Below are positions 1 through 64,000 of a DNA stretch of 64,000 nucleotides, in pieces. The number at the start of each line of letters is the position of its first letter. Positions within the stretch are counted from its first letter, which is position 1. Position numbers and translations under genes: made by a program. The DNA is from Maridesulfovibrio hydrothermalis AM13 = DSM 14728 (GTDB lineage: Bacteria; Desulfobacterota; Desulfovibrionia; Desulfovibrionales; Desulfovibrionaceae): positions 671,870 to 735,869 of the forward strand of contig NC_020055.1 in the NCBI RefSeq assembly GCF_000331025.1. Direction: 5' to 3'. The notes beneath the pieces were generated by a model. The model made no database searches and had not been told where the DNA came from. It was given only the letters and a program-made list of their open reading frames with translations.

Positions 1-234
1 AACCGGAATCATGGCCAGCACTGTCACGGCATTTGGAATAAACATGGAAAGGCCGGCACAAACAACAATAAGTGAAAGCAGAAGCAGGTCGGCTCTGCCC
101 CGGCTGAAACGAACCGCCCTAGCGGCAAAATATTCAGGCAGCCCTGCCGCCGCTATCACCCGGTATAAAATATACCCAGTGACAAATAAGAGTAACAGTG
201 GCAATCGATCATATATATATGTAGAGGAAATCAT
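1..234 (-). CDS. Ion transporter N-terminus (SLC13/ArsB-like), partial
   Basis: The reverse strand is open from an ATG at 234 to the left edge (about 78 residues) and reads as a polytopic membrane protein. It has a Leu-rich segment (LPLLLLFVTGYILYRV), a short cytoplasmic Arg-rich loop, then a second hydrophobic segment ending in SMFIPNAVTVLAMIPV. The Asn-Ala-Val-Thr pattern after the second helix resembles the anion/Na+ symporter superfamily (SLC13, CitM/ArsB). An AGGTGG sits about 10 nt upstream of the ATG, and an in-frame TGA lies 10 codons upstream. The gene continues outside the window, so substrate and full length cannot be judged. It is divergent from dnaE. Confidence 0.6.
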   Translation of the reverse strand, partial: MISSTYIYDRLPLLLLFVTGYILYRVIAAAGLPEYFAARAVRFSRGRADLLLLSLIVVCAGLSMFIPNAVTVLAMIPV

Positions 235-377
235 TAACAGCGGACCACCTGCGTAAAGTATTCATGATTTTCTTGCATGGAGGAGTTAATCCGTCAACGG
301 GTTGAGAAATCAATATATTTTCCGGCTGCCCCAAGCAATAAGCAGCGTTATCCATGCTTAATACTCCCTGATTGCTA

Positions 378-407
378 TTGACGGGCACTCCAAAAAGCAA
401 ATACTAC
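378..407 (+). promoter_or_regulatory. Possible sigma-70 promoter of dnaE
   Basis: TTGACG at 378-383 and TACTAC at 402-407 are separated by 18 nt and lie about 43 nt before the dnaE ATG. The -10 box is a poor match, so this is only a candidate. Confidence 0.3.
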
Positions 408-449
408 CCTTTTTTAATTCAAAAGTAATTTCCACACATCAGGGTTCAT

Positions 450-3400
450 ATGTCAGAATTTGTTCATCTGCACGTCCATACCGAATACAGTTTGCTGGAC
501 GGTGCTATCCGTATCAAAGATTTATGTCAGAAGGCTAAAGATCTCGGCATGCCTGCCGTTGCCATCACCGACCACGGCTCCATGTTCGGAGCAGTCACCT
601 TCTACATGACAGCTCTGGATATGGGCATCAAGCCCATCATCGGCTGTGAAGTATATGTTGCACCCGGCGACATTGACGATCCGAAAGCGCATACCAGCAA
701 AGAACATAGAAAACGCTACCATCTGGTGCTGCTTGCTAAAAATCAGCAGGGCTATAAAAATATTATCAAACTCTGCTCGCTTGGCTACCTTGAAGGATTT
801 CACTATAAACCGAGAGTCAGCAAGTACCTGCTTAATAAATACAGTGAAGGTGTAATAGCCCTTTCCGCCTGCCTTGCCGGTGAAGTCTGCCAATCTCTGA
901 TGAATGAAGGAATTGATGCCGGCGTTGAAACGGCCAAGATCTATTCTGAAATATTTCCGGATAACTTCTATATTGAAGTTCAGGCTAACGGACTGGACAT
1001 TCAGGAAAAGGCCAACGACCTGCTGATTGAATGCGCAAACCGCACAAACCTTCCACTGGTTGCCACCAACGACTGCCATTACCTGACTCAGGACGACTAC
1101 GAAGCCCACGACCTGCTGCTGTGTATTCAGACCCAGACCACGGTGGATGCTGAAAAACGCATGCGCATGGATACCGATGAGCTGTATTTCAAAGCCCCCG
1201 AAGAGTTCGAACAATATTTTGCCCATGTCCCTGAAGCCATAGCCAACACTCAGCGCATTGCCGAGATGTGCAACCTTGAGATTGAACTGGGCAACTACTA
1301 CTTCCCGGAATACGAACTATCCGAAGGCATGACCATCGACACCGAGTTCGTAACACTCTGTAAAGAGGGCCTTAAAAAACGTATTGAAAATATCCCCTAT
1401 GATATCGATGAAAAGGTATACTGGGACAGGCTGGATTACGAGCTTGATGTTATCATTGAAATGGGATTTCCGGCTTACTTCCTCATCGTTCAGGATTTCA
1501 TCAACTGGGCCAAGGACAACCGTATCCCGGTCGGGCCGGGGCGTGGTTCGGCAGCAGGTTCCATTGTTGCATGGGCCTTGCGCATCACCAACATTGACCC
1601 GCTCCCTTACGACCTGCTCTTTGAAAGGTTCCTTAACGTTGAACGTATTTCAATGCCTGATATCGATATTGACTTTTGCGAGCGCAGAAGACTTGAGGTA
1701 GTGAAATATTGCTCTGAAAAGTACGGATGGGACCGCGTTGCCCAGATCACCACCTTCGGAACAATGAAAACCAAAGCGGTAATCAAAGACGTAGGAAGAG
1801 CACTCGGCATGCATTTTTCAGAGACCGACCCCATTGCAAAGCTCATTCCTGATGACCCCGCAGTTATTGCGCAGCTTCTGGGAGTAAAAAAAGCAAAAAT
1901 CAATGTCCCCAATGCGGTAAAAGCCATCCCTGAGCTTCAGAATATGGTTGATACCAACCCTAAGATTGAAAAGCTCATGGACATTGCAACGCGTCTTGAA
2001 GGTATGTCCCGCCATGCATCGACCCATGCTGCGGGCGTTGTTATCTCAGACAAGCCCATGACAGACTACCTTCCGCTCTACAAAGGCAAGAAGGGTGAAA
2101 TTGTAACCCAGTTCGACATGAAAAAAGTCGAAAAAGTAGGCTTGATCAAGTTTGACTTTCTAGGTCTGCGCACCATGACTGTTGTTGAGGACTGCCTCGA
2201 CATTATCCGTGAGCAGGGCAAGGAAGCTCCGGATCTGGACAACCTTATCCTCGATGATAAAGCTACCTACGACATTTTTTGCAAAGGAGACACTGACGGA
2301 GTCTTTCAGGTTGAGTCATCGGGAATGCGTAAATACCTGCGTATGCTCCGTCCCAACTGCTTTGAAGATATCATCGCGATGCTTGCTCTCTACCGTCCCG
2401 GACCGCTCGGTTCCGGTATGGTTGATGAATTTATTAAACGTAAGCACGGTGAAATTGAGGTTTCCTACCTCTGGCCGACTCTGGAGACAAGCCTTGCCCC
2501 GACCTATGGTGTTATAGTTTATCAGGAGCAGGTTATGGCGGCGGCTATGACCATCGCCAACTATTCACTTGGTGAAGGTGACCTGCTGCGCCGTGCAATG
2601 GGTAAAAAAATTCCCGAAGAAATGGCAAAGCACAGGGTTCGTTTTCTTGAAGGAGCACGCGAAAACGAAATACCGGAGAAAACCGCCAATGCTATTTTTG
2701 ACCTCATGGAACAGTTTGCGGCTTACGGTTTTAACAAATCGCACTCCGCAGCATACGCGCTGATTTCATATTACACAGCATTCCTTAAAGCCCACTTTCC
2801 GGTAGAATTCATGGCAGCACTGATGAGTACTGAAATGAACAACACCGAAAAAACCATCCTGTACATTAACGCATGCCGCGATATGGACGTTACTGTACGC
2901 CAGCCTGACATCAACCTCGGACTGGCCCGCTTCTCCGTGTACGAAGGCGACATAATTTACGGTATGGCCGGAATCAAAAACGTTGGTGAAGAAGCAATTG
3001 ATGAGATTGTTGTTGAAAGGAAAAAAAACGGCCCCTTCACCAGTCTCATTGATTTCTGCACCCGTGTGAATCTACGCAGAGTAACCAAAAGAGTCATCGA
3101 ATATCTCATCCGCGCCGGAGCAATGGACTCACTTGGAGTATCAAGAGCCGGACTTATGGCAGCTCTTGATAAGGCCGTGTCCTACGGACAGAAAAAAACC
3201 AAAGAAAAAGAATCCGGCATGCTCAATATGCTGGATATGCTTGGAGGGGACGGCGGGGAAAATGAATCAGAACTGTCGAACCTAAGCTTTGAAGAATTCA
3301 ACATGGAAGAGATGGATGAAAAGGAGAAACTGCGCCTTGAAAAAGAGGCACTCGGCTTCTTCCTGACCAGCCATCCGCTACTTGCTTTCAGCCATGAAAT

Positions 3401-3974
3401 GCCCCGCATGGGACTGGTAACTATCGAACAGTGCAAGCAGATGGCCAACGGCACTCAGGTTAAAATGGGAATAATCATCCCGACCTTCAAAGAATACATC
3501 ACCAAAAAAGGTGATAAAATGGCCTTCTGCCAAATGGAAGATATGACTGGATCGGGCGAGCTTACCATGCTGCCCAACACCTATGAGAAAGCATCGCAAT
3601 ATCTCAATCAGGACCAACCTCTGTTAATCAAGGGGAAAATTGATCTGCGTGATCAGGAGGATGCCCCCGCAGACGCTCCTAAGCAGGCAAAAATCCTTGC
3701 TGAAGAAGTCTCTTTGCTGGAAAATGCACAAGCTGTATGTCAGGAAGCAGTCCCCCTCCCACTCCAGCATCATCGCTGTTCGGAGGAGGGAATCAATGAA
3801 CTAAAGGCAATTCTGGGCGGATATCCAGGCTCTGCCCCTGTCACTCTCCAGCTTTTTCTGGAAGAAGCCATCTGCACATTGCGACTGGGACATGCATATA
3901 ATATAAAACCCAATGGAAACTTCTGGAAAGAATTCAATGAATGGCGCAAAAACGGAACAGCGGCTAAATCGTAG
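450..3974 (+). CDS. dnaE: DNA polymerase III subunit alpha
   Basis: This 1174-residue protein is the replicative polymerase catalytic subunit. It opens with the PHP domain signature HLHVHTEYSLLDG (residues 6-18). The palm region carries GPGRGSAAGS near residue 363 and the catalytic PDIDIDF near residue 403, and a third acidic segment (KFDFLGLRTM) lies near residue 567. A helix-hairpin-helix region and an OB-fold segment (about residues 990-1080) follow. Length matches DnaE1 (about 1160), not the Gram-positive PolC, and there is no inserted exonuclease domain. ATG is at 450 with a weak AGGG upstream. It heads a plus-strand run with queD 67 nt downstream. Confidence 0.98.
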   Translation: MSEFVHLHVHTEYSLLDGAIRIKDLCQKAKDLGMPAVAITDHGSMFGAVTFYMTALDMGIKPIIGCEVYVAPGDIDDPKAHTSKEHRKRYHLVLLAKNQQGYKNIIKLCSLGYLEGFHYKPRVSKYLLNKYSEGVIALSACLAGEVCQSLMNEGIDAGVETAKIYSEIFPDNFYIEVQANGLDIQEKANDLLIECANRTNLPLVATNDCHYLTQDDYEAHDLLLCIQTQTTVDAEKRMRMDTDELYFKAPEEFEQYFAHVPEAIANTQRIAEMCNLEIELGNYYFPEYELSEGMTIDTEFVTLCKEGLKKRIENIPYDIDEKVYWDRLDYELDVIIEMGFPAYFLIVQDFINWAKDNRIPVGPGRGSAAGSIVAWALRITNIDPLPYDLLFERFLNVERISMPDIDIDFCERRRLEVVKYCSEKYGWDRVAQITTFGTMKTKAVIKDVGRALGMHFSETDPIAKLIPDDPAVIAQLLGVKKAKINVPNAVKAIPELQNMVDTNPKIEKLMDIATRLEGMSRHASTHAAGVVISDKPMTDYLPLYKGKKGEIVTQFDMKKVEKVGLIKFDFLGLRTMTVVEDCLDIIREQGKEAPDLDNLILDDKATYDIFCKGDTDGVFQVESSGMRKYLRMLRPNCFEDIIAMLALYRPGPLGSGMVDEFIKRKHGEIEVSYLWPTLETSLAPTYGVIVYQEQVMAAAMTIANYSLGEGDLLRRAMGKKIPEEMAKHRVRFLEGARENEIPEKTANAIFDLMEQFAAYGFNKSHSAAYALISYYTAFLKAHFPVEFMAALMSTEMNNTEKTILYINACRDMDVTVRQPDINLGLARFSVYEGDIIYGMAGIKNVGEEAIDEIVVERKKNGPFTSLIDFCTRVNLRRVTKRVIEYLIRAGAMDSLGVSRAGLMAALDKAVSYGQKKTKEKESGMLNMLDMLGGDGGENESELSNLSFEEFNMEEMDEKEKLRLEKEALGFFLTSHPLLAFSHEMPRMGLVTIEQCKQMANGTQVKMGIIIPTFKEYITKKGDKMAFCQMEDMTGSGELTMLPNTYEKASQYLNQDQPLLIKGKIDLRDQEDAPADAPKQAKILAEEVSLLENAQAVCQEAVPLPLQHHRCSEEGINELKAILGGYPGSAPVTLQLFLEEAICTLRLGHAYNIKPNGNFWKEFNEWRKNGTAAKS

Positions 3975-4041
3975 GCCGTTGACGGATCGCGGCAACAGAA
4001 GCTATTGAAACCCCACGATAAAAACATGACCGGAGAATATA

Positions 4042-4428
4042 ATGAGCAAAGGTAAATGGAAGCTTAAAGTAAAAAAGGATTTCAGCGCGGCGCACCAGTT
4101 GAGAAATTACGGTGGAAAATGTGAAAACATGCATGGCCACAATTTCGGGGTTGAAGTTGAAATTGAAGGTGATCGCCTCGACTCCAGAGTGGAAATCCTC
4201 ATGGACTTCAAAGAGCTAAAAAAAGAACTCTCAGAAGTACTCGAAACACTGGACCATAAACATCTCAACAGCACAGAGTTTTTCGAGCACCGCAATCCAT
4301 CCTCGGAAAATATCGCCCGCTATATCTATAAAGAGATGCAAAAAAGAGTTGAAACTGAACATATCAAACTTGTCTACGCTTCTGTTTCAGAAAAAGATTC
4401 ATCCGTAGCCAGCTACTCCGAGGAATAA
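4042..4428 (+). CDS. queD: 6-carboxytetrahydropterin synthase family protein
   Basis: This 128-residue protein belongs to the PTPS/QueD family, which converts 7,8-dihydroneopterin triphosphate to 6-carboxytetrahydropterin in the queuosine/7-deazaguanine pathway. Zn ligands are visible as the His of FSAAHQL and the HGH of MHGHNF, with the conserved Cys in GKCENMHGH just before them. LDHKHLN carries the conserved Asp-His of the active site. A GGAG lies before the ATG. It ends 3 nt before dtd, so the two are probably co-transcribed. QueC, QueE and QueF are not in the window. A PTPS-III-like side role in folate synthesis cannot be ruled out from sequence alone. Confidence 0.88.
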   Translation: MSKGKWKLKVKKDFSAAHQLRNYGGKCENMHGHNFGVEVEIEGDRLDSRVEILMDFKELKKELSEVLETLDHKHLNSTEFFEHRNPSSENIARYIYKEMQKRVETEHIKLVYASVSEKDSSVASYSEE

Positions 4429-4431
4429 GCC

Positions 4432-4899
4432 ATGAAACTGGTTATCCAGAGAACCAGCGGCGGCAAGGTCGAAGTTGAAGGAAGTACCATCGGCAAAATA
4501 GGTCCCGGCATCATGGTTCTCGCCGGATTCGGCAAAGAAGACACTGAAGAATTACCGGATTCAAAGGTCTGGAAAACCCTTCTGGACAAAATGATCGGAC
4601 TGCGAATCTTTGAAGACACCGAAGGGCGCATGAACCTTTCACTTGAAGATATTGGTGGAGATATCCTTCTTGTTTCACAGTTCACCCTTTACGCATCATG
4701 CAAAAAAGGACGCAGACCTTCATTTACAGGTGCTGCCGCACCGCAGCTTGCCAGCACTCTGTTTGATAAACTGGTTGAAACCGTAACGCAAAAAGCTCCG
4801 GGCAAAGTTGCCACCGGACAATTCGGAGCAATGATGAATATCGACTTTGTCAACTCAGGACCGGTTACAATCATACTGGATTCTAATGATTTTATCTAA
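4432..4899 (+). CDS. dtd: D-aminoacyl-tRNA deacylase
   Basis: This 155-residue protein removes D-amino acids (and Gly mischarged on tRNA-Ala) from tRNA in the cytoplasm. Both family signatures are present: SQFTLYA near residue 83 and the cross-subunit NSGPVT near residue 143. Length is typical of bacterial DTD. Its start lies 3 nt after the queD stop, which suggests translational coupling. About 135 nt separate it from the next gene. Confidence 0.95.
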
Positions 4900-5034
4900 A
4901 AAAACAGGTTTTAGCTTGACTTCCTTTGCGAAAAAGTGAGGATTAGGTATATTGGATTTAACCATAAGAAGCATTGGTACATCGTAACAACTGACTAAGA
5001 AGGTTTGCTGTCAACTATTCCCCTTGGAGCATTC

Positions 5035-5466
5035 ATGCATAATTTTGTGCTGGAGGCAGTTCCCACGCCGGAAGAAAGCAGGGAGATTGCACGCAAGGCT
5101 ATTCATATTATGAAAGATTTCATTTCTGATGAAAGCCTGCTTCACGATATAGACTTAGTCCTGACTGAAGGCTGCTCCAATGTCGCACGCCATGCTTACG
5201 ACAGTCCGGCTCCATGCAACAGGCTGGAGTTGACAATTAAAATTGTGCCGCGCGAATATGTGATTTTTGAAATTGCAGACTGGGGAAAAGGACTTTGTTC
5301 CAAATCCATTGACTTTACTATGCCCGACCCCGAAGCAGTCGGTGGCCGCGGCATGTTTATCATGTCCGAGCTTATGGATTCATTTGAATTGGTAAGAAAA
5401 GATGGGAAAAACATCATCCGGTTAACCCGCAATATAAAGGAAGAGCAATGGCTGAGGAAAGAATAA
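5035..5466 (+). CDS. RsbW-like anti-sigma/serine kinase (HATPase)
   Basis: This 143-residue GHKL ATPase resembles RsbW/SpoIIAB-type switch kinases. The N-box is VLTEGCSNVARHAY and the G-box region is GRGMFIMSELMDSF. There is no His-phosphotransfer domain. The ATG at 5035 has GGAG 5 nt upstream and is preferred to a TTG at 5005, which would sit 1 nt after a purine run. It overlaps the STAS gene by 19 bp, a typical partner-switch pair in which the kinase phosphorylates the STAS Ser. The adjacent fapA-motAB genes hint at motility or surface-lifestyle control. No sigma factor lies nearby, so the output target is unknown. Confidence 0.85.
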   Translation: MHNFVLEAVPTPEESREIARKAIHIMKDFISDESLLHDIDLVLTEGCSNVARHAYDSPAPCNRLELTIKIVPREYVIFEIADWGKGLCSKSIDFTMPDPEAVGGRGMFIMSELMDSFELVRKDGKNIIRLTRNIKEEQWLRKE

Positions 5467-5777
5467 AAATATCAGATGGTATCCTCACCCTCAAGTGTGG
5501 AAAAGAAGTCACTATTGAAACAATATACGAATTCAAAAGCAAAATAGAAAAAGACAGCGAATCCGCAGATGTGAATATTATTGTGGCAGATCTTTCAGAG
5601 GCCCAATTTTTAGACAGTTCCGGTATCGGTTTTCTTGTCTCATTGAACTCGCGTCTTAAAAGCCTTAATAAAAACATGTACCTGCTTAAACCCAGCGAGC
5701 AAATCTGCAAGACTCTGGAGCTGGTCAGGCTCATATCCTTTTTCAATATAATTGAAGACGAACGGGAACTCCCATAG
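5448..5777 (+). CDS. STAS-domain anti-sigma-factor antagonist
   Basis: This 109-residue single STAS domain is of the SpoIIAA/RsbV type. The phosphorylation loop reads AQFLDSSGIGFL (DSSG at residues 56-59), so Ser57 or Ser58 is the expected target of the neighbouring kinase. The start overlaps the kinase gene by 19 bp, indicating coupled translation. The family works by binding the switch kinase when unphosphorylated and so freeing its other partner. Downstream is the flagellar-type fapA gene. Confidence 0.88.
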   Translation: MAEERIKISDGILTLKCGKEVTIETIYEFKSKIEKDSESADVNIIVADLSEAQFLDSSGIGFLVSLNSRLKSLNKNMYLLKPSEQICKTLELVRLISFFNIIEDERELP

Positions 5778-5811
5778 ATATTATGCACCTGCTGCGGAGC
5801 TTGAAAAGAAC

Positions 5812-6924
5812 ATGCCCTGTCTGAAACATTATTTCGATCCTGATTTTGACCACCAGAACCTTAAACCGGTGGAAAAAAACGATGGCAGCGTAGACTACTA
5901 TAATATGGGCTACGTGCAGAGCGTTATCGCAGGACAGGTTCTGGCCCAGTGGGAAGAAGAGTCTGAAGCCGGCCAGTGCCCTCTGGGATATCGCCACTAT
6001 TCCGAAAAGAAATTCCCCCGCGGCCCCAATACTAAAATAAATCCGGAGAATCCAGATCAGCTCATAGCCACCCGCAACGGCTATGTTTTCTACAATGAGG
6101 ACGGGCTGATCATGGTCAAAGAACTGCTCAATGTGCGCGGAAACGTCAGCCTGTCCACTGGCAATATCTTTTTTGTAGGTGATCTTGTAGTACATGGGGC
6201 TATCAAATCAGGTCTGGATGTTAAAGCCAACAACATCAATGTAAGAGGCGTAATAGAGCAGTCAAATGTCCATGCTGCCGGCTTTCTAAAATGCGATGGC
6301 GGCATAAAGGGAAACAGCAAAGCTCTGATAGAATCCAAAGAGACCCTGCGTACAAGTTTTTGCGAAAATGCAACCCTTGTAAGTGGTGGAAATATTATCA
6401 TTGATAAAAACTGCATGCATACTACTGTATACTGTGAAGGTAAATTTGCAGTAAAAGGTAGATTTGCTGGCGGACGATGTTATAGTGACAATTATGTTTA
6501 TGTAGGAGAGCAGCTTGGCGGCGGCCTCAGCGCAGCTGCGCAGATAATTGTTGGCTACAATCCTTTACTGCTACTCCAGATTGATAAAATTTCTGACCAG
6601 CTGACCAGACTTCGTAATGAAGTTGAAGATTTGCAGAAACTGGTCAGCAAAGAAAATTCCACTGCAATTGAATTCCGAGAGAGAATCAATAAAAGTGAAA
6701 TGAAAATTAGATTTCTTAAGAACAAGAAAAAACAATTGTGGGATAAAATTCAGCAAGCTGAAAAACTGGAAAGCTGCAAGGTAATGGTAGAGGGCATTGT
6801 AAAATCCGGAGTAGAAATTAGCATCGGGCAAGCTTTCCTGCAAGTTGACGAACCTCTGGAAAATGTCTTTTTCTATTATGATAACAACGAAATAAAAGTG
6901 GGATCTCCCGCTGTAAAGAAATAA
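5812..6924 (+). CDS. FapA-family (DUF342) protein
   Basis: This protein of about 370 residues has a repetitive beta-helix-like core (residues about 110-250) rich in short Gly/Asn turns, for example KSGLDVKANNINVRGVIEQ. A coiled coil (about residues 265-325, many Leu/Lys/Glu) and a small C-terminal beta domain follow. This is the layout of DUF342/FapA proteins, linked to flagellar number or polar organisation in Vibrio and Bacillus relatives. Two starts are possible. ATG at 5812 (MPCLKHYF) is used here; TTG at 5752 would overlap the STAS gene by 26 bp and has no ribosome site. The gene ends 7 nt before motA, supporting a motility role. Confidence 0.8.
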   Translation: MPCLKHYFDPDFDHQNLKPVEKNDGSVDYYNMGYVQSVIAGQVLAQWEEESEAGQCPLGYRHYSEKKFPRGPNTKINPENPDQLIATRNGYVFYNEDGLIMVKELLNVRGNVSLSTGNIFFVGDLVVHGAIKSGLDVKANNINVRGVIEQSNVHAAGFLKCDGGIKGNSKALIESKETLRTSFCENATLVSGGNIIIDKNCMHTTVYCEGKFAVKGRFAGGRCYSDNYVYVGEQLGGGLSAAAQIIVGYNPLLLLQIDKISDQLTRLRNEVEDLQKLVSKENSTAIEFRERINKSEMKIRFLKNKKKQLWDKIQQAEKLESCKVMVEGIVKSGVEISIGQAFLQVDEPLENVFFYYDNNEIKVGSPAVKK

Positions 6925-6931
6925 AATACGT

Positions 6932-7687
6932 ATGGATATTGCAACCCTAATAGGTATCGTAGGTGGATTAGGTCTAATCGTAGCAACCATTATTATGGGT
7001 GGAAATGCTGCCGGTTTTATTGACCCTCCCTCCGCTGTTGTTGTTTTCGGAGGAACATTCGCCTCAGCTTTTATCATGTTTCCCATGAGCGTAGTGCTTA
7101 AAGCATTCAAAATTGCTCTTAAAGGTTTTTTTTCCAAATCAAGAGACCCCAAAGCCATAATCGACCAGATTGTTGCACTGGCTGAAACAGCTCGAAAAGA
7201 AAGTCTGGTTGCCCTCGAAAAAGTTGCTATCGACGATGAATACCTGAAAAAAGGTATCATCCTTGTGGCTGACGGCACAGACGGGGACCTAGTGCGTTCC
7301 ATCATGGAGATCGAAATTGATTTCATGAAAAAACGCCATTTCCAAGGACAGGCTGTCATGAAAGGTATGGGAAACATGGCTCCGGCTTTCGGGATGATCG
7401 GAACGCTTATCGGTCTGGTTAACATGCTTTCAAACCTCAGTGACCCTGACTCAATCGGCCCCGCTATGGCGGTAGCACTCCTTACAACTCTCTACGGCGC
7501 AGTTATCGCCAACGTTGTTTTTCTGCCGCTGGCCAAAAAACTTGAAGAACGCTCCTTTGAAGAATCACTTTTTATGGAAATCATGGTTGAAGGAGTTGTT
7601 GCAATCCAGAAAGGGGAGCACCCATCTATCGTGAAAGAAAAGCTGCAGGCGTTCCTTGCCCCGGCAATGCGCGATGCAACTGACTAG
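6932..7687 (+). CDS. motA: Flagellar stator protein MotA/PomA
   Basis: This 251-residue inner-membrane protein has four helices: about residues 5-25, 33-52, 148-170 and 180-202. The helix 3 motif PAFGMIGTLIGLVNML contains the conserved Pro, and the cytoplasmic loop between helices 2 and 3 is charged (torque-generating region). With MotB it forms the ion-driven stator. Length fits the PomA-like 250-residue class rather than the 290-residue E. coli MotA. The coupling ion (H+ or Na+) cannot be decided here. It starts 7 nt after fapA and is followed 15 nt later by motB. Confidence 0.95.
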   Translation: MDIATLIGIVGGLGLIVATIIMGGNAAGFIDPPSAVVVFGGTFASAFIMFPMSVVLKAFKIALKGFFSKSRDPKAIIDQIVALAETARKESLVALEKVAIDDEYLKKGIILVADGTDGDLVRSIMEIEIDFMKKRHFQGQAVMKGMGNMAPAFGMIGTLIGLVNMLSNLSDPDSIGPAMAVALLTTLYGAVIANVVFLPLAKKLEERSFEESLFMEIMVEGVVAIQKGEHPSIVKEKLQAFLAPAMRDATD

Positions 7688-7702
7688 CAAGCAGATTTTA
7701 TC

Positions 7703-8449
7703 ATGGCAAAAATAGTTGTTATCAAACCAAAAGATAACAGCCCTCCACCGGAAGAAGGGCTGCCTCCGTGGATGGCCACATTTGCGGACATGGTTACCCT
7801 TCTGCTGTGCTTTTTTGTACTGCTGCTCTCCTTCGCGAACACCGACCTTGATAAATTCAAGGAATTACTCGGCTCTGTAAAAGATGCATTCGGCGTAAAG
7901 GTTGAACGTAGAGAAGCAGATTTCATGGCCCTGACTCCATCCGATGTAAAACGCGATGAAATTAAAATGGACAGCAATGACAAGCGTCTTTTAGGCTTGG
8001 TTTTGCGTATCAAAGCCATGCTTGATCAAGATGATGCCACCCGAAAATCTTCCGGAGTCAAGGCTGAGAAAGATGGAGTTCTGGTCAACTCCAGCTCCGC
8101 ATCCCTGTTTCAACCGGGATCTTCAAAGCTACGGCCCGGTGCCTCTAAAATTCTGGACAAAGTTATCAGCATACTAAAAGATCACAATTACAATCTTGTT
8201 GTGCGCGGCCACACTGATAACTCCGAAATACGTTCCAAAAAATACCCCACCAACTGGGAACTGTCTTCAGCCAGAGCAGCCAGCGCCTTGCGATATATAG
8301 TAGAAAAAGGCGGCATTGCCCCCAAAAGGCTTAAAGCTGTGGGCTATGCTGACACCCAGCCTCTGGTTAAAAACAACACTCCGGAAAACCGCCGGAAAAA
8401 CAGACGTCTGGAATTTTTCTATCATAAGCCGGCCAGAGATTACTGGTAA
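7703..8449 (+). CDS. motB: Flagellar stator protein MotB
   Basis: This 248-residue protein has the MotB plug/helix signature PPWMATFADMVTLLLCFFVL, where Asp29 is the ion-binding carboxylate. It has one membrane helix and then a periplasmic OmpA/MotB peptidoglycan-binding domain (RGHTDNSEI, NWELSSARA, NRRLEFF). It pairs with the adjacent motA. A second MotB at 56382-57134 in the same window shares the N-terminal motif almost exactly but lacks a motA neighbour. Confidence 0.95.
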   Translation: MAKIVVIKPKDNSPPPEEGLPPWMATFADMVTLLLCFFVLLLSFANTDLDKFKELLGSVKDAFGVKVERREADFMALTPSDVKRDEIKMDSNDKRLLGLVLRIKAMLDQDDATRKSSGVKAEKDGVLVNSSSASLFQPGSSKLRPGASKILDKVISILKDHNYNLVVRGHTDNSEIRSKKYPTNWELSSARAASALRYIVEKGGIAPKRLKAVGYADTQPLVKNNTPENRRKNRRLEFFYHKPARDYW

Positions 8450-8454
8450 ATCTC

Positions 8455-10122
8455 ATGACTGATTACACAGCAACGACCATCAATGACGAGTCAGGCTTAA
8501 CCGACATCCGCATCACTCAGGACGGCAGAAAAAAACACATGTGGGGAAAATTCGGCCAGCGCAAAGAAACTGAACTGGCCGAGACAATAGACGGCGAATC
8601 TATCCCGCTACTTATCGGTTCAGGCATAGGAACAGCGGCAAGGATACTTGCCGGGCAGCCTGACCGCCCACTCTTTATACTGGATTGCGAAAAGACCATT
8701 TTAGAGCAGACTAAGCTTAAGGAATCCCTGCGCTCTCATCCAAATGTGATCTGGATAACAACCTCCTCCCCGCTCAATGCAGCCCGGCATATTGCAGAGC
8801 TTGAAGTGAATTTTAAAAAAAAGATTCAGCTGTTAAAAATACCTTTCTACCTCAGACTTTCTCCCTTTTATGCGCAGGTAGAAAAGCTGATCCTTGCTGA
8901 AGTGGGGAAAGCTCCGGAATTCCCTGACTGGCCGAAATTTCAAAATGAAAAACCTCGCATTCTGCTGCTGACCAGCCAGTATTTTCTCATGGGCGAAATA
9001 GTTTCCGCCTGTGAACGTCAATCCGTGCCACACATGTTTATAAACATGGATACAAAGGAAATGGATCTGGAGCAGTTTGTAACCCGTATAACATCAGCAA
9101 TTAATACTTTCAGGCCCGACTTTGTGCTTACTGTCAACCACCTAGGAGTTGATCAGGAAGGAGTTTTAAATACTCTACTGCACAAATTTAAACTGCCGCT
9201 GGCCTCATGGTTTGTAGATAACCCTATGCTCATCCTGCCACTCTACAAAGCTCAGGCGGATTCAAACACCACCCTGTTCACGTGGGATGCGGACCGCATG
9301 GATGCACTCAAAACAATGGGTTACCGCAATATATTTCATATGCCTCTGGGAACCGATCAAACCCGCTTCCGGCCCTCAAAAGGATGTCAGGATACCAGAT
9401 GGGCGCGTGATATATCCTTTGTAGGCAACTCAATGGTTCACAAAACAAATAAACGCATGGAAGCCGCACGCCTGCCTGCGCAGCTTATTGAAAAATGGAA
9501 AGAAGTTGCCCACTGGTTCGGAAAAAAATCAGAACCGTCAGTTTTTAATTTTTTAAAAACAGATTATCCGGAACTGGTTGCCCACTACGAAAACCTGCTT
9601 TCCCCGTATCGCAAATTAGCCTTTGAAACACTGATCATCTGGCAGGCAACTCTTGAATATCGCCTATCCTGCATTAAGAAAACACTCGATTTTTCACCCT
9701 TGATTGTCGGAGATGACGGCTGGAAACAATTACTACCGAATAATCATTCATGGGAATATCACAACGAGCTGTCCTACTACGATGATCTGCCCCGCTTTTA
9801 CCCCTGTTCAAAAATAAATTTCAACTGCACAAGCCAGCAAATGAAAGGAGCAGTAAATCAGCGGGTATTTGATGTTCCGGCTTGCAACGGATTTATCTTA
9901 ACCGATCATCGGTATCAGGTAGAAAACCTCTTTGAGCCGGGAAAAGAAATTGCTATCTACCACTCGCTTGAAGAAATTCCTCAACTGATTGAAAAATATC
10001 TAAACGATGACGATGCCCGAAGGAAAATTATTGAAGCAGGCCGAAAAAGAATCCTTGCCCAACATACCTATGACTGCCGTATCAAAACTCTCATCGACTG
10101 CATGCGCCAGACATACAGCTAG
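8455..10122 (+). CDS. CgeB-like glycosyltransferase
   Basis: This 555-residue soluble protein has a Rossmann-like N-terminal half (about 160-290) and a C-terminal GT-B nucleotide-sugar half. The features ACNGFILTDH, FEPGKEIAIY and ARRKIIEAGRKRI at about 475-535 are typical of the CgeB/GT4-like family. It begins 5 nt after motB, so it is part of the motility operon, and a strong terminator follows. The position suggests a role in glycosylating flagellin or another surface structure. That is inference; acceptor and donor are unknown. Confidence 0.75.
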   Translation: MTDYTATTINDESGLTDIRITQDGRKKHMWGKFGQRKETELAETIDGESIPLLIGSGIGTAARILAGQPDRPLFILDCEKTILEQTKLKESLRSHPNVIWITTSSPLNAARHIAELEVNFKKKIQLLKIPFYLRLSPFYAQVEKLILAEVGKAPEFPDWPKFQNEKPRILLLTSQYFLMGEIVSACERQSVPHMFINMDTKEMDLEQFVTRITSAINTFRPDFVLTVNHLGVDQEGVLNTLLHKFKLPLASWFVDNPMLILPLYKAQADSNTTLFTWDADRMDALKTMGYRNIFHMPLGTDQTRFRPSKGCQDTRWARDISFVGNSMVHKTNKRMEAARLPAQLIEKWKEVAHWFGKKSEPSVFNFLKTDYPELVAHYENLLSPYRKLAFETLIIWQATLEYRLSCIKKTLDFSPLIVGDDGWKQLLPNNHSWEYHNELSYYDDLPRFYPCSKINFNCTSQQMKGAVNQRVFDVPACNGFILTDHRYQVENLFEPGKEIAIYHSLEEIPQLIEKYLNDDDARRKIIEAGRKRILAQHTYDCRIKTLIDCMRQTYS

Positions 10123-10146
10123 TTTATTTTTTATAATAAATCAGAA

Positions 10147-10183
10147 AAGTCCCCGGTACATATCAGATATATACCGGGGACTT
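10147..10183 (+). terminator. Rho-independent terminator after the motility operon
   Basis: A perfect 12-bp stem, AAGTCCCCGGTA with TACCGGGGACTT, encloses a 13-nt loop. An AT-rich run follows. It separates the plus-strand operon from the convergent FmdB gene. Confidence 0.85.
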
Positions 10184-10230
10184 ATTATAATCAGACTATT
10201 TTGCTTTCCGACCGGAAAGCTGTTTTAACC

Positions 10231-10455
10231 TCATGAAAATCCTGATCCACCAGCGCAACCACCGGCTGACGGCATGGGGGCCATAGATGAAAAACCATCT
10301 GCTCCAGATGAAGGCTTCGCGCTGAAGGCAGACATCATCTTAAAAGTTTCGGTACTTTCACACTTCGGGCAAGCTGGAGTTTTATCGCTGGAAGCAGAAA
10401 CAATCTCTTCAAAGAGGTGTCCGCACTGCTCACATTTATATTCATAAATAGGCAT
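10231..10455 (-). CDS. FmdB-family zinc ribbon protein
   Basis: This 74-residue protein starts MPIYEYKCEQCG and carries two Cys pairs (C8/C11 and C29/C32) that form a zinc ribbon. The C-terminal third is Ser/Gly/Ala-rich and low in complexity (GGCAGGSGFS), as is common in this family. FmdB proteins are small putative regulators first named in formamidase/amidase operons, and their biochemical role is poorly defined. A GGAGG lies 7 nt upstream inside the tail of the preceding candidate selenoprotein ORF, whose TAG ends 3 nt before this ATG, so the two are probably translated from one message. Confidence 0.88.
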   Translation of the reverse strand: MPIYEYKCEQCGHLFEEIVSASSDKTPACPKCESTETFKMMSAFSAKPSSGADGFSSMAPMPSAGGCAGGSGFS

Positions 10456-10458
10456 CGT

Positions 10459-10620
10459 CTACCTACCTCCGCATCCCTTACCCTTATTCTTACCGTCCTT
10501 TGACTGCAAACTGCAGCTACCGGAAGGGCGTCACGACTCGATGCCCAGCTTGGGCAAAACGACTTTCAAAACAATAAAAACTATTGCAAAAACTGCAATG
10601 AGTCCAAGAAAATCCATCAT
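10459..10620 (-). CDS. Tiny membrane protein with in-frame TGA (candidate selenoprotein)
   Basis: From an ATG at 10620 with GAGG 6 nt upstream the frame reads MMDFLGLIAVFAIVFIVLKV and on to LPKLGIES, one membrane helix and a short tail. A TGA follows at codon 30 (10533-10531). The same frame then stays open for 23 codons, reading RPSGSCSLQSKDGKNKGKG then CGGR, to a TAG at 10459. A hairpin of the bacterial SECIS type sits at the right distance after the TGA. Read as Sec, the product is 53 residues with U30, C36 and C50, a Cys-rich cytoplasmic tail. The alternative is a plain 29-residue peptide ending at the TGA. The full frame stops 3 nt before fmdB, whereas the short form would leave a 75-nt gap. 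I do not recognise the family. Confidence 0.5.
10497..10527 (-). promoter_or_regulatory. bSECIS-like hairpin
   Basis: Downstream of the TGA on the minus strand, CTGCA-GTT-TGCAG forms a 5-bp stem with a loop that starts with G, and CCTT/AAGG forms an outer stem. The loop begins 19 nt after the TGA, within the 16-37 nt range known for bacterial SECIS elements. Short stems like this also arise by chance. Confidence 0.4.
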
Positions 10621-10761
10621 ATTAAACCTCACTGGTTGTTTTCGGTTCTACAATCAAGTAAGCCTGCCATTCATAATGTCAATCCTAAACTCGAAAACAA
10701 TCAACAAAAGCTATACAATATTTTTATAAATATTTAATAAAACAAGGCCTTACCATCTGAT

Positions 10762-12468
10762 TCACGCCTCTGCCAAATCCACATAAAACATAAAAGTAGA
10801 CCCTTCACCGACAATGCTTTTTACCACCATCTCCCCTCCCATCATATCTACCAGCTTACGGGAAATTGGTAATCCAAGGCCGGTCCCCCCATATTTACGG
10901 GAAATTGAAGAATCGGCCTGAGTGAAGCTCTGAAAAATTATATCCTGCTTTTCCTGCGCAATGCCAACGCCCTCATCCCTCACTGAAAACATAACTTTTT
11001 CATTCTCAACATAAAGAGAGACCTCTACAACCCCATCGGCCGTAAACTTAATTGAATTACTGATTAAATTGGTCAAAACCTGCCTTATTCGCGTTGGATC
11101 GCCAGTAACCTTGAACGGTACATCACTCGAAATATTACAACTCAGCTCCAAACCTTTCTTGGAAGCATCAACCTCAAACATGGAGACAACTCTTTCGACC
11201 ATTTCATGCAGCAAAAAATCATGCTTTTCAATTTCAAGATGTCCAGCTTCAATTTTAGAAATTTCAAGGACATCATTTATAATTACAAGAAGCGACTCGC
11301 CGGCAGTGCTTGTAATATCCAGAAAACCCCTTTGCTCATTATCCAGCTTAGTTTCCTTCAACAATTCAACCATCCCCAGAATTGAATGCATCGGAGTTCT
11401 TATCTCGTGACTCATATTTGCCAGAAATTCAGTTTTGACTCGATTGGCAGTCTCAGCTTTTTCCTTTTCCTCCTGCAGCAAATCCAGAGTTTCATTTATT
11501 GAGTCTGAAAGATCCGTCAGCTCATCACTGCCGCTAAGCAATACATGTCTCCTGTGCGGTCCAATGAAGAATTCACCCTTTAGCTGAGATTGCAACATCT
11601 TAACTCTGGAAACAAAATTTAAATTAACAAGAATACTTGCTGTAACGCCCAGCAAAAGCAAAGCTCCCAGAAAAAAAAGAACAAAAGTCCAAGTCATGGA
11701 ACTGCCTATTTTATAGGCATCCCTGCTCATCTCAAGACGGAGCAAAACAAGAGGATTTCCTAAAAAATCGTTTATGACTTTAAAACCTTGGACAACAGTG
11801 TCATCAGGATTGTTTTTTCTGAAGAAAATTTCATCGGAAACAAGACCGTTAAGCTCATCAAATGAAAGATCAAGCAGCAGTTTATCGCCCAGCTTCTTAA
11901 CATCCGAATCTCCAAAGAAACGGCCCATAACAAGTGTTCCCCGTGTAGCACCTTTTGCCTGACTGGTTAAAATATGCTGAGCAGTAACCATAGCTATTTT
12001 ATGCGAAGCTCTGATCAACCCGCCGATTCCATCCCGGTTGCACCTCTTGACCAGTTCTCTCCCGCTATGCCCTTCCGTTGCAAAGCACTCTAATATAGGC
12101 TCTTTGGTGCCGAAAATTTTAGACTCATAAATCTTCCCTTCAGTATCAATAAAAAGTAAAAAATCTATTTTAAGATTGGTCAAAACTTCTTTGGTCAGAT
12201 TCGATTTAACAAATTCTTCGTTGCGAGTGCCCATAAACCTGTAATTATCATCCCACCAAGCCCACCCCCGACAGTAGTTAACCAGACTATCCGCTTCAGC
12301 ATAAATGGCAGATGATGCACGATTAAGATTTTCCTCAATCAAAACCTTTTCAATCTCATGTGAACCATGCTTCACCATTTGAGTCGCACCAAGCCATGCA
12401 GCACCAAGCATCACAGTGCACAATAGAAAAACACCTATAACACTCTTACCTTTAAGACCTATGCGCAT
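10762..12468 (-). CDS. Membrane sensor histidine kinase (CHASE4-type)
   Basis: This 568-residue protein has a membrane anchor (about residues 9-29), then a periplasmic CHASE4-like sensor with [11 protein letters not shown] near residue 68. A second helix (about 255-280) and a HAMP-like linker follow. The HisKA box is [16 protein letters not shown] (His near 352), and the HATPase domain has [14 protein letters not shown] and [13 protein letters not shown]. There is no receiver domain. No response regulator is adjacent, so its partner is unknown. It is transcribed after the cysS terminator and ends about 140 nt before the tiny TGA-containing gene. Confidence 0.9.
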
Positions 12469-12523
12469 AACACCTCATTATCTTGAATATATTATCTTTT
12501 ACTCTACCCCCTAAACAAAAAAA

Positions 12524-12551
12524 AAGAAACCGGAGACACCTCCGGTTTCTT
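12524..12551 (-). terminator. Terminator of the ispDF-cysS operon
   Basis: A perfect 12-bp stem (AAGAAACCGGAG / CTCCGGTTTCTT) with loop ACAC is followed on the minus strand by a long T run. It lies 27 nt past the cysS stop. Confidence 0.9.
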
Positions 12552-12578
12552 TAAATTCTTGCTATATTTAAATTAATG

Positions 12579-14042
12579 TTAAATCACATTCCAAGCAGGC
12601 CCCTGCGGGGTGTCTTTCACATCCACCCCAAGTTCGATCAGTTCGTCCCTGATTTCATCGGATCGTGCAAAATCTTTCGACTTTCTTGCATCTTGGCGTG
12701 CAGCAACAAGTTCTTCAACTTTTGCAACTTCAATGCCCTTGCGCTCCAGCATGCAAAGCTTAAGGTTTTCAAGAAAAACCTTCGGCTCTTCAGTAAAAAT
12801 ACCAAGCACCGTGCCCCATGTTTTCATATCGTCAAGGATACGAACCCAGGCATCACGCCCCCCTTCACTTTTGCGCCATGCCTTATCTTCGGCAATACGT
12901 CCGGCAAGCCGGATGAGGGTGAAAATATGTCCCATCGCTCCGGCAGTATTCATGTCATCTTCCATAGCTTCATTCCAGCCTTTTTCCGCTTCATCAATTT
13001 CAGCGAGAACATCAGCAGGCAGTGCGGCCTTGGACCATTTCTTCTTTTGCAACGCTTCATTCATCTGCTCCATTGCAGTATAAACACGGCGTATTCCTTT
13101 TTCAGCTTCTTCCAAAGCCTCAAAAGAAAAATCAAGAGGACTGCGGTAATGCATGGTCAACAGGAAATAGCGCAGGGTTTCAGGCATAAATTTTTCAAGA
13201 ATATCACGAATGGTAAAAAAGTTACCAAGCGATTTAGACATCTTCTCAGAATTAATCTGCACAAATCCGTTATGAACCCAGAAACGAGCCATTTCTTTAC
13301 CCGTAGCAGCTTCACTCTGGGCAATTTCATTCTCATGATGCGGAAAACTTAAATCCTGCCCACCGCCATGAATATCAAAAGGAAGCGACAGGTACTTTTC
13401 ACTCATGGCAGAACATTCCAGATGCCAGCCGGGGCGCCCCCTTCCCCACGGACTTTCCCATGACGGCTCACCCGGTTTGGCTGCTTTCCAAAGAGCGAAA
13501 TCGAGCGGGTCTTCTTTTTCTTCACCGGGTTTAATGCGTGCACCGGACTGAAGATCCTCGATATTTCTGCCGGAAAGCTTCCCATACCCTTCAAAAGAGC
13601 GGACCTTGAAATAAACATCACCTGAAGCAGTGGAATAAGCGTTACCCTTTTCAATCAAAGTCTTGGTCAACTCAATCATTTCAGGAATATGTTCGGTACA
13701 CTTCGGCTCGATATCTGCGCGCAGAATGTTGAGTTTATCCATGTCCATATAAAATTCACCGATAAATTTTTCCGCCAGTTCAGCAGCAGAAACACCTGAT
13801 TCATTGGCGCGATTGATAATTTTATCGTCAATATCAGTGAAGTTGCGTACAAAGGTGACATCGTACTCTTTAAACCGCAGGTAACGGACAAGAATATCGA
13901 ACACAACAGAAGAACGGGCATGACCGATATGACACAGGTCATAAGCAGTGATACCGCAGGCATAAAGAGATACCTTATTACCGTCAGCGGGAACAAATTC
14001 TTCTTTTTTACGATTAAGTGTATTGTAAAGGCGCATAGCCAC
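12579..14042 (-). CDS. cysS: Cysteinyl-tRNA synthetase
   Basis: This 487-residue class I synthetase charges tRNA-Cys. CHIGHARS (HIGH near residue 38) and KMSKSLGNFF (near residue 269) are the two ATP-site signatures. Zn ligands are visible at Cys29 and in the ECSAMS and FPHHENE region. A C-terminal anticodon-binding helical domain closes the protein (AVARQDARKSKDF-like segment near residue 460). It is the last gene of the ispDF-hypothetical-cysS operon and is followed by a strong terminator. Confidence 0.97.
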   Translation of the reverse strand: MAMRLYNTLNRKKEEFVPADGNKVSLYACGITAYDLCHIGHARSSVVFDILVRYLRFKEYDVTFVRNFTDIDDKIINRANESGVSAAELAEKFIGEFYMDMDKLNILRADIEPKCTEHIPEMIELTKTLIEKGNAYSTASGDVYFKVRSFEGYGKLSGRNIEDLQSGARIKPGEEKEDPLDFALWKAAKPGEPSWESPWGRGRPGWHLECSAMSEKYLSLPFDIHGGGQDLSFPHHENEIAQSEAATGKEMARFWVHNGFVQINSEKMSKSLGNFFTIRDILEKFMPETLRYFLLTMHYRSPLDFSFEALEEAEKGIRRVYTAMEQMNEALQKKKWSKAALPADVLAEIDEAEKGWNEAMEDDMNTAGAMGHIFTLIRLAGRIAEDKAWRKSEGGRDAWVRILDDMKTWGTVLGIFTEEPKVFLENLKLCMLERKGIEVAKVEELVAARQDARKSKDFARSDEIRDELIELGVDVKDTPQGPAWNVI

Positions 14043-14082
14043 TCCTTATTATCTTATATAAATCAGCCTCAGCTGAAAATTA

Positions 14083-14970
14083 CTACAAATTTTCAGCTTC
14101 GACAGTCACCCCGTAAAGATCCAGCAATTCTTCAAAATTACGGCCCATAAACATGTAGAGCAAAGGCACAGGCTCCATCGGCTCAACCTGAATGACCAAT
14201 CTTTCCGGGTTTTCAATAAATTTTTTCATTTCAGCGTAAAAATTCTCGGCATAGCCGTTGCCGAGGCTTCTGGCTTCCTGCATTTTAAGCTGCAAAGCTT
14301 CACTCAATCTTCCGATATAAGCTGCAACATCCGTATTCTCCTCAGCCGCAGATAAGCCGAACACCTTTCGGGTCAGCGACTTATCATCCCAGACAATCCT
14401 GCCATCAAGCATGCTGACCCCGACAAGTCCACCTATTCCGGGGTTTCGCAACTTAACATCTCCAAGATCGAATCCGGCATTTATCCGGCAGAGATCAGCC
14501 CCGTCAAAACGAAGCGTCTTAACAGACAACCGCCTTGTGTCGTCTTCATATATGTAGTCAGCCGATAGGTCAAAATTCAGTTTTTCATAACCCATTTTCC
14601 GGAAATCTCCGGCAAGGGTTCCAAAATTCATAAAATCAACCGGAACAGAAACGCCTTCCACAGCCCCTTTGAAAAAACGGGGAATCCGGTGTTCACTGTC
14701 AAATTTATCAATCACTATCTTTTCAGCAAAACAACTTGATCCGGTAGCAAAATCAAAACGCACACCCCAGACCGAAAGACTGCGGTCAAACGGATTAATC
14801 AAAGCCCGCTCAAAATCAATTCTTGCCAGATGCGAATACCGATCAGTAAACTCCCGCACTCTGGCGGCGGATAAATCCTCAAGCTTATAGTAACCGGCGC
14901 AGACAACCAGCAGCATGGCAGCCAAGAGAACGGCCAGTTTCAAACTTGATTTTCCGCGTCTGCCATTCAT
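14083..14970 (-). CDS. Single-pass membrane/periplasmic protein, unknown
   Basis: This 295-residue protein has an Arg/Lys-rich start, then one hydrophobic segment (residues 11-27, LAVLLAAMLLVVCAGYY) and a long soluble remainder. It is probably an inner-membrane-anchored periplasmic protein. The beta-like pattern (RIDFERALINPFDRSLSVWGVRF) faintly recalls AsmA/DUF-type envelope proteins, but I do not recognise a family. It lies 10 nt after ispDF and 40 nt before cysS in the same direction, so it is probably co-transcribed with both. Confidence 0.7.
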   Translation of the reverse strand: MNGRRGKSSLKLAVLLAAMLLVVCAGYYKLEDLSAARVREFTDRYSHLARIDFERALINPFDRSLSVWGVRFDFATGSSCFAEKIVIDKFDSEHRIPRFFKGAVEGVSVPVDFMNFGTLAGDFRKMGYEKLNFDLSADYIYEDDTRRLSVKTLRFDGADLCRINAGFDLGDVKLRNPGIGGLVGVSMLDGRIVWDDKSLTRKVFGLSAAEENTDVAAYIGRLSEALQLKMQEARSLGNGYAENFYAEMKKFIENPERLVIQVEPMEPVPLLYMFMGRNFEELLDLYGVTVEAENL

Positions 14971-14980
14971 ACGTAAATCC

Positions 14981-16174
14981 TCAGGAAAAAGTCTTAAGTC
15001 CGGTAACTGCCGCCACGGCCTTAATACCTTTCTTGGCTCCAGTAAAACCTAGCTTTTCTTCGGTCGTAGCTTTCACATTTACCTGATCCTTATTAAGCCC
15101 CATGAGCGAGGCAATATTCTTACGGATAAGGTCACGGTGGGGGGATAGCTTTGGAACCTGAGCAATAATAGTAAGATCTACATGAATAATTTCAACCCCG
15201 GCTTCCTCGGCTTTAACCATCACCTCTTTCAAAATTATACCGCTCGACATGTTCTCACACGCTGCCGACGTATCAGGAAAATGGTGTCCGATATCTCCTC
15301 CGCCAAAAAGACCCAAGATGGCATCGGCCAGAGCATGCAGCAAAACATCACCATCAGAATGAGCAATCACCTGCGGACCGCCGGGAATAGGAACGCCACC
15401 TAAAACCATAGGCCGGCCTTCGCCATATTTATGGACATCATACCCCCAGCCTACGCATGGCAGGGTGCGCACATCATCCTCAATACGCTTCAAATCTTCA
15501 GGATTGGTAATTTTCATATTGGATTCCTCTCCGGCGCAAATGTGAACATCTTTCCCCGCCATCTCAACCATAGAGGCGTCATCGGTAACATCCCAGCCTT
15601 CTGCCTCTGCCTGCTTATGGGCAGCATAGAGAACCGGAAGCGAAAATCCCTGCGGAGTCTGAACAGCCTTCAGACGGGAGCGGACCAAAGTCTTCTTCAC
15701 AATATCACCGTCCATCTCTTTGATGGTATCAGTAACATCAATGGCAGGAATAACGGCCTCAATACCGGACTGCAACAGATCGATAAGCTCAGTAACAAGC
15801 GGAACGGAAGCAAAGGGACGTGCTGAATCATGCACCAGAACATGAGAACATTTTGCAGGAAGCCGGCTGAGTCCGTTAAATACAGAATCCTGACGTCTTT
15901 CTCCTCCGGCTGTAACCTTAAAAGGCAGCCCCAGAGAATCAGCACCGTCAAGTCCGGCAATAACATCACTCATTTCCTCAACCTGATCGGAAGGAAACAC
16001 AAAAATGATGCCTGAAATGGCAGGAGTTTTAGAAAAAGTAAGTGCGGAATGCCAGAAGAGCGGAAAGCCCTTCCAGCCTAGAAATTGTTTTTTTACACCG
16101 CCGACAGCGTTTGCCAGTCGGCTACCGCTGCCCGCAGCAAGTAGAACTGCCCAGACTTCACCGGATGCGCTCAT
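14981..16174 (-). CDS. ispDF: Bifunctional MEP-pathway enzyme IspD-IspF
   Basis: This 397-residue fusion covers two non-consecutive steps of the MEP isoprenoid pathway. The N-terminal cytidylyltransferase (about 1-235) has LLAAGSGSRLANAVGG and LVHDSARPFAS. The C-terminal MECDP synthase (about 238-397) has GWGYDVHKYGEGRPMVLGG, the Zn/CDP motif HSDGDVLLHALADA and ATTEEKLGFTGAKKGI. The fusion is known in alpha-, epsilon- and deltaproteobacteria. The start is ATG at 16174. IspE, the intervening enzyme, is not in the window. Confidence 0.96.
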   Translation of the reverse strand: MSASGEVWAVLLAAGSGSRLANAVGGVKKQFLGWKGFPLFWHSALTFSKTPAISGIIFVFPSDQVEEMSDVIAGLDGADSLGLPFKVTAGGERRQDSVFNGLSRLPAKCSHVLVHDSARPFASVPLVTELIDLLQSGIEAVIPAIDVTDTIKEMDGDIVKKTLVRSRLKAVQTPQGFSLPVLYAAHKQAEAEGWDVTDDASMVEMAGKDVHICAGEESNMKITNPEDLKRIEDDVRTLPCVGWGYDVHKYGEGRPMVLGGVPIPGGPQVIAHSDGDVLLHALADAILGLFGGGDIGHHFPDTSAACENMSSGIILKEVMVKAEEAGVEIIHVDLTIIAQVPKLSPHRDLIRKNIASLMGLNKDQVNVKATTEEKLGFTGAKKGIKAVAAVTGLKTFS

Positions 16175-16227
16175 GGAATCTCCCTAAGAGTCGATTAAAA
16201 AAACTTCGCGGAAATCCTAAAAATAAA

Positions 16228-16243
16228 GCAGCCCGAAGGCTGC
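16228..16243 (-). terminator. Terminator of rnpB
   Basis: GCAGCC-TTCG-GGCTGC forms a 6-bp stem with a stable UUCG tetraloop, followed by TTTATTTTT on the minus strand. It lies about 18 nt beyond the RNase P RNA 3' end. Confidence 0.8.
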
Positions 16244-16261
16244 CCGAATATTTAAATAAAA

Positions 16262-16629
16262 ATGGAGTCGGACTATAAGCCGGGTCCTGTATCCGCCCTA
16301 AAGCAGATGATCATCATTCCTCTAGGGTGCATGTTACCATACACCTCAAGCAACCTACCCGAAAGCTCGGCCGGGCCGGCCTCAAACACTTCCCTATTTG
16401 GTCTTGCTCCGGACGGGGTTTACCTGGCCGGACATGTCACCATGCCCGCCGGTGGGCTCTTACCCCACCGTTTCACCCTTACCTCAGCAATAAATTACTG
16501 CGGCGGTATACTTTCTGTGGCACTTTCCCGGAATCGCTTCCGCTGGGAGTTACCCAGCGCCCTGCCCTGCGGAGCCCGGACTTTCCTCCCCGGTATAAAA
16601 ATACCGCAGCGATGATCCGTCCAACTCCA
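16262..16629 (-). ncRNA. rnpB: RNase P RNA (class A)
   Basis: About 368 nt on the minus strand match the bacterial type A ribozyme, the catalytic RNA that matures tRNA 5' ends. The 5' region has GAGGAAAGTCCGGGCTCC (P3-P4/J3-4) and GGGCAGGGCGC. The middle has AGGGTGAAACGGTGGGGTAA, GAGCCCACC and ACATG. The 3' end has the universal ACAGGACCCGGCTTATAG that pairs to form P4. The ends are estimates taken from the P1 pairing GGAGTTGGAC / GTCCGACTCC. It is flanked by a terminator on each side, so it is a stand-alone transcription unit. Confidence 0.96.
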
Positions 16630-16641
16630 TTTAAAAAAATG

Positions 16642-16685
16642 CCTCCGGCGTTCAGAGAGGGAAAACCCTGCTGGAACGCCGAAGG
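16642..16685 (-). terminator. Terminator after the zinc-ribbon gene
   Basis: A long imperfect hairpin pairs CCTTCGGCGTTC with GAACGCCGGAGG. A T-run (TTTTTTT) follows on the minus strand. It separates the 16696-17445 gene from rnpB. Confidence 0.85.
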
Positions 16686-16695
16686 TATTAAAAAA

Positions 16696-17445
16696 CTAAC
16701 TTTTCCGAAGAGCCTTTGGCTTGGCTGATTCGGGGATATGCTCAATCCAGTAGATCAGTCGCTGGCAGTTAGGACAGCTCAAAATCTGTTTTCCTTCCTG
16801 CAAATCATTATAATTCTGCGGAGGAATCATGATATTACAACCTGAGCAGACTGCCTGATCAACGGGAACGATTACAGGATGTGAAAGACGGGAGCGGATA
16901 AATTCATAACGCCCGAGAATAGGTTTGGGTACAACTTTACCGGCCTTGTCTCTGCGTCTCTTCAGCTTATCAAGGTCGCTCTGCGCAGCGTCAAGTTTCT
17001 CTTTGAGACCGGCACGTTTTTCTTCCAGTTCAGCATTAAGCTCTTTGATCTTGCTGGTAACGTCTTCATACAGTTCAGTCTGGCGTTCAGTCTCTTCGAG
17101 AACGGTAACTTTCTCTTCTTCGCGCAGTCTGTTCAGTTTTTCAAGACTATCCATCTCACGCATCATTGCATGATATTCTTTAGTTGTGCCGACAAGCATC
17201 AGCTTGCTTTTGCTTTTCTTGACCTTGACTGAATCTTCATCAATCTCAAAATCAAGTTTTTTCTTCTGCTCTTTGAGAAGAGCAAGCTTTTCTTCCATCT
17301 GCTCTTTGCGCTTCTCAAGTGAAGCATAGCGGGCTTCAAGGGCAGCTACATCTTTAGGTGCCTGATCGATTTCCGCTTCAAGAAGGATAATTTCGTCATC
17401 AACCTTCTGCAAAACAACAAGCTGTTCTATCTGTTTTTCGTACAT
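16696..17445 (-). CDS. C4-type zinc ribbon coiled-coil protein (DUF164/CdsZ-like)
   Basis: This 249-residue cytoplasmic protein has an N-terminal coiled coil (about residues 10-175, dense Glu/Lys/Leu heptads). The C-terminal zinc ribbon has two Cys pairs: CSGCNIMIP near residue 200 and SCPNCQRLIYW near residue 228. This matches the DUF164/YbaA-like family conserved in many bacteria. Roles reported in the family include protein homeostasis and binding of other proteins; here the function is unknown. It is monocistronic, between a 160-nt gap and a strong terminator. Confidence 0.88.
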   Translation of the reverse strand: MYEKQIEQLVVLQKVDDEIILLEAEIDQAPKDVAALEARYASLEKRKEQMEEKLALLKEQKKKLDFEIDEDSVKVKKSKSKLMLVGTTKEYHAMMREMDSLEKLNRLREEEKVTVLEETERQTELYEDVTSKIKELNAELEEKRAGLKEKLDAAQSDLDKLKRRRDKAGKVVPKPILGRYEFIRSRLSHPVIVPVDQAVCSGCNIMIPPQNYNDLQEGKQILSCPNCQRLIYWIEHIPESAKPKALRKS

Positions 17446-17606
17446 TATGGGGTCCCCTTTTGCGGATGATCATCTAAGACCTCCGCCACATCGATGTTCG
17501 GAAACTTAAATTGCCGCAAAAAGCAGCATGTCCCGTAATAAAAACACATACAATCCCGTAAGGCCTAGACGAGACTGTTAATTCTCTATCGTTTAAATGA
17601 TCCCTT

Positions 17607-18416
17607 TCAGGATCTGCGAACGCCTTCCCCCTGCACATGATAGGCAAAAGGATTGCGCCCGCTGAAAAATTTTACTTCTGTATCATTTCCCAGTTCCGCT
17701 TTCAGAACAATGGAAAAGCGGCGCATCATCTCCTCTTCCAGAGAAAAATGCCCTACATCCAGAACCGCCCCCACAGTTTCCTGTGCCGGGTGGTATTTTA
17801 CATCCCCGGTAATAAAAACATCTGCACCCGACGCAAAAGCCTTGTCCATCAGAGATGAACCGGAACCGGGGCACATAGCAACGCAAGCAACCTTTTCAGG
17901 CTCAGGCCCGCAAAGAGCTACAACGCCGCACCCGGTGAGCTGTGAAACCTGCTCCACAAATTCACTGTAGGGAACAGGAGCACGAAATTCACCGATACAG
18001 CCGTACCCCAATGTATCACCGGACTCATTTTCTGCAACCGGCTCCAGAACCCGCAAATCTTCAAGCCCAAGCTCACGCCCAAGCCATGAAACGGTTCCCG
18101 CAAACTGCACATCAAGTGAAGTGTGTGCAGCAAAAAGAGTCGCTTCTGCGCAAAAGACCTGTTTCATCACATCATGAAACCAATCCAGCTTTGCAGGAAG
18201 CTTTGCTTCAATAGCCAGTGGATGATGAGTCAGAATAAATTCTGCCCCCCAATCAAGAGCTGATGAAACAACTTGCGGCAACGGATCAAGCGCAACCGCA
18301 ACTTTACTGACATTTCGATCAATGCCGGCAATCTGAACACCGCAATTATCCCACGAAGCCGCAAAGCCTGACGGGACAAGTGACTCAATCCGGCTGATAA
18401 CTTCTGCTGTATTCAT
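17607..18416 (-). CDS. Nif3/YqfO-like dinuclear metal protein
   Basis: This 269-residue NIF3 family member has the metal-binding motifs LTHHPLA (near residue 60) and a second His pair near the C-terminus (DVGHFSLEEE). SWDNCGVQIA and AAHTSLDVQ are typical family segments. Homologues are hexameric di-iron or di-zinc proteins with GTP cyclohydrolase I type 2-like annotation of doubtful value. ATG at 18416 (MNTAEVIS, GGTGG 5 nt upstream) is preferred over a TTG at 18443. Upstream is the tRNA at 18628-18703, with its own terminator in between. Confidence 0.9.
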   Translation of the reverse strand: MNTAEVISRIESLVPSGFAASWDNCGVQIAGIDRNVSKVAVALDPLPQVVSSALDWGAEFILTHHPLAIEAKLPAKLDWFHDVMKQVFCAEATLFAAHTSLDVQFAGTVSWLGRELGLEDLRVLEPVAENESGDTLGYGCIGEFRAPVPYSEFVEQVSQLTGCGVVALCGPEPEKVACVAMCPGSGSSLMDKAFASGADVFITGDVKYHPAQETVGAVLDVGHFSLEEEMMRRFSIVLKAELGNDTEVKFFSGRNPFAYHVQGEGVRRS

Positions 18417-18525
18417 AACGGCCACCGTATTGCTTACCGGCAAGGCTAAAAAAAACCGCCGATAAATATGTTCAATAATACCGCCTGCAAACCACTTTTA
18501 AACACCACCCTTTCCGAAAAAGAAT

Positions 18526-18557
18526 GTGCTCCCGCAAGGGCTGTCCCCCGGGAGCAC
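18526..18557 (-). terminator. Terminator of the upstream tRNA
   Basis: GTGCTCCC pairs with GGGAGCAC around a 16-nt loop, followed on the minus strand by ATTCTTTTT. Confidence 0.7.
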
Positions 18558-18627
18558 AACAGCTTTCTTAAACTAGAAAGTCGAAAAAGTCTGGATTGTA
18601 TTATGATATGTATCCATATGATATAAA

Positions 18628-18703
18628 TGGTGGGCCAACCAGGATTCGAACCTGGGACCATCCGGTTATGAGCCGGGGGCTCTACCAACTGAGCTATTGG
18701 CCC
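18628..18703 (-). tRNA. tRNA with CAT anticodon (Met or Ile2)
   Basis: This 76-nt cloverleaf encodes its own CCA. The acceptor stem is GGGCCAA / TTGGCCC with discriminator A, the D-arm is GCTCAGTTGGTAGAGC, the anticodon loop is CTCATAA (CAT) and the T-arm is GTTCGAATC. The anticodon fits elongator tRNA-Met or lysidine-modified tRNA-Ile2. The initiator can be excluded because its 1-72 mismatch is absent. Identity elements are not decisive by eye. Confidence 0.95.
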
Positions 18704-18845
18704 GTTCTGCTAAGCGAGTCGAGCTTAATAGCCCAACATAAACAGCTTTGTCAAGTCGCAGACGAGAATTTTAACTCCCAAACAAGATAATAATATCTAG
18801 CACATAAATGAATGCTTTGAAACATTGCCGAGCGGTGCAGTTTAA

Positions 18846-19352
18846 TTATTCTATCTCGTTCTCACGAATATAGCGTATAACCGATGTAGTAGAATAACCC
18901 GGAAGCAGAGGAAGCGAAAGAACCACTCCGCCCCGTCCTTCAACAACATCACGCCCCACAATATTATCAACTGTCCAGTCTCCGCCTTTAACCAGTACAT
19001 CCGGCTGCACTTGCGTAATCAGGTTAAGCGGAGTGTCTTCGTCAAAAAAAACTATATAATCGATACAGGTCAATCCAGCCAGCACAAACGCACGTTGCCG
19101 CTGCGCAGTTACCGGACGTTTTTCGCCTTTGATGGATCGTACAGACTTATCACTGTTAAGACCCAGAACAAGACAATCACCCTGCTCTCTGGCCCGTGAA
19201 AGCAAATCCACATGCCCCGCATGGAGAATATCAAAACAACCGTTGGTAAAAACAATTTTGCGATCCGCAGGAAAACCGGATCTGATCTTTTCAAATTCAT
19301 CAGCAGAAAGTATCTTCGGGCTGTGAAGTTCAATATTAAGCTGCTTAGTCAA
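18846..19352 (-). CDS. rfaE2: D-glycero-beta-D-manno-heptose-1-phosphate adenylyltransferase
   Basis: This 168-residue nucleotidyltransferase activates heptose-1-phosphate with ATP to give ADP-heptose for LPS inner core. The cytidylyltransferase-like fold shows FTNGCFDILHAGHVDLL (residues about 35-51, HxGH) and GEKRPVTAQRQRA (ISSTLR-type site near residue 85). It corresponds to the second half of HldE; the separate kinase domain is not nearby. A TTG start at 19352 with GGAG 6 nt upstream is preferred over a TTG at 19364. Confidence 0.92.
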   Translation of the reverse strand: MTKQLNIELHSPKILSADEFEKIRSGFPADRKIVFTNGCFDILHAGHVDLLSRAREQGDCLVLGLNSDKSVRSIKGEKRPVTAQRQRAFVLAGLTCIDYIVFFDEDTPLNLITQVQPDVLVKGGDWTVDNIVGRDVVEGRGGVVLSLPLLPGYSTTSVIRYIRENEIE

Positions 19353-19617
19353 TTGTATCTCCAATGGACTTATGATTGCCTCCGGCGGGCAAAAAGCCCG
19401 CGGCCCTCAGCACTCTGCACCACCTGAAAGGACAAGTTGCAAAAACACATTCATTCGCTTTTGCATAAATAATCAGCAAATTGAACTTGGCAAGAAGCCT
19501 TGCGGCGTGAATTTCGAAATAACAATTCTTTTTATTACCCACTACATAATCAACCATCTTTAATTTTCAAGACTGGCGAATTAATTTTAAGGACTGGGGT
19601 TAAAAAAGATGAATAGG

Positions 19618-20010
19618 TCACTTAAACAGTCTGGCAACACTTGCAACCTTGGAAACCGTATCCAAAAGGTCTTGCTCATTATTCTTATCAGTCTTTTTGT
19701 TCCTAGCTCTAAAAATAGCAAATATCAGAATGGACAAAAGAACTGTTGGGATAGACCCAGAAAAAAGGATCAAAAGGACGGAATAAGGAACGCCCTTCAT
19801 TAATGGTAGCAAGGTGCCAAGATGAAAAAGCAAATGTACAAATATCGCGTAAAGAAATGCAATAAGAATAAGGGCGAACCTAAAAACAAAAGTTCGGAAC
19901 TTAAGACGAGACTCTTCAATCTTCATCTCGATATTTACTATTGCTTCATTTCTCGGACTGGCCTGACCTTCAACCCAATCTAGAGAATTGCTCTCTACAT
20001 TTTCCTGCAT
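19618..20010 (-). CDS. Two-helix membrane protein, unknown
   Basis: This 130-residue protein has a hydrophilic N-terminal part (about 1-42), two membrane helices (about 43-66 and 75-98) and a charged C-terminal tail with RARNKKTDKNNE. No family is recognised. It starts 8 nt after the ImmA-type protease gene, so the pair is almost certainly one transcript. By analogy with small membrane effectors paired with sensors it could be an effector or a protease target, but that is inference. The GC-poor composition suits a horizontally acquired cassette. Confidence 0.7.
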   Translation of the reverse strand: MQENVESNSLDWVEGQASPRNEAIVNIEMKIEESRLKFRTFVFRFALILIAFLYAIFVHLLFHLGTLLPLMKGVPYSVLLILFSGSIPTVLLSILIFAIFRARNKKTDKNNEQDLLDTVSKVASVARLFK

Positions 20011-20018
20011 AATAAAGC

Positions 20019-20498
20019 CTAATAAATCCCAATCTTTTTTAGTCTGATTTGCATAGCAAGAGTTGAAACATTAAACTTCTCAGCAAGGCTTTTAAGAGTT
20101 TCTCCACCTTGCCCAATCAAATGCCGCAAGACATCTTCAGGCATGAGTAATTCCGCCGCAAAATTATTTGCAGCAACCTCAAAGGGATCATAATTATTGA
20201 TAGAAAAATTCTGAGCTTCATCGCGGTGACGCGGCCCATGCCCAAGAACATAATGACCAAGCTCATGGGCAACAGTAAATCTTTGCCTAACCGAGGCTTC
20301 CGTAACATTATACCTAATAACAGGAAGTTCACCTTCAATAGAGAATTCGCCACTTAATGGTTGCCCAGAATTATTGGTAATTTCGCCAAAGGACTTTTCA
20401 ACTTTTATGCCTAAACTAGCTGCAATCTGAGCAGGATTGACAGGCAACTGACCATCCCAATAATCTTGAAGCAACTTACGTGCGTTATATACAGGCAT
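20019..20498 (-). CDS. ImmA/IrrE-type metalloprotease
   Basis: This 159-residue protein carries HELGH at residues 78-82, the gluzincin zinc site, followed by AANNFAAELLMP (near residue 112) with the third ligand Glu. Related proteins cleave cognate repressors (ImmA in ICEBs1, IrrE/DdrO in Deinococcus) or act in phage and stress responses. Unlike many relatives it has no fused XRE helix-turn-helix; the C-terminal segment (LKSLAEKFNVSTLAMQIRLKK) resembles a small HTH. No adjacent XRE gene is seen. It leads a two-gene cassette and is preceded by 10-bp tandem repeats. Confidence 0.85.
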   Translation of the reverse strand: MPVYNARKLLQDYWDGQLPVNPAQIAASLGIKVEKSFGEITNNSGQPLSGEFSIEGELPVIRYNVTEASVRQRFTVAHELGHYVLGHGPRHRDEAQNFSINNYDPFEVAANNFAAELLMPEDVLRHLIGQGGETLKSLAEKFNVSTLAMQIRLKKIGIY

Positions 20499-20550
20499 AA
20501 TAATCTCCAGCCAATTTACATTTCTAAATCAATAAAAATAACTGCCATAC

Positions 20551-20605
20551 ATCACTATGGTTCACTATGGGACACTATGGGACACTATGGGACACTATGG
20601 GACAC
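20551..20605 (-). repeat. Tandem 10-bp repeat in the leader of the ImmA gene
   Basis: The unit NNCACTATGG on the plus strand (CCATAGTGNN on the minus strand) occurs five times in a row, starting at 20551, 20561, 20571, 20581 and 20591. The last three copies are identical (GACACTATGG) and a partial copy (GACAC) closes the array. The 10-bp period equals one helical turn, so repeats face the same side of the DNA. This suits an operator or a cooperative protein-binding site. Confidence 0.9.
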
Positions 20606-20611
20606 ATAAAA

Positions 20612-20641
20612 TTGATATAACTGTATAACATAAAAAGTCAA
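20612..20641 (-). promoter_or_regulatory. Possible promoter of the ImmA/membrane pair
   Basis: On the minus strand TTGACT (20641-20636) and TATATC (20619-20614) are spaced by 16 nt; TATCAA with 18 nt is an alternative -10. Transcription would start close to the tandem repeat. Confidence 0.35.
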
Positions 20642-20681
20642 GAATATGCCCTGAAAGACAAAGAGCATCAACCTCCTAAAA

Positions 20682-21452
20682 TTACTTCCTAGGCTGCAAA
20701 TTTTCGGAAGACCCAAGCACAATCAGTTCCACCCAGTCGAGGGCGAAATCAAGACATGCCTCTTCGTCGCTGAGAATCGCGGCCTGCCTTTCATCAGAAA
20801 CATCAAGTCTGTCAAACACTTTCATATCTTTGACAAAATTAACGAAATTATCGACCTGATAAAGTGCAAGAAACACCATATTCAACTTTTTATCATCCAG
20901 CACAACACCGGCCTGACGAGCGCGGGTCATAATGCGCATGTAACGGTCATTTACTTCGTTGTAGGCTTCGAGACCCTGATCTTTGAGCCATTCATTGCTG
21001 GTCCATTCTTTGTCTTCTTCAAATCCACGACAATGCGGTTCCTGTACGATGAAAAACTGCTCTATCAGTTCACCGTCATCTCCCATACGGGAAGCTCTGC
21101 CGAGCGGGTACGTGCGGCAGGCACCGGGTCTGTTCTCATAAATGGAGCACCCTTCGTCACGAACGAAAGGACAGCTGCGTTTTGAATTATCAAGCATACG
21201 CAACTGGGTCATAGGGAAACCAATGCCCGGTGTGCGGGAAATATTAACATGATTGTGGATAAACTTCTTACTGTCATGCCCCAGCCCTTTGCGCAGACGC
21301 AGAACGTCATATGGGGTAAGCATCAGATTCAGGTCTCCGCAACAGGCGTTGAAACAGCGCACACCCGGATGACATGCAAAACCGAAAGATTTTCCATGCT
21401 CAAGTTCCGGTAAATTATTTAAAAACTCTTCTGTGGTATCGTGATCAGACAT
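20682..21452 (-). CDS. YkgJ-family cysteine-cluster protein
   Basis: This 256-residue soluble protein has clustered cysteines (C27, C33, C37, C38 in ACHPGVRCFNACC) and a second group near residues 92-112 (SCPFVRDEGCSIYENRPGACR). These match the YkgJ/zinc- or iron-chelating family (CxxxCCxxxxxxxL and CxFLxxxxCxIYExRPxxCRxxP). The biochemical role is unknown; Fe-S or Zn binding is assumed from the family. It is transcribed on its own, with about 230 nt to the 20019-20498 gene. Confidence 0.88.
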   Translation of the reverse strand: MSDHDTTEEFLNNLPELEHGKSFGFACHPGVRCFNACCGDLNLMLTPYDVLRLRKGLGHDSKKFIHNHVNISRTPGIGFPMTQLRMLDNSKRSCPFVRDEGCSIYENRPGACRTYPLGRASRMGDDGELIEQFFIVQEPHCRGFEEDKEWTSNEWLKDQGLEAYNEVNDRYMRIMTRARQAGVVLDDKKLNMVFLALYQVDNFVNFVKDMKVFDRLDVSDERQAAILSDEEACLDFALDWVELIVLGSSENLQPRK

Positions 21453-21543
21453 ACTCGCTCTCCATCTATATATAAATATTCTTAAACAGACCGTTCAAAG
21501 TTCCCTACTGTAATGGAACAGAGTACTATCTGAAAACACCATG

Positions 21544-23202
21544 CTAACCGGTGAAAAATCCTTTCTCATCCAGATATTGCATCTTCTTCTCTAAATCGTG
21601 CTGAAGAAGCCTTTCTTCAGCAGCCATAATTTTAAGAATTTCACTTCTTGGATGCATGGCCTGCATTTTATACTTATTTCCCAGCGCATTTCCTTCCTGC
21701 ACTACAGACACCCGACTGGCTGCGCCGGTGTTCTTACGGTGCAAAATACGCAAATGACCTTGATAAATTCCAAACTCACCTTTTAAGCAACTACGCAGGT
21801 CATGTTCCATATCATCGTACTGCGAGGGAGAAAGGAACAGGGAAAAGCCCCCGTTGTCAAGCAGCTTTGCGGTCCTAAACAAATGGCAGCACCCGGTAAC
21901 AGAAGCACAGGGCCGCATAAAATCAAAATATCCAGCATCCAAAAGCTGATGATGCAAACCGGAAACCTTGAAGGGATTAGGAGCAATTCTGGTCAAATCA
22001 ACTTCCGGCCCGTCCCCCTCGTCACCCACAGGCTGAACAATATGCAGATCAACAGACTGCATCACTGACGGAGATAGATGATCCACCACCTTGCAACCCC
22101 AGACACCCGCATCAGGATACTCTGCAACCGCCGCGCCCAGCCTTGAAAGCCAATCCGGCTGTACCTCCACATCATCGTCCAGATAAAGAGCAAACTCGCA
22201 CTCTTTAACTTCCTGCTCATTCATAAGCCAGTTCCGGGCCGCAGCAGCCCCCACATTCACCGGCAGGTCAATACGCACCATCTGTTCGCCGAATTCAGCC
22301 TGCCAGCGGCTGATAACTCCGGCAGTGTCATCGCCTGAACCATTATCCAGCATGAAAATTTTAGCCCCATGCAACTCGGAACGGTGCAGAGAGCTAAGTG
22401 TTGCATCAAGTTCTTCAGCCTTATTGAATGAATATAAAAGGATAGCCAGCTTTCCCGGCAACGGATGCATTTTGCCATCCAGACCGCACACAAGGTCATA
22501 AAGCCTTAAAGCTTCTGAACTGCGCCAAGGCTGCGCTCCGACAGAAGCCGATAAAATTTTTATAGCTGTCTCCCGCTCGCCGGACTTCAGGGCAATAGAA
22601 GCGGACAGATGCGCAAAACTGGCAATGCCCAGCACTTCTGAAGCTGAAAGCAGCATCTTAAATGCATTAGCAGTATCGCCATTCATATAATGGAAAAAAG
22701 CTCTGGAAGAATTAACAGCTGCGCCTGCACTCTCCGGAAAATCACCCGAAAGAATTTTCAGCCCGAATTCAAAATCAGAACAGGCCCCGGCATGAATCAG
22801 CCCCTGTTGAACCCAAAATAAATTGCCCGGCTCTTTTTCCAGACAGGACGCAATATAAGAGCGGATTTTATCATTATCCCTCTTCGAGGTGATACGCAAA
22901 AAATACGAAAGATTATCCGGCCTGTGCCAATGCTTAAGCACAGCAGTCAGGCATTCCGAAACAGAGTCAGAAAAAAGAGAAAGCAACCCCTCGATATGAA
23001 CAAGCTGCTGTGCAGTGCTCCCGTCAAGCGGGCTTGCTGCGTAAGAAGCAAGCAAAAGCTCTGCCGCAAGCTGCGGATCTGACTCAAGGGAACGCACGCC
23101 CGTATCAAAAAGATGTTTTGCCCCGACAGACCCCAGCAACAAACGCCGCCGAACCAGACCGCTCATGTCAGACCAGTAATTTTCCGGGAAGCCACTCTCC
23201 AT
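21544..23202 (-). CDS. GT2-family glycosyltransferase with helical N-terminus
   Basis: This 552-residue cytoplasmic protein has an alpha-helical N-terminal half (about 1-245) that reads like TPR-type repeats. The GT-A domain (about 250-500) has LAILLYSFNKAEELDATLSS, LDNGSGDD and the metal-binding LYLDDDVEV near residue 345. It resembles enzymes that build surface polysaccharide or glycosylate surface proteins. The start is ATG at 23202 with GGAG upstream. It is followed on the same strand by YkgJ but 90 nt apart. The donor sugar cannot be read from sequence. Confidence 0.8.
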   Translation of the reverse strand: MESGFPENYWSDMSGLVRRRLLLGSVGAKHLFDTGVRSLESDPQLAAELLLASYAASPLDGSTAQQLVHIEGLLSLFSDSVSECLTAVLKHWHRPDNLSYFLRITSKRDNDKIRSYIASCLEKEPGNLFWVQQGLIHAGACSDFEFGLKILSGDFPESAGAAVNSSRAFFHYMNGDTANAFKMLLSASEVLGIASFAHLSASIALKSGERETAIKILSASVGAQPWRSSEALRLYDLVCGLDGKMHPLPGKLAILLYSFNKAEELDATLSSLHRSELHGAKIFMLDNGSGDDTAGVISRWQAEFGEQMVRIDLPVNVGAAAARNWLMNEQEVKECEFALYLDDDVEVQPDWLSRLGAAVAEYPDAGVWGCKVVDHLSPSVMQSVDLHIVQPVGDEGDGPEVDLTRIAPNPFKVSGLHHQLLDAGYFDFMRPCASVTGCCHLFRTAKLLDNGGFSLFLSPSQYDDMEHDLRSCLKGEFGIYQGHLRILHRKNTGAASRVSVVQEGNALGNKYKMQAMHPRSEILKIMAAEERLLQHDLEKKMQYLDEKGFFTG

Positions 23203-23530
23203 CTATCGCTCCTGTGCTGATTTCGATAACAACCTGCACCGTATAACATTCATCCACACGAAAGAAAATCTAAGATGCTTCCGGCTGCATTCCTGAATCC
23301 GAAGTAAAATTTATGAAAAAACTTAGAACTACAGCTAAATTTTCAAAGAATTACACTTTTTAACATCATAAACTTGTCTCATAAAATAAAGGGGACACTT
23401 TGACTGTTGCCGGCCAAAACATCCCCATTGTTTTATAATATTTTCAAAAACACATCTTACCGGTTCCCCAAAAGATGCAGCAGGCTATGATTTCAGGCTT
23501 ACAGCCTTTGCCTATAAAAAAGCACGAAGC
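23203..23530 (-). other. Intergenic, no gene seen
   Basis: These 328 bases between the two glycosyltransferase genes are AT-rich. I see no coding frame that resembles a protein, no RNA gene and no clear terminator. Confidence 0.6.
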
Positions 23531-25606
23531 TTACTTATCGATCAGACTGTCGATATCAGGCAGAGCTGTCAGCGGCTCATCCCCGGGTAAAGAGCTGTAC
23601 GCTTTCAGCAATGCCTGTGACTTAGCAGCATTAGACATAAAAGCGCGCACAATCCTGCGGTTAAGCCTTCCCATCTCCTTGCGCAGCTCACCATCATCAA
23701 TGAGTTTCTTCATCCCTTCGGCAAGGGCGGCTGAATCTTCAATCCTGCAGAGAAAACCATTAACACCGTCTCGAATAAGTTCACCGGTTCCGCCTGCATC
23801 GGTACAAACCGCAGCAAGTCCGGCATCAAAAGCTTCAAGAAGAGTATTGGGCATGGATTCCTTGCGGGAACTCATGACGTAAATATGTGATGCTGCAAGC
23901 AGATTAACCACTTCCTCATGGCTGATATAGCCGGGACATTCGATTCGCTTAAGAGTGGAGTCAGCGACCATACCTTTGTAGGCTGACAAATCCTCCATTC
24001 CTACGGCGATAAAGCGCACACCTTCATACTCATGCCGGGAAAGCAGCTCATCAACAGCCCTGATGTATACATCAGGCCCTTTGGCATGCCCTGAATTGCC
24101 TACGTAAACTATGGTGATGTCAGCAGAGCGGCGCGGCTTACGGCCGCCCCCTGCAAATGAATTATAAACAACCTGCACACGCTTAGGCGGGACAAAATTC
24201 TTAAGCAGTACTTCACGGCTTTTAGCTGAGTTGCAAATGTAGCCGTTGCCTATCAATGAAAACAGAGGAGCCAGACAATTAGGTTTGTATATTACGCCTC
24301 TGTTGAAAAAAAGCTTAAACTTGCGGCCGCCAAGCAAGGAAAGTCCTTTGGTAAGACAGCTGATCTTAACCGCGCGATTATGAAAAGTATGAACCACATC
24401 AATCTGGTTATCTTCTATTACCTCAGAAAGAAAACTTGCGGCCCCGAGTATATTTTTGAAGTCGTCAAATATAATAATTTCCGCACCCAGCTCCTCAAGT
24501 TCTGGAATAAGTCCGGACTCAGAAGGAAGCACAGCCACAACCCCCACCCCGACTGCAAGCATGGCTCGCGCGCTGTTGATAAGCTGCCTGCTGCCGCCGG
24601 AAAGCTTTCGGGTATCGGTGATGTAAAGGACTTTGCCGATATCATTACGTTTGTTAAAAAATTTAAAGCAGACCATTGCGGAAGCTTCATTTGAATACAT
24701 CAACAGACGCTTCTTAATCCAATCAGCATCCTTACCGGAACCAACGCCTATACGGTTAAAACGCATGGGGTCAGTGCCGAGCATATTGGCTGAACGCTCA
24801 AGGGTGAATGTACCTGAAAAACCGCAAGCCGCAGCCTCCTGCATAGAAATGGAATCAAAATGTCCCCAGGGCCAGCAGAAAAACTGTTTTCTGGAACCGT
24901 TAATCTTTTTGATTTTATCTAAACACTTCCTGAAATCTTCACGGCAGAATTTTCTTCTATCTTCGTCAGAACGTCTTTTAAAAGTAACCTTGCCTTTACG
25001 GAAAACAGGCCAGAAACCATTGTAGGCAAACGCACTGGCGCATTCATAGACAGGAAGTTCAGGATTAAATTTGCGATATATTCCCCAAGTGGACCAGTGG
25101 GAGTCGGCACAATAATTTCCGCGGGAACGAAAATCTTTAAAACAGCCTTGATGACGGCAAGTATGGGCGTAAACTTCCATCCCTTTGTCGTGGACCAGAG
25201 ATTTAAGTTCCGCTTCATTCATGAACTGGGAATTATCTTTTTCAGAAAGGGCTTTGATGAAGGCTTCGCGCATGGGCAGAATTTCGGAAACATCTGCCGC
25301 GGATCTGATCTTACCATCGCCGATAAAATCACTGACCGCAAAAAACACTCCGGTCATCCCCCGCTCTTCAAGCATGGGAACAACGTTCAGCCAATTGCTG
25401 ATATGACAGTCATCAAAGGTGAGAACAACGTACTTATCATCAATCCTGCGCCGTCCCATGCAAATTTCATAAAGATGATCAGCTGTGATGGTTTTAAAAC
25501 CCATCTCCAGCATCATATCAAGGTGGGAGGCAAAAGTTGCAGGGGAATGACCGTCTTCTTCACAAACGGCATGATAACAAAAAACAGGAACACTCTTGTC
25601 GAGCAT
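23531..25606 (-). CDS. Fusion: polysaccharide deacetylase + GT4 glycosyltransferase
   Basis: This 691-residue protein joins two enzymes. The N-terminal NodB-type domain (about 1-290) has the metal and catalytic motifs VLTFDDCHIS (near residue 59) and an AHTCRHQG-type site (near residue 138). The C-terminal GT-B domain (about 320-690) has KVLYITDTRKLSGGSRQLIN at its start and the donor-binding MPNTLLEAFDAGLAAVCTDAGG at about 585. It would deacetylate and extend the same surface glycan. GGAG is 7 nt upstream of the ATG. The sugar specificities are unknown. Confidence 0.88.
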   Translation of the reverse strand: MLDKSVPVFCYHAVCEEDGHSPATFASHLDMMLEMGFKTITADHLYEICMGRRRIDDKYVVLTFDDCHISNWLNVVPMLEERGMTGVFFAVSDFIGDGKIRSAADVSEILPMREAFIKALSEKDNSQFMNEAELKSLVHDKGMEVYAHTCRHQGCFKDFRSRGNYCADSHWSTWGIYRKFNPELPVYECASAFAYNGFWPVFRKGKVTFKRRSDEDRRKFCREDFRKCLDKIKKINGSRKQFFCWPWGHFDSISMQEAAACGFSGTFTLERSANMLGTDPMRFNRIGVGSGKDADWIKKRLLMYSNEASAMVCFKFFNKRNDIGKVLYITDTRKLSGGSRQLINSARAMLAVGVGVVAVLPSESGLIPELEELGAEIIIFDDFKNILGAASFLSEVIEDNQIDVVHTFHNRAVKISCLTKGLSLLGGRKFKLFFNRGVIYKPNCLAPLFSLIGNGYICNSAKSREVLLKNFVPPKRVQVVYNSFAGGGRKPRRSADITIVYVGNSGHAKGPDVYIRAVDELLSRHEYEGVRFIAVGMEDLSAYKGMVADSTLKRIECPGYISHEEVVNLLAASHIYVMSSRKESMPNTLLEAFDAGLAAVCTDAGGTGELIRDGVNGFLCRIEDSAALAEGMKKLIDDGELRKEMGRLNRRIVRAFMSNAAKSQALLKAYSSLPGDEPLTALPDIDSLIDK

Positions 25607-25672
25607 AAGACAACTCCGGACGCTTTATTCAACAACCCTCCCCCCGCATAAAGGCAGGGGGAGGGAAATTAA

Positions 25673-27454
25673 TTACATCTGCAAGCGGAAAGTGTCGGTT
25701 GACAGCTTCCGTTCGAGTCGTCTTGCCACGAGACTCATCAGGTAGCAACAAATAAAGTATAAAAATGCTACTGTGGTATAGATCTCGAAGGGGTAAATCA
25801 TAAGCCTGTTATTCAACCCCTGTGCCACAAAAGTAAGCTCCAGAACGCCGATAACAAAGGCCAGTGAAGTATCTTTAAAAATAGCGATGAACTGCCCGAC
25901 GATGGCAGGAAGCATCTGCTTAAGGGCTTGAGGAAGAATAATTTTCCTCATCGCCTGCCAGTAAGTCAGACCGGTACTGACTGCCGCTTCAAACTGCCCG
26001 GGAGGAACATTTTGAATACCGCTTCGCACTATTTCCGCCAGATAAGCTCCGGTAAAAATAGTCAGCGCGATAGTAGCACTCCAGAAAACGTTCAAAAATG
26101 TTCCGGTCAGAATGGGGATGAAAAAATAAATCCAGAAGATAACCATAATCAGCGGATTACCACGGATAAGTTCAATATAGAGAGTGGAAGGGACAAGGAA
26201 AAGCTTATTTTTGGAAGTACGTCCAACGCCCACAATCAATCCGATAAAAAAGCTTACAGAGATAGCAATCACGGACATTAAAATGGAAAAAGAAAGTCCG
26301 CCGAGTCCCCATAAAATTTCATTAGGACCGCCATGTGGAAATCTCCACCAGAGCATCGAGCCGAGGTTCTCCCAGATAATCTGAAAGTTGAACTTGCTGA
26401 CTCCGATAAGTGCCATGACCACCAAAAAGCCAAGACACCCGAGAAAAGTGCCTTTCCAGACCAGAGAAAGAACTTTTTTAACTTTGGCAATAAGTGCCTT
26501 GCGTGCAGCCTGTGCGCTGGTCAAATTAAAGTCTTCATGACGCTTACGCATCAGCCTTCTGTTCATTCTGCCAATGAAAGTCAAAGGAGCTTCAATAGGC
26601 CAGAAAAGAATATCCGCAATTGTATGTCCTAACTTACGGTCCTTCTTGGGAATAATCTGAAGTTTCCAGTTTACCAGCGTAAGAATACCGGCAATACACA
26701 AAGAAAGTGAAAGATAAACTACAGTTGCAGCCGTTGTAGCCTCAAAACCTTTAAAGGTCAGAGATTCAATCTGTTGCGACGACCAGCAGAGTTCTGCAAC
26801 ACCGACAACCATAGCCAGTGATGAGTTCTTCATATTGTTAAGAAACTCACTGCCAAGGGGTGGAATGATTGCCCGGAAGGCAAGGGGCAGTACAATCTTG
26901 GAAAGGGTCTGAAACGGGGTAAGCCCTGATGAATAGGATGCCTCCAGCAGACCTTTAGGGATGGACTGGATGCCTGCGCGAATAACCTCAGCCATAAAAG
27001 CACTGGTATAAATACCAAGCCCCACGGTAGCGGCTATCATCTCAAAGTTCCGGTCGAATAAAAATTGACGAACGCCTTCCGGAAGTCCCAGAGGCAGTGC
27101 GAAATACCAGAAGAAAAGCTGAACTAGCAATGGCGTATTTCTGAAAAATTCAACGTAGCAGGTAGAAAAATAGTACACCGGCTTGAACTGCGAGAGCCTG
27201 CCCAGACCGAAAAGAGTTCCGAGCACCAGTGCAATGACAGAACTCATCAGCGAAATGGTGACAGTCAGCCCAAGTCCGGTGATAAGCATATCGCCCAGCA
27301 CCATATCATAGGAAGGATCTTTTACAAAAAGAACTGACCAGTCAAACTTATAGCCGAAGTCAAAGACCCAGCCGAAGTAATAAACCAGCAGAGCGGTCAT
27401 GGTAGCCAGGCACAGGTATTGAACCCACGGTTTTTCCAGATAATGGTTAATCAT
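25673..27454 (-). CDS. Amino-acid ABC transporter, double permease
   Basis: This 593-residue membrane protein carries two HisM/GlnP-type permease domains in one chain, each with its own EAA loop. The first loop begins EASYSSGLTPFQTLSKI (near residue 193) and the second EAAVSTGLTYWQAMRKIILP (near residue 487). Hydrophobic helices are spread over about 17-300 and 320-580, joined by a charged linker (NRRLMRKRHEDF). Normally two separate permeases form the heterodimer; here they are fused, as seen in some glutamate/polar amino-acid systems. It is the third gene of glnQ - binding protein - permease. Confidence 0.9.
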   Translation of the reverse strand: MINHYLEKPWVQYLCLATMTALLVYYFGWVFDFGYKFDWSVLFVKDPSYDMVLGDMLITGLGLTVTISLMSSVIALVLGTLFGLGRLSQFKPVYYFSTCYVEFFRNTPLLVQLFFWYFALPLGLPEGVRQFLFDRNFEMIAATVGLGIYTSAFMAEVIRAGIQSIPKGLLEASYSSGLTPFQTLSKIVLPLAFRAIIPPLGSEFLNNMKNSSLAMVVGVAELCWSSQQIESLTFKGFEATTAATVVYLSLSLCIAGILTLVNWKLQIIPKKDRKLGHTIADILFWPIEAPLTFIGRMNRRLMRKRHEDFNLTSAQAARKALIAKVKKVLSLVWKGTFLGCLGFLVVMALIGVSKFNFQIIWENLGSMLWWRFPHGGPNEILWGLGGLSFSILMSVIAISVSFFIGLIVGVGRTSKNKLFLVPSTLYIELIRGNPLIMVIFWIYFFIPILTGTFLNVFWSATIALTIFTGAYLAEIVRSGIQNVPPGQFEAAVSTGLTYWQAMRKIILPQALKQMLPAIVGQFIAIFKDTSLAFVIGVLELTFVAQGLNNRLMIYPFEIYTTVAFLYFICCYLMSLVARRLERKLSTDTFRLQM

Positions 27455-27588
27455 TGCTGCAACTTTCTCGTATTCGGTTTGTTAAAAAGAGCGGGACTGA
27501 TTTAATATCAGCCCCGCCTGATCTCTCATAGAAGTGAGATTCAACAGAAAACCTGTCAGGTTAATCCCGGACAGATTTCAAGTAAGCC

Positions 27589-28410
27589 CTAGGGCCACAT
27601 TTCAATTTTCTCGGTGAGAGGGAAGTAGTATTTGGTGTCAGGGCCATACCATTTAGCGTAAATGGTTTCGTAAGTACCGTCGTTCCACATATCCTGAAGT
27701 GCAAAGTTTACTGCATCACGGAGCTTGGAATCATCTTCAACCAGACCGATACCGTAAGGTTCGTTGGAGAAGAAATCACCTACGAGTTCATACTTGCCGG
27801 GAACCTGTGCAGCATAGCCGAGCAGGATGGTGGAGTCTGTGGACCATGCGTCAGCGCGGCCCATCTGGAGAGCCTGAAAGCACTCGGACTCTTTCTGATA
27901 AGAGATCACTTTAGGAGCTGCATCGCCCATTTCTTTGAGCAGTTTTTTTACATTCAGCTCAGAAGTAGTACCCTGCATAACAGCAATTCTTTTGCCTACG
28001 AAATCTTTGTGGGTGGAAAACTTGCCTTTAGGAGCAAGAAATTTCTGACCGTCAAAGAAGTAGGTGATGGAAAAATCGATGGATTTGTCACGTGAACGTT
28101 TGTGAGTCATGTTAGAAACAGACATATCAATACGTCCCTGCTGGAGGAAACCGATACGGGTCTTGTTGTTAACAGGAACCTGATCAATTTTAACGCCCAT
28201 GCGTTTAGCAATTTCGTTAGCGATATCAACGTCAAAGCCAACCCATTCTTTCTTAGCGTTGTAGAAAGCACCGGGGATGGAGTCAGTCATGATTCCGATA
28301 CGAACGACTTTGTCTTTCATTATTTTGTCGTAAGTGGCTCCTGCGAAAGCAGTAGCTGCGAAAGCCATAACCAAAGCGGCCGAAAGGGCCAGAGTCATAA
28401 TCCTTTTCAT
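27589..28410 (-). CDS. Amino-acid ABC transporter substrate-binding protein
   Basis: This 273-residue protein begins with a signal peptide (MKRIMTLALSAALVMAFAAT, cleaved after AFA) and belongs to the SBP_bac_3 family that binds polar or acidic amino acids. Typical segments are VRIGIMTDSIPGAFY, WVGFDVDIANEIAKRMG and RIGFLQQGRIDMSVSNMT. An ideal AGGAGG lies 5 nt before the ATG at 28410, so the upstream in-frame ATG is not used. It lies between the ATPase and the permease. The exact ligand is not predictable by eye. Confidence 0.93.
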   Translation of the reverse strand: MKRIMTLALSAALVMAFAATAFAGATYDKIMKDKVVRIGIMTDSIPGAFYNAKKEWVGFDVDIANEIAKRMGVKIDQVPVNNKTRIGFLQQGRIDMSVSNMTHKRSRDKSIDFSITYFFDGQKFLAPKGKFSTHKDFVGKRIAVMQGTTSELNVKKLLKEMGDAAPKVISYQKESECFQALQMGRADAWSTDSTILLGYAAQVPGKYELVGDFFSNEPYGIGLVEDDSKLRDAVNFALQDMWNDGTYETIYAKWYGPDTKYYFPLTEKIEMWP

Positions 28411-28484
28411 TCTTTCCTCCTGCATGGAAAATAAAAAAACAATATACAAAAACAGCGATCCCCGACACCGGAAACCGCTTACTG

Positions 28485-29213
28485 CTAATGTGAAAGGATC
28501 TTACTCAAAAAGAGCTTGGAACGATCATGCTGCGGATTGTTAAAAAACTCATCCGGAGTATTCTGTTCAATGAGAGATCCTTCATCCATAAAGATGACCC
28601 GATCAGCAACCTCACGGGCAAAGCCCATTTCATGGGTTACACAAACCATAGTCATGCCTTCACGGGCAAGAGCCTTCATAACATCCAGCACCTCGTTGAT
28701 CATCTCAGGATCAAGTGCTGAAGTAGGCTCGTCAAAAAGCATGATATTAGGACGCATAGCCAGACCGCGTGCAATTGCCACACGCTGCTGCTGTCCGCCG
28801 GAAAGCTGGGAGGGATAATCTCCGGCTTTGTCAGGGATATTGACCTTAGAAAGCAGCTCCATGCCCAGATCATCGGCGTCTTTGCGTTTCATATTGCGCA
28901 CCATAGTGGGCGCAAGGGTTATATTTTCCAAAACCGTCATATGCGGGTAAAGGTTGAACGACTGAAAAACAAACCCGATCTCCGCACGCAGCAGAGGAAG
29001 GTTTACTCTGGGACCGTTCACATCTACGCCTTCTACAAGTATTTCGCCTTCCTGAATCGGCTCAAGACGGTTAATACAACGAATCATAGTACTCTTACCT
29101 GACCCGGAAGGACCACAGACAACAACAACCTCGCCCGGCTTGATCTGGAGATTCAGATCCCGCAGTGCATGATAGTCGCCGTAATATTTATTGACGTTGT
29201 TAAATTTTATCAC
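28485..29213 (-). CDS. Amino-acid ABC transporter ATPase
   Basis: This 242-residue ATPase of the GlnQ/HisP group powers the transporter next to it. Walker A is GPSGSGKST (residues 34-42), the Q-loop [14 protein letters not shown], the signature [16 protein letters not shown] and Walker [14 protein letters not shown]. The start is GTG at 29213 and no strong ribosome site is visible. It is first in the operon and diverges from the sigma-54 activator. Confidence 0.94.
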
Positions 29214-29672
29214 TTTTGTATAAATCCCGTAAAAAATTTGTTCTGGTGCAGAGAAAATGGGTTATCAAATGGGACAATTTTCGGCAAGTCTTCACTCATT
29301 TTAGATTAAAAGCTCTCTTTTTCGCGTTTTGCGAAGTTACAGCCCTGCCAAAAACCATTTTTGTTAAAATTATTCCTTTCTTTTCCATCAAACAGCAAAA
29401 CCACACAATTTCAGCTATTACGTAAATCGAAATTAATTTAATATTCCTTGCGTTTTCATTAGAAAAAATCCTTTTTAGCCACTGTAAATAAAGTCTAAAC
29501 TTTTTTCTGATGCACCACTCAAGCAATCTTTTTCATGTTTTTTTGATTATGAGTAACAATCTGTCCCCTAAAAAGACCTGATCCGAACTGATTTTCATTA
29601 TTTCTTTGAAAAATTTAGTATCTATCTATATATAATGTTGAAAAGGTCTTCACTTAGATATATGGAGTCAAG
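29214..29672. other. Divergent intergenic region
   Basis: These 459 bases between the ABC operon and the sigma-54 activator are very AT-rich. I see no gene and no clear -24/-12 (sigma-54) element. A possible promoter for the plus-strand gene is listed separately. Confidence 0.6.
29606..29634 (+). promoter_or_regulatory. Possible promoter of the sigma-54 activator
   Basis: TTGAAA at 29606-29611 and TATATA at 29629-29634, 17 nt apart, lie about 38 nt before the ATG; TATAAT at 29631-29636 (19-nt spacer) is an alternative -10. Confidence 0.45.
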
Positions 29673-31103
29673 ATGCCTGACAGTACATTACTATTTATAG
29701 CCGAACCCCAGTCCGTGACTTCCGTATTTTCCCCGCTAAAAGAAGCGGGGTATCAAGCCGGACTCGCCGACAACCTTGCCGGGGCGATCAATTTTATCAA
29801 AAAATCTAAACCGTGCCTGATCTTCACCCGACCGATCATGCAGGGCTATTCTGCTCAGGCACTGCTCGCTGAAGCAGTTAATATTGAAAATTTTCCACCG
29901 GTTGTTGTCTTCTCCCGTACAGGATCAGCGGACGAAGCTCTGAAATATATGGAGCTTGGCGCGCGTGACTATTGGCTTGAACCACTTTCGTGGGATAAAA
30001 TAAAGCTCATGCTCCCGGACGAAAAGCCGGCCTCCATCCCCAGCGAAGAAGACCTTAATGCACCGGATAAGCCTGCCACAGGAAGTACGGGCACTCAGGG
30101 CCGCTATCAGATAATCGGCCGGCATCCGGCCATGATGCGCGTTCTGGGGCTGGCCAAGCAGGTTGCCAAATCCAAGGCTACAATCCTTATTTCCGGAGAA
30201 TCCGGCACAGGTAAGGAAATGTTCGCCAGATTTCTCCATCACCATTCAGACCGCAGCGACAACCCTTTTGTGGCCATCAACTGCGCGGCTCTACCTGAGC
30301 ACCTTCTTGAATCCGAACTTTTCGGCCACGAAAAGGGCTCTTTCACCGGAGCCATCAACCGCAAGCTAGGTAAATTCGAACTGGCCTCGGGCGGCACAAT
30401 ACTTCTTGATGAAATCACTGAAATGGATCTGGGACTGCAAGCCAAGCTGCTCAGAGTTTTACAGGAAGGTGAAATTGACAGGGTCGGGGGAGTTGAAACT
30501 GTAAAGGTAGATGTACGCGTTCTGGCTACCACCAACCGTGATATCGAGGAGACCGTCAAAGAAGGAAAGTTCAGACAGGATTTGTTCTACCGTCTTAACG
30601 TCATCCCGCTCAAGCTTCCGGCCCTCGGCCAGCGCGGCAACGATATTATGCTGCTGGCAAAATTTTTCGTGGATAAAAACTGCACAGAATACGGACTGGC
30701 CCCGCTGAATTTCTCTGATGAGGCAAGAAAATGGCTGCTCGACTATGAGTGGCCCGGCAACGTACGTGAACTGCAAAACCTCATGGAAAGAGCTGTCCTG
30801 CTGGCCGGAGGCGGTCCCATTGAGTCTAAACATTTCCTTAACGATCCCGATGCATGGATGCCGGACGAAACTTATGATCCGTCCGAAAACGATACAGGAA
30901 CTCCGGCCGATCAGGGTGCAGAAGCCGGCATAGCAGGATCTTTCGAAGTCATGCCCATCTCTGAAATGGAAAAGCACCTGATTATCAAAAGCCTCGGCCA
31001 GACCAGCGGCAACAGAACCAAAGCCGCCGACCTTCTAGGCATATCGGTGCGCACCCTGCGCAACAAGCTTAATGACTATAAAAAGCAGGGACTGGAATTG
31101 TAG
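29673..31103 (+). CDS. Sigma-54-dependent activator with degenerate receiver
   Basis: This 476-residue protein has a CheY-like domain (about 1-120), an AAA+ domain (about 150-380) and a Fis helix-turn-helix (about 435-476). The AAA+ part shows GESGTGKE (Walker A near 175), GSFTGA near 222 (the loop that contacts sigma-54) and DEITEMDLGLQAKLLRVLQE. The receiver lacks both key acidic sites. The usual DD pair reads IAEP, and the phospho-Asp position in LIFTRPIMQG carries Arg. The protein is therefore unlikely to be switched by phosphorylation. The gene neighbours give no clear target. Confidence 0.93.
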   Translation: MPDSTLLFIAEPQSVTSVFSPLKEAGYQAGLADNLAGAINFIKKSKPCLIFTRPIMQGYSAQALLAEAVNIENFPPVVVFSRTGSADEALKYMELGARDYWLEPLSWDKIKLMLPDEKPASIPSEEDLNAPDKPATGSTGTQGRYQIIGRHPAMMRVLGLAKQVAKSKATILISGESGTGKEMFARFLHHHSDRSDNPFVAINCAALPEHLLESELFGHEKGSFTGAINRKLGKFELASGGTILLDEITEMDLGLQAKLLRVLQEGEIDRVGGVETVKVDVRVLATTNRDIEETVKEGKFRQDLFYRLNVIPLKLPALGQRGNDIMLLAKFFVDKNCTEYGLAPLNFSDEARKWLLDYEWPGNVRELQNLMERAVLLAGGGPIESKHFLNDPDAWMPDETYDPSENDTGTPADQGAEAGIAGSFEVMPISEMEKHLIIKSLGQTSGNRTKAADLLGISVRTLRNKLNDYKKQGLEL

Positions 31104-31317
31104 CATACTTTATCAGGGGATAAGCCAGCCGTCAGCAAATGAAACATTCAACACATCTCCGACCTTTATCTGCTAGAAGCCTGAAAGGCTCATCCGCAAA
31201 AGATCCCCGTTCTCCGGCAAAAAATCAACGCAACAAAATGATCCATCCTATAACAAATCCATCCCGACCCGCTGTAATTTAAGATAATTTCCAGCTCTGA
31301 AAATAAACCATAAAAAA

Positions 31318-31343
31318 GGGCCGGCTAATTGCTTAGCCGGCCC
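31318..31343 (-). terminator. serS terminator
   Basis: A perfect 11-bp stem (GGGCCGGCTAA / TTAGCCGGCCC) with a 4-nt loop is followed by TTTTTT on the minus strand, 37 nt past the serS stop. Confidence 0.9.
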
Positions 31344-31380
31344 GGATATTTTCTTGAACAAAAGTCCCGCAGTATAAAAT

Positions 31381-32658
31381 CTACTCTGCAGTAATCACTT
31401 CCATACCGCCCATGTAGGGACGCAATGCATCGGGAATGACAACAGATCCGTCTTTCTGCTGATAATTTTCAATTACCGCAACAAAGGTACGCCCTACAGC
31501 CAAACCGGAACCGTTGAGAGTGTGCACGAACTGTGCTTTCTTTGCACCTTTGGACTTGAACTTGATATTTGCACGGCGAGCCTGAAAATCCCCGCAGTTG
31601 GAGCAGGATGATATCTCACGGAACTTGTCCTGACCGGGCAGCCAGACTTCGATGTCGTAGGTTTTCTTTGAGCCAAAGCCCATGTCACCGGTGCACAGGG
31701 TAATAACCCGATAATGCAGATTCAACCTTTTGAGAATTTCTTCCGCATGACCTGTCATCATTTCAAGATCATCAAAAGACTTGTCAGGGTGCGCAAAGCG
31801 AACCATTTCGACTTTGTGGAACTGATGCTGGCGGATCAAGCCCTTAGTATCCTTACCATAAGAACCAGCTTCTGACCTAAAACAAGGAGTGGGAGCACAG
31901 TACGCAACTGACAGCTCCTCTTCAGAGAGCACTTCGTCACGGTGCAGATTGGTCAAAGGCACCTCTGCTGTTGGAATCAGATAATATTCACTGTTCTCCA
32001 GTTTGAAAAGATCCTCGGCAAACTTAGGAAGCTGACCAGTTCCGTAAAGGGAATCACGGTTAACAATATAAGGGGGAATGATTTCAGTGTAGCCGTGCTC
32101 CAGAGTCTGAATATCGACCATGAAAGATGTCAATGCTCTTTCAAGCTTTGCGCCCCATTTTTTGAGAACCGCAAAACGCGCTCCGGTCAGTTTTGCTGCA
32201 CGCTCAAAGTCAACACCGCCAAGCTCCACAGCGAGATCCCAATGCTCGCGGGGTTCAAAATCCATTTCAGGCTTTTCGCCCCAGACCCGGATCACCGGAT
32301 TATCATCCTCGGTCATGCCGAGAGGGACAGAGTCGTCAGGAATATTAGGAACAGAAACCAGCCAGTCATGTTCAGCGGATTCAATATTTTTCAAATCTTC
32401 ATCAAGGGCTTTAATTTTACCCGAAAGTTCGCCCATGCGGGAAATAATTTCAGAAGCGTCTCCGCCTGATTTCTTTATCTTGGCAATCTCGCCGGAAGTA
32501 GAATTACGCTCAGCCTTAAGAGCTTCAACTTCCTGCAGCAATTCCCTGCGGCGGGAATCGAGAGTATTAAATTCATTAACATCAAGCTTAGAGCCTCTTT
32601 TTTCAAGGCTTTCACGGACAACATCCAGATTATTACGAACAAATTTCAAATCGAGCAT
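31381..32658 (-). CDS. serS: Seryl-tRNA synthetase
   Basis: This 425-residue class II synthetase charges tRNA-Ser (and selenocysteine tRNA). The N-terminal coiled coil (about 28-105) reaches the tRNA long arm. Class II motifs are visible as the motif 2 region [20 protein letters not shown] (near residue 267) and motif 3 [19 protein letters not shown] (near residue 383). Length is standard. It is followed by a strong terminator. A GGAG lies upstream of the ATG at 32658. Confidence 0.97.
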
Positions 32659-32822
32659 TTCATTCTCCTCATATCATCTATAATAAAACCCATTGCATAC
32701 ACAATGGAATCAACTGCTTTCAAGATTGTCAGCATTCAACTGCTGATTAGCTAGTAACGGATGTCTACCTACTAATAAAGAGTATTTTTTATAAAGCAGC
32801 CGTAAATTCAGCGGCAGCATTG

Positions 32823-33230
32823 CTACAATTCATCCACGCCCATAGCCTTATTACCATAGACACAGGCGATATTAGCACATAACCCGATAAATAAAAGCAG
32901 AGCCATAATGCTCCCCGCCCAGCAGGCACAAACAACATAAATAACGCCCGCGACCATACCGCATGCCTGTAAACTTTTTTTCCAGCTCCACGGTAATTCG
33001 AGCCATTTCCGTTCACATTCAAGCATTTTGGCCACCCACGAAAAAGGCGGTACAGGATCGGGAAACTTTTGCAGAGAAATAACTATCCCGGCTGCGGTTG
33101 TAAAAAAAAGTAATACAGAATGAGTCAGTAAAGCCATGAGAAAAACCACCAGTGAACCGGCCATAACAATCCAGTTCCAATGGCTCTGATGTCTTTTCCA
33201 GACAAATTGTGTAACATTCTTAAAACTCAT
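32823..33230 (-). CDS. Small multi-pass membrane protein, unknown
   Basis: This 135-residue protein has about four hydrophobic segments (residues about 18-40, 42-55, 85-105 and 107-125) and aromatic-rich loops (WKRHQSHWNW, ERKWLELPWSWKK). I recognise no family. The ATG at 33230 (MSFKNVTQF) has a GGAGC just upstream and is used instead of a TTG at 33281. It is isolated between serS and the divergent pncC gene. Confidence 0.6.
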   Translation of the reverse strand: MSFKNVTQFVWKRHQSHWNWIVMAGSLVVFLMALLTHSVLLFFTTAAGIVISLQKFPDPVPPFSWVAKMLECERKWLELPWSWKKSLQACGMVAGVIYVVCACWAGSIMALLLFIGLCANIACVYGNKAMGVDEL

Positions 33231-33403
33231 GCTCCATCCGGAAAGTGTGTTCTGCGTTGCAATAAAAGTAAAACCATCCAAGCACTACCTACACCTGAAC
33301 AGCCCCGCTGCCAACTTTGAAAAATACACATTTATAATCCCTGCACATAATATTCAGCTGTCAGCCCCTTCAAATGATTCTTAAATCAGTATAGAGTTCC
33401 TTC

Positions 33404-33883
33404 ATGATAAAAAACATTGTACCATCTATCGGAAATATTCTTGTTGAAAAAGGCTGGACCATGGGCACTGCCGAATCCTGTACCGGCGGTCTTGTGGCTG
33501 CAACTCTTACCGACTTTTCAGGCAGTTCGGCCTGGTTTTCAGGAGCTGTAATAGCATACTCAAATGAAATAAAAATGTCTCTGCTGCAAGTGCCCGAATC
33601 CGTAATTATCGAGCATGGAGCTGTCAGCGAACCGACTGTACGGGCCATGGCACAGGGGGTTTGCAAAACTCTTAATGTTAATGCAGGGATATCAATTTCA
33701 GGCATTGCAGGGCCAAGCGGGGGAACCAGAGACAAACCCGTAGGTACAGTCTGGATGGGTTGGCATGTGAACGGTAAAACCAGTGCTGAAAAATATATTT
33801 TTTCCGGTGACCGCATGAATGTGAAGCAGCAAAGCCTGCAAACCGTACTTGAAAAATTACTCGAAATCCTGAAACGAAGCTAA
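33404..33883 (+). CDS. pncC: Nicotinamide-nucleotide amidohydrolase (CinA C-terminal type)
   Basis: This 159-residue protein is the stand-alone CinA C-terminal domain, which hydrolyses NMN to nicotinate mononucleotide in pyridine nucleotide recycling. TAESCTGGLVAATLTDFSGSS holds the catalytic Ser and the family core, and GIAGPSGGTRDKPVGTVW the second conserved stretch. The competence-related N-terminal MoaB-like domain is absent. It ends 9 nt before the porin gene, so the two may share a message, but the functions look unrelated. Confidence 0.9.
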   Translation: MIKNIVPSIGNILVEKGWTMGTAESCTGGLVAATLTDFSGSSAWFSGAVIAYSNEIKMSLLQVPESVIIEHGAVSEPTVRAMAQGVCKTLNVNAGISISGIAGPSGGTRDKPVGTVWMGWHVNGKTSAEKYIFSGDRMNVKQQSLQTVLEKLLEILKRS

Positions 33884-33892
33884 ACCGCAATT

Positions 33893-35131
33893 ATGAAAAA
33901 ACTAATCACCATACTTGCACTTCTGGCTTTAGTCTCTTCAGCAGGCCCCTGCTATGCTGCCGACAGCCTGCGCAAACATCTGAGACTTTACGGTCAAGAG
34001 TATAAACCTGAATCCGTTCTGCTCAAGCCGATTCAGGATATGTGGACAAAAGTGCAAAATACCACCAGACCCCTTTCTCTGGACGGTGATGTTCTGGGCT
34101 ACTGGCAGGGATATGGTGGTACAAAAATCGGAGGAGAAAATAAAGAAGGACGCAATTACGGGGCGGTAAAGGCCCGTCTGCGGCTTAACTGGAACCCTTT
34201 CGCCGACGGACAGCTTTTTGTCCAGATGCAGGGCGGATATTCTGATACCGGCAGCAACCCTTCAAGCCGCGGACTGGTAGCCACTCCCCTCAACGCACAA
34301 TCCTCACGCACCACAGCAGGAGGGCAGGCCTCTATTTCCGATGTGCTTTATACTCATCATTTTGCCGACGAGCGCATATACGTAACTCTGGGATGGACCG
34401 ATCCGGAATCATTCATAGATGAGAACCGCTTTGCCGGAAACGGGCGTACTCAATTTGTTAATACAATTTTCAACAACGAACCGATCTTCGACTCCATTGA
34501 TGAGTCACTGCCCATAATTGCTGCCGGATTCAAGCCAGTGGAAGAATTCAGGTTTACATTTCTGGCACAGGCGTCAAAATATTCTGCCCTTTCAAACGAC
34601 CAGCAGAAAGGAGCCTTTGACGATATGGCCTATAACCCGCTCATCGGAGGACAGCTCACCTACTCCCCGTCCTTCGGCAAACTGAAAGGTAATTACCGCA
34701 TTTTCGGCTGGACCAACACTTACGATCAACCCCGCCTTGACGGAGATGAAGAGTCTGCAAACTGGGGAATTGCTTTTAATATGGATCAGGATATCACCGA
34801 AGATTTCGGAGTTTTTGCCAGACTGGGTAAAGGCAATGCGGCTGTGAACAACATAACATGGTCCTGGTCTACAGGCACGCACTGGGAAGGCCCGCTGCCC
34901 GGGCGCGATGAAGATGTCTGGGGCATTGCAGCCGGAGGCGTGCAAGGCAGCAAACACACCGTTAACAATGACATGGAATTCCATTATGAGACTTACTACC
35001 AGATCAAATTGACCGACAATTTTTCCATCGTTCCGGATGTTTCCTATGTAACGAATCCACTTGCCAACGACAGCAATGATGATATTTTGTTCGGAATGTT
35101 GAAATTTTTCTTCACTTTTTCCACACCCTGA
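33893..35131 (+). CDS. OprB-like outer-membrane porin
   Basis: This 412-residue protein has a signal peptide (residues 1-22, ending AGPCYAAD). The remainder alternates aromatic and polar residues as in a beta-barrel: YGAVKARLRLNWNPF, YVTLGWTDPESF, EFHYETYYQIKL, and it ends in the aromatic FFFTFSTP. The sequence style (EDFGVFARLGKG, DVWGIAAGGVQG, FSIVPDVSYVTNP) resembles carbohydrate-selective OprB porins. Substrate cannot be inferred. It is probably translated with pncC (9 nt apart) and followed 29 nt later by thpR. Confidence 0.72.
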   Translation: MKKLITILALLALVSSAGPCYAADSLRKHLRLYGQEYKPESVLLKPIQDMWTKVQNTTRPLSLDGDVLGYWQGYGGTKIGGENKEGRNYGAVKARLRLNWNPFADGQLFVQMQGGYSDTGSNPSSRGLVATPLNAQSSRTTAGGQASISDVLYTHHFADERIYVTLGWTDPESFIDENRFAGNGRTQFVNTIFNNEPIFDSIDESLPIIAAGFKPVEEFRFTFLAQASKYSALSNDQQKGAFDDMAYNPLIGGQLTYSPSFGKLKGNYRIFGWTNTYDQPRLDGDEESANWGIAFNMDQDITEDFGVFARLGKGNAAVNNITWSWSTGTHWEGPLPGRDEDVWGIAAGGVQGSKHTVNNDMEFHYETYYQIKLTDNFSIVPDVSYVTNPLANDSNDDILFGMLKFFFTFSTP

Positions 35132-35160
35132 TCATAAACACCTTAACAGGTTGGTATATA

Positions 35161-35718
35161 ATGGAAAAGATACGCACATTTATTGCACATCCAGTACCGC
35201 AACAATGGAAAGAGATACTCAGCGCCGCCTCTGCCCCCCTGAAATTGGGGCTGGCTTCAAGGGTTGCATGGGTAAAACCTGAAAACATGCATTTCACGCT
35301 CAAATTTTTAGGCGACGTTCCCGCAGACCGCATTCAGGAAATACACACAGCATTACAAAAAATCCCTTTTGCACCTTTCGAAATAACAGCAGGCCGATCC
35401 GGATTTTTCCCTGAACAGGCTAAACCGCGTATAATCTGGCTCGGCCTTTCGCGGGGAGCCGATGAATTATGCCGTAACGGAGCAGCCATCGATCTAAAGC
35501 TTGCAGAACTTAATTTTGAAAAAAACCAAAAACCCTGCCACGCGCACCTCACGCTGGGCAGGATAAAAAAACAAGCTAAAGACGACTGGTCTGCTCTGGC
35601 CGAAAGAATCAATCAAATAAAATTACCACCGGCCAAAGTAACCAGCTTTACGCTCTACCAGAGCACACTTACCCCGATAGGGCCTATTTACTCTGCTATT
35701 TATAAATACGGTGAATAA
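35161..35718 (+). CDS. thpR: RNA 2',3'-cyclic phosphodiesterase
   Basis: This 185-residue 2H phosphoesterase (LigT-like) carries the two catalytic HxTL motifs: HFTLKFLG at residue 44 and HLTLGRI near residue 126. The family hydrolyses 2',3'-cyclic phosphate ends of RNA to 2'-phosphate. It is the last gene before a strong terminator. Confidence 0.93.
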   Translation: MEKIRTFIAHPVPQQWKEILSAASAPLKLGLASRVAWVKPENMHFTLKFLGDVPADRIQEIHTALQKIPFAPFEITAGRSGFFPEQAKPRIIWLGLSRGADELCRNGAAIDLKLAELNFEKNQKPCHAHLTLGRIKKQAKDDWSALAERINQIKLPPAKVTSFTLYQSTLTPIGPIYSAIYKYGE

Positions 35719-35725
35719 ACTTTAA

Positions 35726-35765
35726 AAGCCGGGTATCTGGTTTGATAAACCAATATACCCGGCTT
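35726..35765 (+). terminator. Terminator after thpR
   Basis: AAGCCGGGTAT pairs perfectly with ATACCCGGCTT around an 18-nt loop, with a T-rich tail. Confidence 0.85.
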
Positions 35766-35894
35766 GCTTTTATAAGGCACAACTTTTCAATCTAAAGCAG
35801 AATCAAGCAGCAAAATATTTTTTGAAAAGTCCAGAGGGCCGTATTTGAACAGGACTAAGTCCCCGGCTCTGCAAAAATCAATTTTTATAAATCA

Positions 35895-37247
35895 TTACGA
35901 ATTCAGCTTCACATAATAGAAATTACGCCCGCGCTGCACTTTAAGCATAACCTTATTGTTCATGCGATAGCGCAAAAAAGAATCAAGAAAATCCTTCTGC
36001 GAGCTGACCTGCCGGTTACCTATCTGATGAATCTTGTCACCGGCCTGCAACCCGAGCTTGGCTGCCGCGCTGTTTTTGCGCACTCCGGTCACCACCATTC
36101 CGCTCCCGCGGCTGTCCTTATCCACAGCCATGCCCCAACGCGACCATGCAAAATTCTGCACCTGTTGTGCGGCTAAGGACTGCGGGCGCACCACAACTTT
36201 TTTCTGCTTGTCGGCATGCAGGACATCAAGAACAACATCCTCGCCACGAGTCTGAACTCTGAGCAGAGCCAGATAGCCGTCCTTATCCTCCACCTCTATA
36301 CCGTTCACACCCAGAATAACATCACCGGGCCTCAGCTGTGCTTTAGCGGCAGGAGTACCTTTGTACACCTCAGTTACAAGCAGGCCATATACGCGTGACA
36401 AGCCGAAATAACTGGCAGAACTTTGATCCAGATCCTGCCCGCTGATCCCCAGCCAGACAGGAGAGACCTTGCCTGACGCAAGAAGCTCTTCAACTACCCG
36501 TTTGGCGCGATTGATGGGAATTGCAAACCCGATCCCTTCAGCCTTGGCCTGAATAGCGGTGTTGATACCGATAAGCTCACCCAGAATATTAAGCAACGGC
36601 CCGCCGCTGTTACCGGGATTAATTGCAGCATCGGTCTGGATAAAATCCGTAAAAGCACCCTCTTTGGATTTTACTGTTCTCTTCAAAGCAGAAACAACTC
36701 CGGTGGTGACGGTGTGGGTATAACCGAAGGGGTTTCCTATAGCGATGACGGTCTCTCCGATATAAATTTCAGAAGAATCGCCGATCTTTACCTGTGGAAG
36801 AGCTTGAGTCCCTTTAATTTTAAGAACCGCTAAATCAAAATCAGCATCAGAGCCGACAATTTCAGCACTGTATTCTTTGCCGTTAATCAGCCTCACCTTT
36901 AAATCGCTGCCACCGGAAAGCACATGGGCATTGGTAAGAACCAGCCCTTTGCTCCCGTTAATGATCACCCCGGACCCGGTGCTGACAGAACGAAACTTAC
37001 GCTTCTGACCGGGAAAACCTTCAAAAAAAGAATCAAAAGGATCACCGCCGAACATCTGCCCGAAGGGAGAGACTCCCCTTTCAACAATACGGGTAACCGT
37101 GATGTTCACAACAGCAGGGGCGACCTTCTGCACCGCCTTGACTACGGGGGTGATCCGCAGGAAATCATCCTTTGCAGCAAACCCCGGGCTGGCAGCCATG
37201 ATGACTGCCAGCAGGATAAAAGGTAAAATTCTGATTAAACGGCTCAT
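35895..37247 (-). CDS. degP: DegP/DegQ-type periplasmic serine protease
   Basis: This 450-residue HtrA protein has a signal peptide (residues 1-24, ending PGFA). The trypsin-like domain carries the triad: His in NAHVLS near 107, Asp in DADFDLAVLK near 137 and Ser in NPGNSGGPLL near 212. Two PDZ domains follow (about 255-345 and 355-445). It degrades or refolds misfolded envelope proteins. It lies 13 nt after htpX in the same direction, so a joint envelope-stress operon is likely. An imperfect hairpin after the stop (35835-35880) may end transcription. Confidence 0.95.
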   Translation of the reverse strand: MSRLIRILPFILLAVIMAASPGFAAKDDFLRITPVVKAVQKVAPAVVNITVTRIVERGVSPFGQMFGGDPFDSFFEGFPGQKRKFRSVSTGSGVIINGSKGLVLTNAHVLSGGSDLKVRLINGKEYSAEIVGSDADFDLAVLKIKGTQALPQVKIGDSSEIYIGETVIAIGNPFGYTHTVTTGVVSALKRTVKSKEGAFTDFIQTDAAINPGNSGGPLLNILGELIGINTAIQAKAEGIGFAIPINRAKRVVEELLASGKVSPVWLGISGQDLDQSSASYFGLSRVYGLLVTEVYKGTPAAKAQLRPGDVILGVNGIEVEDKDGYLALLRVQTRGEDVVLDVLHADKQKKVVVRPQSLAAQQVQNFAWSRWGMAVDKDSRGSGMVVTGVRKNSAAAKLGLQAGDKIHQIGNRQVSSQKDFLDSFLRYRMNNKVMLKVQRGRNFYYVKLNS

Positions 37248-37260
37248 AAGTATTTGGGAG

Positions 37261-38112
37261 TTAGGAGTTATTGGCCATAGCCATCAGCTTGGAAATACGT
37301 TCTTCAGTTGCAGGATGGGTACTGAACCAGTTGGCCATTTTACCGCCGCTGAACGGATTGACAATGAACATATTCTCGGTAGCCGGATTTGCATCCATTG
37401 GTATATTACGCGCAGTTGCATCCAGCTTGTAAAGAGCCGAAGCCAGAGCTTTAGGATCATGAGAAATATGTGCTCCGGTTGCATCAGCGAGATACTCTCT
37501 GGAACGTGAGATTGCCATTTGTATCAAAGTTGCGGCAATAGGTGCGATAATGGCAAGGCCGATAGCGGCAATCGGGTTTACTCCGCCCTCTTCGTCATCC
37601 CCGCCGAATCCGAAAATTGCAGCCCACTGCATCATATTTGCAATCATCATAATTGCTCCGGCAAGCACTGCGGCAACAGACTGAATCAAGATATCCCGAT
37701 TGGCAATATGTCCTATTTCATGAGCAATTACTCCGCGCAGTTCTTCGGGAGTAAGGATACGCATAATACCGCTGGTTACCGCAACTACTGCGTTTTCAGG
37801 ATTACGTCCGGTGGCAAAAGCATTGGGAGAATCCTGATCAATAACGTAAAGACGCGGCGTGGGAATTCCGGCATTGGCGGCAAGCTCCACAACCATAGCA
37901 TGCACCTGCGGTGCATCAGACGGCGAAAGCTGTCTGGCCTTGTACATGGAAAGAACAATTTTGTCTGAGTACCAGTAACTGCCGACATTCATGAACATAG
38001 CAAGTGCAAAAGCAATTACAAGTCCGGTACGCCCACCCATAGCTCCCCCGAGAAACATAATAATACCTGTGAGGGCCGCGAGCAGAAAAAAAGTTTTAAT
38101 CTGACTGGTCAT
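37261..38112 (-). CDS. htpX: Membrane metalloprotease HtpX
   Basis: This 283-residue inner-membrane protease has two N-terminal helices (about 5-25 and 29-45), the zinc site HEIGHIANRD near residue 130, two further helices (about 140-160 and 180-200) and the third ligand Glu in SREYLADATG. It clears misfolded membrane proteins. The downstream degP supports a stress role. Confidence 0.97.
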   Translation of the reverse strand: MTSQIKTFFLLAALTGIIMFLGGAMGGRTGLVIAFALAMFMNVGSYWYSDKIVLSMYKARQLSPSDAPQVHAMVVELAANAGIPTPRLYVIDQDSPNAFATGRNPENAVVAVTSGIMRILTPEELRGVIAHEIGHIANRDILIQSVAAVLAGAIMMIANMMQWAAIFGFGGDDEEGGVNPIAAIGLAIIAPIAATLIQMAISRSREYLADATGAHISHDPKALASALYKLDATARNIPMDANPATENMFIVNPFSGGKMANWFSTHPATEERISKLMAMANNS

Positions 38113-38258
38113 ATTGGTAACTCCTGTATTTTTAACATTTTAAACCCGCTTATCTGCGGATTAAAACACATAGAAGAATACCGCGCCGATAATACAGCAC
38201 GGTATACTTAAAGATATTTACGAAAATTTACCCGTCAAGGGTTCAGGAATCAAGAATT

Positions 38259-40580
38259 TTACGTATCTACAAGAATCTCTTTAGGAAGCAGAATAGTGAA
38301 GGCCGTACCTTCTCCCTTTGCACTGGAGCAGCTGATGGTTCCTCCAAGGCGGCTTGTAACCAGATTATAAACAATGCTCATGCCCAGTCCGGTTCCTCCC
38401 TCACCCCTTTTAGTGGTAAAAAAAGGCTCGAATATTTTACCAAGATCAGCTTCTGTCATTCCATTCCCATCATCAGTATAACGAATAATAACATGGTCAT
38501 CATCAACCTCAGCCCCGATATCAATATTGCCGACCTCAATTCCCTCAAACCCGTGAATCAGCGAATTAATAATCAAGTTTGAGAATATCTGCATAAACGC
38601 ACCGGGGTAGGAATTAATCATCAACTCCTCAGGACAGGAATTATTTATCTTATGTTTTGTTCTCTTATACTTGGAACGCAGACTGAGCAGAATTTCATCA
38701 ATATAATGGCCCAGATTTATTACGCGCCTCTGACCGGAAGCCTGATCTGAGGCAACCTGCTTGAAATTACCTATAAGCTCAGCCGCACGATGCAGATTAA
38801 GCATACTGGATTTAGTAGCTTCATGGGCCACAGAAAGAAATTTATCAAAATCAGATTTACGCAGCTCCCCTTTAGCAATCTTGGCATCAATCTCCTTAAG
38901 CTTCTCCTCCATATAACTGATACTGGTCACACTGATACCCACCGGAGTATTGATTTCATGAGCCACTCCGGCAACCAGATCACCTAGTGCGGCCATTTTT
39001 TCAGACTGAATCAGCTGATTCTGAGCATTCTCCAACCGCTTTATTGAATTTTGCAATTCCGCAGTTCTGGCCTGCACCTTTTCTTCCAGATCACTATTTA
39101 AAACCCGCAACTGGTCTTGAACAGACCTAAGTTCCGTGATTTCACGGCCTTCAGCCAATAAAAAAAGAATCTTCTTATCTGCTCCAAAAGTCGGCTTCAA
39201 CGAAAAATCAACATACCTTACACCGCCCTCCGGCAGCACTGTTTTCACTTCATGCCGTATAACATGCCCGTCAGCCGCCCGCCGGACATCCTCCTTGATA
39301 ACGGACCTCAAAGACGCTGGGGACTGCCACCAAGGCCCTTCCCAGAACGGTTTTCCGACTACGTCTTCAGCATTGACACCTTTCAGATCAAGTGAAGTCT
39401 TATTTGCTTCAAGCAAAGTGCCGTCAAGTCCGACAACTCCCATAAATTGCAGGGACTGATTGAAAACGCCTTTAAACATAGCTTCACTGATGACAATCTG
39501 CTCCTGCGCCTCCTTAAGCTCAGTGATATTATGCCCCTCAGCTATCAAAAAACGAACTTTTCCATTGCTATCTGTCACCGGCTTGACTGAAAAATCTACA
39601 TAAATACTTTTTCCACCATTAACATTATGCTTAAAAACACCTTTCCCGACTCCGCCCAGAGAGCCGATCTGGATGATCTCTTTAAGCCTGCGCTGCACTT
39701 CAATTGAATAATTCCACCACGGAGTCTCCCAGAAGTACTTTCCTTTAACATTCTCCTCATCAAGTCCGAGAAAATCAAGGGAAGCCTTATTGGCCATAAG
39801 CAGAACCCCTTCAGAACTGAGGACTCCCATAAACTGCCGGCTATGACTGAAAACCCCTTTGAAAAGGGTCTCGCTTTCCTGAATCTGTTGTCCGGCTCGC
39901 CGGCTCTGGATAATAGTATATGCAGATAAAAGGATAATCACGCCCAGAACCAGCAAAGTGAGCATAATCAATTCTTTACTGCGGACCTCGGCATCGGCTT
40001 CTAAATCTTCAACATAGAGACCTGTTCCGATAACCCAGCCCCACGGCTCGAACCTTCGTACATATGAAATTTTTGGTGCGACTTTACCCGACTGGTCCTG
40101 CCACTGCCAGTAGTATGTAACAAAACCCTCTCCATTCTCTTTCGTGATATCCACCATCTCATTAAAAAGAAGCTTGCCCTTAAAGTCCGCAAACTTTTTC
40201 AGATCTTTCCCCTCAAGCTCAGGCATATAAGGGTGCATCACCATTTTATAGTCGATATCATTTATCCAGAAATAATCTTTCTTCTCCTTACCGAACCGCA
40301 GCAGGCTAATTATCTCGATTCCCTTTTTACGGGCCTCTTCTCGGGTCAGCAGCCCCATTTTTTCCTGATCGCGCAAATGTTCAAGGACTCCTATGACTAC
40401 CTGAGTCATATATTTAAGAGAAGCCTTACGCTGAGACATCATAGCATCACGAACAGCAGGCATATGAACGGCAAAAATAACAATTAAAAATAAAACTAAA
40501 GAGGCAATAGTGGGAATTGTAACCCTGAGCCAGACAGGAATTTTACCGCCAGCTCGTTTATCCTTTTCAAAAATCCCCAT
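38259..40580 (-). CDS. Cache-PAS-PAS histidine kinase
   Basis: This 773-residue membrane kinase has a first helix (about 22-43) and a periplasmic single Cache domain (about 50-215, DYFWINDIDYKMVMHP and PWGWVIGTGLYVEDLEAD). A second helix (about 222-240) follows, then two PAS domains (about 255-375 and 380-500) and a coiled coil. HisKA has GVAHEINTPVGIS (His near 541), and the HATPase ends GGTGLGMSIVYNLV. Cache domains of this kind often sense small organic acids. The ATG at 40580 has AGGAGG 5 nt upstream and is chosen over one 36 nt further up. No response regulator is adjacent. Confidence 0.9.
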   Translation of the reverse strand: MGIFEKDKRAGGKIPVWLRVTIPTIASLVLFLIVIFAVHMPAVRDAMMSQRKASLKYMTQVVIGVLEHLRDQEKMGLLTREEARKKGIEIISLLRFGKEKKDYFWINDIDYKMVMHPYMPELEGKDLKKFADFKGKLLFNEMVDITKENGEGFVTYYWQWQDQSGKVAPKISYVRRFEPWGWVIGTGLYVEDLEADAEVRSKELIMLTLLVLGVIILLSAYTIIQSRRAGQQIQESETLFKGVFSHSRQFMGVLSSEGVLLMANKASLDFLGLDEENVKGKYFWETPWWNYSIEVQRRLKEIIQIGSLGGVGKGVFKHNVNGGKSIYVDFSVKPVTDSNGKVRFLIAEGHNITELKEAQEQIVISEAMFKGVFNQSLQFMGVVGLDGTLLEANKTSLDLKGVNAEDVVGKPFWEGPWWQSPASLRSVIKEDVRRAADGHVIRHEVKTVLPEGGVRYVDFSLKPTFGADKKILFLLAEGREITELRSVQDQLRVLNSDLEEKVQARTAELQNSIKRLENAQNQLIQSEKMAALGDLVAGVAHEINTPVGISVTSISYMEEKLKEIDAKIAKGELRKSDFDKFLSVAHEATKSSMLNLHRAAELIGNFKQVASDQASGQRRVINLGHYIDEILLSLRSKYKRTKHKINNSCPEELMINSYPGAFMQIFSNLIINSLIHGFEGIEVGNIDIGAEVDDDHVIIRYTDDGNGMTEADLGKIFEPFFTTKRGEGGTGLGMSIVYNLVTSRLGGTISCSSAKGEGTAFTILLPKEILVDT

Positions 40581-40901
40581 CCATTCCTCCTCGTAAAGCA
40601 GATAATTACGGTTCATACACTAAATTTCAGCATACACCATATCAAGGATATAATACAAGCAGCAAAGTATCACGGAACCTAAAGAAAAACTTTCACTTGA
40701 ACACTTCCAGTGAAACAGGTCCGGCCATTTAAAATTCGACATAACTCTCTGCAAGAATGCACCATTTGCGAACGCATAATAATCTCTTTAATACTTGATA
40801 TATTAAAAATAACAACATAGGCTGACAATTCTTTCAAAAAGAAGACCATGCATATGGATCTCAAATGCAAGTAACTAATAAAATATACTGTCGGAGCATT
40901 G
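40581..40901. other. Divergent intergenic region
   Basis: These 321 bases between the kinase and the FecR/RTX gene are AT-rich. One hairpin is visible: TTTCACT / AGTGAAA at about 40689-40713. No gene is seen. Confidence 0.55.
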
Positions 40902-43304
40902 ATGCCTGAGACTCATAACGATCTTGTCGAGATAGGAACTGTTACCGGCCTGACAGGCAGTGCTTTTGCCGAGTCCGCATCGGGACTGAGAGCACTTGAA
41001 CCCGGAAGTCATATTTATCAGGGTGAGGAACTGGTTACCGGCAGTGACAGCAATGTGGAAGTCAGATTCATTGATGACACCCTGCTTTCTCAAGGGGCAG
41101 ACTCCCGAATTTCCTTAGACGATTACGTCTACGATGAGTCCGAAACCTCCAGTTCTGACTTCATGGTCAATATCGCGGAAGGAACCTTCCGCATGGTTAC
41201 CGGCAAAATCGCAGAAAATAATCCTGAACGCTTCAAAGTGGGTACTCCCCTTGCCACCATCGGTATCAGGGGCACAATCACTGTTCATAAAGTAATACCG
41301 GGTGGAGGAGAAATACACGGAGTCGAAGAAATTCACTCCGGCAAAGCCTTGATCATTCAAAGTAACATCACCGGCGCAATTCGCCAGATAGGGCAGCCTC
41401 TGGCTCTGCTCGATATCACACCGACAGGTTTACTGGGGCCGGTAAGACCTTTTTCCATGCAGGAATTCAACAACTTCCGCGAAATAGCACCGGCGAGCAT
41501 TCTGCAAGAGCAGGAAATAGAGCACCAGCGTGAAGAACGCGGCAGTGATAACAATAACGACGACCAGACTGATGATCAGGCTGAAAACGATAATAATGGT
41601 GAAGAGCATCAAGGACAGTCTGAGGAGCAAGCAATTCCTGAGGATATAGACCCCGGTGGAGGAGACCCCTTAGGAAGTGAAGAGATCGGCAGTATTTTGC
41701 AAAGTAAAGGAGATCTGGATGATGGTCGAGGCGTCCTCTCTCTTCTTAGAGATTTTAATCCGGGAGAAATAAACGAACCACTTATGCCCGGTGAGCCGCA
41801 AGGAACACCTGACGAAGTTCCCCCTCTCCATGAAAGGCTCACTCCTCAGGATGCAGAGCAGGAAAGAGAGGCAAAGCGGGATAATGATTTGGATTTCGAA
41901 AGTAATCCCGAAAGCTCAAGCGGAGAGGCGGGAAACGGGACCGGTGGTTCAGGTTCCAGCTCAGGCCCAGACGGAGGTTCTACCATCATGGGCACATCCT
42001 CAGCAGACATCCTCACAGGTTCAGCCGGTGCCGAATTCATCTACGGCATGCAGGCTGGTGACCAACTCAACGGGGTCGGCGGCGATGACTCTCTTTTCGG
42101 CGGTGAAGGTGCAGATACCCTCAGCGGAGGTTCTGGAAACGATTTTCTGAACGGAGGCACAGAGGCTGCGGGAGAAGCTGATTTCGCATCATACGCCGAT
42201 GCTACAGGAGCAGTCTCCGTCTCCCTTTCTGACGGCACATCTACCGGAGCTGATGGAAATGATACGCTTGTCCACATCGAAGGAATCATCGGCTCCAACT
42301 ATGATGACCACCTTAGCGGAGACGAAAATGACAACGTCTTCCATCCGCTGCTCGGTAATGACGTAGTCATCGGCGGCGCGGGCAACGACATGGTTTCCTA
42401 CGAAATGTTAGCCAGCGATTTAAGTGTAGAGGCTACCCTTTCCGCAAGCACAGGTTCAGCAATCATTAAAAATGTTAGCGAAGTAGTCATCCATACCCAG
42501 AGCCTCGAAAGTATCGAAAATATGAAAGGTGGATCTGGAGATGATACTCTCGTCGGAGCTGGATCTGAAAACAACACCATTGACGGGGGGAGTGGAAATG
42601 ATTTTATCGTAGGCGACGGGGGTCAAGACGTTCTGTCAGGAGGAGCGGGTGACGATACCATTTATGCCGGGTCCGGAAACGATTTTCTGGACGGCGGAGC
42701 AGGTGATGACCGTCTGGAAGGCCAGTCGGGCACGAACACTATGATTGGTGGAGACGGCATAGACTCCCTGATAGGCGGGACAGGAACCGACATACTTGAT
42801 TACTCATACGCGACCAGCGGAGTAACAGTAGACCTCTACATGGGTAGCGCGACAGTAACAGGGACAGATATCGACACATTCTCATCTATTGAGGCAGTCA
42901 TAGGCTCAAGCCATATAGACGTATTTCATGACGCTTCAATGCACGAAACCACAATCACAGGTGGCGGCGGCAACGACCAAATAAATCTGCAACCCGGATA
43001 TAATACCACCTTGGTTTATAACGCCCTCAGTGACGGCGGAGATAGCATAGATTCTTTTAGGAATGATTTTGACGACTTCAAATTTGACAGCGGAATTTTT
43101 GACGCAAGTGCGGCTACACGCTTCCAGACCATTTCAAATTTTGACGGGAGCACCGGGCTTGCCGATGACAGCACATATTTCGTCTTCGACGATGCTAACG
43201 ACAAACTGTATTACGATGCTGATGGTAACGCATCAACTGCTGCAACACTGATTGCTGACTTAACCAACAGTGATGATGTCACTCAAGCTGATCTGACTTT
43301 TTAA
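40902..43304 (+). CDS. FecR-domain RTX (hemolysin-type Ca2+-binding) exported protein
   Basis: This acidic 800-residue protein has three parts. Residues about 1-195 form a FecR-like domain (GSHIYQGEELVTGSDSNVEV and the hallmark TPLATIGIRGT near 122). Residues about 200-350 are low-complexity and acidic. Residues about 360-800 are the RTX part with blocks such as GGDDSLFGGEGADTLSGG and GGAGDDTIYAGSGNDFLDGG. It ends in the Asp/Thr-rich style of type I secretion substrates, so secretion by a type I exporter is likely, but none is in the window. GGAG is 5 nt before the ATG at 40902. There is no N-terminal signal peptide. Confidence 0.85.
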   Translation: MPETHNDLVEIGTVTGLTGSAFAESASGLRALEPGSHIYQGEELVTGSDSNVEVRFIDDTLLSQGADSRISLDDYVYDESETSSSDFMVNIAEGTFRMVTGKIAENNPERFKVGTPLATIGIRGTITVHKVIPGGGEIHGVEEIHSGKALIIQSNITGAIRQIGQPLALLDITPTGLLGPVRPFSMQEFNNFREIAPASILQEQEIEHQREERGSDNNNDDQTDDQAENDNNGEEHQGQSEEQAIPEDIDPGGGDPLGSEEIGSILQSKGDLDDGRGVLSLLRDFNPGEINEPLMPGEPQGTPDEVPPLHERLTPQDAEQEREAKRDNDLDFESNPESSSGEAGNGTGGSGSSSGPDGGSTIMGTSSADILTGSAGAEFIYGMQAGDQLNGVGGDDSLFGGEGADTLSGGSGNDFLNGGTEAAGEADFASYADATGAVSVSLSDGTSTGADGNDTLVHIEGIIGSNYDDHLSGDENDNVFHPLLGNDVVIGGAGNDMVSYEMLASDLSVEATLSASTGSAIIKNVSEVVIHTQSLESIENMKGGSGDDTLVGAGSENNTIDGGSGNDFIVGDGGQDVLSGGAGDDTIYAGSGNDFLDGGAGDDRLEGQSGTNTMIGGDGIDSLIGGTGTDILDYSYATSGVTVDLYMGSATVTGTDIDTFSSIEAVIGSSHIDVFHDASMHETTITGGGGNDQINLQPGYNTTLVYNALSDGGDSIDSFRNDFDDFKFDSGIFDASAATRFQTISNFDGSTGLADDSTYFVFDDANDKLYYDADGNASTAATLIADLTNSDDVTQADLTF

Positions 43305-43327
43305 TTGCGTAATTCCTTTGAACAAAC

Positions 43328-43359
43328 AGTCCCCTGTTCACATACCGTGGACGGGGGCT
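43328..43359 (+). terminator. Terminator after the RTX gene
   Basis: AGTCCCC pairs with GGGGGCT (one G-U) around an 18-nt loop, 23 nt past the stop, followed by TCTATTTT. Confidence 0.6.
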
Positions 43360-43381
43360 TCTATTTTAAATTAAGCATTTG

Positions 43382-43630
43382 TCAGTCATCTTTAAATTCC
43401 AGAAGCTCATCTTCGATCATACTTTCATAATTAACGACCTGAGCTTTAACATCCCTGAGATTCATAAGGGCCATTTTCTGTTCATTCACGGCTGAGGCCA
43501 GACGGCTGCGCAAGTGATCCTCATCCAGCCTAAAAGCCTTAATAGTCTCATCATGCCAGTTAACAATCATCTTATTAATAAACAGGGCAAGAACCATAAT
43601 TCCGGCGGCAAGCAGAATGTCAAGAATCAT
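43382..43630 (-). CDS. Small single-helix membrane protein A
   Basis: This 82-residue protein has one N-terminal helix (residues 2-18, ILDILLAAGIMVLALFI), then a charged coiled-coil-like tail with a long helix (NEQKMALMNLRDVKAQVV). Its ATG overlaps the end of the next small gene by 11 nt. No family is recognised. Confidence 0.6.
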   Translation of the reverse strand: MILDILLAAGIMVLALFINKMIVNWHDETIKAFRLDEDHLRSRLASAVNEQKMALMNLRDVKAQVVNYESMIEDELLEFKDD

Positions 43631-43874
43631 CCTCTTCCCCCCCGATATTCTTCAAAGTCTCTTTCAAGCTCTCAAGCATTTCAACTGCTTCTTCGGTTTC
43701 TTTATTAATCTGCTCCGTTCCAGCTTTAAGTCTTTTAACGCGGAAGTATACATCATCTCTAAGATTATCCAGCTGAATTCTTCGCTTGGAGATATTCCCG
43801 CTCACGTTCATGTAGCGGGCATAGAGTATGACAAAGACTATAAAACCAAAAACCACAGTTGTTAATAAATACAT
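43620..43874 (-). CDS. Small single-helix membrane protein B
   Basis: This 84-residue protein has an N-terminal helix (residues 3-19, LLTTVVFGFIVFVILYA) and an amphipathic charged helix (IQLDNLRDDVYFRVKRLKA). It resembles its neighbour in plan but not in sequence. It lies 74 nt after the receiver/TPR gene on the same strand, so the three probably form an operon. Confidence 0.6.
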   Translation of the reverse strand: MYLLTTVVFGFIVFVILYARYMNVSGNISKRRIQLDNLRDDVYFRVKRLKAGTEQINKETEEAVEMLESLKETLKNIGGEEDDS

Positions 43875-43948
43875 CTAAGAGCTATCCTGAAAACAAAAGA
43901 CATCCGGAAACGGACAGCCTTCTTTTTCTGCATTGAGTCATTTAAAAC

Positions 43949-45277
43949 TTATGATGCAACCTTTTTTAAAAGAGCCTTAAGCCTTGCATCATCAGGAAAC
44001 TCTGTTAAAGCCTCCTGAATTACAAGTCGGGCATCATCAGTCAAGCCCACTTTCAAAAAAATACCGGCAACATTGCGAGCCACAGAAGGTGCGGATTTGT
44101 GAACCATCTGTTCTGAATTGACTGCCCTTTTAAAATATTTTGCACACTTGGCGTATTCTTTACCATCGCTATAAGCCAGTCCAATATTATAAAAAAGTCC
44201 AGCCTCATCAGGAGCAACCCTTAAAGCCTCCTGATAATTCTCAACAGCGCGCTTCCACTTTCCCTGCTTTCTAAGCGCAATTCCCAGCCGGTTATACGTC
44301 TCAAGATCCTCAGCACAAATACTGGAACCTTTGACTGACAATAATTTGGTATAATACTTTTCCGCCTTCTCCGGAGCTACGTCAAAAAGAGATTCAGCAA
44401 TACCGCTCATAACCTGCGAAAGGTAGCTATGGGCTTCTTTAACAGCACATTTCACTGCCTGATCAAAAAAGGCTTCCGCTTCATCCAGCTCTTCGCGCTC
44501 CAGATGCACCCTGCCTATTTCACATTTGCGCTCGGTATTAAGCGGGCTGATGGAATCCAGCTTCTTAAGATATCTCAGATATTCATCATCGTCATTATCT
44601 TTATAAAATTCAGCCAGCTTCTTGATTGGTTCCATGAAAACCTTGGATTCTTCATGAGCCATCAGATATGATTTTAAAGCTTCATCCCTGCGCCCAAGGC
44701 CGCTTAAAGCATCACCTAACAGCATCAAACCGGCAGGACTGTTAGGCTTGATTTCAAGAATCTTGGCACTTATCTGCATCACCTTTTCCAGCTCTCCGCG
44801 CCGCAAAAGCTGCTTACCGACCTGCACAAGCTGATTGAGCTTACCCTGAGGTCTGATGGTAAAAGCAAGCTTCTGAACCAGACTGTCTACGGAAACAGGT
44901 TTAGTGATGATATTATTTGCGCCGATTTCATGCAGAAAAATAAGTTCGTCCTCGCCGATCTCTCCAGTCAGGACCACCAGTTTAACTTCAGGAAAAAGTT
45001 TACGGATATTCAGGATAAAATCAGCCGTCGGCTTGCCGCACAACAGCCGTTCAACAAAAATAAGCACAGGAAATCCGGAACCGACCTTATCTTTAATCTC
45101 ACGCATGGCCGGAGCCTGCTCTTGAAAAAAACTCAGACAATCACGGCGGATAGCAAGAATTTTATAAAGAGTGCCTCTTAAGAGTTTATAAAAAGTAGGC
45201 TCATCACTTAAAAGAATTGTGTATCCAGACTGTCCGTCAAAATAATCACGAACTATCTGATCATAATTAGTTGCCAC
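43949..45277 (-). CDS. Pseudo-receiver/TPR protein
   Basis: This 442-residue protein has an N-terminal CheY-like fold (about 1-130, TILLSDEPTFYKLL to IGANNIITKPVS). The phospho-Asp is replaced by Glu in LIFVERLLCG, so phosphorylation by a kinase is unlikely; a constitutively active state is possible because Glu mimics phospho-Asp. TPR repeats fill the rest (about 140-440). GTG at 45277 with GAGG 5 nt upstream is chosen over GTG at 45295. Neighbouring small membrane genes and the TPR scaffold suggest a protein complex, target unknown. Confidence 0.82.
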   Translation of the reverse strand: MATNYDQIVRDYFDGQSGYTILLSDEPTFYKLLRGTLYKILAIRRDCLSFFQEQAPAMREIKDKVGSGFPVLIFVERLLCGKPTADFILNIRKLFPEVKLVVLTGEIGEDELIFLHEIGANNIITKPVSVDSLVQKLAFTIRPQGKLNQLVQVGKQLLRRGELEKVMQISAKILEIKPNSPAGLMLLGDALSGLGRRDEALKSYLMAHEESKVFMEPIKKLAEFYKDNDDDEYLRYLKKLDSISPLNTERKCEIGRVHLEREELDEAEAFFDQAVKCAVKEAHSYLSQVMSGIAESLFDVAPEKAEKYYTKLLSVKGSSICAEDLETYNRLGIALRKQGKWKRAVENYQEALRVAPDEAGLFYNIGLAYSDGKEYAKCAKYFKRAVNSEQMVHKSAPSVARNVAGIFLKVGLTDDARLVIQEALTEFPDDARLKALLKKVAS

Positions 45278-45284
45278 ATATCCC

Positions 45285-45425
45285 TCACTTTTCACCCAAG
45301 GCCGTTAAGAGAGCCTTACTGGTAGTCGCAATATCAATAACCTGCCCATCTCCGGACAAAAAAACTTTCACGGCCTTAAATTGAGCTAGAACTTCCGTAA
45401 CTTCGTCCTTACGACAAGTTCGCAT
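45285..45425 (-). CDS. Possible 46-residue protein
   Basis: An ATG at 45425 opens 46 codons (MRTCRKDEVTEVLAQFKAVK, then VFLSGDGQVIDIATTSKALL and TALGEK) that stop 7 nt before the GTG of the TPR gene. The sequence is helical and protein-like. Its ribosome site is weak and no family is recognised. It may be a short leader peptide or a relic of a longer protein. Confidence 0.35.
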   Translation of the reverse strand: MRTCRKDEVTEVLAQFKAVKVFLSGDGQVIDIATTSKALLTALGEK

Positions 45426-45775
45426 AAAAGACTAAAGATGCACAAGGGCAACCTGCTGCATTTTTGTAGAAGATGCAAAATCAGCGCATTAAATCAGTAA
45501 TAAACCCTGCCGGTCACCGAAAAAACTCCCGACAGAAAACGTATTCCAAAAAAGTGATCCCCGTGAAAGCGGGAAATCCAAAGGAGATCCAAATCAAGGG
45601 GATTTTGAGGCAGCCTTGCAAAACTATAAGCAGAGTTGAAGCCGCAGTTCACAAGAAAGGATTTCTCCACCTGCCTCATCAATATTGATGTCCTGTCTAC
45701 TTTTCACCAAAAGACTGGCCCCCCCCCTGCAAAAACGGCACTTCATAATTATACCGGGCGGCGCAGCTTGAAAAC
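45426..45775. other. Intergenic, possible dispersed repeat
   Basis: These 350 bases between sppA and the TPR operon carry an open minus-strand stretch (45494-45682) encoding an unusual Phe/Arg-rich peptide (LDLLWISRFHGDHFFGIRFL). It looks like a low-quality reading of a dispersed intergenic repeat rather than a real protein. A run of C (ccccccc) lies near 45720. Confidence 0.4.
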
Positions 45776-46657
45776 TCAAAATGAGAAAGTCAAACCCTCG
45801 CCCGCGACCGATCCAACAGGCTTAAGACCGAAATAACCCAGAATTTCTCTTATGAGCGGTTTTTCTATTTCCGGACCTTCGATAACAGGAATATCACCTT
45901 CCAGCCCGCAAAGTGCTTTAAGCACCGCAACAGAATCTTCATAACCGCCGATTCTGTCCACAAGCCCCAGCTCTTTAGCTTCCCGTCCGGTCATCGCACG
46001 ACCGTCAGCAATCTCTTCAACTTTCTTGCGATCCAGCTTGCGGGCAGCGGCAACATCATCAACAAACTGGTTATGCATATCCATAATCAGCCGCGTAAGG
46101 TATTCCCGTTGTTCCGGAGTCAATTCCGAATAGGGAGATCCAGCCCCCTTGAGGCTACCGCTGGTGATGACCACAGGGCGCACACCGACTTTATCCATCA
46201 ACCGGCTGAAGTTAGCATATTCTGCTTTGACCCCGATACTTCCGGTAATGGAGCCGGAACTGGCCATGATCTTAGTTGCCGGAGCAGCCGCATAATACCC
46301 ACCGGAAGCCGCCACTGTACCAAATGATGCCACGATGGGCTTTTCATCAGCAAAGCTTTTGACCGCGTGATAAAGCTCCTGCGAGGGGGCAATAGTTCCG
46401 CCGGGGGAGTTAATCCGCAGCAATACACCTTTCACAGATTTATCCCTGCGCAATTTGCGCAAAAACTTAACCGTTGGCAATGAGTTGGTTATAGTCCCCT
46501 GTACATTAACAATTCCGATTTTTTCCGAACTGAACAGCACTGTATTTCCATTAAAAAAGGCTGCGGCTCCCCATAGGAGAACCACAGCCATTAATAGCAG
46601 ACTGAAACCGAATAAAAACGGATGTCTGACAGAGAAACTATTCTTAGGACTCTTCAT
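45776..46657 (-). CDS. sppA: Signal peptide peptidase SppA
   Basis: This 293-residue S49 protease has an N-terminal membrane helix (about 14-33, FLFGFSLLLMAVVLLWGAAA). The catalytic Ser lies in SSGSITGSIGV near residue 134, and a Lys acts as the general base (the NSPGG and AASGGYYAA segments are conserved). This is the short single-domain form that works as a homo-oligomer. ATG 46657 overlaps the rpsA stop by 14 nt (ATGAAGAGTCCTAA), so translation of sppA is coupled to S1. Upstream in-frame codons lie inside rpsA. Confidence 0.93.
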   Translation of the reverse strand: MKSPKNSFSVRHPFLFGFSLLLMAVVLLWGAAAFFNGNTVLFSSEKIGIVNVQGTITNSLPTVKFLRKLRRDKSVKGVLLRINSPGGTIAPSQELYHAVKSFADEKPIVASFGTVAASGGYYAAAPATKIMASSGSITGSIGVKAEYANFSRLMDKVGVRPVVITSGSLKGAGSPYSELTPEQREYLTRLIMDMHNQFVDDVAAARKLDRKKVEEIADGRAMTGREAKELGLVDRIGGYEDSVAVLKALCGLEGDIPVIEGPEIEKPLIREILGYFGLKPVGSVAGEGLTFSF

Positions 46658-48404
46658 CCTCAGTCTCAGTTTCTGCAGCAGCCTTTGCTTCGGTTGCGTC
46701 AGCAAGCTTCTGCTTAAGAAGTTCGCCCAGAGTGTTGCCGCTGTCGGCAGGTCCGGAACGGAATTCTTTAGACTGACGCTTTTCGCCGTCTTCCTTGAGC
46801 TGCTTGATGGAGAGGCCGAGGCGACGCTCATCAGCAGATACATGGATGACTTTAGCCTGAATGGTAACGCCTTCTTTAAACATCTCAGAAGGATTCTTGA
46901 TCTTCTTATGAGAGATTTCAGAAACGTGAACCAGACCTTCAATGCCTTCTTCAACTTCTACGAAGAGGCCGAAGTCAGTGATATTGGTGATACGTCCTTC
47001 AAGGGTACAGCCGACGGGGTACTTTGTGGGTACCTGAGACCAAGGGTCTTCGGAAAGCTGTTTAACACCGAGAGTGAACTTTTCATTTTCTTTGTCAACA
47101 GTTAAGACTTTAGCCTGAACGCTATCGCCTACGCTGTAAACTTCTGAAGGATGACGCACTTTACGGGTCCAGGAGATATCGGATACGTGAATCAGGCCGT
47201 CAATGCCATCTTCGATACCGATGAACACACCGAATTCAGTGATGTTCTTGATCTGACCTTCGAGGATAGTTCCTTCGGGGAACTTCTCAGCAACAACGTC
47301 CCAGGGATTCGGCTTAACTTGCTTCATACCAAGAGAGATGCGTTTTTTGTCAGGATCAACACCCAGAACGATTACGTCAACTTCGTCGCCTACGCGAACC
47401 ATCTGAGATGGGTGACGCAGCTTGCGGGTCCAGGACATTTCAGAGATATGAACGAGTCCTTCAACACCGGCTTCGAGTTCAACGAATGCACCGTAGTCAG
47501 CGAGGTTGGTAACCTTGCCGGAGTACTTAGCACCTTCAGGGTACTTACCGGAGATGTCTTCCCACGGATCAGGCACGAGCTGCTTGAGTCCGAGAGAAAC
47601 TTTCTGGCCTTCTTTATCGAAGTTCAGAACTTTCAGTTCCAGCTCATCACCAAGTGCAACCATTTCTTTGGGGTGCTTGATACGTTTCCAGGACATGTCT
47701 GTGATATGCAGAAGTCCGTCGAGACCGCCGAGGTCAATGAACACACCGTATTCAGTGATGTTCTTGACTTTACCTTTAACGGTCTGCTCTTCTTCAAGAG
47801 TTTCGAGCAGCTGAGAACGCATTTCGTTACGCTGTTCTTCAAGAAGAACACGGCGGGAAACGATAACGTTGCTGCGGCGACGGTTAATTTTAAGGATTTT
47901 AAATTCGTAAGTCTGATCAACGAGAGCGTCCATATCAGGAACGGGACGAAGATCAACGTGAGAACCAGGCAGGAATGCTTCAACGCCACCAAGATCAACG
48001 GTGTAACCACCTTTGATGCGGCGAATGATTCTACCTTCGACAACGCCTTCTTTTTCCTGCACTTCTTCAAGCTTGTCGAAGAGCTGCATGCGTTTGGCTT
48101 TGTCACGGGAGAGGTGAATGGTGCCTTCGTTTTCATTTTTGTTTGCAACAAAAACGTCTACTTTGTCACCAACAGCAACAGTCATTTCACCTTCAGCATC
48201 CAGAAATTCAGATACTGCAATCTGGCCTTCAGATTTGAAGTTAACGTCGATCAGAACGAAGTCCTTATCTACTTTAACAACTTCACCGGCGACGATGCTT
48301 CCTTCGTCCAGATTTCCGAAATCGGCATTCAGGTAGTCTTCAAGGGCAGCCTCAAAGTCCATTTCCATTTCCATTTCGGAGTTCATGTTTTCATTGTTTT
48401 CCAT
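46644..48404 (-). CDS. rpsA: 30S ribosomal protein S1
   Basis: This 586-residue protein has six S1 OB-fold repeats. Each repeat after the second carries the GLVHISEMSW/LHITDMSW-type motif and the FVEVEEGIEG-like segment (about residues 115-530). S1 binds mRNA leaders and starts translation on the 30S. Acidic N- and C-termini are typical (MENNENMNSEMEMEMDFEA; TEDEES). GGAGG lies 6 nt before the ATG. It overlaps sppA. A long antisense frame on the plus strand inside it is not taken as a gene. Confidence 0.97.
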   Translation of the reverse strand: MENNENMNSEMEMEMDFEAALEDYLNADFGNLDEGSIVAGEVVKVDKDFVLIDVNFKSEGQIAVSEFLDAEGEMTVAVGDKVDVFVANKNENEGTIHLSRDKAKRMQLFDKLEEVQEKEGVVEGRIIRRIKGGYTVDLGGVEAFLPGSHVDLRPVPDMDALVDQTYEFKILKINRRRSNVIVSRRVLLEEQRNEMRSQLLETLEEEQTVKGKVKNITEYGVFIDLGGLDGLLHITDMSWKRIKHPKEMVALGDELELKVLNFDKEGQKVSLGLKQLVPDPWEDISGKYPEGAKYSGKVTNLADYGAFVELEAGVEGLVHISEMSWTRKLRHPSQMVRVGDEVDVIVLGVDPDKKRISLGMKQVKPNPWDVVAEKFPEGTILEGQIKNITEFGVFIGIEDGIDGLIHVSDISWTRKVRHPSEVYSVGDSVQAKVLTVDKENEKFTLGVKQLSEDPWSQVPTKYPVGCTLEGRITNITDFGLFVEVEEGIEGLVHVSEISHKKIKNPSEMFKEGVTIQAKVIHVSADERRLGLSIKQLKEDGEKRQSKEFRSGPADSGNTLGELLKQKLADATEAKAAAETETEDEES

Positions 48405-48448
48405 AAGTTACCTCCAACAACGATGTCCTCGGACAAAATTTCGGCAAT

Positions 48449-48476
48449 ATATTATGGGATAGATACACTAAAACAA
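48449..48476 (-). promoter_or_regulatory. Possible rpsA promoter
   Basis: TTGTTT (48476-48471) and TAATAT (48454-48449) on the minus strand are 16 nt apart, giving a leader of about 40 nt. Confidence 0.45.
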
Positions 48477-48735
48477 CCTGCTCAAGCGTTCCGAGGCAGC
48501 CGATGCTCAGATTGTTCATTGGTTCCTTAAAGAACCGTACTCATCCCTAGTGCCCGTTACGGGGAATCTCAAGCTAATCTTAAATCCACTTACGGCGCAA
48601 AGCCTTGTGTGAACTAATTTCCTACTTGAGATTAAGAGAACTGCTTCTATCTTAAAAACTGAGCCATGTAAACATAATTCCGCGGAGCTTATAACAGATT
48701 CACCCGGAATAAGGCAGCTTCGAGACAAAAAAAAA

Positions 48736-48753
48736 GGCCGGAAAAGTCCGGCC
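48736..48753 (-). terminator. phoU terminator
   Basis: A 7-bp GC stem (GGCCGGA / TCCGGCC) is followed on the minus strand by nine Ts, 29 nt past the phoU stop. Confidence 0.9.
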
Positions 48754-48781
48754 CTCTGCAATATATATGATATATTTGAAA

Positions 48782-49453
48782 CTACCCGCGGCATTGATGC
48801 TTAATATTTACGCCTTGAGAAATAAAAATAACCGATTCAGCAATATTGGTGGCCTGATCTGCAATTCTCTCCAGATGGCTGGCAGCCATAATCAAATGGA
48901 CTCCCCTCTCAACAATACGGGTCTCGGAAACCATATTCTCAATGAGACCTTTAAGAATCCTTAAATTTAGACTGTCTGCATCGTTATCCATGCCGCAAAC
49001 CTTAGCTGCCAGAACCGGATCTTCATCTGCAAAGGACTTTACAGCAAGGCTGACCATTTCCCCCGTCACGCCTGCCATTTGCTCCAATAACTGATTGAAG
49101 GGCATCGGCGGTCTTGTGCTTAAAAACACAGCACGGTGCGCAAGGTTCACGGCCTCGTCCCCGATGCGTTCTAAATTACTGGTCATCCGCATCGTTCCCA
49201 CGATGAAACGAAGGTCTCTGGCCATCGGCTGATCAAGAGCAAGCAACTCTATGTTATATTTATCAAGCTCACACTCAAGCTCATTAATTTTGATGTCATT
49301 CATAATCACATCTTCAGCCAGTTCGGCATTACATTCAGCAAGTGCTTTGACAGCGTTACGCATAGCCGTTTCCGCCATACTGGACATCCGCAAAACCTGA
49401 ACCTTCAAATCATCCATCTTTCTGGTAAAATGAGCGCGCTGCTCCATATCCAC
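48782..49453 (-). CDS. phoU: Phosphate signalling protein PhoU
   Basis: This 223-residue all-helical protein has the two repeated PhoU motifs (GTMRMTSNLERIGDEAVNLA near residue 86 and AASHLERIADQATNIAESV near residue 190). It links the Pst transporter to the PhoR/PhoB kinase system and limits phosphate uptake. It is preceded by pstB on the same strand (190 nt apart) and ends before a strong terminator. pstS, pstC, pstA and phoBR are not in the window. Confidence 0.95.
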   Translation of the reverse strand: MDMEQRAHFTRKMDDLKVQVLRMSSMAETAMRNAVKALAECNAELAEDVIMNDIKINELECELDKYNIELLALDQPMARDLRFIVGTMRMTSNLERIGDEAVNLAHRAVFLSTRPPMPFNQLLEQMAGVTGEMVSLAVKSFADEDPVLAAKVCGMDNDADSLNLRILKGLIENMVSETRIVERGVHLIMAASHLERIADQATNIAESVIFISQGVNIKHQCRG

Positions 49454-49643
49454 GATCTCCTAAACTATCATTCCCGTCGCATCCGGCGACCAATGGCGAT
49501 ACCCCGCCCTGCTTTCAATATCCGTTCAAACTCAAAGCAGACTTCACGTCCGACGGATGCAGACTGTTAGGTACTCCTGACGGAATAAATTGTATTTTCA
49601 GCTTAACTCCACATATACCGCAATGCCGGTTAAACAGATGAAT

Positions 49644-50405
49644 CTACCCGAAACGACCGGTAATATAATCTTCCGTCTGTTTATTTTTAGGCTTTGTGAA
49701 CATTGTTTCGGTGTTCCCGGTTTCTATGAGCCGGCCCATATAAAAAAAAGCCGTTTTATCGGAAACCCGCGCAGCCTGCTGCATACTGTGGGTAACGATG
49801 ATAATGGTGAACTTCTTTTTTAGCTCGTGAATCAAATCTTCTATTTTCTGGGTGGCAATGGGGTCAAGAGCAGAAGCAGGCTCATCCATGAGCAAAATCT
49901 CCGGCTCAACCGCCAAAGCTCTGGCAATACAAAGTCTCTGCTGCTGTCCGCCGGAAAGTCCCAGAGCGGAAGAATGCAGCCGGTCTTTCACTTCATCCCA
50001 GAGCGCGCCGTCTTTAAGGCTTTCTTCCACTTTACGGGCGATAAAATCTTTATCTTTAATCCCATTCACGCGAAGCCCGTAGGCAACATTTTCAAAAATT
50101 GACTTTGGAAAAGGATTCGGTTTCTGGAAAACCATGCCCACCCGCCTTCGCAGGGTCACAACATCAAGCCCCTGCGCATAAATATCTTCTTCATCAAGGG
50201 ACAGTTCACCCTCAACGCGAGTACCGGGAATGAGATCATTCATCCTGTTCAGACAACGTAGAAAAGTACTCTTCCCGCAACCGGAAGGCCCGATCAATGC
50301 CGTAACCCTGTTCTCTTCAAAATCCATGGAAATATCTTCAAGAGCCTTGAAGTCTCCATAGTAAAAATCAAGTTTTCTGGATGCTATTTTAATAGCTTGC
50401 CCCAT
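49644..50405 (-). CDS. pstB: Phosphate ABC transporter ATPase PstB
   Basis: This 253-residue ATPase drives high-affinity phosphate uptake. Walker A is [19 protein letters not shown] (the RCLNRMND continuation is diagnostic of PstB), the signature is [16 protein letters not shown] and Walker B is [17 protein letters not shown] 50405 (MGQAIKIA) with GGAGAG upstream is chosen over one 15 nt earlier. It is separated from pstSCA, which lie elsewhere. A candidate Pho box is at 50548-50565, in the opposite orientation. Confidence 0.95.
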
Positions 50406-50547
50406 GAGAATACTCTCCATAAAGATTGTATATAATTATCAAGCCGGCCAGCTCCGCCTGTCCGGATCTAAAATGCGCCTCAATGCAATAAAATCACCGC
50501 AAGACACTAAATAACTATATGCCATGAGTTACAAGGCAATGACCCGT

Positions 50548-50565
50548 CTGTTACGTTTCTGTTAC
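50548..50565 (+). promoter_or_regulatory. Candidate Pho box upstream of pstB
   Basis: CTGTTAC-GTTT-CTGTTAC gives two direct 7-bp repeats with an 11-bp period, as in the PhoB box (CTGTCAT-AWAW-CTGTCAY). It lies about 145 nt upstream of pstB on the opposite strand orientation. Confidence 0.55.
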
Positions 50566-50647
50566 GCAGGGGATGTCTGTAAAAAGACAGAGAAGAAATA
50601 ATTTGAATTAATATGGGCAGAAAACAGGAGGCATAAATAAACCAAAA

Positions 50648-50681
50648 GGACAGGACTCTTCTATTAAGAAAAGCCCTGCCC
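50648..50681 (-). terminator. Terminator after the AMIN-domain gene
   Basis: On the minus strand GGGCAGGGCT pairs with AGTCCTGTCC (one G-U pair and one mismatch), followed by TTTT, 23 nt beyond the stop. Confidence 0.7.
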
Positions 50682-50703
50682 GAAAATCATGTCTCACACC
50701 AAA

Positions 50704-51498
50704 CTAGAGATTAATTGTCAGTTCAATACCGGCAGAGTTCTTTGTGATTGCCGGCTTGATACGCATTGCAGCGTCTTTTTTACTAATGTAGAAAACAAGA
50801 CGTATTTTGTCCGCATGTTCACCGGTAACAATCTTTTTCACCGGACAACCTTCAAGTTTATAAAGAGATTTCCCTTTATTATCCCATTTCCCTAAAATAT
50901 CCACAACCAGCCTGCGGGGACTTTGCAGGTTAAACCACTTAATCCGGCCGGCAGGACTGGATAAAGGAACCTTCACAGCAACCATATCCGGGCTACAGGT
51001 GGAAAGCAGCTTTCCAACACTTCCACCTACTGTTTTTGAAGCTGTTTTGACGGGGGCCTTTTTCTTAGCGGCGGCTTTGTTTGAAGAGTTCGCAACAGCC
51101 TTTGCAGCAATTACTTCTTCAACCTCTGACGCCGCTGCCTGCACAGACTTATCCGTGCTTTCATCATCAGATGAAGGCGTGGAATTAACCTTATCAGCAG
51201 CTCCAGCCTGCGCAAAGGATGTACTGGTCTCAGTAGTAATATCTGATTCAATTACCCCATCATCCGAAGCCGTTTCAAAACTATTCTCTGAAGATTTCAG
51301 GGGCAGCACAAGTCTGGTTACCTCCTTACGGACAACAGGCCCTTCACTTATATCGTTTCGGGACTCTGCTTCTTTCTTGGCAAAAAAAGAATCAAACATT
51401 CCAAAATGGTACAGAGCAGCATTTGCCCCGACCACCAATAAAATAATAAGCAGCAAGAGTGTCACAGGACGTATATTCATTTTCATTTGAGAATCCAT
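50704..51498 (-). CDS. Membrane-anchored AMIN-domain protein
   Basis: This 264-residue protein has an N-terminal membrane helix (about 10-28, VTLLLLIILLVVGANAA) and a Ser/Glu/Ala-rich linker with Lys-rich AAAKKKAPVKTAS. The AMIN domain (about 165-260, GRIKWFNLQSPRRLVVDILG) binds peptidoglycan or periplasmic partners. There is no amidase domain. An ATG at 51498 is used; the ORF opens with a TTG 12 nt earlier. A role in localising envelope machinery is inferred from the domain. Confidence 0.75.
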   Translation of the reverse strand: MDSQMKMNIRPVTLLLLIILLVVGANAALYHFGMFDSFFAKKEAESRNDISEGPVVRKEVTRLVLPLKSSENSFETASDDGVIESDITTETSTSFAQAGAADKVNSTPSSDDESTDKSVQAAASEVEEVIAAKAVANSSNKAAAKKKAPVKTASKTVGGSVGKLLSTCSPDMVAVKVPLSSPAGRIKWFNLQSPRRLVVDILGKWDNKGKSLYKLEGCPVKKIVTGEHADKIRLVFYISKKDAAMRIKPAITKNSAGIELTINL

Positions 51499-51661
51499 TT
51501 TAGGGGTCAATTCCGGGATGCCAATATATGAGAATTTTGGACTGATGGCAAAGAGCTGCTCAGCCCCCGTTTAACGAGCTTTGAAAGCAAAAATATTCAA
51601 CAGAAAGCAGAATTTTATTATTAAGAAGAAACAAAAAAGATAATTTTATCAGGACGCGATG

Positions 51662-52549
51662 CTACTCTACAAGTTCTTTGGAAAGAACATCCTGCCATTT
51701 TTCACCAAAATATTTTTCTGCAAGACTTGCAATTTCACCGGAATCAATCATTTCCTGCAATGCAATCTTCAATCTATACGGAACAGAACCGGGCACAAGC
51801 TCAAATGGAAAATTATCTGCGCTCAGCGGTTTTTCAGGATCATACGCAGTATTGACCTGCTCCGAATAAAGCGGAGACTTACGGGAAAAACCTACATAAA
51901 GAGTACCCTTATTGGAATGACAGCAAAACTTATGCAGTTTAACGCCCTTGCCTTCAAAGGATTTTAAATTATTAGCCTCCATATATTTTTCCAGATCCTC
52001 TTTAATAAACCGAAAGAAAAAAGGACGCTTATGAATCAGCATCTTCAAAGCTCTGTCAACTGTAATTTCCTTGACCTCTGAGTAAGCAACACCATACCTG
52101 TCGGCCTCTTCACCCCATGAACAACCCAGCTCAACAATCCAGACCAGCTTATGGTTACGGATATCACTGATAGAATTTAGATCAGGAATATTTTTCCCGG
52201 TTAATCCGTAATATGACTCATGCCTGTAAAGCCCGTTGGGGATATAGTACAAAAATTCAGACCTCTTAACCCTGAATACTGCCGCAGGATAAAGATCTGC
52301 CAGCCCGTGTTTAAGCATGTAGTGAGTGCGCTTCTTTGGGCCACGGATTATTCTCAGCTCATACCCTATTTTTTCCACAGCGCGAGTCATCAATTCGAGA
52401 TACAGCCCAGAATTATCGGGTTTAACCTGCATATATGGAGGCTTGCCGATATCCTTATAAACCATAGTCAAAACCGGACGTTCTTCAGCCACCGCCGTAT
52501 ACGGCAGCAGGAAAACAAAAAATAAAATTAAAGCAAAAGTTCTAAGCAT
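51662..52549 (-). CDS. Periplasmic substrate-binding protein (SBP_bac_3)
   Basis: This 295-residue protein has a signal peptide (MLRTFALILFFVFLLPYTAV, cleaved near AEER) and a solute-binding fold of the HisJ/GlnH class. DIGKPPYMQVKPDNSGLYLELMTR is the family start, and later segments include LKHGLADLYPAAVFRVKRSEF. No permease or ATPase lies nearby, so it may serve a signalling receptor or a remote transporter. ATG 52549 is chosen to place the signal peptide; a GTG at 52600 would add 17 residues. Confidence 0.8.
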   Translation of the reverse strand: MLRTFALILFFVFLLPYTAVAEERPVLTMVYKDIGKPPYMQVKPDNSGLYLELMTRAVEKIGYELRIIRGPKKRTHYMLKHGLADLYPAAVFRVKRSEFLYYIPNGLYRHESYYGLTGKNIPDLNSISDIRNHKLVWIVELGCSWGEEADRYGVAYSEVKEITVDRALKMLIHKRPFFFRFIKEDLEKYMEANNLKSFEGKGVKLHKFCCHSNKGTLYVGFSRKSPLYSEQVNTAYDPEKPLSADNFPFELVPGSVPYRLKIALQEMIDSGEIASLAEKYFGEKWQDVLSKELVE

Positions 52550-52689
52550 AAATAATATGAAGGTGCATTTTTGAAATTGATTTTTTAAAAACTGATTCAC
52601 CGTTAAAATAATTAATAAAGTAAATAACGGATAGCAACATAAATTATGAATTGATAAAACAGTATCAACACCTGAAACAGTAAAAAAAA

Positions 52690-52713
52690 GGCTCCCCGCA
52701 GATACGGGAAGCC
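52690..52713 (-). terminator. glgP terminator
   Basis: GGCT-CCCG pairs with CGGG-AGCC around a short loop, followed by eight Ts on the minus strand, 54 nt past the glgP stop. Confidence 0.8.
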
Positions 52714-52766
52714 CCTATAGTTGATTTTACAAAAAACAAATGAAAAGTGAACTTGTCATCTATTTT

Positions 52767-55244
52767 TTATTCTTTCCCCATAGGGCGGACTCCCCAGATA
52801 CTGTTTGCATAATCAAGTATTGCCCTGTCACTTGAAAACTTACCGGAACCGGCAGTGTTAAGGATGGAACTTCTCAGCCAGCTTTTGCGATCCAGCCAAC
52901 GTTTATCCACCTCATCCTGCACGTCCACATAAGCGCGATAGTCCGCCAGCACCATATATTGATCACCATTTGCAAAAAGAGAATCCAGAATAGGCTGAAA
53001 CAACTCACGGTCTCCCTCTGAGAATGTTCCATCACCTATATAATGCAAAGCCTCAGCCAGTTCTTTATCGGCTGATGCAATCTCTGAAGGGTTGTAGCCA
53101 TTATATTTGCGTCTTTCCACTTCTTCAGCATCCATACCGAAAATAAACATGTTCTCCCGACCTGCTTCTTCCATAATCTCGATATTCGCTCCGTCCAGAG
53201 TTCCCACTGTCAAAGCTCCGTTGAGAGCAAATTTCATGTTTCCGGTTCCGGACGCCTCTGTTCCTGCCAGAGAAATCTGCTCTGAAAGATCCGTTGCCGG
53301 AATGATACGTTCAGCCTGTGAAACGCGATAATTAGGCAGAAATGCGATGCGCAGCTTATGGTTCACTGTCGGGTCTGAGTTAACCACCGCGCCAACTGAA
53401 TTGATCAGCCGGATAATTCTTTTAGCCAGAAAATATCCGGGAGCAGCCTTTCCGCCAAATATTTTGAGCCTTGCCACTGCAACGCTATTCGGATCATTTT
53501 TGAGCCGGCAATACAAAGTAATTGCATGGAGAATATTTAAGACCTGCCGCTTGTATTCATGAATCCGTTTGACCTGTACGTCATAAAGCCAGTCTGTCGG
53601 CAGATAAATTCCATATTCCTTGCGGGCATACTCGACCAGCCTTTTTTTCTCCTGAAGTTTGCAATTATACCAACTGTTTTGAAATTCAGCATCGTCAGCC
53701 AGCGGCTCAAGTTTTTTAAGTTTTGAAAGGTCGGTAACCCATTCAGGACCGATTTTCTCAGTGATAAGATCAGACAATCCCGGGTTGCACTGTTTCAGCC
53801 ATCTGCGGGGAGTAATACCGTTGGTGACTGAAGTGAATCTGCCCGGAAACATTTCCACAAAATCCTGAAAAATATTCTTTTTAATCAACTCTCCATGCAG
53901 AGCTGAAACCCCGTTCACAGTGAAGCTGCCCAAAACAGCAAGCCAGGCCATTCTGACCTGCGGATGCTCACAGTCCTCAATTATGGACATACGCTTCAAG
54001 CGGTCCTCGTCACCGGGGAAACGGCTCTTCACCTCTTCCATAAAGCGACGGTTAATCTCAAAAATAATGGAAACATGGCGCGGCAGCACTTTGCTCATCA
54101 TATCAAGCGGCCATGTCTCCAGAGCCTCAGGCATGACTGTATGATTAGTATAAGCAAAAGTCCGCCGGCAAATTCTCCATGACTCATCCCAGTTAAGCAT
54201 ATGCTCATCAATCAAAATACGCATCAGTTCAGGAATTGCGATAGCAGGGTGAGTTTCATTAAGCTGCACCACTGCCCGATTGGGAAGTTCGGAAAAATCA
54301 AGTTTCAGCTTCTTGAAACGGCGCATCATATCCTGAATAGTCGCAGAAACAAAAAAGTACTGCTGCACCAGCCGCAGCTCGCGCCCTTCAGTCAGGCGAT
54401 CACTGGGGTAGAGAACTTTTGAGATAGTCTCGGAACGGACTGCATCTTCCATGGAACGAATGTAGTCACCGCTATTAAACAGATCGAGGTTAAAACGGCG
54501 GGCAGGCTGAGCCTCCCAGAGACGCATATTAATAACATTACCGTTCTTGTAACCGGGGATAAGCATATCAACCGGCATGGCCATTACTTTTGCGGTATCA
54601 GTCCAGCGATGTTTTTCAGAACCGTCATCGTGGGTATACTTTTCCTCCCGTCCATAAAGATGGACCGTGAACATAAAACCCCTTCTGCAAAATTCCCAGG
54701 GATTACCGAAATGAAGCCAGTCATCAGGCAGTTCTACCTGTTCCCCGTTCTCTATGGCCTGTTTGAAAATTCCATATTCGTATCTAATGCCGTAGCCGTA
54801 TCCGGGAATTCCCAGAGTCGCCATTGAATCAAGAAAACAAGAGGCAAGTCTTCCAAGGCCGCCATTGCCCAGCCCCGCATCAGCTTCTGCGCTTTCGGCT
54901 TCCTCCATAGTCACGCCGAACTTAGCAAGGGCTTCTTCGGCTGCTTTTTCAACGCCAAGGCAAAGAGCATTACTGGAAAGAGACTTACCGGCCAGAAATT
55001 CGAGAGACAGGTAATAAACACTCTTCGCATTCTGATTGTAGTATGAACGCTGAGTCTTGACCCAGTTCCTTACCAACCTGTCCCTTAAAGTATAGGCCAG
55101 AGCCTGATACAAAGAAAATAGATCTGACCGACCATAGTCGCGTCCAAGATTGGAAAGATGATGTCGGCAAATACTATGGGTTAAAGCCTCCACATCCATT
55201 CCGCCCATCTCCTCAAGCAATTCATTGGAATCCATTTTTGCCAT
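52767..55244 (-). CDS. glgP: Glycogen/alpha-glucan phosphorylase
   Basis: This 825-residue PLP enzyme degrades glycogen or maltodextrins to glucose-1-phosphate. The PLP lysine lies in GTGNMKFALNGALTVGTLDG near residue 650, and the N-terminal part has the family RLASCFLDSMATL. Length is close to the E. coli enzyme (about 815). No other glycogen genes are adjacent. It is on its own transcript, with an upstream intergenic of about 600 nt. Confidence 0.97.
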   Translation of the reverse strand: MAKMDSNELLEEMGGMDVEALTHSICRHHLSNLGRDYGRSDLFSLYQALAYTLRDRLVRNWVKTQRSYYNQNAKSVYYLSLEFLAGKSLSSNALCLGVEKAAEEALAKFGVTMEEAESAEADAGLGNGGLGRLASCFLDSMATLGIPGYGYGIRYEYGIFKQAIENGEQVELPDDWLHFGNPWEFCRRGFMFTVHLYGREEKYTHDDGSEKHRWTDTAKVMAMPVDMLIPGYKNGNVINMRLWEAQPARRFNLDLFNSGDYIRSMEDAVRSETISKVLYPSDRLTEGRELRLVQQYFFVSATIQDMMRRFKKLKLDFSELPNRAVVQLNETHPAIAIPELMRILIDEHMLNWDESWRICRRTFAYTNHTVMPEALETWPLDMMSKVLPRHVSIIFEINRRFMEEVKSRFPGDEDRLKRMSIIEDCEHPQVRMAWLAVLGSFTVNGVSALHGELIKKNIFQDFVEMFPGRFTSVTNGITPRRWLKQCNPGLSDLITEKIGPEWVTDLSKLKKLEPLADDAEFQNSWYNCKLQEKKRLVEYARKEYGIYLPTDWLYDVQVKRIHEYKRQVLNILHAITLYCRLKNDPNSVAVARLKIFGGKAAPGYFLAKRIIRLINSVGAVVNSDPTVNHKLRIAFLPNYRVSQAERIIPATDLSEQISLAGTEASGTGNMKFALNGALTVGTLDGANIEIMEEAGRENMFIFGMDAEEVERRKYNGYNPSEIASADKELAEALHYIGDGTFSEGDRELFQPILDSLFANGDQYMVLADYRAYVDVQDEVDKRWLDRKSWLRSSILNTAGSGKFSSDRAILDYANSIWGVRPMGKE

Positions 55245-55841
55245 GACTTAGCCTCACTGCTTTCAATTAAAAGAATCTTAAAAACACTTTGAATCGGACA
55301 AAACCAATCAAGAAACAGGATCTTTTTATAAAAATAGGAGTTTCACTATTGTCTTATAACCTACTGCTTAAAAAAAAGTAACCTAAACATTATTGCTTTA
55401 ATTGCACCGCCCCATTGGTCACACCAAATTAGCCCTGTGCATTTGATAATAATATGCTATAAACTAAAAACATTTATTTTTCCATTCTCAGGTAAAATAA
55501 ATGTACTGTTTTTGCCTTCGATGCCGTCTTTTAAAAGATATGCACCGAAATTTTATCTATAATGCAGGGTTCATTTAATACAGAAAAGAACCCTTTTGCG
55601 AAAACAAGCAAAGTTTTTTAACATTCTACTTCACCTTTAGCCATAAAAAATGCTAACAGTATTCTGCCTTAACAGTTTGATACCATAAAATCTTAATTGA
55701 GCATCAGGTACAATGCCGGGATAAACATTCATGCCGTTCAAAGTAATGTATTACAACAAGGCAGTACCTCCGGCCGTTCACAATACATGATTTTTTATCA
55801 GCAACAGATCACAATTATTTAAAAAAGCAGGGGAAGCAAAA
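55245..55841. other. Long AT-rich intergenic, no gene
   Basis: These 597 bases between glgP and mucR are AT-rich. The imperfect hairpin GGGTTC / GAACCC at 55567-55593 with a T tail could end a small RNA. Near 55750-55785, TGTATT and AATACA form an inverted repeat about 35 nt apart that may be a regulator site for mucR. I find no coding frame. Confidence 0.5.
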
Positions 55842-56261
55842 ATGGAAGACCATCTTAAAGAGGCCCTCGAAATAGTTAAAGCACAGGCCAGCGTAAGGAC
55901 CATGACCGAAGAGGAAATAACCTCTATGGTCCAGAAACTTGCAGCAGGCATCAAAAAAATCAGCGAAGGCATGTCTGATACTTCGGCAAACGATCCGGTT
56001 CCTCCGGTTGACCCAAAAAAAGCAATCAGGGAAAAATCCATTATCTGTCTGGAATCTGGAAAGTCATTCAAAGTACTTACCAAGCGACATCTTGCTAAAT
56101 ACGACCTGACACCGGATGAATACCGTGAAAAATGGGGGTATGCCAAAAAAACACCTCTTGTCTGTAAATCACTGCAACGTGAACGCCGCAAAAAGATGAA
56201 AGAGATGCGTCTCTGGGAAAAACGTAAAAAAGTAGTCACGCCTCAGGAAGAACAACCCTAA
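55842..56261 (+). CDS. MucR/Ros-family transcriptional regulator
   Basis: This 139-residue regulator has the Ros/MucR domain, IICLESGKSFKVLTKRHLAKYDLTPDEYREKWGY at residues 67-100. In alphaproteobacteria such proteins control exopolysaccharide, motility and virulence. The zinc finger is incomplete: the first ligand C69 is present, the second is Ser72 and only one His (H83) is clear. It may bind DNA without zinc, as reported for some relatives. The C-terminus is very basic. It sits alone, before a shared terminator. Confidence 0.9.
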   Translation: MEDHLKEALEIVKAQASVRTMTEEEITSMVQKLAAGIKKISEGMSDTSANDPVPPVDPKKAIREKSIICLESGKSFKVLTKRHLAKYDLTPDEYREKWGYAKKTPLVCKSLQRERRKKMKEMRLWEKRKKVVTPQEEQP

Positions 56262-56320
56262 GCAGCGTTACCTGCCATTGACCGACAAGCTTTGCCGACA
56301 ACTCCTGATCCGTACAAAAA

Positions 56321-56356
56321 AACCCGGAATTTCCATCTTACTGGAAACTCCGGGTT
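56321..56356. terminator. Bidirectional terminator mucR / motB2
   Basis: AACCCGGA pairs with TCCGGGTT, with A-rich flank on one side and T-rich on the other, between convergent genes. It contains an inner TTCC/GGAA pair. Confidence 0.8.
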
Positions 56357-56381
56357 TATTTTATTTACTAAATTTAAAAAT

Positions 56382-57134
56382 TTACCACGTGTCAGAAGGA
56401 GGCTGATAATAAAACTCTACCCTGCGGTTAATAGCCCTGTTACGATTGGATGTATTGGGAACAAGGGGCTTTGTTCCGGCATACCCCACAGCCTTCATCC
56501 GGTTGGAGGAAACACCGGACTTCTTCAGAATATACCGCAGGCAGGATGCTGCTCTGGCTGCTGACAGCTCCCAATTTGAACTATAGACATTATTTCTGGT
56601 AACCCGGTCATCGGTATGCCCTCTTACCACCAGATTAAAATTTCTTTTCTTCATAATATTAGCAACTTTATCCAGCAGCTTTGTTGAACGGGGATTGATC
56701 TCAGCCGTTCCGGGCTTGAAAATAGCACGGGAAGGGACTCTGACCAAAACTCCCTGCTGATCTGAATTAACCGCCATCAATTTTTGCAGCTTCCCCGCTG
56801 TAACAAAAGCCCGTATATCGACCTCAAGAGCTTCGAGATTCTTCTTAGCAGCAGCCTTCATAGATGAAGCTTTGTACTCCTGCTCTGAAAAGGGCATCTT
56901 CTTTCCGGTTTTGTCCTGAAACTGAACTCCGAAAGCTTCGGCCATTGACCCTTTAAGACTTTCAAAATTCGCAATATCCTGATTGGAAAAAGAAAGCAGC
57001 AGAACAAAAAAGCAGAGCAGCAGAGTAACCATGTCTGCAAAAGTAGCCATCCACGGCGGAAGCCCGTCTTCCGGCGGCGGCTCGGAAGGGGCTTTAGCCA
57101 GAACATATATTATTTCTTCTTTTTTCTTTGCCAC
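56382..57134 (-). CDS. Second MotB-type stator protein
   Basis: This 250-residue protein has the helix PPWMATFADMVTLLLCFFVL with Asp34 and an OmpA-type domain (RGHTDDRVT, NWELSAARA, NRRVEFYY). It is a close paralogue of the protein at 7703-8449. No motA is adjacent on either strand, so it must use a MotA from elsewhere or belong to a second stator set. A response regulator (57226-57594) lies upstream. The coupling ion cannot be decided. Confidence 0.93.
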   Translation of the reverse strand: MAKKKEEIIYVLAKAPSEPPPEDGLPPWMATFADMVTLLLCFFVLLLSFSNQDIANFESLKGSMAEAFGVQFQDKTGKKMPFSEQEYKASSMKAAAKKNLEALEVDIRAFVTAGKLQKLMAVNSDQQGVLVRVPSRAIFKPGTAEINPRSTKLLDKVANIMKKRNFNLVVRGHTDDRVTRNNVYSSNWELSAARAASCLRYILKKSGVSSNRMKAVGYAGTKPLVPNTSNRNRAINRRVEFYYQPPSDTW

Positions 57135-57225
57135 TAAAAAATATCTCCAAAAAACCCGAATTAAACCGACTCTCCCTTTCTAATAACCATTAACCCATGA
57201 GTAAGGCAAATCCGGAAGAAGCAGA

Positions 57226-57594
57226 TCACCCAAGCATACTTCTGATCTCATCAATCATCACATCACAAGAGGACAAAGGCTTTAGAAACACTGACTTTGA
57301 AACATTGTGTATGCGCGCAAGGTCAAAAGGTATACTGAATTCGGGTGACCCAGTATAAATAATAAATTTTACCTTTTCCCATTTTACATTGGCAGCGTTT
57401 ATAAAATCTGTCCCGTTCATGCCCGGCAAGCGAAGGTCGACAATAATCAAATCAACATGGTTCTTTTCCAGAAAATTTAAAGCTTCTTCCGAACTTTCAG
57501 CCTCAAAAACATCAAACTCTTCATCCTCAAGACTGATTACAAGGCTTTCCCTGACATGAATATCATCGTCTAGAACAAGTATTGAGTTCTGCAT
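57226..57594 (-). CDS. Single-domain response regulator
   Basis: This 122-residue CheY-like receiver has the DDD acidic pocket (LDDDIHV), the phospho-Asp in VDLIIVDLRLPGMNG near residue 56 and Lys near 105 (SKSVFLKPLS). There is no output domain. GAGGAG lies 5-9 nt before the ATG. Directly upstream, in the same direction, lies the decayed end of a His kinase, which may once have been its partner. Confidence 0.9.
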   Translation of the reverse strand: MQNSILVLDDDIHVRESLVISLEDEEFDVFEAESSEEALNFLEKNHVDLIIVDLRLPGMNGTDFINAANVKWEKVKFIIYTGSPEFSIPFDLARIHNVSKSVFLKPLSSCDVMIDEIRSMLG

Positions 57595-57610
57595 GAGTCG
57601 TCTCCTCAGC

Positions 57611-57805
57611 CTAAAACAGGTATCTTAGCGCAAACTTGATCCAGCTGCCGGAGACAAAACGGACTTCCATAATCCCCTTATGCTGGCCAGCCACTATAAT
57701 ATGCAACACCGATGATCCCAGTCCGGTTGCGTACCCGCCCCTCTGGTCGAATAAAAAACCTCAAAAGCGGACTTCCCATAATACAACAAATATCCTGTCC
57801 TTTCA
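57611..57805 (-). pseudogene. Decayed His-kinase C-terminus
   Basis: Two minus-strand frames together spell the end of a HATPase domain. One reads AFEVFYSTRGAGT (the F-box region) and the other ATGLGSSVLHIIVAGQHKGI followed by MEVRFVSG, ending in a TAG at 57611. The frameshift lies around 57735-57750, in the GC-rich stretch. The rest of the kinase is not visible. The remnant stops 16 nt before the response-regulator ATG. Confidence 0.55.
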
Positions 57806-57864
57806 CTACTAAAAAAGGAAATTTTGATAACACACAACCGCAGCAATCAATTTGATAAAAAAAG

Positions 57865-57888
57865 GGGTGGAAGCCTACGCTTCCACCC
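57865..57888 (-). terminator. ald terminator
   Basis: GGGTGGAAGC pairs perfectly with GCTTCCACCC around a 4-nt loop, followed by a T run on the minus strand, 26 nt past the ald stop. Confidence 0.85.
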
Positions 57889-57913
57889 GCTGAGAACAGT
57901 ATGTTTTTTTAAA

Positions 57914-59020
57914 CTAAGCAAGAGCTTCGTCTGGAGTGACAGTATCAATACCAAAAGCTTCACCCACAGCTGCGCAGGTAAGCCTTCCTTTCATGGTGTT
58001 CAGGCCAAGCTTGAGTGAATTATTTACACCCAAGGCATCAAGCCCTTTATCTGCAAGCAGCAAGGCATAAGGCAATGTCTGATTAACCAGTGCAAAAGTA
58101 GAGGTTCTTGGTACAGCTCCGGGCATATTTGCAACACCGTAATGCACAACCCCGTCCACAACATAAGTGGGGTCAGTGTGAGTTGTAGGCTTGATGGTTT
58201 CAACACAGCCGCCCTGATCAACTGCAACATCAACAATGACAGAACCTTCTTTCATTGTTGAAAGCATGCCGCGGGTGATCAGGTTGGGAGCCTTTGCGCC
58301 CGGAATAAGGACCGCACCGACAACAAGGTCGGCCTGAGTCACAGCCGCACGGATATTCGGCTCAGTGGAGGTAATAGTGGTCACCCTGCTACCGAAAATA
58401 TCATCAAGATATTGAAGACGCGCGTGGTTTACATCGAAAATAGTAACCCGTGCACCCATGCCTGCGGCAATCTTTGCTGCGTTAGTACCTACAACACCAC
58501 CGCCCATAACCATCACATTAGCTGGAGCAACACCGGGAACACCGCCCAGCAGAATACCGCGTCCACCTTTAGGTTTTTCAAGATGCAAAGCACCTTCCTG
58601 AGCAGCCATACGTCCAGCTACTTCACTCATGGGAGTAAGCAAAGGCAGAGAGCCGTCAGGCAGCTGCACAGTTTCGTATGCAATACCGGTTGTTCCAGCT
58701 TTGAGAAGAGCATCAGTCAGTTTTTTGTCCGCAGCAAGATGCAGATATGTAAAAAGCAGAAGATCATCACGCAGATATTTATATTCAGAGGCAATAGGTT
58801 CTTTAACCTTTATAACCATTTCAGCAGCCCATGCTTCATCGGCAGAAACCATTCTGGCTCCGGCAGCAACATATTCATCATCAGAAAGACCGGAACCAAG
58901 TCCCGCACCCTTTTCAACGATAACTGCGTGCCCGCGACGAACCAGCGTCTCAACAGCTCCGGGGGTCATAGAGACCCTGTTTTCCATGGTTTTAATCTCT
59001 TTAGGAATACCGATAAGCAT
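57914..59020 (-). CDS. ald: Alanine dehydrogenase
   Basis: This 368-residue NAD-dependent enzyme interconverts L-alanine and pyruvate plus ammonia. It opens [20 protein letters not shown] as in the AlaDH/PNT family, and the NAD-binding glycine loop is [20 protein letters not shown] near residue 171. The segment [16 protein letters not shown] (near residue 72) carries the catalytic Lys region. Length is standard. It is isolated, with a long upstream intergenic. Confidence 0.96.
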
Positions 59021-59436
59021 ACGTTAACTCCTGCGAATAAAAAGTTATGGAAGGATCAATACAATAAGATTAAAAATCCACCCTGTATCAGGCTACCCTG
59101 TCTCCATATAAACATTGCTCAATAATGAAAAAGATCAGTACGGAAAATTTGAAAAATCATCTGCAAACTTTTTAAAACCGAACATAAGCTTTATTGATGC
59201 AGTGTTTATGTGTAAACAAAATTTTGATGTGAAGGAAGCGGATATGAACAGAAAGAACATCGTCCGCTTCTCTTCAAAGTAAGTACTAATTTAGCTTGGT
59301 GGAGAGTTTTTTGGCAATTAAGATTAACGAATAATGTACAATTTCAAAATCAAATAAAAACTTTTTTTCTGATTTTCAGCATTTTCCAGAATTAAATATA
59401 GAGTAATCCGAACTTAGCCGCAAAGGATTCAGACAA
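59021..59436. other. Divergent intergenic, nothing clear
   Basis: These 416 bases between ald and the SpoIIE-like gene are AT-rich. I find no gene, no RNA and no convincing promoter for either side. Confidence 0.5.
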
Positions 59437-60537
59437 ATGAGCATCAGACCAAATTATATACCCAAAATCCTTATCATTGATGATGAACCGTTCAACCTTG
59501 AATTTCTGGAAATCGTTTTAAGACAAAAGGGTTATAATATCCTGACCGCCACGAATGGACGCGATGGCAGGAATTTAGCGGAAAAGGAACTGCCGGATCT
59601 AATTCTTCTGGATATAATGATGCCCGGTGAAAACGGATTCGAATGTGCTACAGTTCTTCGCCTTTCCCCTGAAACATCAGAGATTCCTATCATTTTCCTT
59701 ACCGCTCTGGATGACGCCAAGAATACGACTAAAGGCTATGATGCCGGTGCAGTTGATTTCATTATCAAACCTTTTGAATACAAAGACGTAATCCACAGTA
59801 TCAGGTTGCATTTAAAAATTTCGGAAAGCGAAAAACAGCTGCTGCGTTCAGGATCTACAGATATTTTAACATCACCCGCTCCAAACCGTTCCAGTGATAT
59901 TCTGCTGGAAAAGGGAGCTAGATCAACCTATCCGGATGAGCCGGTCCAGTCTGGTTCATTTATTTATGAAATGGTTATACTTTCAAACAAATCGGAAGCA
60001 CACCTGCTGTTGAACTTCAGTCCCCCTGTAGCGGATCATGAAATACATCAAAAAGTTCAAATCATGCTGGCTGAAAACACAGGTCCGCTTTTCACCACGT
60101 CCGAGACTTTGCGTAACGTAGGCTTCAAGCTGAAATCCATAATAGGTGATCAGTCCAAAATTTTCGGAGCATTTGCCAGTATAGACCGCGAAACGGATAA
60201 GCTTACCGTAGCCAATGCCGGAGATCACGCTTTAATATTCCAGAAGCAGCGACGTGAACCTACATTAATTGAACGGCAAAGCGCTGATCTAGGCACTCTA
60301 GGAAGGGGAATTATGCCCTGCGCCACTTATGAGATGAAAAAAGGTGATCGGCTGTTCATGTTCAGCCGAGGGATGCTGGCATCATTTAACAGTCGATTTG
60401 AAGCCATAAGTGAGCTGAAAGAAGCCTGCGAACTTTCCGCCGGAGTGGATATTGATACAGCATGTCAGGCAGCAGCGGAAATGCTGCAAAGAAACAACGA
60501 AAAACTTGATGGCATACTGGTAGCAATTGAAGGGTAA
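59437..60537 (+). CDS. Receiver/SpoIIE-like protein with degenerate phosphatase
   Basis: This 366-residue protein has a complete receiver (DD in ILIIDDEPFN, phospho-Asp in LILLDIMMPG near residue 64, Lys in FIIKPFEYKD). A 40-residue linker leads to a SpoIIE/PP2C-like domain (about 165-366, ANAGDHALIFQ). The metal-binding Asp residues of PP2C are not all there: the usual SDG motif reads SRG (LFMFSRGML). It is probably a catalytically weak or dead phosphatase that still transmits the receiver signal. The RsbW/STAS pair at 5035-5777 would be a natural substrate family, far away in the window. Confidence 0.82.
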   Translation: MSIRPNYIPKILIIDDEPFNLEFLEIVLRQKGYNILTATNGRDGRNLAEKELPDLILLDIMMPGENGFECATVLRLSPETSEIPIIFLTALDDAKNTTKGYDAGAVDFIIKPFEYKDVIHSIRLHLKISESEKQLLRSGSTDILTSPAPNRSSDILLEKGARSTYPDEPVQSGSFIYEMVILSNKSEAHLLLNFSPPVADHEIHQKVQIMLAENTGPLFTTSETLRNVGFKLKSIIGDQSKIFGAFASIDRETDKLTVANAGDHALIFQKQRREPTLIERQSADLGTLGRGIMPCATYEMKKGDRLFMFSRGMLASFNSRFEAISELKEACELSAGVDIDTACQAAAEMLQRNNEKLDGILVAIEG

Positions 60538-60548
60538 GTTTTAAAGAC

Positions 60549-60568
60549 TTACACCTAAGAAGATTTAA
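60549..60568 (+). repeat. Direct repeat copy 1 (accessory patch, left)
   Basis: TTACACCTAAGAAGATTTAA is 18/20 identical to the copy at 62530-62549. It lies 12 nt after the SpoIIE-like gene and is itself a weak inverted repeat (ACTTA...TTAAGT). Confidence 0.6.
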
Positions 60569-60615
60569 GTTGATCCTGCTACAATATTACGGACAGTTAG
60601 TAAACCAAACAAATA

Positions 60616-60857
60616 ATGCAAGGACTCGGCACCCTGCGACCTGCTCTCATGCAAGCGCTGCTCGAACAATGCAACAGCATCAAAGTTAAACGTCTTTCCC
60701 TGTTCCTTGCCAAAGAGGCCAGTCATCGCTGGTTCACTCATCTAAGCCGGAAAACATAAATCTTGGTTCCGGCAAACGAAAAATCGTTAAAAACGAAATG
60801 CTGGATAAAGAATTTAACATCACCGTCCCTAGAAAACATGACGGGGAACTATTTTGA
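60616..60857 (+). pseudogene. AbiEi antitoxin relic (C-terminal, frameshifted)
   Basis: From 60616 the frame reads MQGLGTLRPALMQALLEQCN and on through IKVKRLSLFLAKEASHRWF, then stops. The adjacent frame continues NLGSGKRKIVKNEMLDKEFN, then ITVPRKHDGELF, and ends TGA at 60857. Together they are the C-terminal third of AbiEi, the antitoxin/transcription repressor of type IV AbiE systems. The N-terminal DNA-binding part is missing. Its stop overlaps the AbiEii start by 4 nt, as in intact operons. Confidence 0.75.
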
Positions 60858-61204
60858 ATAAATATGAAAAACAAGTGCGTATTCTGTTGAGGGTCTTAGC
60901 CCTGATTGAATTTAACCATCCAAACGGAGATGGTTCCCCGTTCCTTACTTTAAAAGGTGGAACTGCCCTCAATTTCTTTCTATGGGATTTACCTCGCCTA
61001 TCTGTTGATATCGACCTTGCGTACTGTCCTATCAATGACAGGTCGGCAGCCCTTCAAGATATATCTGAGAGCATGCAACGGCTGGCGAAACGAGTTGAGA
61101 AACTTTTACCAGCTGCTTCCGTTAACCTTACAGAGCCAAAGAATGCAGCTCCCAAAGTCCTCATCAACTATAATTATAGGGGAACAGCCAAAATGAGAAA
61201 CTAG
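60854..61204 (+). pseudogene. AbiEii nucleotidyltransferase toxin, truncated
   Basis: This 116-residue reading frame (TTG start at 60854) has the N-terminal third of AbiEii, a nucleotidyltransferase toxin: LKGGTALNFFLWDLPRLSVDIDLAY with the GG and DID motifs near residues 36-55. Full-length AbiEii is about 300 residues. The reading frame ends with a run of unrelated residues (GTAKMRN), so the gene is broken and the toxin is very unlikely to be active. Confidence 0.85.
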
Positions 61205-61285
61205 GAAAGACGGGGTTTCAATAGGCCATATATAGGACTGATATAGATATAATGCGGATTTTCGGACGAGACGAAATAACTTTTA

Positions 61286-61323
61286 GGGCCTTTAGTCAAA
61301 ATGAGAAAATTGACTAAAGGCCC
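61286..61323. terminator. Strong inverted repeat (terminator-like)
   Basis: GGGCCTTTAGTCAA pairs perfectly with TTGACTAAAGGCCC (14 bp) around a 10-nt loop, followed by TTTGTTTT. The loop contains AATGAGAAAA, a sequence that recurs nearby (CAAAATGAGAAA at about 61190, 61299 and 61339). Confidence 0.7.
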
Positions 61324-61351
61324 TTTGTTTTGGACATTCAAAATGAGAAAA

Positions 61352-61663
61352 CTATTCAACTCTAACGAAGCTCAGAGGCAGCTTTCCGCCCATGTTAATC
61401 AAAATTCCCCCCTCTGGTTGGAATTGCGCAACCAGTTCTTTGCCTCCTACTGTGAAAACAACTGCATTTTCGTCTTCGCTCACTAACTTTAAATCACGTG
61501 AAAACTGTTTACCCATGGCCACTCCATTGTATGTCCCTTTATCGAAATCAATGGTCATACTCATGACTTCATTTTGCCATGTACCGTTTAGCTTATCATG
61601 AGGAGCGGAGTTACACGCTGCAAGAAAAGCAAGAATCATAATAGTTAATGCCAATTTTTTCAT
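61352..61663 (-). CDS. Small lipoprotein
   Basis: This 103-residue protein has a lipobox (LAFLAAC at residues 10-16) after a short signal peptide, MKKLALTIMILAFLAAC. A beta-rich body (GTWQNEVMSMTIDFD and VFTVGGKELVAQFQP) follows. It would be an envelope lipoprotein of unknown role. AGGAGAAG lies just before the ATG at 61663, and a further upstream ATG is not needed. It sits in the accessory patch but looks intact. Confidence 0.75.
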   Translation of the reverse strand: MKKLALTIMILAFLAACNSAPHDKLNGTWQNEVMSMTIDFDKGTYNGVAMGKQFSRDLKLVSEDENAVVFTVGGKELVAQFQPEGGILINMGGKLPLSFVRVE

Positions 61664-61800
61664 TTTCTTCTCCTTACAAAGTTGATTTATTTTCAAAATT
61701 CGATTCCATCGCCACACACACTATTGCATAATCTATTGTAATAGCTATAAGAAGACGGGCAAATGTAATAGTTTACCATTGCCCGTCTTCTTTTTTATCT

Positions 61801-62039
61801 TTAGCTGGCTTTGCGGGAAGCCTCATTGGAATATTCAGACCTGGCCTTAATCTCTGAAAGCTCTACGCACAGGTCACCGTTCTCCCTAGTGACTCCAAGC
61901 AATTGTTTTGCCAGCTCCCTGTTCATATCCCTTTCCTTTGAAAGTTCATCCTCCAGTTTTCACAGCGTGAACAAGCCGCATCCTGCTTAGTTTGGCTAGC
62001 TTCTCCACGAACTTGCTTTATCCTCTCACCAATAGACAT
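61801..62039 (-). pseudogene. XRE-type regulator relic
   Basis: From ATG 62039 the frame gives MSIGERIKQVRGEASQTKQD, the usual N-terminus of a helix-turn-helix repressor of the XRE/CI kind, then stops early. A second frame continues to 61801 as LEDELSKERDMNRELAKQLL with a coiled-coil tail ending RSEYSNEASRKAS. The HTH core is missing, so an internal deletion and a frameshift have destroyed the gene. Confidence 0.65.
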
Positions 62040-62042
62040 ATG

Positions 62043-62078
62043 TTAAAGTTCCTAGTTTAAGTTTGACATAAACTTTAA
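62043..62078 (-). promoter_or_regulatory. Candidate operator upstream of the XRE relic
   Basis: TTAAAGTT and its reverse complement AACTTTAA, 20 nt apart, form a perfect 8-bp inverted repeat starting 4 nt upstream of the XRE ATG. AAGTTT and AAACTT lie between them. The layout fits a self-regulating repressor operator. Confidence 0.4.
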
Positions 62079-62147
62079 CACCTATTTTCATTCGTAACAC
62101 TCTGAAACTATTGAATAAAAAACACAACAAGTCTGAACTTCAACACG

Positions 62148-62174
62148 TTTTTAGGCTTAATTTTAGCCTAAAAA
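62148..62174. repeat. Palindrome
   Basis: TTTTTAGGCT and AGCCTAAAAA form a perfect 10-bp inverted repeat around a 7-nt spacer. It may be another operator or a terminator. Confidence 0.5.
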
Positions 62175-62523
62175 TATATGTATAAAGAACTCATGTCCGG
62201 CAAACATTTCAGCGAATTTCTACCTACTGAATAACACCCGCCTGGCACAACGGTCAACGAAACAGTTTGGACGGTGAAAAAAGTGTAGCAGCTTACACTA
62301 TTTCATGATCAGGATCAGGAGATTTAGTTTCAGAAAATGGCCGAGACTCACCAACTGTCCCGAGACCTTATAGCGATGTTTGCCCATCTGGCATTTTTAT
62401 CGTGAACATAAAAAAGTATAGATTGTTGAAACAATTTACAGACTATAAATAATAATGACCGGAAATGCGCTTAAGAATCATTTGAAGGAGTTCGGTCGCT
62501 AGCTATAAGGTAGCAAAACAAAA
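62175..62523. other. Non-coding remainder of the accessory patch
   Basis: I see no protein-like frame. An 18-bp imperfect inverted repeat (AGTGTA / TACACT, about 62282-62299) and a short GATCAG repeat are present. A 22-codon ORF at about 62338 is not considered real. Confidence 0.5.
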
Positions 62524-62555
62524 AAAGGTTTACACCTAAAAAGATGTAAACCTTT
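62524..62555 (-). terminator. tRNA-Thr terminator
   Basis: AAAGGTTTACA pairs perfectly with TGTAAACCTTT around a 10-nt loop; the minus strand continues with TTTTTTG. It lies 8 nt past the tRNA CCA end and contains the second copy of the 20-bp repeat. Confidence 0.85.
62530..62549 (+). repeat. Direct repeat copy 2 (accessory patch, right)
   Basis: TTACACCTAAAAAGATGTAA matches the copy at 60549-60568 in 18 of 20 positions, 1981 nt away in the same orientation. It lies within the terminator hairpin of tRNA-Thr. Confidence 0.6.
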
Positions 62556-62563
62556 GATTTAAC

Positions 62564-62639
<76 letters not shown>

Positions 62640-62704
62640 TTTTGGTAGTAAGCTATGTTTATATCAACACTTATTAAAGGGTCAAGGGTTAAGAATATCA
62701 TTTA

Positions 62705-62738
62705 AAATCCCCTTGCTGAAAATTCGGCAAGGGGATTT
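62705..62738 (-). terminator. tpx terminator
   Basis: AAATCCCCTTGC pairs perfectly with GCAAGGGGATTT around a 10-nt loop, 22 nt past the tpx stop. Confidence 0.85.
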
Positions 62739-62760
62739 GTGTTTGTTGTCTCAGCTTTAG

Positions 62761-63276
62761 CTAAACTAATTTCTTAGCCGCTGCCAGTGCGGAATCATAA
62801 TCAGGTTCTTCGGTTATCTCATTTAAATACTGTGCGTATTGCACGACACCAGCTTTATCCACTACAAAAACGGCTCTGCTAAGCAGACGGAGTTCTTTGA
62901 TAAGTACTCCGTAGGCTTCACCGAAGGATGAACTCATATAATCTGACAGAGTCTCTACCGCTTCAACACCGGCAGCACCGCACCAGCGGGCCTGTGCGAA
63001 GGGAAGATCCATGGACAGTGTCAGAATTTTAATTTCGTCACCAAGGTTTGCAGCCTCATTGTTGAATCTACGGGTTTCCATATCGCACACGGGAGTGTCG
63101 AGTGAAGGAACCGCGCTGAGAATCAGTACCTTGCCTGCATAGTCAGCAAGAGTTTTGGGAGCCAGTCCGTTATCAGTTGCACTGAACTCAGGAGCCTTGT
63201 CGCCAACCTTGATTTCGTCACCGAGCAAAGTCAGGGGATTGCCTTGAAAAGTAATTACGCCGCTTCTTTCGTTCAT
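62761..63276 (-). CDS. tpx: Thiol peroxidase
   Basis: This 171-residue atypical 2-Cys peroxiredoxin reduces hydroperoxides with thioredoxin. The peroxidatic Cys64 lies in SLDTPVCDMETRR and the resolving Cys99 in ARWCG, the Tpx spacing. The N-terminal part FQGNPLTLLGDEIKVGDKAPEF matches the family. GGAG lies 8 nt before the ATG. It is a stand-alone gene. Confidence 0.96.
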   Translation of the reverse strand: MNERSGVITFQGNPLTLLGDEIKVGDKAPEFSATDNGLAPKTLADYAGKVLILSAVPSLDTPVCDMETRRFNNEAANLGDEIKILTLSMDLPFAQARWCGAAGVEAVETLSDYMSSSFGEAYGVLIKELRLLSRAVFVVDKAGVVQYAQYLNEITEEPDYDSALAAAKKLV

Positions 63277-63387
63277 AATTTTAACTCCATTTATTAATTT
63301 TCCAATTTTCGATGAATACCACAGGCACAGGCAGCCTACAATGATGATTCGAAATTTATTAGAAACTTATAAATGAAAAGAAGTGAA

Positions 63388-64000
63388 CTACACCGCGTGC
63401 AACACCACGGACAAAGCCTTAAAACAAAACTCCACTCGCCCCCCCTCCTTCAATCCATCCTCTTCAATAGACCATGTGGTTACCAATGCGCAAAGTTGAC
63501 TGCCTCCCTCTGATTCACCGGAAACCTCTGCCAAGACTTCGCTTTGCTTAAGTGATGTTACCTTGGCGGGAATACAGTTTCTGGAACTTCCTGCTTCACC
63601 AGCGACGGGACGTACTGCGACCAGCGGGGCTTTAATTGTCGCCGAAACAGGTACACCGACCTCAAGATCAAGCTTGTAGAGGCTTTCAAGAGTAATGACC
63701 GAACTGATGATAAAACCTTCAGCCGTTTCGAATTCAACATCAGCCAGTATGCCGTCCCGACGCACTTCTGTTACATGGCCGATAAAGGTATTTCGGGCAC
63801 TGGTTTTAAGGGCCGTTTCTTCGAGAGCCATGCGGCGGACGATATTTTTTACATCTCCGGCGGACCAGTCTTGATAAACAGCCGAAAGGTCTGCGGAAGA
63901 CTGGCCGAGCACCTTGCGGACAACTCCCAGCGGCACGCCGTTTCGCAGCAGCTCCACTGCTCTGGAGCGGCGCAGTACACTTGGTCCGCCCATTTGACGG
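63388..64000 (-). CDS. Integrase-like/TOBE domain protein, C-terminal part
   Basis: The frame is open to the right edge, so the N-terminus is missing. The first part resembles the C-terminal half of a tyrosine recombinase (LRRSRAVELLRNGVPLGVVR, then KVLGQSSADLSAVYQDWSAG), with the usual box-II His replaced and GH changed to GQ, but Tyr kept. Two TOBE/Mop domains follow (about residues 65-130 and 140-200), domains that bind molybdate or tungstate. The combination suggests a molybdate-responsive regulator with a recombinase-derived N-terminus. Such fusions are known in sulfate reducers from general knowledge. The DNA-cutting role is doubtful. Confidence 0.65.
   Translation of the reverse strand, partial: RQMGGPSVLRRSRAVELLRNGVPLGVVRKVLGQSSADLSAVYQDWSAGDVKNIVRRMALEETALKTSARNTFIGHVTEVRRDGILADVEFETAEGFIISSVITLESLYKLDLEVGVPVSATIKAPLVAVRPVAGEAGSSRNCIPAKVTSLKQSEVLAEVSGESEGGSQLCALVTTWSIEEDGLKEGGRVEFCFKALSVVLHAV

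Follow-up and report, generated by a model that had tools for sequence, protein, structure and literature searches.

A predicted single-helix membrane selenoprotein encoded beside fmdB in Maridesulfovibrio hydrothermalis and its relatives in other bacteria

In the FeoB-associated Cys-rich membrane protein (PF12669) a single helix precedes a short tail that contains Cys. Gene neighbours of the kinds found in bigR-type operons are also known from another system, the cst operon. For the bigR-type sulfide/persulfide operons themselves, the available part of the description (PMC5823870) mentions BigR and Blh together with a TauE-like transporter; a peptide such as the one considered here is not among them. 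Table 1 of PMC13188914 contains 119 bacterial selenoprotein families and subfamilies, and a selenoprotein form of FmdB (UxxU) is listed in the same paper. The constraints given there for the bacterial SECIS element (bSECIS) are a loop of 3–9 nt with G in the first two loop positions, a stem of 4–16 bp, a distance of 16–37 nt from the UGA and a minimum free energy (MFE) of at most −7.5. According to the same text, changes from selenocysteine (Sec, U) to Cys seldom occur and concern mostly FdhA and SelD. According to the accessible part of PMC12013277, its prediction method may miss selenoproteins without Cys homologues; its table gives 6 known selenoprotein genes for Desulfomicrobium orale DSM 12838 and 10 for Salidesulfovibrio onnuriiensis IOR2, and no new ones for either.

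The gene described here has the features of bacterial selenoproteins generally, namely an in-frame UGA, a nearby bSECIS-like hairpin, the Sec machinery in the genome, Cys homologues and a possible redox motif. It is located in the window, the whole 64,000-nt stretch of the Maridesulfovibrio hydrothermalis AM13 = DSM 14728 genome that was analysed (Table 1). The initial annotation had presented positions 10459–10620 as a candidate selenoprotein, in view of the many selenoproteins of Desulfovibrionaceae; the coordinates are right, and the strand, which it left unstated, is minus. Reading the sequence bore out the gene structure it had proposed: one membrane helix, a TGA at codon 30, 23 further codons, a TAG 3 nt before fmdB, and 75 nt separating the TGA from fmdB. 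The helix spans residues 4–22, and fmdB starts at 10455. With TGA taken as U the translation is MMDFLGLIAVFAIVFIVLKVVLPKLGIES-U-RPSGSCSLQSKDGKNKGKGCGGR, followed by TAG. Judging from the sequence evidence collected below, this gene very probably encodes a selenoprotein. The best explanation of the data as a whole, and a very probable one, is a selenoprotein about 50 residues long that crosses the membrane once, with UGA read as Sec; on sequence evidence it would represent a new selenoprotein family. Sec would be inserted at the UGA by the ribosome via SelB with tRNA-Sec, and the hairpin about 20 nt downstream would guide the insertion.

Table 1. Features of the predicted selenoprotein gene and of the adjoining gene in the window.
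Feature	Position	Strand	Details and basis
Predicted selenoprotein gene	10459..10620	minus	53 residues + TAG; translation, genus homologues, profile matches
Start codons	ATG 10620; alternative ATG 10617	minus	
Likely ribosome-binding site GAGG, 6 nt 5' of ATG	10627..10630	minus	sequence reading
Transmembrane helix, residues 4–22	10555..10611	minus	mean hydropathy 3.02 over 19 residues
In-frame TGA, codon 30, putatively read as selenocysteine	10531..10533	minus	same position in 17/17 genus genomes, 75/80 codon-blind loci
SECIS-like hairpin, 6-bp stem, loop GUU, loop begins 19 nt past TGA	10503..10517	minus	folding; genus covariation
C-terminal tail, 23 codons, Cys at U+6	10462..10530	minus	translation; family-wide purifying selection
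Predicted true stop TAG	10459..10461	minus	sequence reading
GGAGG, likely fmdB ribosome-binding site, within tail codons	10466..10470	minus	sequence reading
fmdB, FmdB-family zinc-ribbon protein	10231..10455	minus	TIGR02605; adjoins gene in 11/17 genus members

The product of fmdB was identified by TIGR02605 (63.5 bits, cut-off 31.3), has ordinary Cys motifs and lacks an in-frame stop. The peptide gene is separate from it, belongs to a different family and adjoins it; fmdB is probably not part of the same system. A sensor kinase gene (10762–12468, minus strand) is also located 5' of the selenoprotein gene. An Rfam scan of 9500–11500 returned nothing but irrelevant sub-threshold miRNA matches. 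Between 10150 and 10800 one promoter-like site was found (1.3 in shuffles) and two terminator-like sites (0.8 in shuffles).

The window protein matched no model in NCBIfam (release 20) or Pfam. For sets of 60 and 46 members searched at E≤1 no convincing model was obtained, the best E-values being 0.0016 with NCBIfam and 0.0025 with Pfam. PF04602 from mycobacterial arabinan synthesis, the commonest weak match (7/60 and 18/46 members, best E 0.0025), was attributed to similarity along the helix. No family in Table 1 of PMC13188914 can be recognized as a single-helix peptide of such size with a Cys 5–7 residues past U. NF041197 (dual-CXXC small), NF041239 (CC/Se motif), NF049953 (hypothetical DG) and NF049942 (DF) are, as far as their available descriptions go, likewise of unknown function, and some are small; they are absent from the matches of the members in NCBIfam release 20, in which another model of the series, NF049943, was confirmed. 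No description of the family was found among the papers listed by searches of the open literature, nor in Table 1 of PMC13188914. A plasmid search with the window protein gave zero matches, and a PDB profile search gave a single meaningless one (E=0.57).

Homologues with one in-frame TGA at the identical codon are present in 17/17 genomes of the genus (L, G, C and g numbers are our labels for loci, genomes, contigs and genera). Homologues ending at the TGA, which by the initial annotation would have spoken against its reading, are absent from the genus, all 17 tails being 19–23 codons long and terminated by TAA or TAG, never by TGA. The fmdB gene is directly downstream in only 11/17 members. 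In L012, L018, L021, L023, L024 and L025 there is no fmdB start within about 1.45 kb downstream, and the tail is still kept; beyond the stop codon of L023 and L024 there is a broken start resembling that of fmdB. In the order, a profile built from the genus matched 100/348 genomes at E≤0.01, and a broader profile matched 165/348, some chance matches included. Matches at L156, L157, L158, L159 and L207 were judged non-homologous and dropped; L158 resembles what we take to be the carbon starvation protein CstA. L205 has Cys and a doubtful tail and was excluded from the counts. Among the 130 order sites outside the genus that were read and kept, TGA occupies the U codon in 129 and Cys in one (L109), whose congener L100 has TGA.

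Beyond the order, 395 genomes were drawn evenly from the phylum, and 167 of them gave matches at E≤0.001. We re-read 38 of these loci (20 listed matches without an internal stop and 18 with TGA), and 37/38 have TGA at the usual codon, then a tail. In L331, a weak second match in its genome, the TGA is displaced from the usual codon and lies three codons past a Cys, and this locus was counted as a miss; the displaced TGA follows SFSCPT (genome G436, contig C204). G436 and four other genomes of the same genus g76 (G364, G401, G464, G491) have two matches each in the phylum search. The bias to TGA was removed in a codon-blind scan of an 84,980-species collection, with the U column masked with X and the search pattern chosen inside the helix only. 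This gave 151 stretches and 124 relatives, of which the best 80 were kept. In these best 80 of 124 the U codon is TGA in 75, Cys in four (L263, L300, L304 and L309, all Planctomycetes) and TAA in one; they come from delta-proteobacterial lineages and from bins titled Spirochaetes, Planctomycetota and relatives, Acidobacteria, Caldithrix and Myxococcales. The 75 tails of TGA type end in TGA (30), TAA (30) or TAG (13), or are cut by contig ends (2). The TAA locus (L284:2415-2501, Caldithrix bin) retains a readable tail, and its genome contains SelB; it may reflect loss of the gene, a mistake in the assembly or some other cause. The distant and genus alignments (A5 and A1) are homologous by hhalign (97.9%, E=3.9e-13). 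Judged by these sequence matches the family is large and occurs in several bacterial groups. The initial annotation's reading as a selenoprotein is supported; its framing within Desulfovibrionaceae was too narrow.

The initial annotation had held that a sensible tail was unlikely to arise by chance. From one genome chance cannot be excluded, because the tail end overlaps the GGAGG, which had been overlooked; the relatives do exclude it. We compared 37 pairs of relatives with equal tail length and 70–98.5% identity, each locus being used once. Changes in the tail fall at codon positions 1, 2 and 3 in the numbers 75, 52 and 150. Among codons with a single change 96/175 are synonymous, compared with 24.7% expected, giving a dN/dS-like ratio of 0.27 (p=1.8e-17); for the codons past the twelfth, most of which lie beyond the hairpin, it is 0.25 (p=6.7e-11), all such p values being optimistic owing to kinship among the sites. 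In the control, 60 nt past the stop, the changes by position are 320/304/309, without codon periodicity. Judged by this test, the tail evolves as protein and the sequence past its stop does not. At all 236 sites of the family set the frame stays open for at least 10 codons past the TGA (5–95% range 16–36 codons), as opposed to 201 and 151 of 236 sites in the other two frames. The five Cys loci, the TAA locus L284, the dropped rows and the 38 re-read phylum loci are left out of this set and the duplicates L151, L232 and L247 were removed; a small number of genomes may nonetheless be represented in two collections.

The hairpin claimed in the initial annotation, 19 nt past the TGA with a loop beginning with G, does exist, but alone it is no better than shuffles (z from −0.5 to −1.4 in three stretches folded). 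Its significance rests on the comparison across relatives. We coded the constraints given in the available text of PMC13188914, with the upper stem limit not enforced and the MFE computed for the 44 nt past the TGA. The window site fits this model (19 nt, GUU, 6 bp, −13.1 kcal/mol). Across the family 181/235 sites fit and 54/235 fail, compared with fits in 20.1% of shuffles (10 per site) and in 40/233 windows past the next stop. The 194 stem-loops include 116 distinct sequences, and the stem differs between lineages. Because the family hairpins had been picked by folding, the genus sequences were also aligned (15/17; L023 and L024, with 8-nt loops, were left out). Two-sided changes were observed in 3/5 consensus pairs, including a C-G to G-C swap in 7/15 sequences.

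The Sec machinery, whose presence the initial annotation had proposed to check, is encoded in the window genome: SelA (601.6 bits), SelB (389.7), SelD (330.8) and tRNA-Sec (83.3) all score above the cut-offs. The selD gene (L230) itself contains an in-frame TGA, so SelD of this genome is probably a selenoprotein too. In the order, SelB was detected in 135/143 carriers of the family (best E≤1e-4) versus 149/205 non-carriers (p=9e-8), and the eight carriers without it have assemblies broken into 120 to 520 contigs. By no means every genome with SelB has the gene: 149/284 SelB genomes of the order have no family match at E≤1e-4. Thirty genomes were tested for SelB, and it was found in 21/25 of Sec type, in 1/4 of Cys type (L309) and in the TAA genome; SelB thus went undetected in 3/4 genomes of Cys type, all four Planctomycete, versus 4/25 of Sec type (Fisher p=0.034).

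Homologues with Cys at position 30, a further check proposed initially, were found at five loci (L109, L263, L300, L304, L309), all with the tail kept. At L300 a 21-nt stretch with the hairpin is common to this Cys form and its Sec-type relative L290; this suggests, and does not prove, a recent Sec-to-Cys change at L300:1436-1639. SelB was not detected in the L300 genome, and the hairpin may be a SECIS fossil.

Averaged over the 236 sites, the net charge of residues 1–6 is −0.73, and that of the 12 residues preceding U is +2.14. By the positive-inside rule we infer that the N-terminus would be outside, and the selenol and the nearby Cys on the cytoplasmic face of the membrane. The first Cys past U is at +5, +6 or +7 in 207/236 sites. 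There is none in 8/236, and in some tails the first Cys is far from U, so not every member depends on the U...C pair. One branch of the genus (e.g. L011, L014) has lost the Cys near U and has one close to the C-terminus. Alignment A3 omitted members without a second Cys; its invariant C36 is thus a product of selection of sequences and was not used as evidence.

For 211 clustered sites, mainly from Desulfovibrionales, the upstream genes include purC (55), hisD (42) and fabI (19), and the downstream genes rpsF (15), rpsR (25), rplI (23) and dnaB (24). For purC, hisD, fabI and rpsF the name rests on a model match of a single example each, that of fabI lying below the individual cut-offs; rpsR, rplI and dnaB were recognized by eye. 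The surroundings in Desulfovibrionales are housekeeping, with no evident partner gene. At the Desulfuromonadales-type loci L269, L270, L276, L277, L292 and L298 a sensor kinase gene is 64–74 nt upstream; in the one of these six that was tested, CpxA models were the best, below their cut-offs. At L260, L262 and L267 a TlpA-like redoxin gene is upstream and an ArsR regulator gene downstream (L262 was checked with Pfam).

The link to sulfur rests mainly on 19 Planctomycete loci, which are all those among the best 80 of 124 relatives, none picked for context. A rhodanese gene is present within about 4 kb in 6/19 (L266, L272, L290, L293, L300, L309), compared with 0.13 expected from rhodanese counts in the same genomes (p=2e-9). 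A YgaP-like membrane gene is near five further loci, L248, L256, L263, L282 and L304 (L248 and L304 checked with Pfam); the rhodanese query contains a YgaP-like part, and L248, L256, L263 and L282 (34–43 bits) were counted as YgaP-like only. TauE and ArsR genes are also found near the gene in Planctomycete loci. None of the genes sought is near L280 or L291, and L297 and L305 have a weak match only. At L309 the gene row is ArsR, rhodanese-YgaP, MBL-rhodanese, the peptide in its Cys form, TauE and a sulfide-quinone-reductase-like protein, and resembles the bigR operon in the available part of PMC5823870. More generally, some Planctomycete loci share with that operon type an ArsR-type regulator, a rhodanese, an MBL-fold/rhodanese enzyme, TauE and a sulfide-quinone-reductase-like protein. 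Such surroundings occur in part of the Planctomycete loci, and not in the window or in Desulfovibrionales.

We tentatively suggest, from the neighbours and the motif, that the peptide may serve membrane-tethered sulfane-sulfur/thiol redox traffic with thioredoxin-like or rhodanese-like partners; a sulfane-sulfur function is considered because such genes accompany it in many Planctomycete and some Desulfomonile-type loci. The tethered selenol/thiol pair would take up and hand on sulfane sulfur (persulfide), or reduce such species, its partners being thioredoxin-like or rhodanese-like proteins. A wider and somewhat more speculative proposal is that the family ranks among the more widespread selenoprotein families of anaerobes and was overlooked as a 29-codon ORF. 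It would be almost exclusively Sec, with Cys derived and not ancestral, and its membrane selenol would link sulfide-oxidising enzymes of the membrane with thioredoxin-like proteins of the cytoplasm by carrying or reducing sulfane sulfur.

The strongest competitor accepts a selenoprotein and differs in its task: a membrane accessory for metal binding or iron trafficking, like the FeoB-associated Cys-rich membrane proteins, in place of sulfur chemistry. The architecture, a helix and then a Cys-containing tail, is the same, PF12669 has weak similarity to 2/60 members (best E=0.004), and the neighbouring FmdB is a zinc ribbon. We consider this task unlikely: PF12669 is absent from the families matched by the 46 distant-branch members, and no feoB was recognized among the neighbours read or annotated (by reading, not by model search). 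Considerably less probable is a selenium-sensing leader ORF, in which selenium status would set the passage of the UGA and hence control the downstream gene. The end of the ORF just before fmdB in 11/17 genus members and the downstream rpsF in a number of Desulfovibrionales would suit such a leader; it agrees poorly with downstream genes that vary by lineage, a nearest ORF that is often on the opposite strand, selection on helix and tail residues, and Cys versions in genomes without detected SelB.

Readthrough of the UGA without Sec, be it through leaky near-cognate decoding, through reading as Trp or in some similar way, is very improbable, given that TGA is also the next stop after 87/236 tails, that a SECIS-like hairpin is at the right distance, that carriers associate with SelB, and that the sense codon replacing TGA is Cys in all five cases. 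Finally, the reading of TGA as an ordinary stop after a 29-residue membrane peptide, with the tail as a purine-rich fmdB leader and ribosome site, draws on the overlap with the fmdB GGAGG and on the window hairpin not being significant alone, and is rejected with next to no probability left because of the coding test on the tail and the five Cys homologues that keep it, the tails of the six genus members without a nearby fmdB start and the near invariance of TGA in the codon-blind scan standing against it as well.

Prediction of selenoproteins depends largely on Cys homologues, of which the present family has few, and its gene is very short: it resembles a 29-residue fragment, yet by its sequence it encodes, with high probability, a Sec-containing membrane protein of about 50 residues. 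It is present in L147 and L168, which we judged to be Desulfomicrobium orale DSM 12838 and Salidesulfovibrio onnuriiensis IOR2, both examined by the predictor of PMC12013277 according to the accessible part of that paper. Other micro-selenoproteins may hide likewise. The family reverses the usual ratio, Sec being common and Cys rare, offers possible cases of Sec-to-Cys change, and provides a concrete, testable link of selenium with persulfide chemistry.

Two observations concern unusual gene arrangements. In one genus (g25; L163, L164, L166, L167) some genomes have two tandem copies, the second of which has lost the near Cys (UMPxPPDVWETP) and kept the TGA. At L287:3983-4501, in a Pirellulales bin, the peptide, the TGA and the tail run in frame without a stop into a thioredoxin, possibly a natural fusion of the two.
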